Assembly: GCF_009184905.1 (NCBI RefSeq)
Contig: NZ_WESC01000001.1
Span: 62,001 to 126,000 of the forward strand
Source of the DNA: Parvibaculum sedimenti
Lineage (GTDB): Bacteria; Pseudomonadota; Alphaproteobacteria; Parvibaculales; Parvibaculaceae
DNA length: 64,000 bases
Reading direction: 5' to 3'
Positions 1 through 64,000 of the stretch are shown here, piece after piece. The position numbers were made by a program, and so were the translations under genes. Positions within the stretch are counted from its first letter, which is position 1; every line of letters begins with the position of its first letter. Below the pieces are notes generated by a model. That model was not told the DNA's origin and did no database searches. It saw nothing but the letters and a program-made list of their open reading frames with translations.

Positions 1-1569
<1,569 letters not shown>

Positions 1570-1595
1570 GCCTTTCGTCAGGCCAAAAAAAGATC

Positions 1596-1624
1596 AAGGG
1601 CGCCGGAGCAATCCGGCGCCCTTT
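1596..1624. terminator. Bidirectional rho-independent terminator between pnp and VOC gene
   Basis: A 12-bp perfect stem (AAGGGCGCCGGA / TCCGGCGCCCTT) around a GCAA loop is followed by a T run on the + strand. An A run before it (1586-1592) gives a T run on the - strand. It lies between the convergent pnp and VOC genes and can serve both. Confidence 0.9.
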
Positions 1625-1984
1625 TTATTTCCGCTGCATCAGTTCGATGCGGTTCCCGAAGGGATCGAAAACGAAGATCCGGTCGTACCCATCGATTGGA
1701 GCGTCCTCGACCAGCCGATAACCGCCTGCGCGTGCCCGCGCGACGAGCGTCGCAAGGTCGCTGGTCAGAAAGGCGATATGCGCCTTGCTCGCGGCGTGGA
1801 AATCCTTGTCGACTCCGAGATGGAGCCTGAGCGAACCAAGCTCGAACCAGCCGCCCCCGCGGGCGGCGAGTTCAGCCGGTTTGGGTACTTCGCTGAAGCC
1901 CAGCACATCGATATAGAAACGCCGGGCCTCTTCTTCCCCAAGAGCGGGGATCGCAATCTGAACGTGATCTATACCGGTAAGCAT
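1625..1984 (-). CDS. VOC (glyoxalase/bleomycin-resistance fold) family protein
   Basis: A 119-residue single-unit vicinal oxygen chelate protein. The start reads GIDHVQIAIPALGEEEARRFY, with the typical early metal-ligand His, and the end reads FVFDPFGNRIELMQ, with the typical late Glu. Family members bind a metal and act in many ways (lyase, dioxygenase, drug binding), so the substrate cannot be given. A GGAGG ribosome site precedes the ATG. It starts 21 nt after the fabI stop on the same strand, so it may be the last gene of the fabA-fabB-fabI transcript. Confidence 0.85.
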   Translation of the reverse strand: MLTGIDHVQIAIPALGEEEARRFYIDVLGFSEVPKPAELAARGGGWFELGSLRLHLGVDKDFHAASKAHIAFLTSDLATLVARARAGGYRLVEDAPIDGYDRIFVFDPFGNRIELMQRK

Positions 1985-2005
1985 GGAACCTCCGGTTGCG
2001 TGTGA

Positions 2006-2863
2006 TCAGTTGCCGTTGTCCTGGTCGTTCGTCATTTCCTCGGCGCGGGGCAGACCGATGATGTTGTAGCCACCGTCGACGTAATGGATTTCGCCGGTAA
2101 CGCGGGCGGAAAGATCGGAGAGCAGATAGAGGCCGGCGCCGCCGACATGCTCGAGCTCGATCGTTTCCTTCAGCGCCGAATGCGTCTTGTTCCACTTGTG
2201 AACGAAGCGCGCGTCGCCGATGGCCGAACCGGCGAGCGTCCGCATCGGGCCGGCAGAGATCGCGTTGACACGAATGCCGTCGCGGCCGAAATCGGCGGCG
2301 AGGTAGCGCACGCTTGCCTCAAGCGCGGCCTTGGCAACGCCCATGACGTTGTAGTTGGGCATCACGCGCTGCGCGCCTTCATAGGTGAGCGTCACCATGG
2401 CGCCGCCATTGGGCATCATTTCGGCGGCGCGGCGCGCGACATCGGTGAAGGAGAAGCAGGAAATATCCATCGAGCGCAGGAAGTTTTCGCGCGTCGTGTC
2501 GGCATAGCGGCCCTTGAGCTCGCTCTTGTCGGAATAGGCGATGGCGTGAACGACGAAGTCCAGCGTGCCCCATTCCTCCTTGAGCGTGCGGAAAACGCTG
2601 TCGAGGCTCTGCGAGTCGGTGACGTCGCAGGGGAGGAGAATCTTCGAGCCGACGGATTCCGCCAGCGGCTTCACGCGGCGGCCGAAGGCGTCGCCCTGAT
2701 AGGTGAAGGCCATTTCCGCGCCGTGCAGCGCCAGTGCCTGTGCGATGCCCCAGGCGATCGAGTGGTCGTTCGCGACCCCCATCACCAGACCGCGCCGTCC
2801 CTTCATCAGGGGGCCGCTCATCACCAGGCCGTCGCTACCTGTCTTATGATCCGAACCGTGCAT
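2006..2863 (-). CDS. fabI: Enoyl-[acyl-carrier-protein] reductase (NADH)
   Basis: Last reduction step of each fatty acid elongation cycle, in the cytoplasm. A short-chain dehydrogenase fold of 285 residues: LMKGRRGLVMGVANDHSIAWG is the FabI-type cofactor site, and YSDKSELKGRYADTTRENF followed by VTLTYEGAQRVMPNYNVMGVAKAALEA contains the active-site Tyr-x6-Lys pattern. The proposed ATG at 2863 gives a 46-nt gap after fabB. An in-frame ATG at 2821 is closer to the usual FabI start and cannot be excluded. It lies downstream of fabB and fabA on the same strand, consistent with one operon. Confidence 0.95.
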   Translation of the reverse strand: MHGSDHKTGSDGLVMSGPLMKGRRGLVMGVANDHSIAWGIAQALALHGAEMAFTYQGDAFGRRVKPLAESVGSKILLPCDVTDSQSLDSVFRTLKEEWGTLDFVVHAIAYSDKSELKGRYADTTRENFLRSMDISCFSFTDVARRAAEMMPNGGAMVTLTYEGAQRVMPNYNVMGVAKAALEASVRYLAADFGRDGIRVNAISAGPMRTLAGSAIGDARFVHKWNKTHSALKETIELEHVGGAGLYLLSDLSARVTGEIHYVDGGYNIIGLPRAEEMTNDQDNGN

Positions 2864-2909
2864 TCGTTTTCGACCCGTCTGTTTCCAGGTTGTTTGGCCG
2901 GCTTTTGTG

Positions 2910-4133
2910 TCAGCCGTTATAGCGCTGGAAGGCCAGCGTCGCGTTGGTACCGCCGAAGCCGAAGCTGTTGGAGATCGCCAGATTGATGTCCGCCCCGTCG
3001 ATGCGCTCGCGCACGATATTCGCGGCGGCAACTTCGGGGTCGATTTCGTCGATATTGGCGCTCGCCGCGATGAAGCCGTTCTGCATCATCAGCAGCGTAT
3101 AGATCGCTTCATGCACACCCGCCGCGCCCTGCGCATGGCCGGTGAGCGACTTGGTGGCGCTGATCGGCGGTGTCTTGTCGCCGAAGACTTCGAGGATCGC
3201 CTTGATCTCGGGAATGTCGCCGACGGGCGTCGAGGTCGCATGCGGATTGATGTAGTCGACGGGTGCCTTCAGATCCTTGATCGCCATGCGCATGCAACGT
3301 ACCGCGCCCTCGCCCGAGGGGGCGACCATGTCGGCGCCATCCGCCGTCGCGCCATAACCAACGAGTTCGGCGTAGATCTTCGCGCCGCGCGCCTTGGCGT
3401 GTTCCAGTTCCTCGAGGACCAGAATGCCGCCACCGCCCGAGATCACGAAGCCGTCGCGATCCTTGTCATAGGCGCGGCTCGCCTTTTCCGGCGTGTCGTT
3501 GCGCTTGGAGGACATGGCGCCCATGGCGTCGAAGAGGACGGAAAGCGTCCAGTCGAGTTCCTCGCCACCGCCGGCAAACATGATGTCCTGCTTGCCCCAC
3601 TGAATCATCTCGGCAGCGTTGCCGATGCAGTTTGCGGAGGTCGAGCAGGCGGAGCTGATCGAGTAGTTCACGCCCTTGGTCTTGTACCAGGTCGAGAGAT
3701 TGGCCGAGCAGGTGGACGACATTGCTTTCGGCACGGCGAAGGGGCCGACCCTCTTGGGGCCCTTCGCCGGATCGCGCGTGATGTCGGCAGCGGCCACGAT
3801 CGCTTTCGTCGAAGGTCCGCCGGAACCTACGATCAGACCCGTCCGCTCATTGCTGACGTCGGAGGGCTCGAGGCCCGCGTCGCGGATCGCCTGTTCCATG
3901 GCGACCGACGCATAGGCCGCGCCGTCGCCCATGAAACGGCGCGCGCGCCGGTCGACGGTTGCGTCGAGGTCGATCTTGAGGCTGCCGTGAACCTGGCTGC
4001 GAAAGCCGAGCTCGGCATAAGTGTCAGATTTGACGATACCGGAGCGCCCTTCGCGAAGGCTCGCGAGGACCTCTTGCGTATTGTTGCCGATCGAGGAGAC
4101 GATCCCCATGCCGGTGACGACCACTCGTCTCAT
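2910..4133 (-). CDS. fabB: 3-oxoacyl-[acyl-carrier-protein] synthase I (FabB)
   Basis: Condensing enzyme that elongates unsaturated acyl chains after the FabA isomerisation. It has 407 residues in a thiolase fold. The catalytic triad is visible: Cys in [10 protein letters not shown], His in [11 protein letters not shown] and His in [10 protein letters not shown]. The C-terminal [14 protein letters not shown] motif is typical. The order fabA-fabB-fabI on the minus strand supports FabB rather than FabF. The first His motif reads NPHATSTP where NAHGTSTP is commoner; this is probably a lineage variant. Confidence 0.96.
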
Positions 4134-4200
4134 GGCAGCCTCATTCTTGGTGTTAACGGGTTCGTATGAATGGCTTCGTGTGAATGGATTTGCCGCTCCG

Positions 4201-4719
4201 TCAGGCCGGCTGATCTTCTGTCGAAAGCCCGACCCTCATGTCGCTGATCGTATAGGCAAGCTCGCCATCCGCAAGGATGGTGCAATCGGCCACGCCGAGA
4301 ACGAGGCGGCGATTGATCACGCGCTTGAGCTGGATGTTGTATTCGATCTTCTTCACGGCGGGCGTGACCATGGCGGAGAATTTCACTTCGCCGACGCCGA
4401 GCGCGCGGCCCTTGCCCTTGCCGCCGATCCAGCCAAGGAAGAAGCCCAGCAGCTGCCACGCACCGTCGAGACCGAGGCAGCCCGGCATGATCGGGTCACC
4501 CTCGAAATGGCAGGGGAAGAACCAGAGGTCCGGGTGGATGTCGAATTCGGCCTTGATCTGGCCCTTGTCGTGATCGCCGCCCTTGTCCGAGATATGCGTG
4601 ATCCGCGAGATCATCAGCATCGGAGGCAAGGGAAGCTGCGCATTTCCGGGGCCGAACATGCGGCCATGGCTGCATTCGAGAAGATCTTCGTAGGTGTAAC
4701 TCGACTTTTGCTCAGCCAT
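4201..4719 (-). CDS. fabA: 3-hydroxydecanoyl-[acyl-carrier-protein] dehydratase/isomerase
   Basis: Dehydrates 3-hydroxydecanoyl-ACP and isomerises trans-2- to cis-3-decenoyl-ACP, the entry into anaerobic unsaturated fatty acid synthesis. It has 172 residues in a hotdog fold. The active-site His sits in [19 protein letters not shown], with the FabA-type Asp shortly after. The start [14 protein letters not shown] is chosen at 4719 because it matches the usual FabA start; an ATG 15 nt upstream is possible. It is first in the leftward fabA-fabB-fabI set and divergent from irr, a neighbourhood common in Alphaproteobacteria. Confidence 0.96.
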
Positions 4720-4885
4720 ACCCCGTCCGCTCAACTATGCCCTTCTCGTCAGCTCTCGTGTGAGCGATAGGGCTATCCCCGGCTCAAGGGCAAGGTTCTC
4801 TCCCCACCCCGGTTTCCTCGACGCGCTTCCTAACATATAGGGAGGCTGCCGGAAACCCACGCGATATGAGCTACAAAGCCCCGCC

Positions 4886-4913
4886 TTGACAAAAGCGTGA
4901 CTGTGACTACATT
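4886..4913 (+). promoter_or_regulatory. Candidate sigma-70 promoter of irr
   Basis: TTGACA at 4886-4891 and TACATT at 4908-4913, spaced 16 nt. Transcription would start near 4920, at the edge of the palindrome described next. Pattern match only. Confidence 0.6.
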
Positions 4914-4920
4914 TTGGACA

Positions 4921-4935
4921 TTGTAATCATTACAA
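4921..4935. promoter_or_regulatory. 7-1-7 palindrome, Fur-family-type operator before irr
   Basis: TTGTAATcATTACAA is a perfect 7-1-7 inverted repeat. This is the symmetry of Fur, PerR and Mur operators. It covers the expected start of irr transcription, so a bound protein should repress. Whether the binder is Irr itself, a Fur/Mur protein or a PerR-like protein cannot be told from sequence. Confidence 0.6.
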
Positions 4936-4968
4936 ACTGGCGTTTGCTCGATATGAGCAGACGGAAGG

Positions 4969-5409
4969 ATGAAGCCCGTGACCCAGGATCGGCCCTATAG
5001 CCAGACGCTCTCCCGCTTGCGGGAAGCCGGCCTGCGCCCGACCCGCCAGCGCCTCGCTCTGGGCCGCCTTCTCTTCGATGGCGGCGATCGCCACGTCACG
5101 GCTGAAGCCCTTCACGAAGAAGCTCAGGCGGCTGGCGTCAGCGTTTCGCTGGCCACCGTCTACAACACGCTTCACCAGTTCACGGAAGCCCATCTGCTGC
5201 GCGAAGTCGTGGTGGACAGCGCGCGCACCTATTTCGATACGAATGTCAGCGATCACCACCATTTCTTTCTCGAGAATGCGGGGTCGCTGATGGATATCGA
5301 CGGCGGCAAGATCGCCATTACGGGCCTTCCCCAGGCGCCGGAAGGCACGGATGTCGCTCGCGTCGACGTTATCGTGCGCCTTCACGGAACGCCCCGCCCG
5401 GCCGAATAA
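4969..5409 (+). CDS. irr: Iron response regulator Irr (Fur family)
   Basis: Transcription factor that couples iron/haem status to gene expression in Alphaproteobacteria. It has 146 residues with a winged helix (LREAGLRPTRQRLALGRLLF, SLATVYNTLHQF). The His cluster DHHHFF at residues 95-100, a conserved haem/metal site, follows. The N-terminal GCPW-type haem regulatory motif of Bradyrhizobium Irr is absent, as in many other Irr proteins. The neighbour fabA and an iron control element upstream of the next gene support Irr rather than Fur, PerR or Zur. No obvious terminator follows the gene. Confidence 0.9.
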   Translation: MKPVTQDRPYSQTLSRLREAGLRPTRQRLALGRLLFDGGDRHVTAEALHEEAQAAGVSVSLATVYNTLHQFTEAHLLREVVVDSARTYFDTNVSDHHHFFLENAGSLMDIDGGKIAITGLPQAPEGTDVARVDVIVRLHGTPRPAE

Positions 5410-5440
5410 GCCATCCGGTCAGCTGCGAACCCTTCTCATA

Positions 5441-5457
5441 TTTAGAATTATTCTAAG
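5441..5457. promoter_or_regulatory. Iron control element (ICE) upstream of rubrerythrin
   Basis: TTTAGAATTATTCTAAG matches the ICE consensus TTTAGAA-N3-TTCTAAA with one change at the last base. ICE motifs are the known binding sites of Irr in Alphaproteobacteria. It ends 3 nt before a -35-like TTGACC, a position that allows either activation or repression. Confidence 0.8.
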
Positions 5458-5460
5458 GTG

Positions 5461-5489
5461 TTGACCGCTCGCGGCCAGCGGCATTATGC
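5461..5489 (+). promoter_or_regulatory. Candidate promoter of the rubrerythrin gene
   Basis: TTGACC at 5461-5466 with TTATGC at 5484-5489 (17-nt spacing) or the overlapping CATTAT. The mRNA would have a leader of about 130 nt before the ATG at 5623. The ICE lies directly upstream. Confidence 0.5.
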
Positions 5490-5622
5490 TTTTCCTCAAC
5501 CGCCTCCCCGGGCGGTGGCCGGACGGGGCCAGTCGCCCCGAAACCCGGCCAGAACTCCAACAGGCAGGCCGTAGGAATGGGCGCTCAACCTGTTCCGGAC
5601 GGCGAGGAAAGGTGAGGAATCC

Positions 5623-6042
5623 ATGTCGTCGCTCGCAAAATCCAAAACACTCGACAATCTGAAGGCGGCCTTCGCCGGCGAGAGCCAGGCGAACCGTCGC
5701 TATCTCTATTTCGCCCAGAAGGCCGACGTCGAAGGCTACAACGATGTCGCCGCCGTGTTCCGCTCGACCGCGGAAGGTGAAACGGGCCACGCCCACGGCC
5801 ATCTGGAATTCATGGAGTCGGTCGGCGACCCCGCCACGGGCGAGCCCATCGGACCGACCAACCTCAACCTCAAGGCCGCCATCGTCGGCGAGACGCACGA
5901 ATACACCGACATGTATCCGGGCATGGCGCGCACCGCGCGCGAAGAAGGCTTCGACGAGATTGCCGACTGGTTCGAAACGCTGGCCAAGGCTGAAAAGAGC
6001 CATGCTGGTCGCTTCCAGAAGGCGCTCGACAGTCTCGCCTGA
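5623..6042 (+). CDS. Rubrerythrin-family diiron protein (no rubredoxin domain)
   Basis: Probable peroxide-scavenging or iron-handling diiron protein of 139 residues. The four-helix diiron ligands are visible: Glu in [11 protein letters not shown], Glu/His in [11 protein letters not shown], Glu in [13 protein letters not shown] and Glu/His in [11 protein letters not shown]. The C-terminal rubredoxin-like Cys domain of classical rubrerythrin is absent, so electrons must come from a partner. The Fe-S protein encoded next is a reasonable candidate (inference). A GAGG ribosome site precedes the ATG, and an Irr-type ICE lies upstream, so iron limitation or haem status likely controls it. Confidence 0.92.
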
Positions 6043-6061
6043 GCGCTGACGAAAAATCGCG

Positions 6062-6089
6062 AGGGAGACGGGCTTCGGCCCGCCTCCCT
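6062..6089 (+). terminator. Hairpin after rubrerythrin gene
   Basis: AGGGAGACGGGC / GCCCGCCTCCCT with a TTCG loop and one A-C mismatch, followed by only TTT. It may be a leaky terminator or a processing hairpin that lets some transcription continue into the Fe-S gene at 6124. Confidence 0.6.
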
Positions 6090-6123
6090 TTCGCGGTCAA
6101 ATCGGAATATGGGAGGGGATTGA

Positions 6124-7473
6124 ATGAAAGAAGGCAGCACGGAAGCGCCGACACGCCATCCGATCGATTGGCAGAGCCCGGACTTCTACGATCTCGACAA
6201 GCTCGATGTGGAGCTGCGCCGTGTCTTCGACATCTGCCATGGCTGCCGCCGCTGCTTCAATCTCTGCGACAGTTTCCCGCGTCTCTTCGATCTCGTTGAC
6301 GCATCGCCCACTGGCGAACTCGATGAGGTGAAGTCGGAGGATTTCGCGCCCGTCATCGAAGCCTGCACGCTTTGCGACATGTGCTACATGACGAAGTGCC
6401 CTTACGTGCCTCCGCATGAATTCAATCTCGATTTCCCGCATCTGATGCTGCGCTACCGCTCCGCCGAGGCGAAGCATGAGGGGCATTATCCCTTCGTGCC
6501 CGGACAGCTTGGTCAGACAGATCGCAACGGCATGCTGGCCGCTCCCATCGCGCCGCTGGCGAACTGGGGCTCCGCGCGTGGCAACAGGCTGACGCGGCCC
6601 GTGCTCGAAAAGCTCGCAGGCATCGACGCTCGCGTCGAGCTGCCGAAATTTTACGGCAAGACCTTCACCATGCGCGCGAAGGCGCAGGACAAGTTAGGCG
6701 AGGCCGCGCCGAAGGAAGCGCCCGCCAAAGGCCGCAAGGCCGCACTTTTCGCCACCTGCTTCGTCAACTACAACAATCCGCAGGTCGGCGAGGCCGCGCG
6801 AAAAGTGCTTGCGCATAATGGTGTCGAAACAACCGTCGCTTATCCCGGTTGCTGCGGCATGCCCTTTCTCGAACAGGGCAATCTCGCCAAGGTCGCGGAG
6901 CAGGCCGAAAGGGTCTCGCGCGAAATGTGCGAGCTGATCGACAAGGGTTACGACATCATTACGCTGACGGCATCCTGCGGACTGATGTTCAAGTTCGAAT
7001 GGCCGCTCATTCTTCCTGATAATGCGGATGTCAAAAAGCTCGCGCAGGCGACCTATGACATCGACGAATATGTCGTCGACATTGCGAAGAAAGAGGGTCT
7101 CGCGCCCGGCCTCAAGCCCGTCGAGGGCGGCGTCACGGCGCATCTTGCCTGTCACGCCCGGGCGCAGAACATGGGTCCGAAATCCGCCGAGATGATGAAG
7201 CTCATCCCCGAGACAAAGGTCGATGTGGTTGAGAGGTGTTCCGGCCACGGAGGAACATTCGGCGTGATGAAGGAAACCTTCGAGGTCGCGATGAGGGTCG
7301 GCAAACCCGCCGCGCGCAATGTTGCCAAGACCGGCAACAAATACGTCACCTCCGATTGTCCGCTTGCCGGAAAGCACCTCGCGCAGGAAATCGAGACGCT
7401 TGAAGAGGCGCAGGTGCCGAAGGTGCAGCATCCCATCGAGATCATGGCCCGGGCCTGGGGCCTCATCGAATAA
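6124..7473 (+). CDS. Heterodisulfide reductase/GlpC-like Fe-S protein
   Basis: A 449-residue protein with two N-terminal 4Fe-4S sites, [11 protein letters not shown] (Cys38, 41, 44, 48) and [12 protein letters not shown] (Cys81, 84, 87, 92). Two Cys-rich CCG-type domains follow: [12 protein letters not shown], then [12 protein letters not shown] with a later Cys in [11 protein letters not shown]. This is the layout of GlpC and HdrD-like subunits, which pass electrons between a dehydrogenase and quinone or a disulfide. The second CCG motif has lost one Cys (CSG). No membrane segment or flavin partner is encoded beside it. It sits between rubrerythrin and DUF3501, a trio I recall from other proteobacteria. 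Exact function is unknown. Confidence 0.88.
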
Positions 7474-7492
7474 GAAGAAGTGGAGCGAAACA

Positions 7493-8086
7493 ATGCCCGC
7501 ATCGAAGCGCATCATCGAACGCAGCGATATCCTCTCGCCCGAGACCTATGTGAGCGAGCGCAAGGAGCGGCGTGCCGCGATCACGGCGCTGAAGAAGAAC
7601 CGCCGCGTCGCGGTCGGGCCCTATGCGACCTTCTACTTCGAGAATTACGACACGATGTTCCAGCAGATCCACGAGATGCTCTACATCGAAAAGGGCGGTG
7701 AGGAGCAGATTGCCGACGAGCTTGCTGCCTATAATCCTCTGATCCCCAAGGGCGACGAGCTTGTCGCGACGCTGATGTTTGAGATCGACGACGAGGTGCG
7801 CCGCGACAAGGAACTGCGCCGCCTCACCGGCGTTGAGGATCACATCTATATCGATGTTGGCGGCTTGCGCGTGACGGCGGTGCCGGAAGGCGATGTCGAG
7901 CGCACGAAGTCCGACGGCAAGACGTCATCGGTTCACTTCCTGCACTTCCCCTTCAAGCTGCAGGAAGTCGAGAAGTTTCGCGATCCGGCAACGCAGGTGA
8001 TCATCGCCATCGCGCATCCGAATTATGGGCACATGGCGCTGCTCGCGCCTGACACCCGTGCTGCGCTCGCTGCGGATTTAGACTGA
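7493..8086 (+). CDS. DUF3501 family protein
   Basis: A 197-residue protein of unknown function, recognised as DUF3501 from its opening (IIERSDILSPETYVSERKERR), the segment GPYATFYFENYDTMFQQIHEML, and the position right after the rubrerythrin and Fe-S genes. It has no signal peptide, membrane helix or Cys motif, so it is probably a soluble cytoplasmic partner of the Fe-S protein. Conserved His residues near the end (SVHFLHFPF, AHPNYGHMALL) could bind metal (inference). The start at 7493 follows a GGAG site and lies 19 nt after the previous stop, so the two are co-transcribed. Confidence 0.85.
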   Translation: MPASKRIIERSDILSPETYVSERKERRAAITALKKNRRVAVGPYATFYFENYDTMFQQIHEMLYIEKGGEEQIADELAAYNPLIPKGDELVATLMFEIDDEVRRDKELRRLTGVEDHIYIDVGGLRVTAVPEGDVERTKSDGKTSSVHFLHFPFKLQEVEKFRDPATQVIIAIAHPNYGHMALLAPDTRAALAADLD

Positions 8087-8096
8087 AGCGCGCGCC

Positions 8097-8828
8097 CTAT
8101 TCGAAGTTTTCGTCTGAATAGGTGCCCCAGATCGAGCTGCGCTCGACCCAGCCTTCGTAGCCGCTCGCCTTGAGTTCGCACCACGCCGCCTTGCACGCCT
8201 TGATCTGTGCGATGACCCCGGGTTCGGCATAGGCGATGATGCCGGCGGTTGGGTTTGGTTCGGTGAGCAAGGCCACCGGCTCGCCGGTATGGGTCTTGTT
8301 CTGGACGATTGCGGTGCGACGCCCGTCGAGCATCGAATGCCAGACCCAGCCGATATCGCCTTCGTTGTCGCGGATGCGCCGCCACTGGTCCGACTCAGCC
8401 GTGACCTCGACTGGCAGCCCCTTTTTTGCGAAGACCCATTCGATCGGATAGTCGTCGCCCGGCCCGCGCCGGACGTTGATGCGACCGGATTTGAGGCTGA
8501 CGAAACGTGGCACGGGCAAGCCAGAGGTGGTGCCGACCGTACGCTTGGGTGGCGCGCCGATTGCGGGATCCGGCGGCAGAAACTGCTGCGCGGCGGCGGG
8601 CTTTTCCGTTTTTTCCGCCTTTTCCGTTTTGGCTTCGGCAGGGCTAAGGCCTGCGATCAGCAACAGGCACAGCGCAGCGCCCCCGGCCTTGCGAAGGACG
8701 GAGCCGGCGTCATGTCGATGGGGCCGGTAAATGGCGATGATGGTGGCCTTCCTCTTGGGTGCCCTTGCACCTTTATGACAAGGGCGCGGCGACCGGGTCA
8801 AGGCGGATGGCGCGTTGTGCAAAGGCAT
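8097..8828 (-). CDS. Secreted SH3-domain protein
   Basis: Probably exported. A hydrophobic stretch (AALCLLLIAGLSPAEA) resembling a signal peptide is followed by a Lys/Glu-rich linker. Two bacterial SH3-like segments follow: SGRINVRRGPGDDYPIEWVFAKKG with WRRIRDNEGDIGWVWHSML, and a second ending CELKASGYEGWVERSSIWG. Such domains usually bind cell wall or assist folding in the periplasm. The start is uncertain: the ATG at 8828 gives 243 residues with an over-long N-region before the signal. A non-ATG start nearer the hydrophobic core, after an AGAGGAAGG stretch near 8755, is possible. It is divergent from the dehydrogenase gene. Confidence 0.8.
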   Translation of the reverse strand: MPLHNAPSALTRSPRPCHKGARAPKRKATIIAIYRPHRHDAGSVLRKAGGAALCLLLIAGLSPAEAKTEKAEKTEKPAAAQQFLPPDPAIGAPPKRTVGTTSGLPVPRFVSLKSGRINVRRGPGDDYPIEWVFAKKGLPVEVTAESDQWRRIRDNEGDIGWVWHSMLDGRRTAIVQNKTHTGEPVALLTEPNPTAGIIAYAEPGVIAQIKACKAAWCELKASGYEGWVERSSIWGTYSDENFE

Positions 8829-8935
8829 GAGAACGGCTTTGTCCGCGCCCTCGCCCTCTGCTAGACAAGAGTAGGCCAGTCCCGCATTGGAGCGGGCGCC
8901 GGCAGAATGTTTCGCAGCGACCAGGCGTTCCACGT

Positions 8936-9928
8936 ATGACCCAGAAGAAGCCGCTCGTCATCGTCACCAGAAAGCTTCCAGATGTCATCGAAGCGCGTAT
9001 GGACGAGCTCTTCGACGTCCGATTGAACAAGGACGATCATCCGATGACGACGGCGGAGCTCGTGGCCGCCGTCCGTGAGGCCGACGTACTGGTCCCAACG
9101 GTTACCGACCGCATCGACGCCAAGGTATTGGCGCAGGTCGGCCCGCAGCTTCGCCTCATCGCCCAGTTCGGCACCGGCGTCGACAATATCGACGTCGAGA
9201 CCGCGCGCCGTCGCGGCATTACGGTTACGAACACGCCCGGTGTGCTGACAGAAGACACGGCCGACATGACGATGGCGCTGATCCTCGCAGTGCCCCGCCG
9301 CCTCGCCGACGGCGCGCGCTATTTGCGTGACCATAATGGCGAATGGCCGGGTTGGTCGCCGACATGGATGCTCGGACGCCGCATTTTTGGAAAGCGTCTG
9401 GGCATTATCGGCATGGGCCGCATCGGACAGGCGGTGGCGCGCCGTGCCCGCGCATTCGGCCTCGAAATCCACTACCACAATCGCAAGCCTGCCAATGCCG
9501 TGATCGAGAAGGAACTCGAGGCGACCTATTGGGAGAGCCTCGACCAGATGCTCGCCAAGGTCGATATCGTTTCGGTCAATTGCCCGCACACGCCCGCGAC
9601 CTATCACCTCCTGAATGCGCGACGTCTGAAGCTGATGCGGCCCGACAGCTACATCGTCAACACGGCGCGCGGCGAGGTGATCGACGAAAACGCGCTCGCC
9701 CGGGCGCTGGAAGCGGGCGAAATCGCAGGCGCCGGCCTCGATGTGTTCGAGCAGGAGCCGACGGTCAATCCGCGCCTCATCGGCCTCGACAATGTGGTGC
9801 TGCTTCCGCATATGAGCTCGGCGACCATTGAAGGTCGCGTCGAGATGGGTGGCAAGGTCATCGTCAATATCAAGACCTTCATGGATGGGCATCGTCCGCC
9901 CGACCGGGTGATCCCTGCGATCATGTAA
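8936..9928 (+). CDS. D-isomer-specific 2-hydroxyacid dehydrogenase (glyoxylate reductase-like)
   Basis: NAD(P)H-dependent reduction of a 2-oxoacid, probably glyoxylate or hydroxypyruvate. It has 330 residues: Rossmann motif GIIGMGRIGQAVARRA, substrate Arg in VNTARGEVID, Glu in LDVFEQEP and the catalytic His in VLLPHMSSAT. The Arg-Glu-His set is complete. Closest family by eye is GyaR/GhrB. The specific substrate cannot be fixed from sequence. Neighbours do not suggest a pathway. Confidence 0.9.
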   Translation: MTQKKPLVIVTRKLPDVIEARMDELFDVRLNKDDHPMTTAELVAAVREADVLVPTVTDRIDAKVLAQVGPQLRLIAQFGTGVDNIDVETARRRGITVTNTPGVLTEDTADMTMALILAVPRRLADGARYLRDHNGEWPGWSPTWMLGRRIFGKRLGIIGMGRIGQAVARRARAFGLEIHYHNRKPANAVIEKELEATYWESLDQMLAKVDIVSVNCPHTPATYHLLNARRLKLMRPDSYIVNTARGEVIDENALARALEAGEIAGAGLDVFEQEPTVNPRLIGLDNVVLLPHMSSATIEGRVEMGGKVIVNIKTFMDGHRPPDRVIPAIM

Positions 9929-10112
9929 TGATCTGCGGCGGGCGCCCATTTAGCGTTTAAAACGCATAAAATCGGGTCATTCCGCAGATTATTTAATTTT
10001 CGTAATCCGTCCGTAGTCCCACGGAAATTAAGATTCTCCTTGGCACTTTGGATGCAGGCTTCGCCGTGCTTGCGCCAGTTTGGGCGCTGTTAGCCGCGAT
10101 TGACGCCCTGCG

Positions 10113-11195
10113 ATGAAACACATTGCCGATCACGTGTCCGGACGGGACAACAATTTCAATCTGATCCGCTTTCTGGCGGCGGGTACGGTCGTCTTCGCGC
10201 ATAGTTTCATCGTGGCGACTGGCGATCGGTTTGCCGGGCCGCTCGTCGCGGCGACCGGACATGATCTCGGCTACCATGCGGTTAACGTCTTCTTCGTCGC
10301 GAGCGGCTTCCTGATCGCCGGGAGCTGGAACGGAACGCCCTCATTGCCGGTTTTCCTGTCGGCGCGGCTCCTGCGTCTCTGGCCCGCGCTGCTGCTCTGC
10401 TCGGCCCTCGTTACCCTCGCTGTGGGGCCGGCACTTACCGCGCTGCCGCTGCATGACTATCTGCATGACCGAGGCACATGGGAATTCGTGCCGCGCGTCG
10501 CAAGTCTCATAGGGGCCAGCAGTACGCTTCCTGGCGTCGCGACCACGCTTGCCACCGACCCGGCCGTCGACGCGCCGCTCTGGACGCTCAAATACGAAGT
10601 TCTCTGCTATCTCGCGCTGGCCACATTCGGCCTTTGCGGCGGCTTTTCAACGCCGCGCCGCTTCTGGCTCTGGATGGTGCCGATCATGCTCGTCCTTGCC
10701 GCGTCGAGCCTCTTGCCCATCGCGCATGATGTGACCCACCCCTTCGACCACATCATTCGCTTCGGCCTCTGCTTCGGCCTCGGCACCATCGCCTTCTACG
10801 CTGCCGCCCGCATTCCATTGACGGCATGGGGCATTGTCGCAGCCTTTGCGGCGGCGCTGCTCCTGCGCGATACCATCTTTTATGAATTCTCGCTCTGTCT
10901 GCTGACGGCTTATGCGACCATCTGGGCGGCGCTTGTGCCCTCGGCCTTTCTGCGGAACTTCAACCGGATCGGCGACTATTCCTACGGTCTGTATATCTAC
11001 GCCTATCCGATCCAGCAGCTTCTCACGCAGCGCATTCCGCGCCTGACGTCACTCATGCTGTTTGCGCTGACCATGCCTGTGGCGCTCGCTCTGGCGACAC
11101 TCTCATGGCATTGGCTCGAACGTCCCTGCCTTGCCCGCAAGCGCGATCTTGCGGTCTGGCTGCAAGGGCTCAGGCGTGTGAATTCAAATCCCTGA
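10113..11195 (+). CDS. Acyltransferase 3 family membrane protein
   Basis: Integral membrane O-acyltransferase of the OafA/NolL type, 360 residues with about ten hydrophobic segments. Family signs are FNLIRFLAAGTVVFAHSF near the N-terminus (the His is the proposed catalytic residue), VNVFFVASGFLIAGSW, and RLLRLWPALLL. It has no fused SGNH domain. Family members acylate O-antigen, exopolysaccharide or other carbohydrates; the target here is unknown and no polysaccharide cluster is adjacent. Its 3' end overlaps the convergent moeB-like gene by 26 nt. Confidence 0.88.
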   Translation: MKHIADHVSGRDNNFNLIRFLAAGTVVFAHSFIVATGDRFAGPLVAATGHDLGYHAVNVFFVASGFLIAGSWNGTPSLPVFLSARLLRLWPALLLCSALVTLAVGPALTALPLHDYLHDRGTWEFVPRVASLIGASSTLPGVATTLATDPAVDAPLWTLKYEVLCYLALATFGLCGGFSTPRRFWLWMVPIMLVLAASSLLPIAHDVTHPFDHIIRFGLCFGLGTIAFYAAARIPLTAWGIVAAFAAALLLRDTIFYEFSLCLLTAYATIWAALVPSAFLRNFNRIGDYSYGLYIYAYPIQQLLTQRIPRLTSLMLFALTMPVALALATLSWHWLERPCLARKRDLAVWLQGLRRVNSNP

Positions 11196-11973
11196 TCGAG
11201 GGATTGTCGCCCGAGAGCGGGTTTTTGGGATCGTGCGGAAGGCGCAAGGTGCGGAAGCGCGTATCGAGCGCGTCATAGATGAGCAGCCGTCCGGCAAGGC
11301 TCGTTCCCGCGCCGGTGATTTCCTTGATGACCTCAAGCGCCATCATCGAGCCGATAACGCCTGTGAGGGCGCCGAGCACGCCTGTTTCCTCGCAGGCCGG
11401 AATGCTGCCGGGCGGCGGCGCCTCTCCGACGAGATCGCGATAATTGGCGAAGGGCTTTCCTGCTTCGTCCCGCTCATAGGATTTGAAAGTCGCTATCTGC
11501 CCCTCGAAAGGGCCGACCGCGCCGGAAACGAGCGGCACCTTCGCCAGATGGCAGGCATCGTTGACGAGAAAACGCGTCGGGAAATTGTCACAGCCATCGG
11601 CGACGATGTCGTAACGCGAGATAATGTCGAGCACATTGGCGGCGCTGAGCTTCACCTGATGCGCCTCGACCTTCACATCGGGATTGATGCGGGCGAGGCT
11701 TTCGCGGGCGCTCTCGACCTTCGGCCGTCCGACATTGACGGTGTCGTGGATAATCTGACGTTGAAGGTTCGACAGCGACACCGTGTCGTGATCGACGATG
11801 CCGAGCGTACCGACGCCTGCTGCCGCGAGATACATGAGGCAAGGCGCGCCAAGCCCACCGGCGCCGATGACGAGCACGCGGGTGTTGAGAAGCCTCTGCT
11901 GGCCGGGCCCGCCTATCTCCTTGAGAATGATGTGGCGGGCATAGCGTTCAAGTTGGGCATCTGAAAGCGGCAT
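11170..11973 (-). CDS. moeB: HesA/MoeB/ThiF family adenylyltransferase
   Basis: E1-like enzyme that adenylates the C-terminal Gly of a ubiquitin-like sulfur carrier (MoaD or ThiS). It has 267 residues: ATP site VLVIGAGGLGAPCLMYLAAAGVG, then DHDTVSLSNLQRQIIH, and the acceptor Cys in IPACEETGVLG. There is no C-terminal rhodanese domain. The two CxxC pairs that bind structural zinc in E. coli MoeB are absent: the sequences read FANYRDLVGEAPPPG and HDPKNPLSGDN. The start at 11973 is preferred over an ATG 27 nt upstream because of the GGAG site. MoeB is most likely; ThiF is not excluded. Confidence 0.85.
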   Translation of the reverse strand: MPLSDAQLERYARHIILKEIGGPGQQRLLNTRVLVIGAGGLGAPCLMYLAAAGVGTLGIVDHDTVSLSNLQRQIIHDTVNVGRPKVESARESLARINPDVKVEAHQVKLSAANVLDIISRYDIVADGCDNFPTRFLVNDACHLAKVPLVSGAVGPFEGQIATFKSYERDEAGKPFANYRDLVGEAPPPGSIPACEETGVLGALTGVIGSMMALEVIKEITGAGTSLAGRLLIYDALDTRFRTLRLPHDPKNPLSGDNPSIRDLNSHA

Positions 11974-12033
11974 GTCTTTTCTCCGCTCCCTTTGCGCCAT
12001 GCGGAGGGCGCGCTGTCAATGCCGTCCGCGCGA

Positions 12034-12822
12034 TCAGTGCGGCGTCAGCACCACCGTCTGGCAGGCGCGGCCAAGGGGCCCCGCCTCGTCATAAAGCTTT
12101 GAATCCGTCAGGCCGAGCCCGTTGTCGCGCCAGTCGGAGCCAGGCTCGACGCCGACCCATGGGCCTACCGGCGCGCGCGAAATATGGACGGCAATGTCGA
12201 TGTTGGGAAAGCCCCAGCGCGTTGGCGGCCAGAACTCGGTGCCAGAGAGCCAATAGGGTGTGCCATTGTCAGCAAAGGCGAAGAGGTTCGCCATCGGCGC
12301 CTCGAAGGCGACCATGGGCCGCTTCATCCGGCCCCATTTCATGCCATTACCATCGTCGCGAATGTCGAGCGCATCGAAGAAGGTTGTGCGGTTCTGCGGT
12401 CCGCGCGCGCCCCAGACCGGGAGCGCCGACGGATCGACGGGCGCTGGCGCCGCGGAGACACGGCTTACCTCCGGTAGAGAGATAGGCTTCACGAAGGCGC
12501 CCGTCGCCTTGGCGATGAGCCTCTCGCCCGCCCAGAGGCTCGACTCGAGCATGGCTACGCGTCCGCCGGAGCGCAGCACTTCGATCCGCGTTTCGAGCCG
12601 CTCAAGCGGCGCGGGCCGCAGGATGAGCACCGAGGCGGTCATGGCCTGACCCCAATCTTCCTCTCGCGCGCGCTCTTCCATCGCAGCTACGACGAGGCCG
12701 GAGACGGCGCCGCCATGAAGCCCGCGGAATGGCCCCGTCGCTTCCACATGCGGTAGCCAGAAGGTGCCGTCACGCGTGAAAACCGGCTCCAGTTTGGTGT
12801 CGATGACGTTCAAGGCGCACAC
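12034..12822 (-). CDS. Thioesterase family protein (double hotdog, TesB-like)
   Basis: Probable acyl-CoA thioesterase of 262 residues with two tandem hotdog-like halves. The first contains GPFRGLHGGAVSGLVVAAME and TASVLILRPAPLERLETRIEVLRSGGRVAMLESSL; the second contains FPNIDIAVHISRAPVGPWVGVEPGSDWRDNGLGLTDSKLYDEAG, a common acyl-CoA thioesterase pattern. The GTG start at 12822 overlaps its own GGGGA site. A TTG at 12813 has better spacing and may be the true start. It is divergent from an HxlR regulator, which is the likely controller. Confidence 0.82.
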   Translation of the reverse strand: MCALNVIDTKLEPVFTRDGTFWLPHVEATGPFRGLHGGAVSGLVVAAMEERAREEDWGQAMTASVLILRPAPLERLETRIEVLRSGGRVAMLESSLWAGERLIAKATGAFVKPISLPEVSRVSAAPAPVDPSALPVWGARGPQNRTTFFDALDIRDDGNGMKWGRMKRPMVAFEAPMANLFAFADNGTPYWLSGTEFWPPTRWGFPNIDIAVHISRAPVGPWVGVEPGSDWRDNGLGLTDSKLYDEAGPLGRACQTVVLTPH

Positions 12823-12851
12823 TCCCCAAGGCGAAACACGGGGCGAAAGTG

Positions 12852-12868
12852 GGTTCCAAAAGAGAACC
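12852..12868. promoter_or_regulatory. Candidate HxlR operator
   Basis: GGTTC-N7-GAACC lies in the gap between the divergent thioesterase and HxlR genes. A second inverted repeat, TCTCCT-N6-AGGAGA at 12880-12897, includes the HxlR ribosome site. Single occurrence, so only a candidate. Confidence 0.4.
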
Positions 12869-12904
12869 TGTCAAGGTAATCTCCTGTTCAAAGGAGAACG
12901 GCTC

Positions 12905-13390
12905 ATGCGCTGGGAAGATCTGGACCGCGAGCATTGCTCGCTCGCCCGCACGCTTTCGGTGATCGGCGACCGTTGGACGCTGATGGTCTTGCGCGAGTGC
13001 TTTCTGGGCATGCACCGCTTCGAGGAATTCGAGGCGCGGCTCGGCATCGCGCGGCATGTGCTGGCCGACCGGCTGAAGAAGCTCGCCGAAGCGGGCGTTC
13101 TCGCCAAACACCTCTATCAGGAGCGCCCTCGCCGCGAGGAGTATCGCCTCACCGAAACGGGGCTCGATCTCTATCCGGTGATCCTCGGGCTCGTCCAATG
13201 GGGCGACAAGCATATGGCCGGCACCGAGGGCGCGCCGCTTCTGCGCGTTCACAAGACGTGCGGCAAGGTCATGGATGGCGTGGTCGTGTGCTCGGAATGC
13301 GGCGAGCCGGTTCGGGCGCGCGACGTCCGCGTCGAGGCGGGGCCGGGGGCTGGCGAGGAAACGCTGCCGAGGCCGGCGCGCGCTAGCTGA
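12905..13390 (+). CDS. HxlR family winged-helix transcriptional regulator
   Basis: A 161-residue DNA-binding protein. HCSLARTLSVIGDRWTLMVLRECFLGMHRFEEFEARLGIARHVLADRLKKL is the complete HxlR domain, found as a dimer in the family. The C-terminal part carries a CGKVMDGVVVCSECGEPV segment whose three Cys suggest a small zinc site, an extension common in one HxlR subgroup. The start at 12905 follows an AGGAGA site. It probably regulates the divergent thioesterase gene and itself. Confidence 0.9.
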   Translation: MRWEDLDREHCSLARTLSVIGDRWTLMVLRECFLGMHRFEEFEARLGIARHVLADRLKKLAEAGVLAKHLYQERPRREEYRLTETGLDLYPVILGLVQWGDKHMAGTEGAPLLRVHKTCGKVMDGVVVCSECGEPVRARDVRVEAGPGAGEETLPRPARAS

Positions 13391-13393
13391 AGC

Positions 13394-14383
13394 TCAGGCT
13401 TTGACTGGTGCAGCGATGGGGTCGCGCGCGAGGCGGTTGGCGATTACGCTCACGATCAGAAGCTGGAAGAAGTGGAAGAGCATCAGCGGCGCGATGATGA
13501 GGCCGAGCGCCGGATTTGCGCCGAACATGACCTTCGAAAGCGGAACGCCCGTCGCCAGCGACTTCTTCGAGCCGCAGAAGAGGCAGGCGATCGTGTCTTC
13601 GCGGTCAAGGCCAATCGCCTTCGCCGGGATCTTCATAAGACCGTAAATGACGAAGAAAAGCGCAATGACGCCCACGATCATGCTCACAAGAAGCGAAGCG
13701 TCATGATCGCTCCAGATGCCGGCGCTGATGGAGTCGCAAAAGGAATTGTAGACGATCGCGAGAATGACAGCGCGGTCGCAGATCTTCAGCCATGAGCCGT
13801 TGCGCTTGGCCCATTCGGCAAGCCAGCGATGGGCGATCTGTCCGGCGGCAGTCGGCACCAGCACCAGAAGCACGACCTTGGTGATGACGCTTTCGAGCGG
13901 CAGCGACTGGCCGGTCGAGTGCATGTACCAGGCCATGAGCAGGGGCGTGAGGAAGACGCCGAGAAAGGCCGATAGCGTCGCGTTGAAGATCGCGACCGGC
14001 ACATTGCCGCGTGCCAGAGACGTCATGGCAACGGAGGAGGAAACGGTGCTGGGAAGTGCTGCGACGTAGAAGAAGCCGAGCCAGACCTCAGGCGGGAAAA
14101 CGTCCTTCAGGAAGAAGCCGGCAATCAGCACCACGATCGGAAAGAGGACGAAAGTCCCAAGCTGCACGGTGACATGCACTTTCCAACGGGTGAGGCCCGC
14201 CCGCATCTTTTCCGGCGAGAGCGTGAGCCCGTATAGGAAGAAGACGATGACAAGGCCGTATTTGGCGACCCACTCTACATGGAGCGGGCCGCCGGTTATG
14301 CCTGGCGCCGGCCACAAGGCGGCTGCTGCGACAACGAAAACGAGGGCGAGAAGAAACCAATCGAGACCGAACTTTTGCAACAT
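13394..14383 (-). CDS. Bile acid:sodium symporter (SBF-like, YfeH type) family transporter
   Basis: Inner-membrane transporter of 329 residues and about ten helices. The YfeH/PF13593-type pattern is visible in GLVIVFFLYGLTLSPEKM, VALPSTVSSS-like FFYVAALPSTVSSSVAMTSL and ACLFCGSKKSLATGVPLSK. Substrate is unknown; some relatives carry organic anions with Na+. The start at 14383 (MLQKFGLDW) fits the family, and the longer upstream frame would run into cysK. It lies 40 nt after cysK on the same strand and stops 3 nt from the convergent HxlR gene. Confidence 0.88.
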   Translation of the reverse strand: MLQKFGLDWFLLALVFVVAAAALWPAPGITGGPLHVEWVAKYGLVIVFFLYGLTLSPEKMRAGLTRWKVHVTVQLGTFVLFPIVVLIAGFFLKDVFPPEVWLGFFYVAALPSTVSSSVAMTSLARGNVPVAIFNATLSAFLGVFLTPLLMAWYMHSTGQSLPLESVITKVVLLVLVPTAAGQIAHRWLAEWAKRNGSWLKICDRAVILAIVYNSFCDSISAGIWSDHDASLLVSMIVGVIALFFVIYGLMKIPAKAIGLDREDTIACLFCGSKKSLATGVPLSKVMFGANPALGLIIAPLMLFHFFQLLIVSVIANRLARDPIAAPVKA

Positions 14384-14423
14384 TCTTCCGCGCGCCCGAG
14401 AACCTGAACCAGAAACTGAGGTT

Positions 14424-15386
14424 TTATAACCCGTCAAAAAGGGCTGTCGAGAGATAACGTTCGGCAAAAGACGGAATGACGGCAACGATGGTCTTGCCCT
14501 TCATTTCGGGCCGGGTGCCGACCTCGATGGCCGCCGCGATGGCCGCGCCCGAGGAAATGCCGCAGGGAATGCCCTCGAGTTTCGCCGCCTTGCGGGCCGT
14601 TTCGAAGGCGGTTTCATTGCCGATGGTGATGACCTCGTCGATGAGCGTTCGATCGAGGTTGCCGGGCACGAAACCTGCGCCGATGCCCTGAATCTTGTGC
14701 GGGCCGGGCTGGCCGCCGGAAAGCACGGGGCTGTCTTCCGGCTCGACCGCGATCATGCGGAAGCCGGGCTTGCGCGCCTTCAGCACCGAGCCGATGCCAG
14801 TGAAGGTGCCGCCCGTGCCGACGCCCGAGATCACGGCATCGACCTTGCCATGGGTGTCGTTCCAGATTTCCTCGGCCGTGGTGCGGCGGTGGATTTCGGG
14901 GTTCGCCGGATTGTCGAACTGCTGGGGGCTGACCGAATTCGGGTGCTCCCGCATCAATTCCTCGGCCCGTGCGATGGCGCCCTTCATGCCCTTTTCGGCG
15001 GGCGTCAGCTCGATCTGTGCGCCGAGCAGCGCCAGCATCTTGCGACGTTCGATCGACATGCTTTCCGGCATGCAGAGGATGAGCTTGTAGCCCTTGGCTG
15101 CGCAGACGAAGGCGAGCGCGATGCCGGTATTGCCGGAGGTCGGTTCGATGATGACGGTGTCCGGCCTGATCTTGCCCTGTGCTTCCAGCGCTTCGATCAT
15201 GGCGACGCCGATGCGGTCCTTGACGCTGGCCAGCGGGTTGAAGAATTCGAGCTTGAGAAAGATGTCGGCAATGGCGCCGGCCTCTTTTGCGAGGCGATTG
15301 AGCCGGACGAGCGGCGTATCGCCGATGGTTTCGATGATGCTGTCATAGGTCCGGCCACGTCCGGGCACTTTCTTCGCTTCGCTCAT
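14424..15386 (-). CDS. cysK: Cysteine synthase (O-acetylserine sulfhydrylase)
   Basis: Makes L-cysteine from O-acetylserine and sulfide, PLP-dependent, 320 residues. The PLP Lys is in [11 protein letters not shown], the Asn/substrate loop is [12 protein letters not shown], and the phosphate loop is [24 protein letters not shown] near the C-terminus is also typical. It lies directly downstream of an Rrf2 regulator with a 27-nt gap, an arrangement that suggests sulfur-responsive control of this gene by its neighbour. Confidence 0.95.
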
Positions 15387-15413
15387 CTTGGCCTCCTGTT
15401 TTCGTTTTTGCGT

Positions 15414-15863
15414 TCAGATCGTGAAATCGGCGGCTGGCGTATCGATTGCGGCGCTTGCGCTTTCGGCGCGGCGGCAAAGATCGTCGATTGTGATCTTCTC
15501 CAGGCGCTCCATCAAATCCCGCTGCACTTCCTCCCAGAGCGGCGCGATCACGCGCTCGCCAAGTTCGGAGGGGCCGGTCGTCACCGGATCGTCGGCGGAC
15601 TCCATGGCGCCGACGACACGCACGACCTCGCCCACTGTGATGCGGCGGCGTTCGCGGGCAAGCCTGTAGCCCCCGCGCGGGCCGCGCACGCCTTTAAGGA
15701 TGCCGGCATGGACGAGCTGCTGCATCACCTGCTCGAGATAGCGCTGTGGAATGCCCTGCCGCTTGGTGATTTCCTTCGACTGCACGGGATCGGGCCGCGC
15801 ATTGATTGCAACGTCAACCACCGCTTCCAGCGCGAGCCATGTTTTCTTGGACAAGCGTAGCAT
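15414..15863 (-). CDS. Rrf2 family regulator, CymR-like
   Basis: A 149-residue winged-helix regulator: KEITKRQGIPQRYLEQVMQQLVHAGILKGVRGPRGGYRLARE is the Rrf2 DNA-binding core. IscR and NsrR carry three Cys for an Fe-S cluster; this protein has a single Cys (near residue 130), so it is not a classical Fe-S sensor. The immediate downstream cysK suggests a CymR-like role, sensing O-acetylserine or CysK itself (inference). It starts 12 nt after dut, with a GGGGAG site. Confidence 0.88.
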   Translation of the reverse strand: MLRLSKKTWLALEAVVDVAINARPDPVQSKEITKRQGIPQRYLEQVMQQLVHAGILKGVRGPRGGYRLARERRRITVGEVVRVVGAMESADDPVTTGPSELGERVIAPLWEEVQRDLMERLEKITIDDLCRRAESASAAIDTPAADFTI

Positions 15864-15875
15864 GATGGCTCCCCT

Positions 15876-16349
15876 TCAATTGCCTCTGGCAGCCGTGCCG
15901 GTCGAGCCGAAGCCGCCTGCGCCGCGCGCCGTTTCGTCAAGGCTTTCCACCTCGGCAAGCACGGCCTGCGTCACCGGCGCCACGACCATCTGCGCGATGC
16001 GCGTGCCGCGCGTGATGACGAAGGGCTCGGCTCCAAGATTGACCAGAATGACCTTCACCTCGCCCCGATAATCGCAGTCGATGGTGCCGGGCGAATTGAG
16101 AACCGTGACGCCATTTTTTGCGGCAAGCCCCGAACGCGGACGCACCTGCGCCTCGAAGCCGGTCGGCAGCGCGATGGCAAGGCCCGTCGGCACCAGTGCG
16201 CGGGCACCGGGCGCGAGCGTCAGTGGCTCGGCTTCGTCGACGGCGGCAAGCAGGTCCATGCCCGCGGCGCCTTCCGTCTCGTAGCGCGGCAGGGCGAGGC
16301 CGTTGCTGTGCGGCAGTCTCTGTACTGCGACGCGGATCGAAGCCGTCAT
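15876..16349 (-). CDS. dut: Deoxyuridine 5'-triphosphate nucleotidohydrolase
   Basis: Hydrolyses dUTP to dUMP and PPi, preventing uracil in DNA and feeding thymidylate synthesis. A 157-residue trimeric dUTPase with all five motifs: [40 protein letters not shown] and the C-terminal [11 protein letters not shown] arm. Its ATG overlaps the coaBC stop by 4 nt, so translation is coupled. The dut-coaBC neighbourhood is widely conserved. Confidence 0.96.
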
Positions 16350-17590
16350 GCGTTTTTATCCCTGTCAGTGAAATGCGCGAGGATGCGCCGCGCCAGCCGC
16401 TCCGCCACGGCCTGTTTCGGCAGGAGTGGCCAGTCTTCCTGGCCATCGCGCGTGATGAGGTGAACGGTATTGAGCTCGCCGCCCATCACGCCCGTTTCCG
16501 GCGAGACGTCGTTGGCGACGATCCAGTCGCAGCCCTTGCGGGCGCGCTTGGCCACCGCATGTTCGATGACCTTTTCCGTTTCCGCCGCGAAGCCGACGAC
16601 CAGCGAAGGCCGGTTCGTGGTGAGATGCGAAATGGTGGCGAGAATGTCGGGGTTCTCGACGAGCCTGAGTTCCGGCGTGCTGGCGCCCGGCTCCTTCTTG
16701 ATCTTCTGCGTCGCGTCGATATCGACGCGCCAGTCGGCAACGGCGGCTGCGCAGACCGCGACATCGACGGGCAGCGAAGCTTCGCAGGCCGCCAGCATTT
16801 CGCGCGCTGTCTCGACATTCTTCACCGTGACGCCAGGCGGCGGCGACAGGTTGGTTGGGCCCGAAACAAGAACGGTTTCCGCACCCAGACGCGCGAGCGC
16901 CGTCGCGATCGCGTAACCCTGCTTGCCGGAGGAACGATTGGCGAGATAGCGCACCGGGTCGATCGGCTCATGCGTCGGGCCGGAGGTCACCAGCGCCTTG
17001 ATGCCCTTGAGCGGCAATTCGCCCTTGAAGGCGTTTTCGGAAAAATGCTGCTCGATAGCGGCGAGGATTTCAGCCGACTCCGCCATGCGGCCTGGCCCAT
17101 ATTCATTGCAGGCCATCGGGCCTTCGTTCGGTCCCACGATCTCGATGCCGTCGGCCATGAGCCGTTCGAGATTGCGCTGCGTCGCGCGGTGGGCCCACAT
17201 CCGCACATTCATGGCCGGTGCGATCAGCACCGGCTTGTCCGTGGCCAGCAGCGTCGTGGTGGCGAGGTCGCCCGCGAGTCCGTTCGCCATCTTCGCCATG
17301 AGGTCGGCGGTGGCGGGCGCGACGACCAGCAGGTCGGCGTCGCGCGACAATTCGATATGGCCGATCTCGGCCTCGCGCGTCAGGTCGAAAAGTGACTGGA
17401 AGACCGGCTCGCCCGTCAGCGTGCCCACCGAGAGCGGTGTGACGAACTGGGCCCCTGCCTCGGTCAGGATGACGCGCACCCGCACCCCCTTGTCCCTAAG
17501 GCGGCGGATGAGCTCAAGGCATTTATAGGCGGCGATTCCGCCCCCGACGATGAGCAGGATGCTGCGGTTTTGAAGCGCGCTGTCACTCAC
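16346..17590 (-). CDS. coaBC: Bifunctional phosphopantothenoylcysteine decarboxylase/synthetase
   Basis: Two consecutive steps of coenzyme A synthesis. The N-terminal flavoprotein decarboxylase (CoaC) shows VGGGIAAYK, the catalytic His in EIGHIELSR and PAMNVRMW. The C-terminal CTP-dependent synthetase (CoaB) shows [32 protein letters not shown] and VGFAAETE. At 414 residues it has the usual full length. It precedes dut with a 4-nt overlap. Confidence 0.96.
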
Positions 17591-17765
17591 GGAATGTAAA
17601 CTCCGGCTTTGGCAGGGTTGCCTGGCATGTGTGTCGGCGGAGGGGAATATAAGGTTTTACGCCGCAAATGTGGAGATAAATTATTTCCCCTTGATAAGAT
17701 GGTGAAAATGGCGCGCACGCGCATAAGGTCGGGCTCGGCCTTCGATCTCGTACGGCAATAATTGT

Positions 17766-19373
17766 TCAGAACAGCCTGAGCAGCAGAACGGCGGCAGCCG
17801 CCCCGACAATCGCCCAGACGAGCGGACCGCCGGGGCCGCGCCGGTTCTGGGCGCGGACCAGCGCCTCGGTCGAGGCGGGATGGAGCCTGATCCCCTCCTC
17901 GTCGATGCTTTCGGCAAAGAGCCGCGCGGTCCGCTCGGCCCGGTCGAGAAGCTCCGGCAGATTGCTGACCAGCCGTCCGAGTTCACGCGCGCCGGCAGCT
18001 GCCTCTTCGAGCCGAGTTTCGGGTGCGAGCCGGTCGATCATCCATGATTTGAGGATCGGCTCGGCGCTGTCCCAGATGTTGTGATCGGCGTCGAAGTTCC
18101 GAGCCACGCCCTCGATCACCACCATGGTTTTTTGCAGGAGGATGAGTTCCGGGCGCGTCCTCATGTCGAACTGTTCGGTGACTTGGAAGAGCTGGGCGAG
18201 CAGCCGCCCCATGGAAACGTCACGGGCGGGGCGTCCGAAGACCGGCTCTCCTACCGCGCGTAGCGCCTGCGCGAACGCATCGACGCTCTTTGTGTGCGGC
18301 ACATAGCCCGCCATGAAATGCAGTTCGGCGACGCGCCGATAATCGCGCTGCACGAATCCATAAAGGATTTCCGCCATAAGGCGCCGCTGGCCTGCATCGA
18401 GCCTGCCCATGATGCCGAAATCGACGGCAACCAGCGTTCCATCTGCGTCGACGAAAAGATTTCCCTGATGCATGTCGGCATGGAAAAAGCCGTCGCGCAG
18501 CGCATGAGTAAGAAAAGACTGGATCGCCTGCGTGGCGAGCTTCTTCATGTCATGTCCGGCCGCGATGAGCGCGGGCACATCGGAAGCGGGAATGCCGTCC
18601 ACCCATTCGAGCGTCAGCACGCGGCGCGAGGTGCGCTCCCAATCGACGGCGGGAACGCGGAAACCCTTGTCCTTCGCGACATTTTCCGCCATCTCGGACA
18701 TGGCTGCCGCTTCGAGGCGGAAATCCATTTCGAGCTTCACGCTGTCGGCAAGCGTCTGCACCGTTTCGATGGGACGCAGCCGACGCGCGGGCGGATAGAC
18801 GCGGTCAACCGTTTCGGCGATCCAGAAGAAACTGTCGAGATCGCGCGCGAAGCTCGCCTCGACATCGGGTCTCAGCACCTTCACCGCAACATCGCGGCCT
18901 TCGGCGTGTGTCTCGTCGGGATGCGTACGCGCCTTGTGCACCTGCGCGATGGACGCGGCGGCGACAGGTTCGCTCAGCGATGAGAAAATTTCATCGACGT
19001 GACGGGCGAACTCCTCCTCAATGATCGCCTGAGCTTCCGACATCGGGAACGGCGGCAGCTTGTCCTGCAGCCGTGTGAGATCGGTCGCGAGTTCCGCGCC
19101 GATAATGTCCGGCCGCGTCGCGAGAAACTGTCCGAGCTTTATATAAGAGGGCCCGAGCTGTTCGAGTGCGGAGGCGAGGCGCGACGCGGGTTCCGCGCCA
19201 TCCGTTTCAGGCACGGACTGTTCCCAAGGGAGACGGATCTTCGCGACCCCCAGCAGGAAGAGCAGCATTGCGGGCATTTCGCCGCGCAGTTCCACAGGGA
19301 ATAGCGCGTCATGCCGCGCGAGCACACGGCCGGCGCGAACGAGGCGCGAGATATTGCGGAAAGCGCGGAGCAT
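17766..19373 (-). CDS. ubiB: Ubiquinone biosynthesis protein UbiB (ABC1/ADCK kinase-like)
   Basis: Atypical protein-kinase-like ATPase that helps ubiquinone synthesis. It has 535 residues. LGPSYIKLGQFLATRPDII carries the family KxGQ motif, AAASIAQVHKA replaces the usual P-loop with the Ala-rich loop, and FHADMHQGNLFVD and VAVDFGIMGRLD are the catalytic and metal loops. A C-terminal hydrophobic helix (LVWAIVGAAAAVLLLRLF) anchors it in the membrane. The start at 19373 is chosen 14 nt after ubiE, with which it is co-transcribed. Confidence 0.95.
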   Translation of the reverse strand: MLRAFRNISRLVRAGRVLARHDALFPVELRGEMPAMLLFLLGVAKIRLPWEQSVPETDGAEPASRLASALEQLGPSYIKLGQFLATRPDIIGAELATDLTRLQDKLPPFPMSEAQAIIEEEFARHVDEIFSSLSEPVAAASIAQVHKARTHPDETHAEGRDVAVKVLRPDVEASFARDLDSFFWIAETVDRVYPPARRLRPIETVQTLADSVKLEMDFRLEAAAMSEMAENVAKDKGFRVPAVDWERTSRRVLTLEWVDGIPASDVPALIAAGHDMKKLATQAIQSFLTHALRDGFFHADMHQGNLFVDADGTLVAVDFGIMGRLDAGQRRLMAEILYGFVQRDYRRVAELHFMAGYVPHTKSVDAFAQALRAVGEPVFGRPARDVSMGRLLAQLFQVTEQFDMRTRPELILLQKTMVVIEGVARNFDADHNIWDSAEPILKSWMIDRLAPETRLEEAAAGARELGRLVSNLPELLDRAERTARLFAESIDEEGIRLHPASTEALVRAQNRRGPGGPLVWAIVGAAAAVLLLRLF

Positions 19374-19387
19374 GAAGTTCCCTGCTC

Positions 19388-20185
19388 CTAGAGTCGCCAA
19401 CCGGAATGGATCGCGGCGACGCCGCCGGTCAGGTTCCGATACTGGACGCGCGCAAAACCTGCGGCCTCGATCATGGATTTGAATTTTTCCTGCGGCGGGA
19501 AACGGCGAATGCTTTCGACGAGATATTGATAGGGCTCGCCGTCGCCCGTCACCCATTTTCCCATCTGCGGGATCGCACGGAAGGAATAGGCGTCATAGAT
19601 CGCATCGAGTCCGGGCACCGCGACCTGACTGAATTCGAGACAGAGGAAATGACCGCCTGGCTTCAACACGCGGTAAGCGTCGGCAAGCGCCTTCTCTATA
19701 TGTGTGACGTTGCGAATGCCGAAAGCGATCGTATAGGCGTCGAAGCTGCGATCGGGAAAGGGAAGCCGCTCCGCATCGCCGCAAACGAATTCGACGCGCC
19801 CGCTATGTTCCTGCGCTTCCGCGCGATCCTGGCCGACGCCGAGCATATGGCGGTTGATATCGCAGACCGTAACATGCGTATTCGGACCGGCGCGGTCGAG
19901 GATGCGGAAGGCGATGTCGCCCGTGCCGCCGGCAACGTCGATATGAGCGAAAGCCCGTTCGCCGCGCGGCGGATTGAGCCAGTCGATCATCGACTGTTTC
20001 CAGGCGCGGTGAAGGCCGCCCGACATCAGGTCGTTCATCAGGTCGTAGCGTGAGGCGACATGCTCGAACACGTCGTGAACGAGCTTGGCCTTTTCGTCCT
20101 CGGCAACCGTCTTGAAGCCGAAATGCGTCGTCGCCTCGCCTTCCGGCGCGGCGTCGTTCTCTGCGGTGTGAAGTGTCGTACTCAT
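19388..20185 (-). CDS. ubiE: Demethylmenaquinone/2-polyprenyl-methoxybenzoquinol methyltransferase
   Basis: SAM-dependent C-methylation in ubiquinone (and menaquinone) synthesis. About 265 residues: [24 protein letters not shown] and [20 protein letters not shown] (SAM motif I), VCDINRHML, and [23 protein letters not shown]. The start is ambiguous between ATGs at 20197 and 20185; the latter gives [10 protein letters not shown]. It is the first gene of a long leftward run and is divergent from mutM. Confidence 0.95.
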
Positions 20186-20279
20186 CGGGCGGACCATAGC
20201 CTAGCGGCTTCAACGGCGCTACTTTCGTGGGCGCGGCTTCGTCCGCCCTATCGTCGCAAGGCCAAAGTCACAAAAGAGC

Positions 20280-21161
20280 ATGCCCGAACTGCCCGAAGTC
20301 GAAACCGTCCGCCGGGGGCTGGCGCCCGCTCTCGAGGGATGCCGCATCAGGCTCGCGACCCAGCGCCGCGCCAATCTGCGCTATCCCCTGCCCGACCGTT
20401 TCGCCGAGCGGCTGACGGGACGGCTGGTCGAGCGGCTCGATCGCCGCGCGAAATATATCCTTGCCCGGCTCGACAGCGGCGAGGTTCTGCTTATCCATCT
20501 TGGCATGTCGGGCCGTTTCACCATTCATCCGCCTGAAGGTGGCGAGGCTGCGCCCGGCCAGTTCCACCACGCGACGCCGGAAAGCGGCGCGGGAACCGGG
20601 AAGCATGACCACATCATCTTCGACATGGAGGACGGCACCCGCATCGTCTATTCCGATCACCGGCGCTTCGGTTTCATGGACCTGATCGTGGAGGCAGATC
20701 TCGATGCCAATCCGCATCTGGCTTCCCTCGGGCCGGAACCGCTGGGTAATGAATTTTCCGCCTTCACCCTTTCCGAGCGGCTTAGGGGACGCCGCGCGCC
20801 GATCAAGGCGGCGCTGCTCGACCAGCGGACAGTTGCAGGGCTCGGTAATATCTATGTCTGCGAGGCGTTGTTCCGCGCCGGCATCTCGCCCAATCGTTCC
20901 GCCGCGAGCGTCGCCGGTCCGCAGCGCTCGGAAAGGCTCGCCCGCGCCATCAGGGAAGTGTTGAACGAGGCGCTCGCCGCGGGCGGCTCCACCTTGCGGG
21001 ACTATGCGCACACGGATGGGGAGCTTGGCTATTTTCAGCATTCCTTCGCCGTCTACGACCGTGAGGGCGACGCCTGTTCAAAGCCGGGCTGCGGCGGTAC
21101 GGTGAAGCGGATCGTGCAGTCCGGGCGCTCGACCTTCTATTGCCCGCGCTGTCAGAAATGA
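20280..21161 (+). CDS. mutM: Formamidopyrimidine-DNA glycosylase
   Basis: Removes 8-oxoguanine and formamidopyrimidines from DNA and cuts the abasic site. It has 293 residues, starting [14 protein letters not shown] with the catalytic Pro2 and Glu3. The DNA-contacting Lys is in [13 protein letters not shown], the helix-two-turn-helix in [22 protein letters not shown], and the C-terminal zinc finger in [13 protein letters not shown] with YCPRCQK. Divergent from ubiE and first gene of the rightward run that leads to dnaA. Confidence 0.97.
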
Positions 21162-21191
21162 TCGGGGCAGCATGAGGGGGGATCGAATTCG

Positions 21192-21584
21192 ATGACGATG
21201 CGCTTTGCGGCTCTCGCCTTCATTCTTGGCTTTGCGATGCTGCCCGGCCATTTGCTCGCGGAGGAACGGGCGGCGGGCTATCTCGATGCGGTCGAGGACA
21301 TGCCGCTCATGGAGGGTCTGCACGAGACCGGGGATGGCGGGGTCGTCTTCGACAAGCCCAATGGCCGGATCATTCGCACGGTGGCCAAAGGAAATGTTGC
21401 TCCCGCTTCGGTCCGCCGCTTTTATGTGGAAACCCTGCCCCAGCTCGGCTGGAAACGGCAGAAGAAGCTCGAACTCATCAAGGATCTCCTCGTTTTCCGT
21501 CGTGAGGGGGAGCGCCTGGAAATTCAGACCGTTCCCGAAACGGATGGCGCGACGGAAGTGCGCTTCTCGATCGAGCCTGAGTGA
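21192..21584 (+). CDS. Hypothetical exported protein
   Basis: A 130-residue protein I cannot name. It opens with a clear signal peptide (MRFAALAFILGFAMLPGHLLA, cut likely after LLA), so it should be periplasmic. The mature part, about 105 residues, is rich in charged residues and contains GRIIRTVAKGNVAPASVRRFYVETLPQLGWKR, a pattern seen in small conserved alphaproteobacterial proteins. It lies 30 nt after mutM and may share its transcript. Confidence 0.75.
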   Translation: MTMRFAALAFILGFAMLPGHLLAEERAAGYLDAVEDMPLMEGLHETGDGGVVFDKPNGRIIRTVAKGNVAPASVRRFYVETLPQLGWKRQKKLELIKDLLVFRREGERLEIQTVPETDGATEVRFSIEPE

Positions 21585-21652
21585 GGCCGTCTAGCGCTTG
21601 GCAATCTGTTAATTCCCCGCCAAGGCGCGGTTTTGTGCCCTTTTCGGCGCGG

Positions 21653-21681
21653 TTGACGGAAAGAGCCGCCCCGCGTATAAC
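21653..21681 (+). promoter_or_regulatory. Candidate strong promoter of rpsT
   Basis: TTGACG at 21653-21658 and TATAAC at 21676-21681 with the ideal 17-nt spacing. The predicted rpsT mRNA leader is about 165 nt, long enough for translational feedback by S20. Confidence 0.75.
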
Positions 21682-21852
21682 GCGCGCCTCGGAAAGAACG
21701 GACCTGCCAATAGGCTTGAGGTCATTCTTTTCAAAAAAGGCGCGAGGCCCCTTTGGCCGGAACTTTGTCACCGAACATTCGGTGTCTCGCGAACCAGCAT
21801 GAAATTTTGCGTCGGCATCGCGGATGTCCGATGAGACAAAGGTCAGATACCC

Positions 21853-22116
21853 ATGGCGAATACTCCCTCCGCAAAAAAGGCAATCCGCAAGATCGCGGCG
21901 CGCACCGAGGTCAACAAGGACCGTCGCTCGCGTATGCGCACCTTCATCCGCAAGGTTGAGGAAGCGATCGCCAGCGGCAACAAGGAAGCCGCTGCCGCCG
22001 CGCTGAAGGAAGCGCAGCCGGAGATCATGCGCTCGGCGCAGAAGGGCGTCGTTCACAAGAACACGGCATCGCGCAAAGTGTCGCGCCTCGCCGCCCGCGT
22101 GAAGGCACTCGCCTGA
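21853..22116 (+). CDS. rpsT: 30S ribosomal protein S20
   Basis: Primary 16S rRNA-binding protein of the small subunit, 87 residues, strongly basic and helical. [22 protein letters not shown] and [19 protein letters not shown] are typical. It lies upstream of dnaA, a linkage found in many Alphaproteobacteria. It has its own promoter and terminator. Confidence 0.98.
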
Positions 22117-22170
22117 GGCGAACAGGCGCTCGCAACGCGCATCATTGATGCGTTGCGCAGTCGAGAGCGA

Positions 22171-22200
22171 AGCCCGCGAATGACGCGGGCTTTTTCTTTT
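22171..22200 (+). terminator. rpsT rho-independent terminator
   Basis: AGCCCGCG-AATGA-CGCGGGCT followed by TTTTCTTTT. Clean stem, loop and T run. Confidence 0.92.
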
Positions 22201-22666
22201 CGCGTATGGCCAAGTGTGATGCTTTTGTTTCAGTGAAAATGAATGCGTTGTCGCAATGTGTTTTTCGCGCGCGCGAAGACTCTTCGCGCTACATCTGCGC
22301 ATCGAATTGGATTCATTCACATCTTCATGTGTGCGTTGCGACGATGCTCGTTTGAGATGCAATTTTCGCTGGCGCACATGCACATTTCGCGCGCGCTGTA
22401 AGAACTTTTTTTGTCAGCGGACGACTCTTCTCGCTTGCCTCCAAAGAGCCTCGAATGTATGGTTGTTAACCTCGAAGAGGGCAACGAATACTGATGTTTT
22501 TCAATAAAAATTGACTGAATACAGTATTTGATTGTGCCGCTTTGACCGGCGAAAAGTATCCACACAGTTGTGCGTGACGAGGCGGAGGAATTCCTATAGG
22601 GATTGCCGCCGTGAAGAGAGCTGTGCCTGCGATATGAGGGCTGGGTGTCTGTTGGAGATGGGGCTG
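22201..22666. other. AT-richer non-coding region; weak oriC candidate
   Basis: About 465 bases without a convincing gene, more AT-rich than the surroundings. It holds many TGTG/CACA and GCGCGC stretches, one TTAACC half-site (22466-22471), an AATACaGTATT inverted repeat (22518-22528) beside a -35-like TTGACT (22511-22516), and one DnaA-box-like site. Position next to dnaA and the local gene divergence make it the best origin candidate here, but only one good DnaA box is seen. It must also contain the rhodanese promoter. Confidence 0.35.
22556..22564 (+). promoter_or_regulatory. DnaA-box-like site
   Basis: GTATCCACA differs from the consensus TTATCCACA at the first base. It lies 111 nt before the rhodanese start. 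Confidence 0.4.
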
Positions 22667-23143
22667 ATGTCGGTTAACGCAAGCACGGAAGTTGAGCCTC
22701 GGATCCTCGGCGATCGCCCCGCGAATTACGCGGGCGATGTTTCGGCTGAAGAGGCCTGGCGTGTTCTTGCTGCAAATCCGAACGCCGTCCTGATTGATGT
22801 GCGCACGCGTGCGGAGTGGTCCTACGTAGGGCTGCCCAACCTGTCGGCCATAGGCAAGGAACCCTTGCTCGCCGAATGGCAGGTCTTTCCCTCCATGGCT
22901 GTGAGCGAGGCCTTTGCGGGCGATGTCGCGGGCGCGCTGGGCGAGGAGCGCAAGGATGCGCCGGTTCTGTTCCTCTGCCGTTCGGGTGCGCGCTCGCGCG
23001 CGGCGGCGGTGGCGATGACGGCGCAGGGTTTTGCGCATTGCTACAACGTGGCCGGTGGCTTCGAGGGCGATCTTGATGAAGATCGTCATCGTGGGCACCG
23101 CAACGGCTGGAAGGCATCCGGCCTTCCCTGGGCACAGGGTTGA
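22667..23143 (+). CDS. Rhodanese-like sulfurtransferase domain protein
   Basis: A 158-residue single rhodanese domain. EEAWRVLAANPNAVLIDVRTRAEW is the N-terminal half and VLFLCRSGARSRAAAVAM holds the active-site Cys loop (CRSGARS), so it should carry persulfide or similar. The end VAGGFEGDLDEDRHRG is typical. No sulfur-carrier partner is adjacent. The ATG at 22667 is chosen for the GGAG site 9 nt upstream. It lies between the possible origin region and dnaA. Confidence 0.9.
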   Translation: MSVNASTEVEPRILGDRPANYAGDVSAEEAWRVLAANPNAVLIDVRTRAEWSYVGLPNLSAIGKEPLLAEWQVFPSMAVSEAFAGDVAGALGEERKDAPVLFLCRSGARSRAAAVAMTAQGFAHCYNVAGGFEGDLDEDRHRGHRNGWKASGLPWAQG

Positions 23144-23177
23144 GCGGCTGGCGGCACTGAATTGAGAAATTAACCGG

Positions 23178-23280
23178 CGGGTGGATTCTCCCTCTGTCGG
23201 GGGTACGGGCAAGGGTCCGGCACTGGGGGCGGTGTCGGTTCCGGGAAAGTTCTGGCGGATCGGGGGCCGGGACAAGACGA
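23178..23280 (+). other. G-rich tract in the dnaA leader
   Basis: The top strand carries G runs of 5, 3, 3 and 5 in a row around 23198-23231, with further G runs to 23280. The last loop is longer than the usual G-quadruplex limit of seven. It lies in the probable 5' untranslated region of dnaA. Whether it folds is unknown. Confidence 0.3.
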
Positions 23281-23292
23281 GGGGTAGAAGTC

Positions 23293-24951
23293 GTGAACGA
23301 AGACAAGCTGGTTTCGGCGGCTAAATCGGCTTTCCGTCCCGCAGGCGAAACGCGCGGTATGGAGCAAGGGCGAGCGGAAGCGCGTCCGGCCCGTGCTCTC
23401 GGCGCCGGGCGCGAGGCGGCGGAGAGTGGCTCCGCCGTGGAGACTGGATCCGGGGCGGCATCGCTGGTTGAGTCCGGTCTTGGCGAGCAGTGGCGCCGCG
23501 TGCGCGCCCGCCTCCATGCGGAGCTTGGAGAAGCGACCTTCAACAGCTGGTTCAAGCAGATCGAACTGGTTGGCGTGGGTGATGGCCGCGTCATGCTCGC
23601 CGTGCCGACGCGCTTCATCCGCAACTGGCTGCTCTCCCATTACGCTGAACGTCTGTCGACACTCTGGAGCGAGGAAGATCCGGCGCTTTCGCGCATCGAG
23701 GTTCTCGTGCATACACGAGCCGCCGAGGTTGCGCCCGTCGCCGCAGAGCCTCAGGCCGCACCTGCGCCCACGCTCACGCCCGCCGCCCAGATCGACGGCC
23801 ATGCCGCGCCGCGCCATGTGGCCCAGGCCGCACCGAGGTTCACCGCGCCGCAGCCGACTTCCGCCTCGCAGATTCCGAATGGCTTCGAGGATGCGGGTGT
23901 CGGCGCGCCGCTCGATCCGCGTCTCACCTTCGACGCTTTCGTCGTCGGCAAATCGAACGAACTCGCGCATGCGGCGGCCCGCCGCGTCGCAGAGGCGACG
24001 GACGTCACTTTCAATCCGCTGTTCCTTTATGGCGGCGTCGGCCTCGGCAAGACGCATCTCATGCACGCCATCGCGTGGGAAATCCGCCGCCGTCAGCCGG
24101 AGCGCAAGGTGCTGTACCTCTCGGCCGAGAAGTTCATGTACCAGTTCGTGCGCGCGCTGCGCTTCAAGGACACGATGGCCTTCAAGCAGCAGTTCCGCAC
24201 CGTCGACGTGCTGATGATCGACGACGTGCAGTTCATCTCGGGCAAGGATTCCACGCAGGAAGAGTTCTTCCATACCTTCAATGCGCTGATTGATCACAAT
24301 CGTCAGGTCATCATCTCGGCCGACCGTTCGCCTTCCGATCTCGAAGGCATCGAGGAGCGCATTCGTTCGCGCCTCGGCTGGGGTCTCGCCGCCGACATCC
24401 ATCCGACCGATTACGAGCTTCGCCTCGGTATTCTTCAGGCCAAGGCCGAGGAAATGGCGAGCCGCAACGGGCCGGTGACGATCCCTGATGGTGTGCTCGA
24501 ATTCCTCGCGCATCGCATCGTCTCGAATGTCCGCGAGCTCGAAGGTGCGTTGAAGCGCGTCGTGGCTTATGCCTCGCTGGTTGGCCGTCCGATCACGCTC
24601 GACATGTCTCAGGACGTTCTGCGCGATCTCCTGCGCTGCAACGACCGCAAGATCACCATTGAAGAAATCCAGCGTCGCGTAGCCGAGTATTACAACGTCC
24701 GCCTCGCGGACATGCTCTCGGCGCGCCGTGCCCGCGCGGTGGCGCGTCCGCGTCAGGTGGCCATGTATCTCTCCAAGCAGCTCACCACCCGGTCGCTGCC
24801 CGAGATCGGCCGCAAATTCGGCGGCCGCGACCATACGACGGTGATCCATGCCGTCCGCAAGATCGACGAGTTGCGCGCGGCCGATAGCGGCATGGACGAG
24901 GATGTCGACCTGCTGCGGCGGATGCTTGAAGGCGGCAACGGAGCAAGCTGA
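23293..24951 (+). CDS. dnaA: Chromosomal replication initiator protein DnaA
   Basis: ATP-dependent initiator that opens oriC and recruits helicase. 552 residues from a GTG with a strong GAGGGG site. Domain I starts near residue 66 (WRRVRARLHAELGEATFNSWF). A Pro/Ala-rich domain II follows, then the AAA+ domain with LFLYGGVGLGKTHLMHAI (Walker A) and VLMIDDVQFI (Walker B). Domain IV ends in KFGGRDHTTVIHAVRK, which reads DnaA boxes. Some 60 residues before domain I (Ala/Gly/Glu/Arg-rich) are unusual. Internal starts exist, but none has as good a ribosome site. Confidence 0.96.
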   Translation: MNEDKLVSAAKSAFRPAGETRGMEQGRAEARPARALGAGREAAESGSAVETGSGAASLVESGLGEQWRRVRARLHAELGEATFNSWFKQIELVGVGDGRVMLAVPTRFIRNWLLSHYAERLSTLWSEEDPALSRIEVLVHTRAAEVAPVAAEPQAAPAPTLTPAAQIDGHAAPRHVAQAAPRFTAPQPTSASQIPNGFEDAGVGAPLDPRLTFDAFVVGKSNELAHAAARRVAEATDVTFNPLFLYGGVGLGKTHLMHAIAWEIRRRQPERKVLYLSAEKFMYQFVRALRFKDTMAFKQQFRTVDVLMIDDVQFISGKDSTQEEFFHTFNALIDHNRQVIISADRSPSDLEGIEERIRSRLGWGLAADIHPTDYELRLGILQAKAEEMASRNGPVTIPDGVLEFLAHRIVSNVRELEGALKRVVAYASLVGRPITLDMSQDVLRDLLRCNDRKITIEEIQRRVAEYYNVRLADMLSARRARAVARPRQVAMYLSKQLTTRSLPEIGRKFGGRDHTTVIHAVRKIDELRAADSGMDEDVDLLRRMLEGGNGAS

Positions 24952-24987
24952 GCGGACCCCTTTGAAGCCGCCTTTTCTCGCCCCGCT

Positions 24988-25035
24988 AAACCCCTGCGGA
25001 ATCACGTAATTCCGGCGTTCGAGATAGGGGTTTTT
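24988..25035 (+). terminator. Nested hairpin terminator after dnaA
   Basis: Outer arms AAACCCCT / AGGGGTTT enclose an inner CGGAAT-CACGTA-ATTCCG stem, and the outer arm runs into a T tract (GGGGTTTTTCC). It probably ends the dnaA transcript. Confidence 0.65.
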
Positions 25036-25334
25036 CCATGCTGAAAAACGTGCATCGCGCGGACGATCTGCTATACTTCAACAAATGATTTTCTGCGGAT
25101 TTCCGGCATTTGCCGGGAGGTATGCAGGCAGGGGCCCGAAGGTCCCTCCCGACGCCTCTTCCGACCCCCGGTTTTGCGGGTTCCCGAACAGGACAGGACG
25201 CTCCGGCCATGCTTTCGGCCAAGGCGCGCCACCTCAGGGATACGCTGCCGCCGGGGTCCGGGTCCGCTGCAGACGAGCCTTAGCGGCCATCAGGGCAAGG
25301 GCTGAGCGCCCAAACGGGGGACCGAAGAGAGACC
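25036..25334 (+). other. dnaN leader region
   Basis: About 300 bases with no gene. A TATACT at 25072-25077 is a possible -10 of a dnaN promoter, but no good -35 stands 17 nt upstream. The rest is GC-rich with short GGGTCCGGGTCCG repeats near 25254-25266 and a GAGAGA ribosome site before the dnaN ATG. Confidence 0.4.
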
Positions 25335-26453
25335 ATGAAGATCACGATCGAACGGGGCGCGCTCCTCAAGTCTCTCAACCACGTGCAATCGGTCGTCGAG
25401 AGGCGGAACACCATTCCGATCCTGTCCAACGTCCTCATCAAGGCCGAGGACGGGCAACTGAGCCTCACCGCGACCGATCTCGACATCGAGGTAGTGGAGT
25501 CTATCGATGCCGATGTGGCGCAGAAGGGCGCAACCACGGCGCCGGCTCACACGCTCTACGACATCGTGAGGAAGCTGCCCGACGGGGCCCAGGTCGAGCT
25601 TTCGACCGGCGCCGACGAGGGCCGCCTCCAACTCACCGCCGGCCGCTCGCGCTTCGCCCTTCAGGCGCTGCCTCAGGAAGACTTCCCGGCCATGGCCGCC
25701 GGCCAGTTGCCGCATCATTTCGATCTGCCGGCTGAGGCCATGCGCCGCCTGATCGACAAGACCCGTTTCGCGATCTCGACCGAAGAAACGCGCTACTACC
25801 TCAACGGCATCTATCTCCATGCCGTCGAGAGCGGCAAGGCGGGCGTCCTGCGCGCCGTCGCGACCGACGGGCACCGTCTCGCCCAGGTCGACCACGATCT
25901 TCCGGCGGGCGCCTCCGGCATGCCCGGTGTCATCGTGCCGCGCAAGACCGTGCTCGAGCTCCAGAAGCTTCTGGAAGGCAATGCGGGCACGATTTCGGTC
26001 GGCGTCTCGGAAACCAAGATCCGCTTCGAATTCGCCGGTGTGGTGCTGACCTCGAAGCTCATCGACGGCACTTTCCCCGATTATGGCCGCGTCATCCCGG
26101 CCGACAACGACAAGATCATGCAGGTCGATGGCAAGCGCTTTGCCGAGGCCGTGGACCGCGTCTCGACCATCTCCACGGAGAAGTCGCGCGCGGTGAAGCT
26201 CAATCTCGACGAGGGCCGCCTGACCCTCTCGGTGACGAACCCGGATTCGGGCAGCGCGACTGAGGAACTTTCGGTTTCATACTCGAGCACGCCGCTCGAA
26301 ATCGGCTTCAACGCCCGCTACCTGCTCGATATTACCGGGCAGCTCGACGGCGCCGAAGCCACATTCGCGCTGGCGGATTCCGGTTCGCCGACGCTCGTGC
26401 GCGACAGCGACGACGAAAAGGCGATCTACGTGCTGATGCCGATGCGCGTGTAG
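25335..26453 (+). CDS. dnaN: DNA polymerase III beta subunit (sliding clamp)
   Basis: Ring-shaped processivity clamp for DNA polymerase III, 372 residues in three repeated domains. MKITIERGALLKSLNHVQSVVERRNTIPIL opens domain 1, ATDGHRLAQVDHDLP lies in the second, and the C-terminus ends in YVLMPMRV, the typical clamp tail. It is followed after 35 nt by recF. Confidence 0.98.
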   Translation: MKITIERGALLKSLNHVQSVVERRNTIPILSNVLIKAEDGQLSLTATDLDIEVVESIDADVAQKGATTAPAHTLYDIVRKLPDGAQVELSTGADEGRLQLTAGRSRFALQALPQEDFPAMAAGQLPHHFDLPAEAMRRLIDKTRFAISTEETRYYLNGIYLHAVESGKAGVLRAVATDGHRLAQVDHDLPAGASGMPGVIVPRKTVLELQKLLEGNAGTISVGVSETKIRFEFAGVVLTSKLIDGTFPDYGRVIPADNDKIMQVDGKRFAEAVDRVSTISTEKSRAVKLNLDEGRLTLSVTNPDSGSATEELSVSYSSTPLEIGFNARYLLDITGQLDGAEATFALADSGSPTLVRDSDDEKAIYVLMPMRV

Positions 26454-26488
26454 GACGCGCATAGGGCGCGTGTAAGGAACGGAACGAA

Positions 26489-27703
26489 TTGTTGGCCCGC
26501 ACGGGTGAGAGGCTTGCGATCAGTGGCGACACCGGCGCTCCAAGCTCCTTTGGAACGAAGGCCGTTCTGTGTGCAGACCGAGCCAATCGGCTGAGCCGCC
26601 TCGTCGTCACCGATTTCCGTTCCTATGCGCGGGCCGAGATTGAGCTCGACGGTCGCCCCGTGGTGCTGACGGGCGAAAACGGCGCGGGCAAGACCAATCT
26701 TCTCGAAGCGGTATCGCTTCTCTCGCCGGGCCGTGGTTTGCGCGGCGCGGCCTACGCCGAAATTGCGCGCGACGGCGGCGCGGGCGGATGGGCGGTTGCA
26801 GCCACTGCCGAAACGCCTGAAGGGCCGGTTCGCATCGGCACGGGCATTGCGCCCGGCGCGGAAGCCGCGCGCTCCCGCGCAGTCCGGATCGACGGCGCGA
26901 ATGCTTCGGGCGCGGGCGCGCTCGGCGCACATCTCCGCGTCGTCTGGCTCACGCCCGCCATGGACCGGCTTTTCGTCGAAGGCGCGGGCGAGCGGCGCCG
27001 TTTTCTCGACCGGCTGGTGATGGGCTTCGATCCCGCCCATGGCACGCGGGTCAATGCCTATGAGCGCGTTCTGCGCGAACGCAACAGGCTGCTGGCCGAT
27101 GGCGTCATGGACGAGTCCTGGCTTGGCGGCCTTGAAGAGCAGATGGCTGAGCATGGCGTCGCCATTGCCGCCGCCCGCGTCGAGACGCTGGCGCGGCTGC
27201 GCGGCGCGATCGATGCTGCGAGCGAAGCGCATTTCCCGCGCGCCGACATCGCCCTCGAAGGCACGCTCGAAGAGGCACTGGCGGGAAAGCCCGCCGTCGA
27301 TGTCGAGGACGATTTCATTCGCCGCCTCGCCGCCGCGCGCGCGCGGGACGCTGGCGCAGGCCGCACGCTCGAAGGACCGCATCGCTCGGACCTTTTGGTG
27401 CGACACCGGGCGAAGGATCGCGAAGCGCGGCTTTGCTCGACCGGCGAGCAGAAGGCTTTGCTCATCGGCATTGTGCTCGCAAATGCCCGGCTTCTTGCCG
27501 CGCAGGGCCGCGCGCCGCTTCTGTTGCTCGACGAAATTGCGGCCCATCTCGACGAGGAGCGCCGCCGCGCGCTTTTCGACGAGATCGTCGCGCTGGGCCT
27601 CCAGGCCTTCATGACGGGAACGGACCCCGTACTTTTCGCCGCGCTGGGAGCGGCTGCGCAATCCTTCGATGTGAAGCGCGGCGCGGTCACGCAATTGAAC
27701 TGA
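26489..27703 (+). CDS. recF: DNA replication and repair protein RecF
   Basis: SMC-like ATPase that loads RecA at single-strand gaps. 404 residues: Walker A VLTGENGAGKTNLLEAV, signature CSTGEQKALLIGIVLANARLL and Walker B PLLLLDEIAAHLDEERR. The reading begins at a TTG (26489) after AAGGAACGGA, which gives about 35 residues before the usual RecF opening (LSRLVVTDFRSY). No better start is visible, so the extension may be real. It sits in the classic dnaA-dnaN-recF-gyrB order. Confidence 0.95.
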   Translation: MLARTGERLAISGDTGAPSSFGTKAVLCADRANRLSRLVVTDFRSYARAEIELDGRPVVLTGENGAGKTNLLEAVSLLSPGRGLRGAAYAEIARDGGAGGWAVAATAETPEGPVRIGTGIAPGAEAARSRAVRIDGANASGAGALGAHLRVVWLTPAMDRLFVEGAGERRRFLDRLVMGFDPAHGTRVNAYERVLRERNRLLADGVMDESWLGGLEEQMAEHGVAIAAARVETLARLRGAIDAASEAHFPRADIALEGTLEEALAGKPAVDVEDDFIRRLAAARARDAGAGRTLEGPHRSDLLVRHRAKDREARLCSTGEQKALLIGIVLANARLLAAQGRAPLLLLDEIAAHLDEERRRALFDEIVALGLQAFMTGTDPVLFAALGAAAQSFDVKRGAVTQLN

Positions 27704-27732
27704 GACCGGCGAGTGCCGGAACAAAGATCTGA

Positions 27733-30180
<2,448 letters not shown>

Positions 30181-30183
30181 GGA

Positions 30184-30813
30184 TCAAAGCGACTTCGAGA
30201 CGAGGCCTCTGAGGGAGAGATCGGTGACGAGCGCGACGAGGCGCTCGGCGTGATCGGCCCCGGTCGGGATGGGCATGAAGCCCAGCCTGACGCGTTCGGC
30301 CAGTCCGCGAAAGATCAGGCATTGGCCGACGAGCCAGAGCGCAGCGGCTGCGAGGTCTGCGGCCGGCGTGTCGGGCGCGAGGAAGGGCCGCACCACCTCT
30401 TTGGCGCGATCGAGGTGCGGCTTGATCTCCGTTTCCTCAATGTGATCCAGCGCGCCGGTTGGAGACAACATCTCCCAGGCAAGCAGCCGCATGTGCTGGG
30501 CACCTTCCCCATCCTCGATGGATTTAGGTATGATTCCGCGGATGAAGCCCTTCAAACGATCTTCGCGACTGTCGGCCTCGGCTGGTGCGTCCCCGTGATC
30601 GTCCGTGTCGATCGCCTTGCGGAAGGAATGGCTCAGCACCTCGCGGTAGAGATCGTCCTTGCTCCGAAAATAGTAATTGATCGAGGCGAGGTTGGTATTC
30701 GCTCGCGCCGCAATATCACGCACCGTCGCGTTGTGAAATCCGCGCTCGGCAAATAGCCCGCGTGCGGCCTCCAGCAAGCGTTCTTTCGTATTCTGTCGCC
30801 CCACGCGATCCAA
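30184..30813 (-). CDS. TetR family regulator, CecR-like
   Basis: A 209-residue repressor-type protein. The DNA-binding helix-turn-helix is RLLEAARGLFAERGFHNATVRDIAARANTNLASINYYFRSKDDLYREVL. The YYF variant and the C-terminal domain (ALWLVGQCLIFRGLAERVRL) resemble the CecR/YbiH group with a DUF1956 ligand domain. The start is TTG at 30813 or GTG at 30804; a GAGG site suits the second better. Convergent with gyrB and divergent from the EF-hand gene. Ligand and targets are unknown. Confidence 0.88.
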   Translation of the reverse strand: MDRVGRQNTKERLLEAARGLFAERGFHNATVRDIAARANTNLASINYYFRSKDDLYREVLSHSFRKAIDTDDHGDAPAEADSREDRLKGFIRGIIPKSIEDGEGAQHMRLLAWEMLSPTGALDHIEETEIKPHLDRAKEVVRPFLAPDTPAADLAAAALWLVGQCLIFRGLAERVRLGFMPIPTGADHAERLVALVTDLSLRGLVSKSL

Positions 30814-30819
30814 GTCCTC

Positions 30820-30831
30820 AAACGAATGTTT
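30820..30831. promoter_or_regulatory. Candidate TetR operator
   Basis: AAAC-GAAT-GTTT inverted repeat, a form common for TetR-family operators, directly upstream of the TetR gene and in the gap shared with the EF-hand gene. Suggests autoregulation; untested. Confidence 0.4.
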
Positions 30832-30941
30832 AAAACTGCTCTGTGCGCGGTTTGCATCCGCACATGTCGAGTTAACGGCGCGACGCCGTGACTCCGTCGC
30901 TTTTCAGGCGATGCGTTTTTCGCAAAAATGAGGTCAACACG

Positions 30942-31721
30942 ATGCAAATCTCAGGCGTATCAAGCAGTTCCTACCTGCAACAGCTGCAGCAGATGCTATT
31001 TGCCAAGGCCGACACCAACACGGACGGCTCGATTTCGATCGACGAATTTACCTCGACCGGCTCGGCAGGTTCTTCCGGTTCGGCAAATTCTGCCGACACA
31101 TCGAAGGCCCAGGCGCTCTTCAAGTCGATGGACACCAGCGGCGACGGCAAGGTGACGGGCGACGAATTCAGCGCCTATTTCAGCAAGCTCACCTCCGACA
31201 CTACCTCCTCGCTTCTGCAGCTTCAGCAGCAGGGATCGTCCGACCGCGCGTCGGATCTGATTTCGAAGGCCGACACGAGTGGCGATGGTTCGCTGTCGCT
31301 CACTGAATTCGCGGCGGCCGGTCCTGACGGCTCTTCGGGCACGGTATCGGACAAGGCCAAGGAGATGTTCGGCCAGATCGACAGCAATGGCGATGGCCAG
31401 GTGACGAAGGACGAGTTGAGCAGCTTCGATGCCTCGCATGGTCCCGGCCGCGCGGGTGACATGCCCCCGCCGCCTCCGCCGCCCTCAAGCGCGTCGGGTT
31501 CGAGCTCGACGGACGGTAGCTCGACGAGCGATAGCGCGACCTCGCTTGCCGATGTGCTGGCCTCGGCTTCGAGCAGCAGCTCCGATAGCACGGACAGCAC
31601 CACTTCCACGGGCTCTACCTCTTCGGATTTCGCCAAGCAGATCGAGGCCTATCTGAAGCAGATGATGAGTGGCTATGCCAACCAGGCAAGCTCGAACGTG
31701 ACGACAGGTCTCGTCGCCTGA
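30942..31721 (+). CDS. EF-hand calcium-binding protein with Ser/Thr-rich tail
   Basis: A 259-residue acidic protein with four canonical EF-hand loops: DTNTDGSISIDEF, DTSGDGKVTGDEF, DTSGDGSLSLTEF and DSNGDGQVTKDEL. They are arranged as two pairs. A MPPPPPPP proline run and a low-complexity Ser/Thr/Asp region follow, then a short helical C-terminus (FAKQIEAYLKQMMSGYANQ). There is no signal peptide, so it is either cytoplasmic or exported by another route. The MQISGVSSSSYLQQLQQM opening is shared with a family of alphaproteobacterial EF-hand proteins (from memory). The start at 30942 follows GAGG. Its stop codon lies inside a long palindrome. Confidence 0.88.
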   Translation: MQISGVSSSSYLQQLQQMLFAKADTNTDGSISIDEFTSTGSAGSSGSANSADTSKAQALFKSMDTSGDGKVTGDEFSAYFSKLTSDTTSSLLQLQQQGSSDRASDLISKADTSGDGSLSLTEFAAAGPDGSSGTVSDKAKEMFGQIDSNGDGQVTKDELSSFDASHGPGRAGDMPPPPPPPSSASGSSSTDGSSTSDSATSLADVLASASSSSSDSTDSTTSTGSTSSDFAKQIEAYLKQMMSGYANQASSNVTTGLVA

Positions 31722-31733
31722 CGTCAGGCGACG
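31712..31733. repeat. 22-bp perfect palindrome over the EF-hand stop codon
   Basis: CGTCGCCTGAC followed at once by its reverse complement GTCAGGCGACG. The stop TGA at 31719-31721 lies in the left arm. No loop bases separate the arms, so as DNA it is a protein-site type symmetry; as RNA it would form a tight hairpin. Confidence 0.85.
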
Positions 31734-31740
31734 TATTGTC

Positions 31741-31781
31741 GGAGGGACCGGGAAGGACAGGACGTCCTTCCCGGTCCCTCC
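31741..31781. terminator. 18-bp perfect stem-loop after the EF-hand gene
   Basis: Left arm GGAGGGACCGGGAAGGAC (31741-31758), 5-nt loop AGGAC, and perfect right arm (31764-31781). No T run follows on either strand, so it is not a standard rho-independent terminator. A 3'-end stabiliser or an inverted repeat of other origin is possible. Confidence 0.75.
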
Positions 31782-31965
31782 AGCGCCGCGCGGGCCCGCG
31801 CTCTTGCCCTATTTCGACCCCGATTGGGTTTTATGACCGCCCTGCCGCGCGCCCCGGTTTGGCGACGCGGCGAACGGCTGCTAATTTGAGAGCGCAAATC
31901 ATCGGTGGTTTCCGGGACGGGTTCCGGCGGCCCAACCGGCCAGTGAACTGATCCGCAAGGCGTAT

Positions 31966-34239
31966 ATGTCATCGCGAAAAGGCAGAGGCGGCCCGCCCGA
32001 CGATCGGGACGATGATGACGGCAGTTGGACAACGCGCCGCGTGCCGGGGCTCGGCTCGGTGCGTATCGGCGTCGATGCCAATTTGCGCCGCCCTCCCCAT
32101 CCCGCCTCCCCTAAAAAGCCGGCAAGGCCGAAATCCACCCAGAAGAAGTCCGTCGTCAAAGGCATGGTGCTGCGCGCCGATCCGCAGACGCGCGCCGTGC
32201 CGCCGCTCTCCTCCTATAGGGCAGAGCGTCCGCCCCGCCACCCTCGCGCCGAACGGCAGCACCGCAAATCGGGTGGAAGCATCATCGGCAGCCTCTTTTA
32301 CTGGACGCTTGTCCTCGGGCTCTGGGTCGCGATCGGCATAGGCGGCCTGCTCTTCTATTTCGCCATGACCCTACCCGATACGTCGGGCCTTTACGATGTC
32401 GCGCATACGCCCTCGCTCTCGATCCTCGCGGCGGATGGCGAGGCGCTCAGTCATCGCGGCGATCTGTTGGGCGGTCGCGTGGCGTTGGCGGACATGCCGA
32501 GCTATCTGCCCGAAGCGGTCATCGCGACGGAGGACGAACGCTTCTACTGGCATTTCGGCATCGACCCTATCGGCCTTTTCCGTGCCCTGTACCAGAACTA
32601 CCGCGCCGGCACCGTCGTGCAGGGTGGCTCGACCATTACGCAGCAGCTGGCGAAGAACGTCTTCCTGAAGCCGGACCGCACCATCGAGCGCAAGATCAAG
32701 GAAATGCTGCTCGCGATCTGGCTTGAGGCTCGCTACTCGAAGGCTCAGATCCTCACGCTCTATCTCAATCGCGTCTATTTCGGCGGCGGCGCCTATGGCG
32801 TGGAGGGCGCATCGGAGCGCTACTTCAAGAAGAGCGCCCGCGAACTCACGCTGTCGGAGGCGGCCATGCTGGCAGGTCTGCTGAAGGCGCCCTCGCATTA
32901 TTCGCCGACCAACGATCTGGCGCTCGCGCGCAGCCGCGCCCACATCGTGCTCGATAACATGGTACGGGCGGGTTACATCACACCCGCGCAGGCCGCTGCA
33001 GCCGATGCGCACCCCGCCTCGCTCGAAGGCTATTCGGCCTCCGGCTCGATCAATTATTTCGTTGACTGGGTGGCCGATGTGCTGCCCGGCTTCGCGGGCG
33101 AACCCAATACCGATCTCGTCGTCCGCACGACCATCGATCCGGACATGCAGCGCGTCGCCGAGGATGTGGTCGCAAAATTCATGGCGACGGAGGGGGCGAA
33201 GGTCGGTGCCTCTCAGGTCGCGCTTGTGGCGATGACGCCGGATGGCGCGGTTCGGGCGATGGTGGGCGGGCGTTCCTACGCCCAGAGCCAGTTCAACCGC
33301 GCGGTGCAGGCACGGCGCCAGCCTGGCTCCGCATTCAAGCCCTTCGTCTATCTCACCGCGATGGAACATGGGCTCACGCCGGAAACGATACGTGTCGACC
33401 AGCCTGTGAGCTACGGCGGCTGGTCGCCGTCGAATTACTCGGGCCGTTTTGAAGGCGAGATGACGCTGCGCCATGCGCTGGCGGAGTCGGTCAATACCGT
33501 CGCCGTGCAGGTGGCGCAGGAGGTGGGCGTACAGAACGTCATCCGCACCGCGCATCGTCTCGGCATTCAGGAGACGCTGCCGCCAAATCTTTCGCTCGCG
33601 CTCGGCACCTGCGATGTCAACCTGCTCGAACTGACCGCCGCCTACGCCGCCTTCGCCAATGGCGGCTCTGGTGTCATCCCGCATGGCATCGACGAGGTGA
33701 TGACGCGCGACGGCGACCAGATTTATCGCCGCTCGGGCTCGGGCCTTGGTAGTGTGATGAGCGCGACGGCGCTTTCCGAGATGAACAACATGCTGCAAGC
33801 GGTCATGCAAGAGGGTACGGGCCGCAAGGCGACGCTTTCCGACCGGCCTGACGCCGGCAAGACAGGCACCAGCCAGGATTATCGCGACGCGTGGTTCATG
33901 GGCTTTACGCATGATCTCGTCGTCGGCGTCTGGGTCGGCAATGACAACCGAGCGCCGATGAAAAAGGTGACGGGCGGCGGTTTGCCCGCGACGATCTGGC
34001 ATGAATTCATGGTTCGTACACAGACGGGCATTCCGGTGGCCGATCTTCCGGGCACCTACAGGCCGCAATTGGCGGAACCTGAAATCTCTCAGACGCAGCA
34101 GCCGGCCACGACGGATGCGGGCGCTGAAGATCCTGACCGGAAGCGCGATTGGGAAGAGCCAGGTTTCTTCGAACGGCTCTTCGGCGCTTCGCGCAACAAT
34201 CCTCCCTCAGCGCTCGCCCCCGGCCATCCGGGCAATTGA
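31966..34239 (+). CDS. Class A penicillin-binding protein (PBP1A type)
   Basis: Bifunctional peptidoglycan synthase, 757 residues. A basic, Pro-rich cytoplasmic tail of about 105 residues precedes one membrane helix ([21 protein letters not shown]). The glycosyltransferase domain shows [13 protein letters not shown] and [12 protein letters not shown]. The transpeptidase domain shows PGSAFKPF (active Ser in SxxK), SVN in [11 protein letters not shown], and KTGTS. All catalytic motifs are intact. PBP1A versus another class A type (PbpC, MrcB) cannot be settled by eye; PbpC is unlikely from the domain layout. Confidence 0.93.
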
Positions 34240-34322
34240 GGACGCCATTTCGCTCGGCTATTCCGCTTTGGACGGCCCCGGTGTAGGGTCGCGCCAACCG
34301 AAATTTGATCTGCAGGAACATC

Positions 34323-34964
34323 ATGATCGAAGCTGTCATCTGGGACTTCGGCGGCGTTCTGACGTCGAGCCCCTTCGAGGCTTTCAACCGCTACGAAGCC
34401 GAACGCGGGCTGCCGAAGGATTTCATCCGTGGTATCAACTCCACCAATCCCGACACGAATGCTTGGGCGCTTTTCGAGCGGAACGAGTGCTCGCTGGACG
34501 AATTCGACGAGCTTTTCGCCAAGGAGTCGGAAGCGAAGGGTGCGCTGGTCCGCGGGCGCGATGTCGTCGAGCTTCTCTCCGGCGACATCCGCCCGGAAAT
34601 GGTCGAGGCGTTGAGGCGCTGCAAGGAACGGGCGAAGGTCGGCTGCATCACCAATAATGTGGCTGCCGGTTCCGGCGCCGGCATGGCGCGCTCCGAAGAA
34701 AAGGCCGCGATGGTCGCCGGGATCATGTCGCTCTTCGACCATGTGATCGAGAGCTCGAAGGTCGGCATTCGAAAGCCCGATCCGCGCATCTACGGCATGG
34801 CCTGTGAGGCGTTGGGCGTTTCTCCTGCCGGCTCGGTCTATCTCGACGATCTTGGCATCAATCTGAAGCCGGCTGCGCAGCTCGGCATGCGCACCATCAA
34901 GGTCGTGAATGCCGAACAGGCATTGCGTGAACTCGAAGAGGCGGTCGGCTTCCCGCTGCGCTAG
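34323..34964 (+). CDS. HAD-IA family hydrolase
   Basis: A 213-residue HAD hydrolase. Motif I is AVIWDFGGVLTS, motif II Thr/Asn is in GCITNNVA, the Lys is in SSKVGIRKPDPRIY, and motif III is VYLDDLGINLKPA. The second acidic residue of motif I is Gly (DFGG), as in the YihX and epoxide-hydrolase N-domain groups. Substrate unknown. The start at 34323 follows AGGA; an ATG 18 nt upstream is also in frame. Confidence 0.88.
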   Translation: MIEAVIWDFGGVLTSSPFEAFNRYEAERGLPKDFIRGINSTNPDTNAWALFERNECSLDEFDELFAKESEAKGALVRGRDVVELLSGDIRPEMVEALRRCKERAKVGCITNNVAAGSGAGMARSEEKAAMVAGIMSLFDHVIESSKVGIRKPDPRIYGMACEALGVSPAGSVYLDDLGINLKPAAQLGMRTIKVVNAEQALRELEEAVGFPLR

Positions 34965-34981
34965 GCCGCCCCCTTTCCATT

Positions 34982-35809
34982 TTATTGATAGCCATAGGCT
35001 TCGAAGTCCATCGCATAAAGCGAGCGGATCTTCGTTGCCTGTGTGCGGCTGACGATCAGATCGTCACGCTTCCCATTGCTGCTCTGGTTGAAGATCATTT
35101 TTCTTTCCGCCAGCGCGACGAGGAATGGGAGCCCCGCATTGGAAAAGATCTCACTTAAATCCGCCGAAAAATTCTCGAAACGACCGATTTTATCATAGAC
35201 GATCTTTCCGCTGCCGAGAGAGATGAATTGCGGCCGCCAGTGCTCGTCGCAAAGTAGTCGCGCTTTTTCCAGGCTGAGTGCGACATAGTCGAGAAAGACA
35301 TCAAAGTTGTAATTTATTTCGCCGCCAGGCTTGAATCCGAGCGCGAGCATATTGTCCCAGTGACGCAACGCCTGAGGATTTCTCTCGTCATCGACGAAGA
35401 AATTGCAGAAAGCTGACCTCAGGCGATTAACGGGATGGCGGACAAACGAGAATTTCACCGCTTCGGGGTTAGCGATCGCTGCCCTGTGGAGACGGAAATG
35501 CCGGAGTCCGAGCGGGAGCGTGCCGGATTCGTGGATATTGCCCTGAAAAGGCGCACCGAAGACATAAGTGTGCAGGATCTGGCTGATCGTGGTGCAGCCG
35601 CATTTGGCATTCTTCAGATAGAAGAGGCGACCATCGGGCGTCGTCACGCCATGCGCATAGGCGACGGCAAGCTCGGGGTCCAGATTATTGATTTCATGCC
35701 GGTTGCGGTGGCTTCTCGAGAAGGGGGAGAGCAGGGCTGAACGAAGTTTTTTCTTCTGTATAACAGTACACGGAATATTCATGGAGGGAACAAACCCTAA
35801 ATCAAACAA
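34982..35809 (-). CDS. Sulfotransferase family protein (carbohydrate sulfotransferase-like)
   Basis: Probable PAPS-dependent sulfotransferase of about 266-275 residues. FYLKNAKCGCTTISQILH is the 5'-phosphosulfate loop and KFSFVRHPVNRLRSAFCNFF the 3'-phosphate motif of the family 2 sulfotransferases that modify glycans. The acceptor is unknown and no polysaccharide genes are adjacent. The gene and its upstream 180 bases are clearly richer in A and T than neighbours, which suggests recent acquisition. Start uncertain: ATG at 35809 or 35782, neither with a clear ribosome site. Confidence 0.8.
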   Translation of the reverse strand: MFDLGFVPSMNIPCTVIQKKKLRSALLSPFSRSHRNRHEINNLDPELAVAYAHGVTTPDGRLFYLKNAKCGCTTISQILHTYVFGAPFQGNIHESGTLPLGLRHFRLHRAAIANPEAVKFSFVRHPVNRLRSAFCNFFVDDERNPQALRHWDNMLALGFKPGGEINYNFDVFLDYVALSLEKARLLCDEHWRPQFISLGSGKIVYDKIGRFENFSADLSEIFSNAGLPFLVALAERKMIFNQSSNGKRDDLIVSRTQATKIRSLYAMDFEAYGYQ

Positions 35810-35993
35810 TAGTTTAGTTCATGGAAAGCAACGCACTTGATATACGGGCAGACATGCGGATTCCAGCGCTTCCGGCGGAATAATTTGTCGGGGAGTGGAA
35901 GACCGGCTTTGGCCGGTTCGGGAGGGATGTTGAGAAGAGCGCGGGTTCGGGAATATCCTTCCTGACAAAACCGGAACAAATGGGGAGGAAAAC

Positions 35994-37241
35994 ATGCTGA
36001 GGCCCAAGGCTGAGAAGCTCGCGCTTGACGGAAGGCCAGATCTGAAGGATCCGGACCTCTATCTGCGCGGCGATCATCACGAGATTTTCCGGACGTTACG
36101 CGTGCGGGAGCCGGTTTACTGGAATCCGGAAGCCGATAGCACGGGCTTCTGGGCGATCACGCGCTATGACGACATAGAAGCGATTTCGAAAAGTCCGAAG
36201 CTCTTCTCGTCCGCCAAGCAGATGGGCGGGCACCGGATCTTCAACGAGAACGAGATTGAGGAGAACCAGACCGATGCGACCATGATCTCCATGGATCCGC
36301 CGGAACACGCCTCCTATCGCCGCATGATCACGCCGGGCTTTGTCCCGAAGCGCATATCGAACATGGAGGAGCGCATCAGAGCCCGCGTGACGCGGCTTCT
36401 CGACAATCTGCCGAAGACCGGCGAGGCGGAATTCGTGTCCGCCGTTGCTGCCGCCCTGCCCATCGAAGTTCTGGCAGAGCTCTTCGGCGTGCCGGAGAGC
36501 GATGGGCCGAAACTCTTCGAATGGTCGAACGCGACCGTCGGCGAAGACGACCCGGAGCTACGGGTTTCCGACGAATATATGCGCAAATGCGTGGGCGAGA
36601 TGGCGGGGTACGCCGCCGGGCTCTGGCAGAAGCGGTTGGAAAATCCGGGCGAGGATCTGATCTCGATGCTCGTCCATTCCAAGATCGACGGCGAGCCCCT
36701 CACCTTCCCCGCCTATATCGGCACCTTCATTCTGCTTGTCGTTGCCGGCAACGAGACGACGCGCAATTCGATCTCGGGCGGGCTGCTCGCTCTCTCCGAG
36801 CACCCGGAGGAACGACGGAAACTTCTCGATGACCCCTCGCTCATTCCCTCCGCCGTTCAGGAGATTGTGCGCTGGGTTAGCCCCGTCCTCCACATGCGCC
36901 GCACGGCGACGGAAGACACGGAAATCCGCGGGCAGAAGATCGCCAGGGGCGACAAGGTCGTGATGTGGTACGCCTCGGCCAATCGCGACGAGGCGCAATG
37001 GGAAGACCCCTATCGCTTCGACGTGACGCGCTTCCGCTCGGCGGCGGCGCCGACACAGCTCGGCTTTGGTGCCGGGCAGCATTTCTGCCTGGGCTCGCGC
37101 CTTGCCGAATTGCAGCTCACGGTGCTCTTCGAGGAGTTGTTGAAGCGGTTTCCGGATATTCACGTCTCGGGTTCGGTGCGCCGTCTGCGCTCGAATTTCA
37201 TCTCCGGCATCAAGGAAATGCCGGTGCGTTACAGCGTCTGA
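35994..37241 (+). CDS. Cytochrome P450
   Basis: Soluble bacterial class I P450 of 415 residues. Oxygen-binding helix VVAGNETTRNS, ExxR in QEIVRWV, and haem loop FGAGQHFCLGSRLAE with the Cys ligand at residue 365. SMDPPEHASYRRMITPGF is common to bacterial P450s of the terpene and steroid groups, so those substrates are possible. No ferredoxin or reductase gene is adjacent. The start follows GGGAGG. The gene ends in a strong terminator. Confidence 0.93.
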   Translation: MLRPKAEKLALDGRPDLKDPDLYLRGDHHEIFRTLRVREPVYWNPEADSTGFWAITRYDDIEAISKSPKLFSSAKQMGGHRIFNENEIEENQTDATMISMDPPEHASYRRMITPGFVPKRISNMEERIRARVTRLLDNLPKTGEAEFVSAVAAALPIEVLAELFGVPESDGPKLFEWSNATVGEDDPELRVSDEYMRKCVGEMAGYAAGLWQKRLENPGEDLISMLVHSKIDGEPLTFPAYIGTFILLVVAGNETTRNSISGGLLALSEHPEERRKLLDDPSLIPSAVQEIVRWVSPVLHMRRTATEDTEIRGQKIARGDKVVMWYASANRDEAQWEDPYRFDVTRFRSAAAPTQLGFGAGQHFCLGSRLAELQLTVLFEELLKRFPDIHVSGSVRRLRSNFISGIKEMPVRYSV

Positions 37242-37254
37242 CCCGGAAATGACA

Positions 37255-37284
37255 AAGGCCGCGCCCGGTGCCGGGCGCGGCCTT
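37255..37284. terminator. Bidirectional terminator between P450 and TerB genes
   Basis: 14-bp perfect stem AAGGCCGCGCCCGG / CCGGGCGCGGCCTT with a tight centre, between convergent genes. T content after it is modest (CATTTAT). Confidence 0.75.
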
Positions 37285-37307
37285 CATTTATCAATCCGGC
37301 TGGGAGC

Positions 37308-37760
37308 TCAGCTCTTGGCCGTTACTTCGGCGCGGGCGCTTTCGCTATCCGCCTTGTTGAGGCCGATTTCGACCGCAAGGCGCTCGATCATCACGCCCTC
37401 AAGACGGTGAAGTTGGCCGTCGGCATTGGCGACTTCCCACATCATGCGCAGCACGTCCTTGCGCTCTTCCGGCGTGAAGGAGTCGCGAACGGTCCGGGTG
37501 AAGATCGTCTCGCCAAAGGGAACCTTCTGGCGCTGTTCCGCAAGGTCAACCAGGGCCTCCGCGTCGTCGGTAGAGAGTTTGAAGTGTTCGCCGACGATAC
37601 GAGTGATTGCGGCGCGCTCGTCATCCGCGAAGTCATTGTCGCGGCGGGCGGCCTCGATCATCAGCGCGGCGGCAGCCAGGCGCTTGACTTCGGCGCCGGC
37701 GGCCGGTGCTGCATTTTTGGCCACGCCCTTTTTCAGGGCTTCGATAATCCTCTCCAGCAT
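37308..37760 (-). CDS. TerB family protein
   Basis: A 150-residue all-helical TerB-like protein. EAARRDNDFADDERAAITRIVGEHF and MWEVANADGQLHRLEGVMIERLA are the two acidic, metal-binding repeats of the tellurite-resistance TerB/DjlA N-domain fold. No other ter gene is nearby, so a tellurite role should not be assumed. Such stand-alone copies are common in Alphaproteobacteria. Convergent with the P450 gene; co-directional with, but 163 nt downstream of, the RND gene's minus-strand neighbour frame. Confidence 0.85.
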   Translation of the reverse strand: MLERIIEALKKGVAKNAAPAAGAEVKRLAAAALMIEAARRDNDFADDERAAITRIVGEHFKLSTDDAEALVDLAEQRQKVPFGETIFTRTVRDSFTPEERKDVLRMMWEVANADGQLHRLEGVMIERLAVEIGLNKADSESARAEVTAKS

Positions 37761-37923
37761 TCTTTTCTCAGCTCCAATCGTGAAGCGGCCCCTCCCGGGA
37801 CGGCCCCCCCTGTTGTTCTTGGCGGGCAGTTTAGATTGCGATCCTGAAAAGTGTAAGCGCTTTTGCGCCGCATGCCCGGGCGGGCGGGCTTGCGGTCGCC
37901 CACCCGGGATTTGGTCGTGCCTG

Positions 37924-40278
37924 TCAGTGCGCCATAATGCTCTTGCGGTGCCTTACCGGCACACGTCGCGGGAAGATCATGTCGAGAATGACGGCGAGGG
38001 CCGGCAGGACGGTGATCGCCATGACCATGTTGACCAGGAACATGAAGGTCAGCAGCAGGCCCATATCGGCCTGGAACTTGAGCGCCGAGAAAGCCCAGGT
38101 CGAGACGCCGATGGCCAGCGTGATGGCGGTGAAGAAGGTCGCCATGCCGGTCTCGAGGAGCGCCATCTGGAAACACTCGGTGATGTTCCGGCCCTCCGCC
38201 AGATGGAACTGGATACGGTTATAAATGTAAAAGGCATAGTCGACGCCGATACCGACCGCGAGCACCATGACCGGTAGCGTCGCGACGGTGAGGCCGATCT
38301 GCAGCACCTCCATGAACCAGTAGCCGAAGAAGGTCGCGAAGGTGAGCGGCAGGCAGCAGGCGATGACCGCCCGCCAGTCGCGATAGGTCAGCGTGACCAG
38401 CGCGATGATGACCACATAGACCCAGATCATCATCGGCAGTTCGGATTGCGAGATTTCCTCGTTCACGGCCGCCTGTACGCCCATGTTGCCCGAGGCAAGG
38501 CGGATGTTGACGCCCTTCATATTGTGAGCGGCGCGGAACGCCTTGACCGATGCGACGACGGTGGCGATGGTCGTTGCCTTCGCGTCCTTCAGATAGATGA
38601 GATGCGGAAGCAGCGTGCATTCCTGATTCATGATGGCACTCTGGCCGGGAACCGAGGCGACGGCTTGCGCGAGTGCGTCCTTGTTGCGCGGAATGGCCTG
38701 CCATTTGAGGTTGCCCTCGTTCCATCCGGCTGACGATGACTTGACCGCGAAGGGCAGCGACAGGACGAGGCTCACACCCGGCGTGTTCTCCATGTGCCAA
38801 GAGAACTGATCAAGGAATTTGAGCGTCTCATAATCGACGCAGGCATCCGGCGGCGTTTCGACGACGACGGTAAGCTGATTGAGACCAAGAGCGAATTTCG
38901 ATGCGACGTCGCGCGAGTCCACATTGTAGCGCGAGTCTTCCCGCAATTCCGGCGCCCCCGCATGAAGCGCGCCCACATGCCGGTTGCGGCTCTCCCAGGC
39001 CGCGTAGCCGAAAAGCGTGAAGGAAACGACAAGTACGACAACCGCGTTGCGCGGTTCGGCCACCTTGCCCAGCCAGCGCATGATCTTCAGACGGAATTCG
39101 CGGGAGCGAGCGACGCGGTTTACGAAATCCTTGTCGAATGTCATGTAGCTCACCACGAGCGGCAGCATAACGAGATTGGTGATGATCTTGAGTGCAACAC
39201 CGATCGAGGCCGTGATGGCCAGCTCGCGGATCATGCCCACGGGGATGAGATAAAGCGTCCCGAAGCCGACAAGCGCCGTGGTGAGCGCCATAGTTCCGGG
39301 CACCAGAAGTCCCGAAAAGCTCGCCCTCGCCGCTTCTTCGCTCGTCGCGCCGTTGCTCAATTCCGCCGTGATGAGGTTGATCTGCTGCACACCGTGGCTG
39401 ACGCCGATGGCGAAGACGAGGAAGGGAACGAGGATCGCCAGCGGGTCGAGACCGTAGCCGAGCAGATTCAGCAGCGCGAATTGCCACACGACCGAAGTGA
39501 GCGAAGAGAAGAGCGTGGCGAAGGTGAGCAGCACCGAGCGCGAATAGAGATAGACCGATAGTGCTGTGAGCAGGAAGGCGATCAGGAAGAAGACGAGAAC
39601 GCCATTGGCGCCCGCGGCGATGTCGCCCACCGACTTCGCGAAGCCGATGATGCGGACCGTATACTGATCGTTTTCATATTTCTGTCGAATCTGCTTTTCG
39701 AGCTTGTCGGCCAGATCGAAGTAGTCGAGCTTCTGGCCGGTCGAGGGGTCGTAATCCTGCAGTTCGGCAGAGACCATCGCGGCGGTAAAATCGTTCGACA
39801 CGAGGCGTCCGACGAAGCCGCCGCGAATGACGTTGCTCTCGATCTTGGTCAATGCCTTCGGCGTCATCGTGTCGGCGGTGACCTTACCGGAAATCACATC
39901 TTCGGCGCTGATGCCGTCCTCGGTGATTTCGCGGTAGCGCGTATTGGGTGTCCAGAGCGAGGTGACTGTCGGGCGCGACACGCCGGGCAGAAAGAAGATT
40001 TCATCGGTGAGGTTCTTGTAGACCTTGAAGAAATCCTTGTTCCAGATCGTGCCCTGCTTGGGCTCCAGAACCACGATGATGCGGTTCGAGCCGAAGAGCT
40101 GGTCGCGATATTGCTGGAAGGTCTGGATGTATTCGTGGCCGATCGGCAATTGCTTGTCGAAGCCCGCCGTCATGTGGAGCTGGAAGGCGAAGTAAAGTCC
40201 GAAGGCCGTGACGCAAGCGAGCGTCGCCAGGATGACGACGCGGAGTCTGAAGACCAGATTCTCGAGAAACTTGATCAT
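37924..40278 (-). CDS. RND/MMPL superfamily membrane exporter
   Basis: Inner-membrane transporter of 784 residues with the two-fold RND layout: one helix near the N-terminus, a large periplasmic loop, a bundle (VLVFFLIAFLLTALSVYLY onwards), a second loop and a second bundle. PVMVLAVGIGVDYAFYIYNR carries the conserved Asp and Tyr of MMPL proton relays. It is smaller than AcrB-type pumps and resembles the lipid or hydrophobic-compound exporters seen beside P450 and steroid or alkane genes. Divergent from diiron protein 1, with a shared 495-nt control region. Confidence 0.9.
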   Translation of the reverse strand: MIKFLENLVFRLRVVILATLACVTAFGLYFAFQLHMTAGFDKQLPIGHEYIQTFQQYRDQLFGSNRIIVVLEPKQGTIWNKDFFKVYKNLTDEIFFLPGVSRPTVTSLWTPNTRYREITEDGISAEDVISGKVTADTMTPKALTKIESNVIRGGFVGRLVSNDFTAAMVSAELQDYDPSTGQKLDYFDLADKLEKQIRQKYENDQYTVRIIGFAKSVGDIAAGANGVLVFFLIAFLLTALSVYLYSRSVLLTFATLFSSLTSVVWQFALLNLLGYGLDPLAILVPFLVFAIGVSHGVQQINLITAELSNGATSEEAARASFSGLLVPGTMALTTALVGFGTLYLIPVGMIRELAITASIGVALKIITNLVMLPLVVSYMTFDKDFVNRVARSREFRLKIMRWLGKVAEPRNAVVVLVVSFTLFGYAAWESRNRHVGALHAGAPELREDSRYNVDSRDVASKFALGLNQLTVVVETPPDACVDYETLKFLDQFSWHMENTPGVSLVLSLPFAVKSSSAGWNEGNLKWQAIPRNKDALAQAVASVPGQSAIMNQECTLLPHLIYLKDAKATTIATVVASVKAFRAAHNMKGVNIRLASGNMGVQAAVNEEISQSELPMMIWVYVVIIALVTLTYRDWRAVIACCLPLTFATFFGYWFMEVLQIGLTVATLPVMVLAVGIGVDYAFYIYNRIQFHLAEGRNITECFQMALLETGMATFFTAITLAIGVSTWAFSALKFQADMGLLLTFMFLVNMVMAITVLPALAVILDMIFPRRVPVRHRKSIMAH

Positions 40279-40634
40279 TGGAGCACACCTGTCTCTGTCC
40301 TGCCTTCCTGATATGGAAGGCAGGTCCGGTTACGAAGCCAAAATCAACTCGCATCCGGTGCGGCCTCGCTCCCTTGCGGGTGCGTGAAGCCGACCGGCGC
40401 AATCATCCGGTTCGCATCGGAGGTTGCCGACAGGCATTTGCGCCACCGTTTGTCGCGGCGCTTTTCGTGTAATCCGGCAGGATTACCCCTCCCTTTGCGC
40501 CATCCCTCTTTCGTCAGCACACGGCCCCCACCGCTTTCCGACCGGGATGGTCTTTCCCTCTTGCATTATCGATAGCACGGGCCGGGTAAATTAAACAATT
40601 TACAATTGTGAAAATAAGGAATCCTTCACAAACC

Positions 40635-40648
40635 TGACGCCCCCGTCA
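40635..40648 (+). promoter_or_regulatory. Shared palindromic operator, copy 1
   Basis: TGACG-CCCC-CGTCA followed by TTTTTTC. It matches the copies at 43379-43392 and 43421-43434 as TGACGC-N4-GTCAT with a T tract. It ends 7 nt before the -35 of the diiron protein 1 promoter. Confidence 0.65.
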
Positions 40649-40655
40649 TTTTTTC

Positions 40656-40683
40656 TTGACCTGAGATTGAGACTGCTTATCTT
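40656..40683 (+). promoter_or_regulatory. Candidate promoter of diiron protein 1
   Basis: TTGACC at 40656-40661 and TATCTT at 40678-40683, spacing 16. Just downstream of the shared operator, a placement that would suit an activator or a steric repressor. Confidence 0.5.
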
Positions 40684-40773
40684 TGGCAGCAAGATCGCGC
40701 GGACTGAAGAATGCCGCGCGCGCCCTTAATGTGTCCGGCGGCTCTGCCGACCGGCGCTCGAATGGAGGATTTC

Positions 40774-41907
40774 ATGAGCGAAGTGCGCCAGATCACCAAA
40801 GACAATGCCTACGACGCCGTCGCTCCCGACGATTTCCCGTCGATGATGGATGTGGACCGCTACGGCGCCCGTTCGACCGCTTTCGACAAGATCATTTCCG
40901 CGACCCATGACCATTTCTGGGATCCGCTGGACACGAAGTACATCGACTTCTCGGAAGGCTTTGACATCGAGAACGAGATGATCCTCCCCGAGGAACTGGT
41001 TCTCGAACTGACACTCCCGAGCTTCCAGGCTCTGACTCAGAAGCAGCGCGTGCGCTTCGCCAATGAGTCGGCCCGCTGGATCCTCTCCGCCATTCTTCAC
41101 GGCGAACAGGGCGCGCTGAACCTCTCCGCCTCGCTCTGCCACATTCTCCGCGATCCGGGCGCTCAGGAATATGCCGCGAACCAGACGCGCGAAGAGGCCC
41201 GCCACGTCACGGCCTTCGCGAAATACGTCCAGGCGCGTTGGGGCAAGCCGCTCCCCGTCGGCCAGACGCTTGGCGATCTCCTCACCGACATCGTCGGCGC
41301 GCCGGAGGTCTACAAGAAGATCGTCGGCATGCAGATGCTGGTCGAAGGCCTCGCCATGGGCGCCTTCGCGATGCTCTACTCGACCGCGCGCGATCCGCTT
41401 CTCGTGAAGCTGACGCAGCTTGTCATGACGGACGAAGCCTTCCACCACAAGTTCGGCAAGATCTGGGCTGACCGCACCATTCCGAAGCTCAGCAAGGAAG
41501 AGCAGGAGATCATTGAGGATTGGGCGGCGTCCTGCTTCCAGACGCTGCTCTTCAACCTCGTGAACCCCGAGCAGAAGAAGATCCTCTATGGCGAGTTCGG
41601 TCTCGACTGGCAGCAGGTCCAGAATGAGATGATCGAGGCGATCTCGGACGAGAAGCGCCGCGAGGACATGAAGCAGTCGACCAACATCTTCCGTGTTCTG
41701 ATCAAGACGCTGCTCAAGGCCGGCATCATCACCGAGCGCACCAAGGCTTTCTATGCGGTCTATGTCGACATGGACGAGCTGAAGGGCGAAGGCGACCGCA
41801 TGGTCGGCGACGACATCGCCGAGGATGGCATCCGCTTCCTCCAGAAGATCAACTTCGGCGCCAATGTGGACGCGCTGCGGAATGTCACGATTTCGGCCGC
41901 CGAATAA
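40774..41907 (+). CDS. Ferritin-like diiron protein 1 (probable oxygenase/oxidase)
   Basis: A 377-residue four-helix-bundle protein with a full diiron ligand set: Glu111 (HGEQGALN), Glu141 and His144 (EEARH), Glu191 (LVEGLA by alignment with the paralogue) and Glu221 with His224 (DEAFHHKF). The E-x30-ExxH repeat spacing is that of diiron oxygenases and desaturases. Substrate unknown; the AurF and acyl-ACP-desaturase families are distant possibilities. It is closely similar to the protein at 43531-44652 over its whole length. The start at 40774 follows GGAGG and matches the paralogue. Confidence 0.85.
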   Translation: MSEVRQITKDNAYDAVAPDDFPSMMDVDRYGARSTAFDKIISATHDHFWDPLDTKYIDFSEGFDIENEMILPEELVLELTLPSFQALTQKQRVRFANESARWILSAILHGEQGALNLSASLCHILRDPGAQEYAANQTREEARHVTAFAKYVQARWGKPLPVGQTLGDLLTDIVGAPEVYKKIVGMQMLVEGLAMGAFAMLYSTARDPLLVKLTQLVMTDEAFHHKFGKIWADRTIPKLSKEEQEIIEDWAASCFQTLLFNLVNPEQKKILYGEFGLDWQQVQNEMIEAISDEKRREDMKQSTNIFRVLIKTLLKAGIITERTKAFYAVYVDMDELKGEGDRMVGDDIAEDGIRFLQKINFGANVDALRNVTISAAE

Positions 41908-41927
41908 TCCGGTCGGGCACGAATGCG

Positions 41928-41958
41928 AAAGGGCGGCTCCATGGAGCCGCCCTTTTTC
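41928..41958 (+). terminator. Terminator after diiron protein 1
   Basis: AAAGGGCGGCTCC / GGAGCCGCCCTTT, a 13-bp stem with an AT centre, then TT and a T-rich tail. Strong. Confidence 0.88.
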
Positions 41959-42027
41959 TTTGTCGATATGCCGGAGCCCAAATTCCTCCCCCTTTTCAGA
42001 GGGAGGAAGAGGCGCTTGCTGAAATGA

Positions 42028-43305
42028 TTAGGCCCGCTTCGGCAGCTGAACCATCAGCTCTTCATAGCCCTTCACGAAGCTCGAATGAACGCGACGGGGT
42101 TCAGAAAGAACTTCAATTGGCTGGTTCGGCCAACGCTTCAGGATTTCTTCCCAGATGATGCGGAGTTGCATCTCGGCGAGGCGGTTGCCGACGCAGCGAT
42201 GAATTCCGAAGCCGAAGGAGATGTGCTGACGCGCACGCGGGCGGTCGATCACGAGTTCGTTCGGATTCTCGATCACCTCGTCGTCGCGGTTGCCCGAGAC
42301 GTACCACATGGCCACCTTGTCGCCCTTGCGGATCTTCTGGCCGCCGAGTTCGACGTCCTGAAGCGCGGTGCGACGCATATAGGCCAGCGGCGTCTGCCAG
42401 CGGATGATTTCCGACACCATGTTCGGCACGATGCCGGGGCCCTGCTCCAGTAGCTTCTTGTACTGGTTCGGGAAGAGGTTCAGCCCGTAAAGGCCGCCCG
42501 AGATCGAGTTACGCGTCGTGTCGTTGCCGCCGACGATGAGGAGGATCAGGTTTCCGAGATACTCCATCTTGTCCATGTTCCGGGTCGACTCGCCATGCGC
42601 CAGCATGGAGATGAGGTCGTTGCCGGGCTCGCGCGCATTGACGCGCTCGTTCCAGAGACCCATGAAATATTCGGCGCATTCGAGCAGTTCGGCGCGGCGC
42701 TGATCTTCGGACTCAATGATTCCCGAATCCGTCGAAGCGGTCGCGACGTCCGACCAGCGGGTCAGCTTGCGGCGCTCCTCGAAGGGGAAGTCGAACAGCG
42801 TGGCGAGCATCTGCGTCGTCAGTTCGATCGAGACGCGATCCACCCAGTTGAAGGGCTCGTTCTCGGGCAGGCTGTCGAGAATCTTGCCCGCGCGTTCACG
42901 GATGAGACCTTCGAGCTTGGCCAGATTGGCCGGAGCGACGATGGGGCTCACGGTCTTGCGCTGGTCGTCATGCTTCGGCGGATCCATCGCAATGAACATG
43001 GGCAGCTTGAAGTCTTCATCCTGGTCGCGCAGCGTGATGCCGCCTTCCGACGAGAAGACTTGATGGTTCGTGTCCACCGAGACGATGTCGTTGTACTTGG
43101 TCACCGACCAGTAGGCGCCGGCATCTTCATTGTGCGGACAATAATGAACGGGCGCTTCCTTGCGGAGGCGCTCGAAATAGGGCCACATCTTGTTGGTGCG
43201 GAACAATTCGGGCTTGGCGACATCGATTTCCGAAAGCGGAATCGAATAGGCCTCTTCAACGGCTTCCGCCGAGCTCAGGCCGGACGTCTTGATGGCAATT
43301 CCCAT
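42028..43305 (-). CDS. CYP153-family cytochrome P450 (alkane terminal hydroxylase)
   Basis: Hydroxylates medium-chain alkanes or fatty acids at the terminal carbon in the CYP153 family. 425 residues. Family marks: GAYWSVTKYNDIVSVDTN, FIAMDPPKHDDQRKTVSP, LIVGGNDTTRNSISGGLYG (I helix), SEIIRWQTPLAYMRRT and the haem loop FGFGIHRCVGNRLAEMQ with Cys371. CYP153 enzymes need a ferredoxin and a reductase; neither is in this window. The start at 43305 follows GGAGGAGAGA. Divergent from diiron protein 2, sharing operator copies 2 and 3. Confidence 0.93.
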   Translation of the reverse strand: MGIAIKTSGLSSAEAVEEAYSIPLSEIDVAKPELFRTNKMWPYFERLRKEAPVHYCPHNEDAGAYWSVTKYNDIVSVDTNHQVFSSEGGITLRDQDEDFKLPMFIAMDPPKHDDQRKTVSPIVAPANLAKLEGLIRERAGKILDSLPENEPFNWVDRVSIELTTQMLATLFDFPFEERRKLTRWSDVATASTDSGIIESEDQRRAELLECAEYFMGLWNERVNAREPGNDLISMLAHGESTRNMDKMEYLGNLILLIVGGNDTTRNSISGGLYGLNLFPNQYKKLLEQGPGIVPNMVSEIIRWQTPLAYMRRTALQDVELGGQKIRKGDKVAMWYVSGNRDDEVIENPNELVIDRPRARQHISFGFGIHRCVGNRLAEMQLRIIWEEILKRWPNQPIEVLSEPRRVHSSFVKGYEELMVQLPKRA

Positions 43306-43378
43306 GGATCTCTCCTCCGTATTTTTATCTTGTTGAGATGAGCATAACCCTTGGGAAGCCTCGCGCCACAAAAAAAGA

Positions 43379-43392
43379 TGACATAGGCGTCA
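43379..43392 (-). promoter_or_regulatory. Shared palindromic operator, copy 2 (CYP153 side)
   Basis: Read on the - strand: TGACGCCTATGTCA then TCTTTTTTT. Arms TGAC/GTCA are perfect. It lies 73 nt upstream of the CYP153 start codon, in the divergent region. Confidence 0.6.
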
Positions 43393-43419
43393 CTTTCATA
43401 TTCAGAGACCCGCGTAAAG

Positions 43420-43447
43420 TTGACGCATCCGTCATTTTCCCTATAGC
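43420..43447 (+). promoter_or_regulatory. Candidate promoter of diiron protein 2
   Basis: TTGACG at 43420-43425 and TATAGC at 43442-43447, spacing 16. If this promoter is real, the overlapping palindrome would be a repressor site. A start further downstream (TAGCTT at 43468) with activation is the alternative. Confidence 0.45.
43421..43434 (+). promoter_or_regulatory. Shared palindromic operator, copy 3 (diiron 2 side)
   Basis: TGACGCATCCGTCA followed by TTTTCC; arms TGACG/CGTCA. It overlaps a -35-like TTGACG at 43420-43425. Confidence 0.65.
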
Positions 43448-43530
43448 CAAGCCCGCCTCGAAATCCCTAGCTTAATTGTGACTTTAGGCGGCGCCTCGGC
43501 GGACCGCCCCAGCCATAGGGAGAAAAGGGT

Positions 43531-44652
43531 ATGACCGAAGCCCGTCAGATTACGAAGGACAACGCCTACGAAGCCGTTTCGCCCGACGATTTCGAAGCGA
43601 TGATGAATGTCGAGCGCTACAACCGCCGCTCCGGCGCCTTCGACAAGATCATCTCGGCGACCCATGACCATTTCTGGGACCCGGTCGACCCCCGCTATAT
43701 CGACTTCAGCGAGCCCTTCGATCAGGAAAACGAGATGATGATCTCGCCCGATCTGGTGCCGGAACTGACGCTTCCCTGCTTCGCGGCCTTGTCCGAGAAG
43801 GAGAAGATCCGCTTCACGAACGAGACGGCGCGCTGGATGATGTCGGCGATCCTTCATGGCGAGCAGGGCGCGCTGAACCTCTCCGCCTCGCTGTGCCACA
43901 TCCTTCTCGATCCGGGCGCGCAGGAATATGCCGCGAACCAGGCGCGCGAAGAGGCCCGCCACGTGACGGCCTTCGCGGCCTATGTGAAATCGCGCTGGGG
44001 CAAGCCGCTTCCGGTCGGCGAGACGCTCGGCAGCCTCCTCTCCGAAATGGTCAATGCCAAGGAGGTCTACAAGAAGATCGTCGGCATGCAGCTCCTCGTC
44101 GAGGGCCTGGCGATGGGCACTTTCGCGACCTTCTTCAACACGGCGCGCGATCCCCTGCTGGTGAAGCTCTGCCAGCTCGCCATGACGGATGAGGCTTTCC
44201 ACCACAAGTTCGGAAAGATCTGGGCTGATCGCACGATCCCGAAGCTCACCCAGGAAGAGCGCGACATCATCGAGGACTGGGCAGCCAATGTCTTCCAGAC
44301 ACTGCTCTTCAACCTCGTGAACCCCGAGCAGAAGAAGGTCATCTATGCCGATTTCGGCCTCGACTGGCGGATCGTACAGGCCGAGATGCTCGAAGCGGTG
44401 ACGGACGAAGATCGTCGCGAAGGCATGAAGGATGCTGCCAACGTCTTCCGCGTTCTGGTGAAAACGCTGCTCAAGGCGGGCATCATCACCGACCGCACCA
44501 AGGCATTCTATGCGATCTATGTCGATATGGACGAGCTGAAGAACGAAGACGACCGCATGGTCGGCGATGATATCGCAGAGCAGGGCATCGCCTTTCTCAA
44601 GACCGTCAATTTCGGCGCGAAGAAGACCGCCCAGACAGTCGCTGCTGAATAA
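43531..44652 (+). CDS. Ferritin-like diiron protein 2 (paralogue of 40774-41907)
   Basis: A 373-residue protein, nearly collinear with diiron protein 1. Ligands: Glu111, Glu141, His144, Glu191, Glu221 and His224. The blocks HGEQGALNLSASLCHIL, EEARHVTAFA and FHHKFGKIWADRTIPKL are identical or nearly so in both copies. Differences lie mainly near residues 60-95 and the C-terminus (AKKTAQTVAAE). Probably a diiron oxygenase or oxidase of unknown substrate acting with CYP153. The ribosome site AGGGAGAAAAGGG is strong. Confidence 0.85.
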   Translation: MTEARQITKDNAYEAVSPDDFEAMMNVERYNRRSGAFDKIISATHDHFWDPVDPRYIDFSEPFDQENEMMISPDLVPELTLPCFAALSEKEKIRFTNETARWMMSAILHGEQGALNLSASLCHILLDPGAQEYAANQAREEARHVTAFAAYVKSRWGKPLPVGETLGSLLSEMVNAKEVYKKIVGMQLLVEGLAMGTFATFFNTARDPLLVKLCQLAMTDEAFHHKFGKIWADRTIPKLTQEERDIIEDWAANVFQTLLFNLVNPEQKKVIYADFGLDWRIVQAEMLEAVTDEDRREGMKDAANVFRVLVKTLLKAGIITDRTKAFYAIYVDMDELKNEDDRMVGDDIAEQGIAFLKTVNFGAKKTAQTVAAE

Positions 44653-44679
44653 AAACGCGGAGACGCCAAGGCAAGGCGA

Positions 44680-44706
44680 GGGCGGTCCTTCGGGGCCGCC
44701 CTTTTT
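44680..44706 (+). terminator. Terminator after diiron protein 2
   Basis: GGGCGGTCC-TTCG-GGGCCGCCC (one G-T pair) followed by TTTTTT. Confidence 0.88.
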
Positions 44707-44743
44707 TGTCTCGTCGCGATGGGCGGGCTGATAGAGTCGGCCC

Positions 44744-45667
44744 ATGTTCGACCAATCCACAAGCGATGCCTTTCAGGCAAAGATCGCCGAAAAACTCGAA
44801 AATCTTCCATCCCCGCCCTGGCGTCTCGTCAGCGAGGGACTGTGGGGCAGCGTCTACGATCTCGGCGACGGCACGGTGCTGAAGCTGACCCGCCGGCATG
44901 GCGGGCTCGGGACCGGCGAGAGCAAGATCATCCGCGAAGCGGCCGCCTTGCGGCTGCTCGATGGCTTCTCGGGTCCTCGGCTCCGCGCACCGAAGCTCAT
45001 CGGGCAGGGGCTCTGGGACGATCCCTGGGGGTTCGGCAGCACCTATTCAGGTCCACCGCTTGCGGGCTGGCTCAGGTGCGAATTGATGCCCGGACGTCAT
45101 ATGGAGGAGGCAGGTTTCTTCGGTCGTGCCTCCGGCGACAGGGACCGCTTCGGCGAGGATCTCGGCGCGGCGATCGCCGATTTTCATCGCCTGACAGGCT
45201 CGTTGGTGCCCGACGCCGCGAAGCTCGGCGACAGTCTGATGCGAAGCCTCGACGAGGCGATGACGCGCATCAGCGCGGCGGAGCAGCGCCGCAAGCTCGA
45301 CGCGCTGAAAGAGGCGTGGCGCCGTGACGCGCCCGCGCCCGTTTTTTTGCATGGCGACCTCAATCTCTCCAATGTGCTCGAAGAGCGTCGAGATGGTCTT
45401 GCTTTCATCGACTTCGCGGAAGCCGGCGTCGGCGCGCCGGAAGCCGATCTCAGGCATTTCGAAAATGCAGGGCCGCTCCGTGATGCCATTTTCCGCGGCT
45501 ATGCTGCGGCCTCGGGCGCGAGCCCCAATCTTCCGCGCTACCGGCTCGCGGTTGCCGTCAATGCGGCCGTTTCGCTGGCACTCGGCGGCGAGAGCGGCCA
45601 TCCGCGCGAAGGGCTTCGCCGCCGCCAATGGCTCGACGAGGCGCTGGCACAGGCCGGGATAGATTGA
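44744..45667 (+). CDS. Aminoglycoside phosphotransferase (APH) family kinase
   Basis: Small-molecule kinase fold, 307 residues. VFLHGDLNLSNVLE is the catalytic loop and LAFIDFAEAGVGAPEADL the metal-binding Asp loop. The N-terminal part has a Gly-rich strand and Lys (GSVYDLGDGTVLKLTRR). Despite the name, most chromosomal members are not antibiotic resistance genes; relatives act on homoserine, choline or unknown metabolites. The downstream mmcB gene lies about 40 nt away. Confidence 0.85.
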   Translation: MFDQSTSDAFQAKIAEKLENLPSPPWRLVSEGLWGSVYDLGDGTVLKLTRRHGGLGTGESKIIREAAALRLLDGFSGPRLRAPKLIGQGLWDDPWGFGSTYSGPPLAGWLRCELMPGRHMEEAGFFGRASGDRDRFGEDLGAAIADFHRLTGSLVPDAAKLGDSLMRSLDEAMTRISAAEQRRKLDALKEAWRRDAPAPVFLHGDLNLSNVLEERRDGLAFIDFAEAGVGAPEADLRHFENAGPLRDAIFRGYAAASGASPNLPRYRLAVAVNAAVSLALGGESGHPREGLRRRQWLDEALAQAGID

Positions 45668-45708
45668 CGCCTTGAAGACTCCATCGGCCAAAGCGTAGCT
45701 TGAGCCCC

Positions 45709-46185
45709 ATGGCCAATTTCAGCGACGAAACAGAGGACTCATTCCGCCTCTTTGACGGGCGTCAATCCGCAACGGCGGCCGCCGTGCAGCGCGGTTGCGG
45801 TCGTCTTCTCGCGCAGATGAACTATGCAGCGCTTACCGAACTCACGCTCGCTACGGGCCGCCGCGCCGACATCATTGCGCTGGGCCCCAAGGGCGAGATC
45901 ATCATCATCGAAATCAAGTCGAGCCTCACCGACTATCTGACGGATGGAAAGTGGGAAGACTATCTCGACTTTTGCGACCGCTTCTTTTTCGCCGTGCCGC
46001 CGGATTTTCCGCGCGAGGTCATCCCGCTCGATGTCGGCCTCATCATCGCTGACAAGTACGATGCGGAAATCCTGCGCGAAGGAGAGCATGACGTGCAGCT
46101 GCCCGCCGCCCGACGAAAGGCGCTGACGCTGCAATACGCCCGCGTCGCCGCGAGGCGCGTGTTCCGGATTCTGGATGTGGAGTGA
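45709..46185 (+). CDS. mmcB: MmcB family DNA repair protein (DUF1052)
   Basis: Alphaproteobacterial protein of 158 residues, implicated in DNA-damage response in Caulobacter. The core GRRADIIALGPKGEIIIIEIKSS carries the Asp...Glu-x-Lys arrangement of PD-(D/E)XK nucleases, followed by DFCDRFFFAVPPDFP. The start at 45709 is preferred over a TTG 9 nt upstream. Convergent with regA, stopping 3 nt from it. Confidence 0.88.
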   Translation: MANFSDETEDSFRLFDGRQSATAAAVQRGCGRLLAQMNYAALTELTLATGRRADIIALGPKGEIIIIEIKSSLTDYLTDGKWEDYLDFCDRFFFAVPPDFPREVIPLDVGLIIADKYDAEILREGEHDVQLPAARRKALTLQYARVAARRVFRILDVE

Positions 46186-46188
46186 CGC

Positions 46189-46758
46189 TTACTTCGGCGC
46201 GCGCTTGGCGAGAATGCGCTGCAACGTCCGGCGATGCATGTTGAGCCGGCGGGCCGTCTCGGAAACATTGCGGTCGCAGAGTTCATAGACACGCTGAATG
46301 TGTTCCCACCGCACGCGATCCGCCGACATCGGATTTTCGGGCGGCGGCGCCTTGTCGCCGGTCTTGGCGAGCAGCGCGGCTTCGATGGCGTCGGCATCGG
46401 ACGGCTTGGCGAGATAGTCCACCGCGCCGAGCTTCACGGCGGCGACCGCTGTCGCGATATTGCCGTAGCCCGTCAGCACGACGATGCGCGCCTCGGGCCG
46501 TGCCTCCTGCATGGCGGCGACGACGTCGAGACCGTTGCCGTCTTCGAGGCGCAGGTCGACGACGGCGAAGCCCGGCTTTTTCGCGCGGGCCTGTTCGCGG
46601 CCTTCCTTGATCGTGTTCGCGGTCGTGACTTCATAGCCGCGCGCTTCCATGGCGCGGGCGAGGCGTGTCAGGAACGGCACGTCGTCATCGACGAGAAGGA
46701 GTGTCTTGTCTTCGGGAATGAAAGGCGCTGCGCCCTGATCCTCGATTTTCTCCGCCAT
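46189..46758 (-). CDS. regA: Response regulator RegA/ActR type
   Basis: Global redox response regulator of Alphaproteobacteria, partner of RegB. 189 residues: receiver with phosphoacceptor Asp68 (FAVVDLRLEDGNGLDV), Thr in VVLTGYGNIATA and Lys in YLAKPSDAD. The short C-terminal Fis-type helix-turn-helix VYELCDRNVSETARRLNMHRRTLQRILAKRAPK is the strongly conserved RegA signature. An upstream ATG at 46785 is also in frame. It lies 138 nt after the RegB gene on the same strand. Confidence 0.93.
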   Translation of the reverse strand: MAEKIEDQGAAPFIPEDKTLLLVDDDVPFLTRLARAMEARGYEVTTANTIKEGREQARAKKPGFAVVDLRLEDGNGLDVVAAMQEARPEARIVVLTGYGNIATAVAAVKLGAVDYLAKPSDADAIEAALLAKTGDKAPPPENPMSADRVRWEHIQRVYELCDRNVSETARRLNMHRRTLQRILAKRAPK

Positions 46759-46896
46759 GTGCTGCACGCTCTCTCTTCCTTCCATTTCGAAATGGCAGGC
46801 GCCGCCAACCTGTTTCGACTGCCGGATTTTAGGCCTTCCTGCGGCAATAGGCCAACTCAGGGAAAATCCCTATGTCAGGCTTGGCTTAGGCCCGCT

Positions 46897-48285
46897 TCAG
46901 GCAGGCATCGGAAAGGCTGATTCGGCCTCGATGGCCTGACGAGGCCAGACTACCTTGACCAGCGCACCCTGCTTGCCATCCGTGCGATTGGAGATTTCGA
47001 CCTTGGCGCGTGAGCGTTCGAGCAGTGTTTTCGCAATGAAGAAGCCGAGTCCCATGCCTTCGTGCTCGCTGCCCGGCTCGTTTGAGCGCGCGGCGCGTGG
47101 CCGTGTCGTGACATAGGGTTCGCCGATCTTCTCGATGACGTCGGGCGCGAAGCCCGGCCCGTCATCCATGATGGAAATGGCGATGTTGCGGTGGTCGTAT
47201 ACAACGGTCACGGCGACCTCGGCATGGGCGAAGTCGGCGGCGTTCTCGATGAAGTTGCCAAGGCCGTAGAGGATTTCGGGGCGGCGCCAGATTTCGGGTT
47301 CCGGCACATCCGGTTCACCCGCCTCGACGGAAATTCTGAAGGCCACATCCATGTCGCGGTGGGGTTTGACGATTTCGTCGAGCAGCACATGGAGCGGCAG
47401 GCGCGAATACAGCGCGTCCTCGCCCTTCGGTTCGCGCGAGAGCTTCGACAGGATGTCCTTGCAGCGCTCTGCCTGGCTGCGCAGCAGTTCGAGATCTTCC
47501 TCCATCTCCTTGGGGCTCAATCCGCCGCGCTGCAATTCCTTGGCGACGAGCGAGATGGTGCCGAGCGGCGTGCCGAGTTCATGGGCGGCGGCGGCGGCGA
47601 GGCCGTCGAGCGCGGAAAGACGCTGCGCGCGGGCCAGCACGAACTGCGTCGCCGACAGCGCCGCCGACATGCGCCGAGACTCCTGCGAGATGCGCCAGGC
47701 ATAGGCGGCCATGAAGCCGAGGCCGAGGGAGATCGCGGTCCAGTGGCCGACGATATAGAGCGAGGGAATGTTGATCGGCTCGCCCGGCTGCCAGGGCAGT
47801 GGCATGTGGAAGAAGGCAAGCAGCGTCACATAGACGAAGGAGAGCGAGAGCAGCGCAATGGTGCTGCGGAGCGAAAGCGTCGTCGCAGAAATCGTCACCG
47901 GCGCCATGAAGAGGAGCGCGAAGGGGTTCTGCAACCCGCCAGTAAGGAAGAGCAGCACCGCAAGCTCCATCAGGTCAATGGCGAAGTAGACGGCGGCCTG
48001 CCAGTCGGGCAGGCGCACGGTCGTGCGGTAGCGATGCGTAAGGAAGACGTTGAGCCATGCGGAGGCGGCAATCGCCGTCAGGCAAAGGCCGAGCGGTAGC
48101 GGAAACCTGAAGCCGAAATGAACGATGAGAATGGCCGCGAGCTGGCCGCCAAGCGCCAGCCAGCGCAGCAGCACCAGCGTCTGCAGACGTACACGGCCCG
48201 CTTCGGAGCCGACATCCGCATTTCCACTGGCGAGGAAACGCCGCCTCAGCCAGTCCATGCTCCCGCGGTCTTCGACAATAGCCAT
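46897..48285 (-). CDS. regB: Sensor histidine kinase RegB/ActS type
   Basis: Membrane sensor kinase of 462 residues that signals respiratory redox state. Six hydrophobic segments fill residues ~35-200. The quinone-contact motif GGLQNPF is at 116-122, the phosphorylated His is His235 in AAAHELGTPLGTI, and the redox Cys is Cys275 in QAERCKDIL. Catalytic ATPase boxes read NFIENAADFA, DDGPGF and GMGLGFFIAK. All known redox-sensing features of RegB are retained. RegA follows downstream. Confidence 0.93.
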   Translation of the reverse strand: MAIVEDRGSMDWLRRRFLASGNADVGSEAGRVRLQTLVLLRWLALGGQLAAILIVHFGFRFPLPLGLCLTAIAASAWLNVFLTHRYRTTVRLPDWQAAVYFAIDLMELAVLLFLTGGLQNPFALLFMAPVTISATTLSLRSTIALLSLSFVYVTLLAFFHMPLPWQPGEPINIPSLYIVGHWTAISLGLGFMAAYAWRISQESRRMSAALSATQFVLARAQRLSALDGLAAAAAHELGTPLGTISLVAKELQRGGLSPKEMEEDLELLRSQAERCKDILSKLSREPKGEDALYSRLPLHVLLDEIVKPHRDMDVAFRISVEAGEPDVPEPEIWRRPEILYGLGNFIENAADFAHAEVAVTVVYDHRNIAISIMDDGPGFAPDVIEKIGEPYVTTRPRAARSNEPGSEHEGMGLGFFIAKTLLERSRAKVEISNRTDGKQGALVKVVWPRQAIEAESAFPMPA

Positions 48286-48376
48286 GATGATTTCCCGTCT
48301 CGTTCGGCCGGGAGTGTAGCGTGGCGCGCGCGCTGTCTCATCTACGCAAAGTTACGCAGTCGCCGAGCGGAGGGGT

Positions 48377-49477
48377 TCACTCGTTCGAGGGCCAACCCTT
48401 GAGCCGCCGCGTCTCGCCGATCGACATGATCCAGACATCGTTGGGTGCGAAGCCCTTTTCGGCGCCCGCCTTGAGAAAGCGCTCTGGCGGCTCGAATGGC
48501 GGCTCGACGGTGAGAAGCACCGTTCCCCAATGCATGCCGACGACACGTCGCGCCTTGAGGTCGAGGCCCATCTGCACCGCCTCTTCGGGGTTCGCATGGG
48601 AGGCCTTCATCATGGCGCGGGGCTCGTAGGCGCCGATGCCGAGCAGCGCGGTGTCGAAGGGGCCGTATTGTTCGCCAATCTCCTTGAAGACGGAGGCATA
48701 GCCCGAGTCGCCGCCGAAGAAGAGCTTGTGGTCTTTGCTTTCGAGCGCGAAGCCCGCCCAGAGCGTGCGGTTGGTGTCGAGCCCCGTGCGGCGCGACCAG
48801 TGAACCACGGGCAGCGCCGTGACCGTCACGCCCTTGATCTTGTGGCTCTGGTGCCAGTCGAGTTCGACGACATTGGGAAAACCGCGCTCATGAAAGAAGG
48901 AGGCAAGTCTCAGCGGCACGACCACCGTCATGTGCGACTTGTTCGGCAGCCGCGCCAGCGCGCGCTCGTCGAGATGATCGTAATGATTGTGGCTGACGAT
49001 GAGCAGGTCGATGCGCGGCAACTCGGACATGGGGATGCCGCATTTGACGAAGCGGCGGGGCCCCAGGCCTGCCGGGCCGGCATAGGTGGTCAGATAGGGA
49101 TCGGTGAGCACATTGAGCCCGCCGATGCGAATGAGAAAGGCGGCATGGCCGAGCCAGGTGAGGAAATCGCCCGGGGCTTCCACGTGCTCGTCCAGCACGC
49201 GCACTGCATCGGCGCGTGGCACCACATGGCCTTCGGGAATATCGACCTTGCGCACGCCCATCTTCAGCATTTCGAGGAAGAAGGGGCCTGCATGCTTCAG
49301 CCGCCCGAGGCTGCGCTTCGGCGCGCCCTTCGGGTTGCGGAAAGTGCCATCGGGCAAATGGTGGAAGGGCCGGGGGGGCATCTCACCATCCCTGCGCGCC
49401 TCATCTTCGGGCGTGCGTCTGCGGCGGACCCTGGCAGCGATCCGGGCAACACGGGGCGATTTCTCGGAAATGTCCAT
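48377..49477 (-). CDS. MBL-fold metallohydrolase (NAPE-PLD/UlaG-like)
   Basis: A 366-residue metallo-beta-lactamase-fold enzyme. The metal motif is LIVSHNHYDHLDERAL, with preceding TWLGHAAFLIRIGG and TDPYL, further His in LPVVHWSRR, Asp in FFGGDSGYA and the last His in VVGMHWGTV. This set matches NAPE-hydrolysing phospholipase D-like and UlaG-like proteins. Substrate unknown. No signal peptide: the long basic N-terminus (ARVRRRRTPEDEARRD) may be dispensable, as an in-frame ATG lies at residue 33. Confidence 0.88.
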   Translation of the reverse strand: MDISEKSPRVARIAARVRRRRTPEDEARRDGEMPPRPFHHLPDGTFRNPKGAPKRSLGRLKHAGPFFLEMLKMGVRKVDIPEGHVVPRADAVRVLDEHVEAPGDFLTWLGHAAFLIRIGGLNVLTDPYLTTYAGPAGLGPRRFVKCGIPMSELPRIDLLIVSHNHYDHLDERALARLPNKSHMTVVVPLRLASFFHERGFPNVVELDWHQSHKIKGVTVTALPVVHWSRRTGLDTNRTLWAGFALESKDHKLFFGGDSGYASVFKEIGEQYGPFDTALLGIGAYEPRAMMKASHANPEEAVQMGLDLKARRVVGMHWGTVLLTVEPPFEPPERFLKAGAEKGFAPNDVWIMSIGETRRLKGWPSNE

Positions 49478-49546
49478 CTTCCCTCAAAGATAGGGTGGCT
49501 CGGGGCCTTCGCAAAGGCCCTGCCGGAAAAGAGGGAAAATCGAGGC

Positions 49547-50158
49547 CTAGCCGCCGGCCTGCCGAAGGATGTTGAGGATGTCCTCGTAATGGCGCTCTTC
49601 GGCCATATCCAGCGGCGTACGGCCCGTGACATCCGTATCCTCGAGATCTGCGCCGTGGTCGACCAACAGCTTCACCACGGCTGTCCGGTGGGCGCGGATC
49701 GCGATCATCAGCGGCGTGTCCTTGTTCTCGGCCGTCAGGTTCGGATTGGCGCCTTTGTCGAGCAGGGCGGCGGCGATGTCGGCGCGGCCCGACTGGGCAA
49801 CGACGGAGAGCGCCGTGCGGCTGTCCTTGTCCTTGTTGTCAGGATGGGCGCCCAGCGAAAGGAGGTACTTCACCACCTCAAGATTGCCCTTGTCGGCGCC
49901 AACCACGATGGCCGGGATATCGCCGGAACCACTGTCGTCGGGCGAAAGGCCGCGCATGACCGCAAGGTGGATGCCGTTGAGATCGCCGTCCCGGGCCGCA
50001 TCTACGAGATCATTATTCGCCAGCTGCATGTTCATGCCGGGCGGGTCTTCGGCGCGGACCGCCGTTCCCGCCAGCAGTGCCGGGCCGAGAAGGGCAGCGG
50101 CGAGTATGAGCCCGGCATGTCGGAAAAGGCTCTTCCTGGGTGTCATTTCGTCGTGCAT
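49547..50158 (-). CDS. Exported ankyrin-repeat protein
   Basis: A 203-residue periplasmic protein. The signal peptide is RKSLFRHAGLILAAALLGPALLAGTAVRA. About four ankyrin repeats follow (NNDLVDAARDGDLNGIHLAV, DIPAIVVGADKGNLEVVKYLLSLGA, RTALSVVAQSGRADIAAALLDKGA, DTPLMIAIRAHRTAVVKLLVDHGA, then GRTPLDMAEE). Such proteins bind partner proteins; some relatives protect against peroxide. The start at 50158 follows GAGG. Divergent from sco. Confidence 0.88.
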   Translation of the reverse strand: MHDEMTPRKSLFRHAGLILAAALLGPALLAGTAVRAEDPPGMNMQLANNDLVDAARDGDLNGIHLAVMRGLSPDDSGSGDIPAIVVGADKGNLEVVKYLLSLGAHPDNKDKDSRTALSVVAQSGRADIAAALLDKGANPNLTAENKDTPLMIAIRAHRTAVVKLLVDHGADLEDTDVTGRTPLDMAEERHYEDILNILRQAGG

Positions 50159-50366
50159 CGCTTCGTCCTCGGATTTCCTAAGGTGCCGGAGTGTGCTTAA
50201 ACCCCTCCAGAGCACGAAACCCGTCGCGCCTCCGGGCCGTGGTTCGCCAGACTTGGGCTTGGGCGACCTTCCTCTCTTCTATAGGCTCGCCAAGCCCTCG
50301 GGTTCAAGCCGCAGGGTCACGGTCGCCCGTCCGTGACGTCAGGAATATCCAAGGGAGATAAGCCGA

Positions 50367-51014
50367 ATGACACGCCAGCGCCTCATCATCCTCATCGCAG
50401 CTCTTGCCGTCGCGGCCATCATTGGCCTGGCGCTTGCGCCGAAGGTCGACCGGCTTGTGGACAATACCGGGCCGAACGGGGAGGCGGGTGCCAACGTCCA
50501 GTCGGTCGGAAAGCCGCGCGTCGGCGGGCCCTTCACCCTTGTCGACCAGACCGGAAAGACGGTCACCGACAAGGATTTTCAGGGCAAATACATGCTGATC
50601 TATTTCGGCTTCACCTTTTGCCCCGATGTCTGCCCGACCGAGCTTCAGGTCATTTCCGGCGCTCTTGAAAAGCTCGGCGACAAGGCCGCGAACGTGCAGC
50701 CGATCTTCGTCAGCGTCGATCCCGATCGCGATACGCCCGAGGTTCTGGCCAAATATGTCAAGCAGTTCGATCCGCGCCTGATCGGCCTTACCGGTTCGGC
50801 CGAACAGATCGCCGCTGTGGCCAAAGCCTACCGGGTCTTCTACGAGAAGGTGAAGGAGCAGCCTGCCGATGGTTCCAAGGCTGCGGATGCCGACTATACC
50901 GTCGACCACTCTTCGGTCGCCTATCTGATGGGGCCGAACGGCGAATTCCTGACCTTCTTTCCACCCGGCGTCAGCCCGGACCAGATGGCCGAGAAGATCG
51001 CCTCCTATCTCTGA
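50367..51014 (+). CDS. SCO1/SenC family copper chaperone
   Basis: Membrane-anchored thioredoxin-fold protein of 215 residues that delivers copper to cytochrome c oxidase CuA or acts as a thiol oxidoreductase. An N-terminal hydrophobic anchor (LIILIAALAVAAIIGLAL) is followed by the copper motif FTFCPDVCPTEL and the later ligand His in YTVDHSSVAYLM. The remote neighbours RegB/RegA are of interest because senC sits between regB and regA in Rhodobacter. Here they are separated by two genes. Confidence 0.92.
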   Translation: MTRQRLIILIAALAVAAIIGLALAPKVDRLVDNTGPNGEAGANVQSVGKPRVGGPFTLVDQTGKTVTDKDFQGKYMLIYFGFTFCPDVCPTELQVISGALEKLGDKAANVQPIFVSVDPDRDTPEVLAKYVKQFDPRLIGLTGSAEQIAAVAKAYRVFYEKVKEQPADGSKAADADYTVDHSSVAYLMGPNGEFLTFFPPGVSPDQMAEKIASYL

Positions 51015-51050
51015 GCGGCCCGTCGATCTGTGCCATAGGGCCTCACCGGC

Positions 51051-51080
51051 TTGACGGCGGGGCCATGCGGGTCCTATTTT
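51051..51080 (+). promoter_or_regulatory. Candidate promoter of leuL-leuA
   Basis: TTGACG at 51051-51056 and TATTTT at 51075-51080, spacing 18. Transcription would start about 7 nt on, at or very near the A of the leader ATG (51087). Confidence 0.55.
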
Positions 51081-51086
51081 CCCCTC

Positions 51087-51161
51087 ATGGACAGGAAACG
51101 GCCCGCCACGCTTGCGCTTCTTCGCGCGCTCCTTCTGGAGCGTGGGCTGCTCTGCGCCTAA
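51087..51161 (+). CDS. Leucine-rich leader peptide (leuL-type attenuator)
   Basis: A 24-codon frame, ATG to TAA, reads MDRKRPATLALLRALLLERG then LLCA. Eight of 24 residues are Leu, seven of them in clusters (LL, LLL, LL). This is the hallmark of a leucine attenuation leader ahead of leuA. No ribosome site can fit if transcription starts at the predicted point. Its stop codon lies in a TCTGCGC-CTAA-GCGCAGA hairpin. Confidence 0.85.
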   Translation: MDRKRPATLALLRALLLERGLLCA

Positions 51162-51323
51162 GCGCAGAACATAGAACGACCTCACCCACAGTTTCCGATC
51201 TTCAGTCCGACGCGCCAGCGAACAAGACCGCTTGGCGCAAAGTCAGTGGCCCGACATGAACAGCATTTTAGCCTTGCGACTTATCTCCGGCTGCCGGACC
51301 TTGCGCCCGTGGCAGTCCGGCAG
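51151..51323 (+). promoter_or_regulatory. Attenuator hairpins upstream of leuA
   Basis: Three stems follow the Leu codons: TCTGCGC/GCGCAGA (51151-51168), GCGCCAGCG/CGCTTGGCGC with one bulge (51212-51238), and CTGCCGGAC/GTCCGGCAG (51291-51323). A weak T stretch (GTGTTTCTT) follows the last. These are the elements expected of mutually exclusive antiterminator and terminator folds, but the pairing order was not computed. Confidence 0.6.
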
Positions 51324-51383
51324 TCCCGTGTTTCTTGAGCACGTCTCCGCCACGCTTTTCGTCAATTCCAGGAGACAGACATC

Positions 51384-53087
51384 ATGTTGAAGAACCCTGC
51401 CGAAAAATACCGCCCCTTTCCGGCGATCAACCTGCCGGATCGCCGCTGGCCGAATAACGTCATTTCGAAGCCGCCGATCTGGATGAGCACCGATCTGCGC
51501 GACGGCAATCAGGCGCTGTTTGAGCCCATGAATGCCGAGCGCAAGATGCGCATCTTCGAGATGCTGGTCCGCATCGGCTTCAAGCATATCGAAGCGGGCT
51601 TTCCTGCAGCCTCCGAGACCGATTTCGGTTTCATCCGCCAGTTGATCGAGGAGAACAAGGCGGGCGACGACGTCCATATCGAAGTGCTGACCCAGGCGCG
51701 GCCCGAACTCATCACGCGCACCATGGAGTCGCTGAGGGGCGCGAAGAACGCCATTCTGCATTTCTACAATGCCACCGCACCGAACTTCCGCGAGATCGTC
51801 TTCAATCAGGGCAAGCAGGGCGTGAAGGCGATCGCGACCGAAAGCGCGCGCCAGATCAAGGAACTGGCCGCAAAGCAGCCGGAAACGAACTGGACCTTCC
51901 AGTACAGCCCTGAAGTCTTCTCCGGCACCGAGCTCGATTTCGCCAAGGAAGTCGTCGACGCGGTGACGGAAGTCTGGGACGCGAACCCGGAACGCAAGGT
52001 CATCATCAATCTGCCGGCAACCGTCGAAATGGCGACGCCGAACGTCTATGCCGACCAGATTGAATGGATGCACCGGAACCTGAAGCGCCGCGACGGCATC
52101 ATCATTTCGCTCCATCCGCATAACGACCGCGGCACGGCGGTGGCCGCTGCCGAGCTCGGCGTTATGGCGGGCGCGGACCGTGTCGAGGGCTGCCTCTTTG
52201 GTCATGGCGAGCGCACGGGCAATGTCGATCTCGTCACGCTGGCCTTGAACCTCTATAGCCAGGGCGTCGATCCGGGGCTCGACTTCTCGCAGATCAACGA
52301 GGTCGCGCGCACCGTCGAATATTGCACGCAGCTCCCCATCCATCCGCGCCACCCTTACGTGGGCGATCTCGTCTTCACGGCCTTTTCGGGCTCGCATCAG
52401 GACGCAATCAAGAAGGGGCTCGCGGCGCGCAAGGAAGGCGAGATCTGGGAAGTGCCCTATCTGCCGATCGATCCGGCGGATGTCGGCCGTACCTATGAGT
52501 CGATCATTCGCGTGAACAGCCAGTCCGGCAAGGGCGGCATTTCCTATCTGCTGGAGGCCGAATATGGTCTCGCCCTGCCGCGCCGGTTGCAGGTCGAGTT
52601 CTCGGCCGCCGTTCAGAAGGTCACGGACGACACCGGCAAGGAAGTCAGCGCTGCCGACATTTACGGCATTTTCGAGCGCGAATATCTGACGCTGACCGAG
52701 CCGCTCGAATATGTGAGCCACACGCTCTTCGACGAAAATGGCAAGCAGGGCGTGAAGCTCCGCATTCGCCGCTTCGGCGTCGAGGAAACCCTGACCGGTC
52801 TCGGCAATGGGCCGATCGATGCGCTGATGCATGCGCTCAACGTGCCGGTGCTGGTGCGCAATTACGATGAGCATTCGCTCGGCCACGGTGCGGATGCCAG
52901 GGCGGTTGCCTATGTCGAGGTCGCCGAGGATGGTGTGCCCGGCGATATTTTCGGCGTCGGCATCGACCCGAATATCATCACGGCTTCCTTCAAGGCGGTG
53001 ATCGGCGGCGCAAACCGGGTGGCGAAGCGTCATTCCGCCGCTGACCAGAAGGCACGTTTCGGCGGAAAGCTCGCCGCGGCGAAATAA
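51384..53087 (+). CDS. leuA: 2-isopropylmalate synthase (LeuA2 type)
   Basis: First committed step of leucine synthesis: acetyl-CoA plus 2-oxoisovalerate. 567 residues, the longer LeuA2 form. [14 protein letters not shown] is the metal/substrate motif at the barrel start and [42 protein letters not shown] holds the catalytic His and metal ligands. The C-terminal regulatory domain (from about residue 430) binds leucine for feedback inhibition. AGGAGA precedes the ATG. Expression is probably controlled by the leader peptide upstream. Confidence 0.96.
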
Positions 53088-53097
53088 GGCAAGAGCA

Positions 53098-53121
53098 GGG
53101 GAGGCCGGTCGCGGCCTCCCC
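53098..53121 (+). terminator. Hairpin after leuA
   Basis: GGGGAGGCCG-GTCG-CGGCCTCCCC, a 10-bp perfect stem. Only short T runs follow, so termination efficiency is uncertain. Confidence 0.65.
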
Positions 53122-53248
53122 GACGTCTTCAGAAAAACCTTTGTTTTTCAATGTATTGAATATCGCATGACGTTTTTTTAGCCACATCTCCAACCATTTC
53201 CTGTATTGTGCTGCATCGCAGCATCGAGATGTCAGAAGAGGTTGGCCG

Positions 53249-54493
53249 ATGGTTCTCTATCAGCTCTACGAGATCAATCACGCGGCCGTCACACCCTTCC
53301 GCGCTGCTGCTGAATTCAGCCTCTGGGCGTTGCGCCATCCGCTCAATCCATTCGGTGACACGATCGGCGCCAAGAACATGGCTGCTGCCCTCGACCTTTT
53401 CGAAAGCGTGACGCGGCGCTACGGCAAGCCGAAATTCGGCCTCGACGAGACCGAGATCGCCGGCAAGCCGGTGCCAGTAGTCGAGCGCGTCGTCTGGGAG
53501 AAGCCCTTCTGCAAGCTCATCCGTTTTGAACGTGAGGCCTCCGCTGCGAAGGGGCTCGCCGACCAGCCGAAGCTGCTCATCGTCGCGCCCATGTCCGGCC
53601 ATTACGCGACGCTGCTCCGGGGCACGGTCGAGGCCATGTTGCCCCATTGCGACGTCTACATCACCGACTGGATCGATGCCCGCGCCGTGCCAGTCTCGGC
53701 GGGGAACTTTCACCTCGACGATTATGTCGATTATGTCATCGAGATGATCCAGGCACTGGGCCCCGATGTGCATGTGCTGGCAGTCTGCCAGCCCTCCGTC
53801 CCGGTTTTCGCCGCCGTCGCGGCCATGAACGAGGACGAGGATCCGCTGTCGCCCCTCACCGTGACGCTGATGGGTGGGCCGATCGACACGCGCGAAAGCC
53901 CGACCGAGGTGAACCGGCTCGCCACCGAGCGCGGCACCGAATGGTACGAGCGGAACGTGATCACCACGGTTCCGATGCCTCATCCCGGCTTCATGCGCCG
54001 CGTCTATCCGGGCTTTGTCCAGCTTTCTGGCTTCATGGCCATGAATCTCGACCGCCACATGGATGCGCACTGGAATTACTTCGACCATATGGTCGAGGGC
54101 GATGGCGACAGCGCCCAGAAGCACCGTGAGTTCTATGACGAATATCTCTCGGTCATGGATATGACGGCGGAGTTCTACCTTGAAACCGTCGACCGGGTTT
54201 TCGTCCAGCATCAGCTCCCCAAGGGCGAGCTCTTCCACCGCGAGCGGCTGGTGCGTCCGCAAGCGATCACGCGCACGGCGCTGATGACCGTCGAGGGCGA
54301 GAAGGACGATATCTCGGGCGTCGGTCAGACCAGGGCCGCCCACAAGCTCGCCTCGGCGCTTCCCGCTTCGATGCGCGATCATTGGGAGCAGCCGGGCGTC
54401 GGGCATTACGGTGTCTTCAACGGTTCGCGCTGGAAGACCGAGATTGCGCCGCGCGTCCGCGACTTTATGGCGAGACACGCCTCTCGTGGCTGA
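53249..54493 (+). CDS. phaZ: Intracellular polyhydroxyalkanoate depolymerase
   Basis: Mobilises stored PHB granules. 414 residues, alpha/beta-hydrolase fold of the intracellular PhaZ family, which uses Cys instead of Ser: VLAVCQPSVPVFAA holds the nucleophile, VEGEKDDISG the Asp and GVGHYGVFNGSRWK the His. The opening YQLYEINHAAVTPFRAAAEF is characteristic. The GC-poor 53130-53200 region upstream probably holds its promoter. No phaC or phasin gene is in the window. Confidence 0.93.
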   Translation: MVLYQLYEINHAAVTPFRAAAEFSLWALRHPLNPFGDTIGAKNMAAALDLFESVTRRYGKPKFGLDETEIAGKPVPVVERVVWEKPFCKLIRFEREASAAKGLADQPKLLIVAPMSGHYATLLRGTVEAMLPHCDVYITDWIDARAVPVSAGNFHLDDYVDYVIEMIQALGPDVHVLAVCQPSVPVFAAVAAMNEDEDPLSPLTVTLMGGPIDTRESPTEVNRLATERGTEWYERNVITTVPMPHPGFMRRVYPGFVQLSGFMAMNLDRHMDAHWNYFDHMVEGDGDSAQKHREFYDEYLSVMDMTAEFYLETVDRVFVQHQLPKGELFHRERLVRPQAITRTALMTVEGEKDDISGVGQTRAAHKLASALPASMRDHWEQPGVGHYGVFNGSRWKTEIAPRVRDFMARHASRG

Positions 54494-54696
54494 GACCGGC
54501 GGGTATCAAAACGTACCGGACACGAATTAATTTCTTAAAAGAATTTTTTTGGCGCGACGGATTGCACTTGCGAAGCCGATGGCGATTCGTGTCATGCTTG
54601 TTCCGGTTCGTCTCTAGGGGTGAAGGCGTCGAGAGACGATCGCTTGCGGCGCCGACTGCGCCGCCCCTGCCGACTGGTGAAAGAATTCGCCACATC

Positions 54697-55503
54697 ATGA
54701 CGAAACGCGCCAAACCAATTCCGCTTCATATCGACTATCTCGATATCGACGGACGCATGGTTCCCGTCACAGCGACACATAATCCCCGTGCGCGGCGGAT
54801 CATCGTCCGCGTCGATCTCGCCGCGGGCTCCGTACAGGTCACCTCACCCTCCCGGCGGGGCATGCTCAATGCGCTGCAATTCGCGCGCGAGCAGCGCGAA
54901 TGGATCGCCGAACGGCTGGAGCGCGTGCCGCCGCCGGTGCCTTTCAAGGATGGCGAGATCATCCCGTTCCGGGGACGCGAGCATCTGATCCGTCATGTGG
55001 TTCCGCGTCGCCGGGAGGCCGCGGGCCTCGGCCCGGTCTGGCGGGTGCGGTCGGTCGATACGGGCGGCTTGCCGGAAATCTGCGTGAAAGGCCACGCCTC
55101 CTTCGTGCAGCGCCGGGTCAGCGACTGGCTGAAGCTTCAGGCGCGCACCGAACTCAACGAGAAGGCGCTGGCCTTCGCGGCCGATTTCGATGTCCGCCCG
55201 TCGCGTATCACGCTGCGGGACCAGACGAGCCGCTGGGGCTCCTGCTCGCCTTCGCGCGCACTGTCCTTCTCATGGCGCCTCATCATGGCGCCGTCCCATG
55301 TTCTCGACTATGTGGCGGCCCATGAGGTCGCCCATCTCCGCCACATGAATCACGGCCCGCGCTTCTGGGCGCTGGTCGAAGAGGCCATGCCCAATTACGA
55401 AGCCGCGAAGAAATGGCTCGAAATGCATGGGCCGGGATTGCACCGCTATGGTGCCGATCCCTTCGGCAGGGTCGATGAAGATGACGATGAGGATGAAGCC
55501 TAG
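54697..55503 (+). CDS. YgjP-type M48 metallopeptidase-like protein (DUF45)
   Basis: A 268-residue zinc-peptidase-like protein. The core is TSRWGSCSPSRALSFSWRLIMAPSHVLDYVAAHEVAHLRHMNHGPRFW with the HExxH-type zinc site in AAHEVAHL and a third ligand region downstream. Activity is unproven for most relatives; some E. coli YgjP data point to a nucleotide- or UMP-linked role. The highly acidic C-terminus (DEDDDEDEA) is notable. The start at 54697 is preferred because the frame before it lacks similarity and a ribosome site. Confidence 0.85.
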   Translation: MTKRAKPIPLHIDYLDIDGRMVPVTATHNPRARRIIVRVDLAAGSVQVTSPSRRGMLNALQFAREQREWIAERLERVPPPVPFKDGEIIPFRGREHLIRHVVPRRREAAGLGPVWRVRSVDTGGLPEICVKGHASFVQRRVSDWLKLQARTELNEKALAFAADFDVRPSRITLRDQTSRWGSCSPSRALSFSWRLIMAPSHVLDYVAAHEVAHLRHMNHGPRFWALVEEAMPNYEAAKKWLEMHGPGLHRYGADPFGRVDEDDDEDEA

Positions 55504-55535
55504 GCTCTGAAGTCCTTAGCTTTTCGGAAGACGAC

Positions 55536-56471
55536 TCAGCGCTTCTTCACCATGCAGTCCTGACCGCCCGCCTTGAGCTTGCCGCAGGCGCTCTGGGCGG
55601 CGGATTTGCTCGCAAAGCCTGCCGCGCGGACCCGGTAATAGGTGCCTTTGGCGCCGAGGTCGGCCTTTTCGATATTCAGCGCATGGCCACCAAGCACGGC
55701 GGGGAAGCGTTTGGTGAGCTTCGACCAGGCGGCATGGGCGCTCTTCTCGTCGCGAAGGGCGGATATCTGCACCACCCAGGCGCCGGCCGCGGCAATTTTC
55801 GCGGGCTTCGGCGCAGCGGCTGCGGGTGCCGCCTCTTCGGCCGGTGCCGCCGGGGCCTGAGCTTCCGGTGCGGGCGCGGCAGCTTGCGCCACGGGTGCTT
55901 CGGACACCTGGACAGCGGGTGCGGGTACAGACGCTGCCTGGGCCGGTGCCTGAGACGGTGTTTGGGCCGGGGCAGGAGCCGCGCTCTGCTCGGCGGGCAC
56001 GGTCGGAACGATGGTGGTTCCGGCTGTGCTCATGGCCGGCGCAGATGCCGCCGGCGCGGCGTCTTCGGGAACTGCCGCTTCCGGCGCAGGCGCCTGCGCG
56101 ACTGGCGCTGCGGGCGTGGCCTCAGGCGTCGTGGTCTGTGCCGTCATATCGGGGGCGACCGGCGCGACGCCGCGATCGGACTTGTTCGACATGACGAGCA
56201 GGACGCCGCCGATGACGATGGCGCCCAGCACCGCGCCAATGACGAGGCGCGAGCTGCCGAAGCCCGACGAGGTCTCCTCGGCCGTATAGATGATTTCAGG
56301 CTCAGGCGGCTGGGGGCGTTCGCCCTCGTCCCGCCGGTCCGTTCCGCCACCCGTCGGATAGTCCGGCTCCGCGAACAGCGACATGCGCGCACTTGGATCT
56401 ATCGAGAGGGGTTCGGCCTCTCCCTTGCGCGCGAGCAGGTCGCTGGTGAGCGAAGCAGGCTTCTTGGACAT
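55536..56471 (-). CDS. SPOR-domain membrane protein
   Basis: A 311-residue bitopic inner-membrane protein: ~100 residues of cytoplasmic tail, a membrane helix (LVIGAVLGAIVIGGVLLVM), a long Pro/Ala/Gln linker (about residues 130-225) and a C-terminal SPOR domain (AWVVQISALRDEKSAHAAWSKL through YYRVRAAGFASKSAAQSACGKL). SPOR domains bind septal peptidoglycan stripped of stem peptides, so it probably sits at the division site. The start at 56471 lies 1 nt after the parA-like stop, so translation is coupled. Confidence 0.9.
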   Translation of the reverse strand: MSKKPASLTSDLLARKGEAEPLSIDPSARMSLFAEPDYPTGGGTDRRDEGERPQPPEPEIIYTAEETSSGFGSSRLVIGAVLGAIVIGGVLLVMSNKSDRGVAPVAPDMTAQTTTPEATPAAPVAQAPAPEAAVPEDAAPAASAPAMSTAGTTIVPTVPAEQSAAPAPAQTPSQAPAQAASVPAPAVQVSEAPVAQAAAPAPEAQAPAAPAEEAAPAAAAPKPAKIAAAGAWVVQISALRDEKSAHAAWSKLTKRFPAVLGGHALNIEKADLGAKGTYYRVRAAGFASKSAAQSACGKLKAGGQDCMVKKR

Positions 56472-56472
56472 T

Positions 56473-57153
56473 TTAAGCGGCACCTCTGAGCGTATCGCCT
56501 GCGAAACTACCCGAGGCGAACGGAGATGTCTCGCGTCCATGCAGGCGATCGCTCAAAAACGACCACAAGTCGCCGATTTCCTCGGCTGATTTGGTCTGGG
56601 AGGCGATCTCCATGACGGTCCGTCCGTCGATCATGCTCGAGGCGAAATCGATTCGCTGATGGATGACCGAGGGGGCGACCGGGCCGTGATGGGAGAGCGC
56701 GATCACGGCTTCCGTGGTGATGCGGGCCCGGGGGGCGGCGCCGTTGACGGCGAAGACCAGCGGCTTCGAGATTTCATCGCAGATGCGAACCGTCGCGCCT
56801 GCCGCCCGGAGGTCGTGCGGGCTCGGTCGGGTTGGAATGACCACGAGGTCCGAAAGACTGATCACATGGGCGATGGTCGCGGTGATGGCGGGCGGCGTAT
56901 CGATGACGACGAGGCCGACGCCGCCATCTTTCAGGCGTTTCAGATCGTTCGCCAGCCCCTCATGCGAGGAACGCACGAAGAAGGGCCGCTCCGCGTCGCG
57001 CGCGTTCCACCATTGCGAAAGGCTGCCCTGCGGGTCGGTGTCGATGAGCGCGACAGGCCCCTCATTCCGCCGCTCGGCCTCCACCGCGATATGGCCGGCC
57101 AGCGTTGTCTTGCCGGAGCCGCCCTTCTGAGACGCAAACGCTATGACGTGCAT
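56473..57153 (-). CDS. ParA-like ATPase (orphan)
   Basis: A 226-residue deviant-Walker ATPase of the ParA/MinD superfamily. HVIAFASQKGGSGKTTLAGHIA carries the KGGxGKT motif, followed by PVALIDTDPQGSLSQWW and VVIDTPPA. No parB or parS is adjacent, so plasmid-type partition is unlikely. Such orphan ParA proteins position other cargo. The tight coupling with a SPOR envelope protein suggests a role in placing or timing division (inference). Start 57153 is chosen; 57171 is also possible. Confidence 0.88.
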   Translation of the reverse strand: MHVIAFASQKGGSGKTTLAGHIAVEAERRNEGPVALIDTDPQGSLSQWWNARDAERPFFVRSSHEGLANDLKRLKDGGVGLVVIDTPPAITATIAHVISLSDLVVIPTRPSPHDLRAAGATVRICDEISKPLVFAVNGAAPRARITTEAVIALSHHGPVAPSVIHQRIDFASSMIDGRTVMEIASQTKSAEEIGDLWSFLSDRLHGRETSPFASGSFAGDTLRGAA

Positions 57154-57390
57154 GGACTTAGGCTTCCTCATGTCGGATAGCGGGCAGACGCTGGTCACAA
57201 AGCAAAATCCGCCGCAGGCCCGGAAGCGCTCGCCCCCCGCGCTTCCACGACCAACCGATTATCTCGGACGGCGGAAGGGACCGAATCAGTCCCTCTTCCG
57301 AGATTAGAGTCTGACCCATTTTGGCTCAATATTTAGCTAACCAACCGGTCCGTCATACAATTGAAAGTGGCCGATGGGGCACAGTTGGCC

Positions 57391-58698
57391 TCAGCGTAAC
57401 GCCGCTTCTGCCGTGATCTTGAGCATTGCGGCGGTCAGCCGGGCGAGATCCTCCTCCCCGATGACGAGGGGAGGCGTCGTGTAGACGATCTTGCCGAAGG
57501 GCCGGATGAAGACGCCCTCCTCGACGAAGCGGCGTTTCAACCCATCAAGATTGGACATTGCCTCGAGCTCGATAACGCCGATGGCGCCTTTGACGCGCAC
57601 GTCCCGCACGCCCTTGATCGACCGGGCTGGTTCGAGCTCGCGCCGAAGCTGTGCCTCGATTGCGGCGACCTGCCGCAGCCGGGGTTCGCGCTCGAAGAGG
57701 TCGAGCGAGGCATTGGCCGCCGCGCAGGCGAGCGGATTGCCGGTATAGGTCGGCCCGTGCATCAGCGCCTTCGAGGGGTCGTCACTGAGGAAGGCTTCGA
57801 AGACCTTCGTCCGCGCGACGGTGGCGGCCAATGCCATGGTGCCGCCGGTCAGCGCCTTGGAAAGCGTCACGATGTCGGGAACGATGCCCGCGGCCTCGCA
57901 GGCGAACATCGAACCGGTGCGGCCGAAGCCCACGAAGATTTCGTCGAGGACGAGCAGGACATTGTGCTTGTCGCAAAGGCGGCGGAGACGCTTGAGCGTT
58001 TCGATGTCATGGAAGATCATGCCGCCCGCTCCCTGGACCAGGGGCTCCGTCATGACGGCGGCGACTTCATGCGCATGGGTGGCGAGGAAAGCGTCGAGGG
58101 CTGCTTCCTTTTCGGGTGTGGTCGGCAGCCCGGTGATCAGCTGTTCGGCGATCGCGCCCTTGAAGAGCGTGTGCATGCCTTCGTCGGGATCGCAGACCGA
58201 CATGGCCGCCAGCGTGTCGCCGTGATAGCCGCCGCGGAAGGAGACGAAGCGCTTCTTTCCCTTGATGCCGGAGTTGATCCAGAACTGCACCGCGATCTTC
58301 ATCGCGATCTCGACCGAGACCGAGCCCGACTCTGAAAAGAATGTGTGGTTGAGGTCGCCGGGCAGGAGTTTTGCGAGCCGCGTCGCGAGCGTCATGACAG
58401 GTTCATGCGCGAGGCCGCCCAGCATCACATGCGGCATGCGCTCGAGCTGCGCCGTCACCGCCTGCCGGATATGCGGGTGATTGTAGCCATGCGCCGCCGT
58501 CCACCAGGAGGATGTGCCGTCGATGAGTTCGCGCCCGTCCGCCAATGTCAGTCTCACGCCATCGGTCTTCACAACGGGCAACGGCATGGGGACCGTCTGC
58601 ATCTGCGTATAAGGCAGCCAGAGATGGGGCGCGCCTTCTTCAAGCCAGCGCGGCACGTCGTTCAGCAGGGGATTGCGGGGCGGAAAGGGCATGGGCAT
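57391..58698 (-). CDS. bioA: Adenosylmethionine-8-amino-7-oxononanoate transaminase
   Basis: Third step of biotin synthesis, converting KAPA to DAPA with SAM as amino donor. PLP enzyme of 435 residues: DGTSSWWTAAHGYNHP, FFSESGSVSVEIAMKIAVQFW, DEIFVGFGRTGSMFACE, and the PLP Lys in VTLSKALTGG. The SSWW motif is typical of BioA rather than other class III transaminases. It is separated from bioB by the small genes at 58984-59900. Confidence 0.95.
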   Translation of the reverse strand: MPMPFPPRNPLLNDVPRWLEEGAPHLWLPYTQMQTVPMPLPVVKTDGVRLTLADGRELIDGTSSWWTAAHGYNHPHIRQAVTAQLERMPHVMLGGLAHEPVMTLATRLAKLLPGDLNHTFFSESGSVSVEIAMKIAVQFWINSGIKGKKRFVSFRGGYHGDTLAAMSVCDPDEGMHTLFKGAIAEQLITGLPTTPEKEAALDAFLATHAHEVAAVMTEPLVQGAGGMIFHDIETLKRLRRLCDKHNVLLVLDEIFVGFGRTGSMFACEAAGIVPDIVTLSKALTGGTMALAATVARTKVFEAFLSDDPSKALMHGPTYTGNPLACAAANASLDLFEREPRLRQVAAIEAQLRRELEPARSIKGVRDVRVKGAIGVIELEAMSNLDGLKRRFVEEGVFIRPFGKIVYTTPPLVIGEEDLARLTAAMLKITAEAALR

Positions 58699-58983
58699 CG
58701 CAGGTGTCGCTTTCTGACGAATTTATGGCCGCAACATAGCCGTATTTCGGGCCGGCATGGCAAGAAGACAACACCCCGCCGGTTGGCAAGCCGTGTCCAC
58801 CCGGCCTATATTGCCAGTCGGTGCCACGAGGGGCGCCGCCGTCCGACAAAGAGTCTCTCACCCTCGACCTGACGATAGGGGCAGCGGTTTTTCCGCCGCC
58901 GGATTTTGCAGACGCTGACGCCACGCTCCAGTTGTTTGCCGTTGTTTCGGACCGACGGCAATCTTGAACAAGGGGAGAAATCC
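58699..58983. other. Intergenic region between bioA and the hypothetical gene
   Basis: About 285 bases with divergent promoters expected (bioA leftward, hypothetical rightward). I see no BioR- or BirA-like palindrome. A GGGGAG site ends the region before the GTG at 58984. Nothing else stands out. Confidence 0.5.
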
Positions 58984-59559
58984 GTGCGCAGTGACACACG
59001 CTTCCACGACATCGAAATATCGAAACGCAAGGCGAGCCTGCTTCTCAAGCGGCTTTGCGGTGGCGACGAGACGCTCGCCCTTCGCGCCGCCGCCCGCATC
59101 CGCCGCGCGTCCTACTGGGCTGCGAAATCGCCGGAGGAAATCTTGGCCGAACGCGAGCGTGTGCAGCACAAGCACGCGCTCGACGCGATCGCGGTCGAGG
59201 CTGGCTTCGGTGACTGGCGGCACATGAAGGCCGAAGCCGACGCCCGCCTCCGCGCCGCCTTCAACCCCGAGCAGCTCTTCGGCCTGCGCGCCTCCTTCTT
59301 CATCAATCTCTGGTTCACGACTTATGAGGAAGCCGAGGCCGTGCTCGCCGCGCATCCGCGGCGCTTTCTCTTTCCCTTCAGAAGCCAGTTCGTCATCTGC
59401 GGTGCGGAGCTTCTGGCCGATCAGGGGATCGACACTGCCGATCCCGACTGGGAGCTGATCGGCCGCGATTGGGTGCACCCGCGCGACATGGCCGCGCGTG
59501 CCCGTCTTTCGGCAAGCGTCGCGCGGCAATTGTCGTGCGCGAGAGAGGTTCAGCCATGA
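58984..59559 (+). CDS. Conserved hypothetical protein
   Basis: A 191-residue soluble protein I cannot name. Charged and helical, with no signal peptide, membrane segment or Cys motif. The N-terminal part (SKRKASLLLKRLCGGDETLALRAAARIRR, then HKHALDAIAVEAGFGDWRHMKAEADAR) has a pattern seen in several small proteobacterial proteins. The start is set to GTG at 58984 because CAAGGGGAGAAATCC gives a strong ribosome site. It overlaps the GIY-YIG gene by 4 nt, so the two are translated together. Confidence 0.65.
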   Translation: MRSDTRFHDIEISKRKASLLLKRLCGGDETLALRAAARIRRASYWAAKSPEEILAERERVQHKHALDAIAVEAGFGDWRHMKAEADARLRAAFNPEQLFGLRASFFINLWFTTYEEAEAVLAAHPRRFLFPFRSQFVICGAELLADQGIDTADPDWELIGRDWVHPRDMAARARLSASVARQLSCAREVQP

Positions 59560-59900
59560 AGGGCGAACGCAGGAAAGAGCTGATCAAGGCCTATAAGGAA
59601 AGAAAGTCCTCGCCCGGCATCTATGCGCTGCGCTGTGTGGCGACGGGCGAGGTATGGGTTGCGCCGAGCCGCAATCTCGACGCGCAACAGAACGGTATCT
59701 GGTTCTCGCTGCGCCTCGGCTCGCATCCGAACAAGGCGTTGCAGACGGTCTGGAATGCCGAAGGCGAACAGTCCTTCGCCTATGAGACCGTCGAGCGCAT
59801 CGAGGACGAGGATCTGACGGGGTATCTGCTCGACGCCGCGCTGAAGGAGCGCCTGCGGCACTGGCGCGCAACGCTCGGCGCCGGTCTGGCGGTGGGGTAG
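59556..59900 (+). CDS. GIY-YIG nuclease-like protein (degenerate motif)
   Basis: A 114-residue small protein with the fold outline of GIY-YIG nucleases: SPGIYALRCVATGEVWVAPSRNLDAQQNGIWFSLRLG, then NKALQTVWN and FAYETVERI. The GIY triplet, an Arg and a late Glu are present, but the YIG position reads WVA. Catalysis is therefore doubtful. Its ATG overlaps the previous stop (ATGA). Confidence 0.7.
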   Translation: MKGERRKELIKAYKERKSSPGIYALRCVATGEVWVAPSRNLDAQQNGIWFSLRLGSHPNKALQTVWNAEGEQSFAYETVERIEDEDLTGYLLDAALKERLRHWRATLGAGLAVG

Positions 59901-59957
59901 CTGCTTCACAGGCGTCATGGCCGGGCGTTTCCGGTCATGACGCGGGCAGGCGATGAA

Positions 59958-60986
59958 TTATTTCTCCGACGGGCAGCTATGTGCAGGCATCGGTTCGAGG
60001 CCGAGCTTCCTGAACAGGCGCTCGTCCTTGTCCGCTTCCGGGTTCTTCGTGGTGAGCAGCTTCTCGCCGATGAAGATCGAATTGGCGCCGGCGAGGAAGC
60101 AAAGTGCCTGCGCTTCTTCGGTCATGTTCTCGCGGCCCGCCGCAAGACGCACGACCGATTTCGGCATGATGATGCGCGCCACCGCAATGGTGCGCACGAA
60201 GTCGATCGGGTCGATGGTTTCGGATTTTCCGAGCATCGTGCCTTCGATCTGCATCAGCGTATTGATCGGCACGCTCTGCGGGTGTTCGGGCAGGTTCGCC
60301 AGCGCCGTCAGCATGCCGACCCGGTCATCCTTGCCTTCGCCCATGCCGACGATGCCTCCGGAGCAGACATTGATGCCGGCATCGCGCACGCGCTCCAGCG
60401 TTTCGAGGCGATCAGCAAAGGTCCGTGTCGTGACGATCTCTTTGTAATATTCTTCCGAGGTGTCGATATTGTGGTTGTAGTAGTCGAGGCCGGCATCCTT
60501 GAGGCGCATCGTCTGTTCAACTGAGAGCATGCCGAGCGTCATGCAGGTTTCCATGCCCATGGCCTTCACGCCTTCGACCATGGCGACGATGGAATCCATG
60601 TCGCGGTCCTTCGGCGAACGCCAGGCGGCGCCCATGCAATAGCGCGAGGCGCCGGCGTCCTTCGCCTTCTTCGCCTCATTGAGCACGCGCTGCACTTCCA
60701 TCAGCTTCGTCGCCTTGAGGCCCGTGTCGAACTTCGAGCTTTGGGCGCAATAGCCGCAATCTTCCGGGCAGCCGCCCGTCTTGATCGAAAGCAGCGTCGA
60801 CTTCTGTACCTGGTTCGGGTTGAACCAGCGGCGATGGACGATCTGCGCCTCGAAGAGAAGATCGTTGAAGGGAAGGTCGTAAAGCGCCTGCACTTCCTCG
60901 CGCGTCCAGTCGTGACGGAGCTTGTCCGGATCGGTCCGGGCGGCAACCGCCGGCTGGGCTTCGTCGATGCGTGTCTGGAGGGTCAT
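59958..60986 (-). CDS. bioB: Biotin synthase
   Basis: Radical-SAM enzyme that inserts sulfur into dethiobiotin. 342 residues: [14 protein letters not shown] binds the 4Fe-4S cluster, [15 protein letters not shown] and [10 protein letters not shown] follow, and the sacrificial 2Fe-2S ligands are in the CxxC-like and Arg regions (RLAAGREN). The start at 60986 is preferred over upstream ATGs at 61013 and 61055 by similarity with other BioB openings ([10 protein letters not shown] is a guess). Confidence 0.95.
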
Positions 60987-61171
60987 GGGAGGCACTTTCC
61001 CTTGTGGAAACATAACTGTCGGAGCGCAGCATAGGCAGCTTTCCCTGCATTGCAAGACGCAGGAGAAGGGACCAGATATGGGGGCGAGCCCATAGAAAAA
61101 CCGCTTACACTTTTGCGGATCGCGAACTAGGGTCGGGTCCGAAAGTCCAATGACATCCGAAAGTTAATGCC

Positions 61172-62152
61172 ATGCGTGCCATCCGCTGCGTCAACTATGG
61201 TGAGCCCAGCGCTCTTGCCGTCGAGGACCTGCCTGAGCCGGTTCCCGGCCCCGGCGAGGTGTTGGTCGCGGTCGAAGCCGCGGGGCTCGGTTATGTAGAC
61301 GCGCTTTTCGTGCGCGGCACCTATCAGGTGAAGCTGCCGCTTCCCTTCGTGCCGGGCAGCGAGGTTGCAGGCACCATCGAAGCGGTGGGCGAGGGGCTTC
61401 CGGGCGAACTCATCGGCAACCGCGTCATGGCGCTGTCGAGCCGTGGCGCGCTTGCGGAAAAACTGGCCCTTCCGGCTTTTCTCTGCTCGACGATCCCTGA
61501 TGAGATGAGCGCGGAAGCGGCGGCGGGTTTCCTTGTCTCCTATTGCACGGCGCTTTACGGCCTCGAGACCTGTGGCAAGCTGCAACCGGGCGAGACGGTT
61601 CTGGTGCTGGGCGCTGCGGGCGGCGTTGGCATGGCGGCGATCGACGTCGCCAAGGCCATGGGCGCGAAGGTCATTGCGGCGGCCTCGTCGCCTGAAAAGC
61701 GCGCCGCCGCCAAGGCGCATGGCGCCGATGAAGTACTCGACTATTCCGATCCCGAATGGCGCAAGGCGCTCGATGCACTGACGGAAAAGCGCGGCGTCAA
61801 TGTCGTCTACGATCCGGTCGGTGGCGCCTATTCCGAAACGGCCTTCCGCTGCCTCGCGCCGGGCGGCCGTCATCTCGTCGTCGGCTTCGCTAATGGCGAG
61901 ATTCCGAAACTGCCGCTCAATCTGGCGCTGTTGAAGCGCGCCTCTCTCGTCGGCGTTGATTGGGGCGGTGAGATCCGCGCGAACCCGAAGGCGAACATTC
62001 CGCTGATGAAGAAGCTGACCGAATGGGTGGTCGAGAGGAAAATCCATCCCGAACCCACCGCGACATTCCCGCTCGAAGAGGCGGGCACGGTGCTGCAGGG
62101 CCTGCTCGAACGCCGCAGCATCGGCAAGCCCGTCATCCGGGTGAATGCGTGA
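61172..62152 (+). CDS. Zinc-free NADPH:quinone oxidoreductase family protein
   Basis: Medium-chain dehydrogenase/reductase, 326 residues, with ETVLVLGAAGGVGMAAIDVAKAMGAKVIAAASS for NADPH. The catalytic zinc ligands of alcohol dehydrogenases are missing, so a quinone or enal reductase is expected. LPFVPGSEVAGTIEAVGEG and NVVYDPVGGAYSE are family signs. Its stop codon overlaps the bioF ATG by 1 nt, so they are coupled; any role in biotin synthesis is unknown. Confidence 0.9.
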   Translation: MRAIRCVNYGEPSALAVEDLPEPVPGPGEVLVAVEAAGLGYVDALFVRGTYQVKLPLPFVPGSEVAGTIEAVGEGLPGELIGNRVMALSSRGALAEKLALPAFLCSTIPDEMSAEAAAGFLVSYCTALYGLETCGKLQPGETVLVLGAAGGVGMAAIDVAKAMGAKVIAAASSPEKRAAAKAHGADEVLDYSDPEWRKALDALTEKRGVNVVYDPVGGAYSETAFRCLAPGGRHLVVGFANGEIPKLPLNLALLKRASLVGVDWGGEIRANPKANIPLMKKLTEWVVERKIHPEPTATFPLEEAGTVLQGLLERRSIGKPVIRVNA

Positions 62153-63318
62153 TGTCCTCGCTCGACGCATTCGCAGCCGCCAAGCTCGCCGAGATGGAAG
62201 CGCGCAATCTCAGACGCTGGCTCGTCGAGACGGATCGCCGCGAAGAGGTACGCGCGACGAGGAACGGGCGCGAGCTCATCTCGTTCTGCTGCAACGATTA
62301 TCTCAATCTGTCGCAGAATGCGCGCGTCAAGAAGGCGGCGATCAATGCGATCGAAACATATGGTACAGGCTCCGGAGCCTCGCGTCTCGTCACCGGCAAT
62401 CATCCGCTCTTCGGCATTCTCGAAGCGCGGCTCGCGAAGCTGAAGCAGGCAGAGGACTGCGTAATCTTCGGCTCAGGCTATCTTGCCAATCTCGGCATCG
62501 TGCCGGCGCTGGTCGGCCCCGGCGACCTCATCCTTGTCGACGAGCTGTCGCATTCCTGCCTCCTGATGGGCACGAAGCTCTCGGGGGCAGAGGCGCATAT
62601 TTTCCGCCATAACGATCTCGGTCATCTGACGGATCTGCTCGCGGCGCATCGCGGCCACGCCCGTCATTGTCTGATCCTGACCGACGGCGTCTTCAGCATG
62701 GATGGTGATCTCGCCCCTGTGCATGAAATGGCAGTGCTTGCAAAGGCGCATGACGCCTGGCTGATGACCGATGACGCGCATGGCATCGGCGTTGTCGGCG
62801 AGGGGCGAGGATCGAGTTTTGTCGGCGGCGTAAAGGCTGATGTTCCCTTGCAGATGGGCACACTGTCCAAGGCCATCGGTTCCTATGGCGGCTATCTCTG
62901 CGCGTCGAAGCCGGTCGTCGATCTCATCCGCACGCGTGCGCGTACGCTCATCTATTCGACGGGTCTTCCGCCCGCTTCCGTCGCCGCCGCCATCGCGGCG
63001 CTCGACGTGATCGAGGAGAACCCGGATTATGCCGCGCTGCCGGTGAAGAAAGCCGCGCTCTTTACACGAGCGCTCAATCTCCCCGCGCCGGAAAGTCCCA
63101 TCGTGCCGCTCGTCATCGGCGAAGCCGAGGCGACGATGAAGGCGTCGGCGCTGCTCGAAGCGGAAGGCTATCTCGTCACTGGCATCCGTCCGCCAACGGT
63201 GCCTGCGGGCACCGCGCGCCTGCGCTTCACTTTTACGGCGGAACACAAGGACGAGGATATCCTGCGTCTTGCAGGCCTTGTCCGCGATCGCATTCTGCCG
63301 AAACGAGCCGCCGAGTAA
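62152..63318 (+). CDS. bioF: 8-amino-7-oxononanoate synthase
   Basis: First dedicated ring-chain step of biotin synthesis: pimeloyl thioester plus alanine. 388-residue PLP enzyme: SFCCNDYLNLSQN, GTGSGASRLVTGNHPLFGILE, TDDAHGIGVVGEGRGSS and the PLP Lys in GTLSKAIGSYGGYLC. The ATG overlaps the upstream stop codon (TGATG). The longer upstream frame lies inside the previous gene and is excluded. bioD follows 1 nt after the stop. Confidence 0.95.
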   Translation: MSSLDAFAAAKLAEMEARNLRRWLVETDRREEVRATRNGRELISFCCNDYLNLSQNARVKKAAINAIETYGTGSGASRLVTGNHPLFGILEARLAKLKQAEDCVIFGSGYLANLGIVPALVGPGDLILVDELSHSCLLMGTKLSGAEAHIFRHNDLGHLTDLLAAHRGHARHCLILTDGVFSMDGDLAPVHEMAVLAKAHDAWLMTDDAHGIGVVGEGRGSSFVGGVKADVPLQMGTLSKAIGSYGGYLCASKPVVDLIRTRARTLIYSTGLPPASVAAAIAALDVIEENPDYAALPVKKAALFTRALNLPAPESPIVPLVIGEAEATMKASALLEAEGYLVTGIRPPTVPAGTARLRFTFTAEHKDEDILRLAGLVRDRILPKRAAE

Positions 63319-63319
63319 C

Positions 63320-63979
63320 ATGAGCACGATCTTCGTCACATCTTCCGGTACCGATATCGGCAAGACCTATGTCTCTGCCCTGCTTGTCCGCCAGCTTCTG
63401 GCGAAGGGCCTTGCGGTGCGGGCGCTGAAGCCGATCGTCAGCGGTCTCGACGAAGAGAGTTTCGCGGCGAGCGATCCGGCGGCGCTGCTCGCCGCGCTGG
63501 GTGAACTCGTCGAGTTCGACAATGCAGATATTGTTTCGCGTTGGAGGTTCCGCGCGGCGCTTTCGCCTGACATGGCGGCGCGGCGCGAAGGCGCGGAGAT
63601 CGATTTTGGCGAGCTCGTGCATCACTGCCTCGCCCGTGCGGCGATCCATGATCCGCTGGTTATCGAGGGTGTGGGTGGTCTCATGGTACCGCTCGACGAC
63701 AGCCGCACAGTGCTTGACTGGATGATCGCGCTGAAGCCGGCCTCCATCGTGCCGCTCCTCGTCGTCGGTTCCTATCTCGGCTCGATCAGCCACACGCTGA
63801 CGACGCTCGACGTGATGCGCCGCAACGATCTCGAACCGCGCGCCATCGTGGTGAGCGAGTCGCTTTCCGCGCCCGTGCCGCTGGAAGAGACGGTGGAGAC
63901 GATCGTCCGCTTCGCCGGTATCGAAACCATCGCGCTGCCGCGAAACGGCGAGCCGGATCTGGCCTCGTTGTTTGAATAG
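63320..63979 (+). CDS. bioD: Dethiobiotin synthetase
   Basis: ATP-dependent ureido-ring closure of DAPA. 219 residues: P-loop TSSGTDIGKTYVSALLVRQLL, LKPIVSGLD, and the substrate region VIEGVGGLMVPLDD. It is complete; 21 bases remain to the window end. It starts 1 nt after bioF, so the QOR-bioF-bioD genes form one translational unit. bioA and bioB lie on the other strand nearby. Confidence 0.95.
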   Translation: MSTIFVTSSGTDIGKTYVSALLVRQLLAKGLAVRALKPIVSGLDEESFAASDPAALLAALGELVEFDNADIVSRWRFRAALSPDMAARREGAEIDFGELVHHCLARAAIHDPLVIEGVGGLMVPLDDSRTVLDWMIALKPASIVPLLVVGSYLGSISHTLTTLDVMRRNDLEPRAIVVSESLSAPVPLEETVETIVRFAGIETIALPRNGEPDLASLFE

Positions 63980-64000
63980 CGGCGTCTCAGCCCTTGGGGC

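Follow-up and report, generated by a model that had tools for sequence, protein, structure and literature searches.

In the 64,000-nucleotide stretch of Parvibaculum sedimenti DNA analyzed here (the window), two collinear open reading frames of 377 and 373 residues, hereafter diiron A and diiron B, lie on either side of a CYP153 cytochrome P450 gene, as the initial annotation had described. Its statement that the two diiron genes are divergently placed was wrong: both are on the plus strand, and CYP153 is the reversed gene, convergent with diiron A and divergent from diiron B. The features of this region are listed below.

35994..37241, plus strand: second P450, nearest solved structures CYP125/CYP124
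37924..40278, minus strand: MMPL-family transporter (PF03176), divergent from diiron A
40630..40653: palindrome, 0 mismatches, between the MMPL transporter and diiron A
40774..41907, plus strand: diiron protein A (P0001, 377 aa), AurF/R2-like fold
41927..41956, plus strand: terminator-like hairpin (consensus match) in the gap between the convergent diiron A and CYP153 genes
42028..43305, minus strand: CYP153 cytochrome P450, 425 aa counted from the ATG at 43305
43374..43397: second palindrome, 2 mismatches, between CYP153 and diiron B
43416..43439: palindrome, 1 mismatch, between CYP153 and diiron B
43531..44652, plus strand: diiron protein B (P0002, 373 aa), paralogue of A
44744..45667, plus strand: APH-like kinase downstream of diiron B, a conserved neighbour in the diiron family
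45700..46185, plus strand: MmcB-like protein, conserved neighbour
46189..46785, minus strand: ActR/PrrA/RegA redox response regulator, conserved neighbour
46897..48285, minus strand: ActS/PrrB/RegB redox histidine kinase, conserved neighbour

Judged by its closest solved relatives (6hqg, 633 bits; 7ant, 612; CYP153A7 3rwl, 595; CYP125-type structures, about 175–250), the P450 at 42028..43305 is a clear CYP153. Its listed reading frame starts at a TTG upstream of the ATG at 43305. The MMPL transporter, which scores below the NCBIfam HAE3 cut-off, adjoins a diiron gene in many of the surveyed loci.

A family of diiron proteins

Diiron A and B are identical at 278 of 363 aligned residues (77%), and both keep every diiron ligand as had been claimed (E111, E141, H144, E191, E221 and H224). 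These six residues and H225 are invariant in all 150 distinct family members aligned, every one of which shows the E...ExxH...E...ExxH pattern that the ferritin-like carboxylate-bridged diiron superfamily carries on a four-helix core. Both copies are under purifying selection, with dN/dS of 0.03–0.14 in five comparisons with orthologues. The family, an unnamed one related to AurF and R2, occurs in 39 of the 289 genomes sampled from the class.

The only Pfam family above its cut-off for the pair is PF11583 AurF, and narrowly so (30.7 and 37.8 bits against 29.6). The extra histidine ligand of AurF and CmlI, which we take to lie four residues before the last ligand glutamate, would correspond to position 217, where the family has V in 122, A in 22 and T in 6 of 150 members; the pair shares a fold with these arylamine N-oxygenases (Z 20.8 to 2jcd AurF, the top of the fold table, and 19.8 to 5hyh) but differs from them in this presumed ligand and in gene company. 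R2 proteins of classes Ia and Ib carry the radical tyrosine four residues after the first ligand histidine, and in class Ia the first ligand is aspartate; here the corresponding residues are F148 in 149 of 150 members and E111 in all 150, and the R2 profile model gives 19.9 and 18.8 bits against a cut-off of 33.6. R2lox is likewise a soluble dimetal-carboxylate protein of R2 fold (Z 19.9 to 6f6c), with a proposed role on alkanes, but diiron A falls far below its NCBIfam model (NF006200; 15.8 bits against 194) and B is not listed at all. Among solved structures, aldehyde decarbonylases come closest in sequence (profile E 2e-4), and the cyanobacterial aldehyde-deformylating oxygenases align across the central helices around the ligand motifs; their solved chains, however, have 212–265 residues against about 375 in the diiron pair, which misses the equivalog cut-off tenfold (TIGR04059; 21.7 and 18.2 bits against 222.65). 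CylC-type halogenases are described in one report (PMC8406957), which makes them distant kin of AurF, as dimetal-carboxylate enzymes acting on unactivated aliphatic carbon, a likeness by description.

The predicted diiron model (pLDDT 86.7) aligns to AurF and R2 with Z of about 20. Foldseek listed 471 matches at E <= 10, none of them at E <= 0.001, and in VIA-align AurF, R2, R2lox and CmlI were tied for the highest Z, so the fold neither places the family nor picks a chemistry. Family searches found no characterized enzyme class unrelated to lipid oxidation for the pair; a placement in such a class would, according to the initial annotation, have spoken against its proposal. In the best reading, A and B are two isoenzymes of a so far undescribed family, soluble diiron oxygenases with bridging carboxylates and the AurF/R2/R2lox fold, each most likely working as a homodimer.

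The palindromic element

A palindrome with the consensus AAAnnTGACG-N4-CGTCAnnTTT precedes both diiron genes and CYP153; none is found in front of the second P450. Either CYP153 or diiron B could be the target of the two sites that lie between them. The window contains two exact cores, one before each diiron gene (shuffle mean 0.38; two were reached in 5 of 100 shuffles). At up to two mismatches the 3.7-Mb genome has six sites, which precede diiron A/MMPL (one), diiron B/CYP153 (two), a reductase-ferredoxin operon, a GMC dehydrogenase gene and a third diiron gene; all six are thus at candidate regulon genes, a count that is partly circular because the A/T flanks were defined after the reductase and GMC sites had been seen. 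The bare core TGACG-N4-CGTCA occurs 12 times, 8 of them elsewhere (5 inside called reading frames, 3 outside), and on these counts the specificity of the palindrome rests on its A/T flanks, not on the bare core. Eleven sites appear at three mismatches, and 7 of the 9 inspected are inside called reading frames (L248 judged by coordinates). Of the remaining two, one is within a CYP153 gene on C37. The other, C37:105938, lies some 27–50 bases upstream of what is probably the ATG of an alpha/beta-hydrolase-like gene (product assigned by eye), a possible seventh member of the regulon. None of the six genome sites adjoins an obvious regulator gene among the reading frames seen. RegA, encoded beside the locus, is no more than a neighbour.

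Conservation of the element was assessed in other loci. It precedes the gene in 29 of 30 reductase and 28 of 30 GMC orthologous loci, which were independent of motif discovery, and the remaining 173 kb of these loci contain no site. Among the diiron genes it precedes 110 of 149 (51/60 in the gene order of the window and 59/89 elsewhere), against a background of one site in 2.35 Mb; the other 39, among them the two copies of L119 and the displaced B copy (L145), have none within 450 bp. With the same search and in the same loci, the palindrome stands before 15/15 CYP153 genes of this locus versus 0/9 other P450 starts. In seven Caulobacteraceae-type loci with a reductase, it precedes 14 of 15 diiron genes and every one of the six reductase genes whose upstream sequence was long enough, and a ferredoxin is recognized beside the reductase in most of them. 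Comparison of these sequences shows that Parvibaculaceae keep the grouping of palindrome-bearing genes and that Caulobacteraceae-type loci keep part of it. The co-regulation of diiron A, B and CYP153 suggested earlier agrees with a conserved palindrome in both promoter regions, from which we infer the control itself. A TTG stands 3 bases downstream of the palindrome in 40 of the 44 Parvibaculaceae diiron promoters pooled in the consensus; before the GMC and reductase genes and the diiron B gene of the window it is not in the same position.

Electron partners and distribution in relatives

None of the ten Fer2 matches in the genome lies within the window, and CYP153 is therefore not part of an adjacent three-component set. 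The view that CYP153 has no ferredoxin partner holds locally but fails genome-wide: about 33 kb past the right end of the window, the reductase-ferredoxin operon with the same palindrome encodes, in trans, a putidaredoxin-reductase-like FAD ferredoxin reductase and a [2Fe-2S] ferredoxin, both of P450 type. The arrangement resembles CYP153 alkane and fatty-acid omega-hydroxylase systems in its clear CYP153 and in this P450-type pair behind the shared palindrome, but differs in that the electron partners are unlinked and the P450 is flanked by two diiron genes.

CYP153 is present in 27 of the 39 genomes with the diiron family (39 of 289 overall); 12 diiron-family genomes have no CYP153, and 12 CYP153 genomes have no diiron family. 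Fisher tests give p of about 1e-19 by genome and, assuming 140–150 families, about 1e-13 by family, both statistics ignoring descent. Presence of one does not follow presence of the other within families f18, f49, f67, f91 and f116; the genome-level association may therefore reflect ecology or descent, and with kinship uncorrected we take the co-occurrence as supporting only. As a control, a second P450 (P0004) was of no use, since most of its hits at the chosen cut-off were the CYP153 genes again.

Both diiron copies are kept beside CYP153 in 14 non-duplicate Parvibaculum loci, the window included, contrary to the other adverse outcome foreseen, that neighbourhoods would never keep both. Sister genera g3 and g5 have a single copy at the same locus, the genome G030 carries a B-type copy elsewhere on the chromosome, and the B clade includes a sister-genus copy (L072), which indicates that A and B are both old. 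In surveyed loci outside Parvibaculum, CYP153 stands beside a diiron gene only in L119, from another family, where diiron, ferredoxin, CYP153, CYP153, GDSL lipase and diiron genes follow one another on one strand. The L119 diiron genes fall with the third copies of L187 (Phenylobacterium) and L199 and apart from the Parvibaculum pair, supporting a second, independent origin of the diiron/CYP153 link. Caulobacteraceae-type loci combine a reductase, a ferredoxin and one to three diiron genes, mostly with the palindrome. Gene calls in these neighbour loci came from a home-made ORF picker, and loci with frameshifts or cut ends were excluded from the alignments.

A candidate regulon for aliphatic chains

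The palindrome common to the diiron pair, CYP153, GMC and reductase-ferredoxin genes suggests that they probably form one undescribed fat- or oil-oxidizing unit. Our main reading, to which we give a probability of about 0.5, is that these genes are one regulon for the oxidation of long aliphatic chains (alkanes or fatty-acyl lipids). One regulator would switch the palindrome-bearing genes together; the reductase and ferredoxin, made in trans, would supply electrons to CYP153 and the diiron enzymes; CYP153 would hydroxylate the chain end, and the GMC enzyme would oxidize the resulting alcohol, a step that is a guess because the nearest solved relative of the GMC protein is choline dehydrogenase. 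The diiron enzymes would oxygenate or desaturate chains of the same kind, A and B possibly differing in substrate range, and the MMPL pump may move a lipid substrate or product. More tentatively, the family might constitute a further class of bacterial alkane or fatty-acyl oxygenase. Its members would then be soluble diiron enzymes, either hydroxylases or desaturases, which draw electrons from a reductase and ferredoxin of putidaredoxin type and work in one pathway with CYP153; their regulator would be a dedicated one, not yet described, with a DNA site that is conserved between families of Alphaproteobacteria.

Of the other explanations, an unlikely one, though the least so, is that the diiron proteins are auxiliary or protective oxidases (in oxidative stress, iron or oxygen sensing, or membrane-lipid repair), induced together with a leaky, ROS-producing P450 system and having no substrate in common with it. 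The widespread diiron neighbourhood would fit, as it consists of an MmcB-like DNA-repair protein and the RegAB redox system and not of alkane genes, and so would the retention of the family in some small genomes of 1.4–2 Mb and in genomes without a CYP153 match. The palindrome, however, also precedes the GMC dehydrogenase and the P450-type reductase-ferredoxin pair, which resembles a catabolic set, and another diiron type adjoins acyl-CoA dehydrogenase and AMP-ligase genes. We consider it improbable that the diiron proteins act as AurF/CmlI-like N-oxygenases, or that they take up P450 products as aldehyde-deformylating oxygenases: the Pfam hit, the decarbonylase sequences and the first place of 2jcd point that way, but the residues found at position 217, the deformylase model score and the tie among the highest Z-scores point away from it.

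A heteromeric oxygenase with A and B as its two subunits is similarly improbable. Their joint presence around CYP153 and the age of both copies would suit such an enzyme, but each retains all ligands, H225 and the surrounding motifs, and the single-copy relatives and the displaced copy of G030 argue against it; the active/structural pair or obligate heterodimer proposed in the initial annotation finds no support in the intact ligands, the purifying selection on both copies and the single-copy sister genera. We likewise give little credit to the palindrome being an RNA hairpin (attenuator or terminator) instead of a protein-binding operator. On the plus strand, the terminator search does pick out both cores of the window as short hairpins, with six such matches in the region against 4.4 expected in shuffles, but the element is symmetric and located between divergent genes, and the TTG common in diiron promoters is placed like a −35 box, so that the palindrome would stay untranscribed.

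The regulon reading ties an uncharacterized diiron family to aliphatic oxidation by evidence that goes further than the adjacency of genes, points to its probable electron donors and offers a DNA site as a handle for fishing out the regulator. It also suggests a way in which CYP153 may be supplied where no ferredoxin gene lies nearby. Should the chemistry be borne out, AlkB, CYP153 and LadA would be joined by an oxygenase that is soluble and genetically simple. Literature searches found no description of the diiron pair, the regulon or the palindrome in the titles and abstract openings they returned. A tblastn search of plasmids gave 6 records with distant or unannotated diiron relatives; the matched stretch of a Burkholderia cenocepacia record carries no annotation, and in Rhodococcus opacus a ferritin-like protein adjoins a ferredoxin.

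The diiron pair and its family

The two paralogous diiron proteins A (377 aa) and B (373 aa) flank CYP153 in the window, with the genes arranged as follows.

40774-41907, plus strand, open reading frame of diiron A
42028-43305, minus strand, CYP153, between A and B
43531-44652, plus strand, open reading frame of diiron B

Aligned with each other, A and B share 278 of 363 residues, and the best solved relatives of the 42028-43305 product are CYP153 structures. The diiron ligands that the initial annotation had listed for both copies (E111, E141, H144, E191, E221 and H224) were all found in A and B, and these residues together with H225 are invariant in 150 of 150 distinct aligned family members. 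The pair had also been described as divergent, but A and B are co-oriented on the plus strand; CYP153 is placed tail-to-tail with A and head-to-head with B.

AurF was the sole Pfam model above its cut-off for A and B, and barely so (30.7 and 37.8 bits against 29.6), while in the Pfam/NCBIfam searches the deformylating oxygenase, R2 and R2lox models gave scores under their cut-offs. The AlphaFold2 model of A was good (pLDDT 86.7, pTM 0.88, 66 sequences). Foldseek with this model returned no match at E ≤ 0.001 and 471 matches at E ≤ 10, with R2 and AurF proteins at the top, and in VIA-align AurF (2jcd, Z 20.8), R2lox (19.9), CmlI (19.8) and several R2 proteins were all close. AurF has an extra histidine ligand, and R2 a characteristic tyrosine and aspartate. 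Given the model scores and the close fold matches, the diiron proteins belong, within the ferritin-like superfamily, to the R2/AurF branch but to no characterised family compared here.

All 40 genomes searched in the order Parvibaculales contain the family, each with a best hit of E ≤ 2.4e-160, and a sample of 289 genomes of the class yielded it in 39 at E ≤ 1e-60. CYP153 is present in 27 of the latter 39 and in 39 of the 289 overall, raw counts that ignore kinship, and the association breaks inside the sampled families f18, f49, f67, f91 and f116. The window's genome also holds a third close diiron copy (65%) and two distant paralogues. A distant AurF-like paralogue in this genome (C34:238318-239484, 33% identity) is encoded immediately 3' of a [2Fe-2S] ferredoxin gene and is followed by a PAS-domain gene, which adds a hint that ferredoxin feeds this branch of the superfamily. 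Genes for a ferredoxin and a molybdopterin oxidoreductase adjoin that of a distant ferritin-like relative (36% across half of the query) on a Rhodococcus opacus plasmid.

A palindrome shared by distant promoters

The palindrome AAAnnTGACG-N4-CGTCAnnTTT, hereafter the element, is common to the upstream sequences of both diiron types. The window contains two exact cores (TGACG-N3-6-CGTCA), one ahead of each diiron gene, against 0.38 expected (5 of 100 shuffles reach two), and a weaker third palindrome at 43374. The bare core, without the A/T flanks, occurs 12 times in the genome: twice in the window, once before a reductase gene, once before a GMC dehydrogenase gene and eight times elsewhere, five of these within called reading frames and three outside. 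With up to two mismatches, the flanked pattern gave six sites.

Window, between diiron A and the divergent MMPL transporter gene: one site
Window, between CYP153 and diiron B: two sites
Contig C1, 160250: reductase-ferredoxin operon (158479-160139)
Contig C4, 90043: GMC gene
Contig C2, 102545: third diiron gene, facing an alpha/beta hydrolase gene

This six-site count is partly circular because the flanks were defined after the first four sites were known; the site of the third diiron gene and the counts at orthologous loci are free of this circularity. As a control, reversing the pattern left 3 sites on each strand at up to three mismatches, versus 17 for the true pattern. Among solved structures the reductase is nearest to 3lxd and putidaredoxin reductase, and the GMC protein to choline dehydrogenase; the GMC protein scores above the NCBIfam cut-off of the PRK02106 choline-dehydrogenase subfamily and under that of the betA equivalog. 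Four more CYP153 genes in the genome (E ≤ 1e-100) had no site within two mismatches, and two of them are each accompanied by a neighbouring ferredoxin gene. A three-mismatch site at C37:105938 lies just 5' of where an alpha/beta-hydrolase-like gene probably starts; together with the C2 site facing an alpha/beta hydrolase, it makes a hydrolase a possible member of the regulon.

The claim of a regulon rests on the counts at orthologous loci. The element was found in 29 of 30 reductase loci (from 35 matches; the miss is L264) and in 28 of the 30 best GMC loci (the misses, L308 and L309, are from a sister genus), and the remaining 173 kb of these loci contained no site. After removal of duplicates, short proteins and genes with cut ends, 149 distinct diiron genes offered 200 bp or more of upstream sequence; within 450 bp, 110 of them carry the element and 39 do not. 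The positives make up 51 of the 60 genes from the window's order and 59 of the 89 from outside it. The background was one site in 2.35 Mb outside masked promoters. At this locus in Parvibaculum, the element precedes 15 of 15 CYP153 genes tested and none of nine other P450 starts that the same search identified there. Of 170 bare cores in all loci including duplicates, 132 lie upstream of diiron genes, 26 of CYP153 and six of reductase genes, with six elsewhere. Seven Caulobacteraceae-type loci have a reductase gene near the diiron genes, and here the element stands at 6 of 6 reductase genes (the seventh is cut by the locus end and not counted) and at 14 of the 15 diiron genes; no CYP153 gene was detected in any of the seven loci. 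When 44 Parvibaculaceae diiron promoters were pooled in one consensus, 40 showed TTG three bases 3' of the motif, possibly a -35 box; the window's B promoter does not have it.

Neighbourhoods and duplication

The comparison covered the window together with 60 fetched regions and 77 named loci, which overlap in part. The widespread core is an MMPL transporter gene divergent from a diiron gene, followed by MmcB-like, RegA-type and RegB-type genes, and it is kept without CYP153 in other genera and families. With duplicates removed, 14 loci of the window's genus, the window among them, have CYP153 between both diiron copies. In 12 of these (L067, L069, L070, L076-L078, L080-L082, L133, L137 and L143), an Hsp70-like gene, absent from the window and L068, is also placed between diiron B and CYP153; its product matches PF00012 and is kin to the PRK11678 chaperone, under that model's cut-off. 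In the same genus, CYP153 is absent from this position in L065 and L066, which carry a single diiron copy, and also from L079 and L083, which carry two. A second P450 in the window (35994-37241), nearest to CYP125/CYP124 among solved structures and without the element, recurs in many Parvibaculum loci, where it lies upstream of the transporter.

In a diiron tree built by a quick method with SH-aLRT support only, copy A comes out as the gene that is syntenic throughout the family, and copy B forms a separate clade (support 100, 21 rows). This clade includes a sister-genus copy (L072), and therefore the A/B duplication is older than the genus split; the Caulobacteraceae-type copies are placed in other parts of the tree, and their tandem copies thus arose by independent duplication. 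In one Parvibaculum genome a B-type gene (L221, G030:C58:1163512-1164627) is found outside the locus, next to what by eye resembles a cbb3 oxidase cluster, and this displaced copy (L221; L145) has no element. In L187, a Phenylobacterium locus, a gene for the glycerol-3-phosphate acyltransferase PlsY (12570-13241) separates the second diiron copy from the third. A third diiron type occurs at L104, L106, L109 and L112 in conserved sets with an AMP-ligase and two acyl-CoA dehydrogenase genes (families checked on L104).

An independent assembly was found in another family (L119, genome G043). Here diiron, [2Fe-2S] ferredoxin, CYP153, CYP153, GDSL lipase and diiron genes follow each other on a single strand, 4-69 bases apart, and further upstream lies an AMP-ligase gene. 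Since its diiron genes cluster in the tree with the third tandem copies of L187 and L199, diiron pairs met CYP153 at least twice. The upstream scan detected no palindrome before either diiron gene or either CYP153 gene of L119.

Proposed working and roles of the two copies

Our literature search, with most subscription journals outside its coverage, returned no description of the diiron pair, the regulon or the motif. We propose that a single regulator, sensing an aliphatic substrate or a related signal, would control the whole set. The distant reductase and ferredoxin would deliver electrons to CYP153 and probably also to the diiron enzymes, because the two sit with diiron genes and no CYP153 in the Caulobacteraceae-type loci. 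CYP153 would form a terminal alcohol for oxidation by the GMC dehydrogenase, and the diiron enzymes would oxidise the same class of chain as CYP153.

A and B differ at 13 clade-diagnostic positions, one of them a gap, and several are in ligand helices (for example V217A, M188L and A197T). Both are under purifying selection, with dN/dS of 0.03-0.14 in five comparisons with orthologues; the value between A and B is 0.25. An active and a structural subunit had been suggested as one possibility for the pair, but this fits worse as both copies keep the ligands and both are under purifying selection. The retention of all ligands, the clade-diagnostic differences and the purifying selection fit better with isoenzymes of different substrate ranges.
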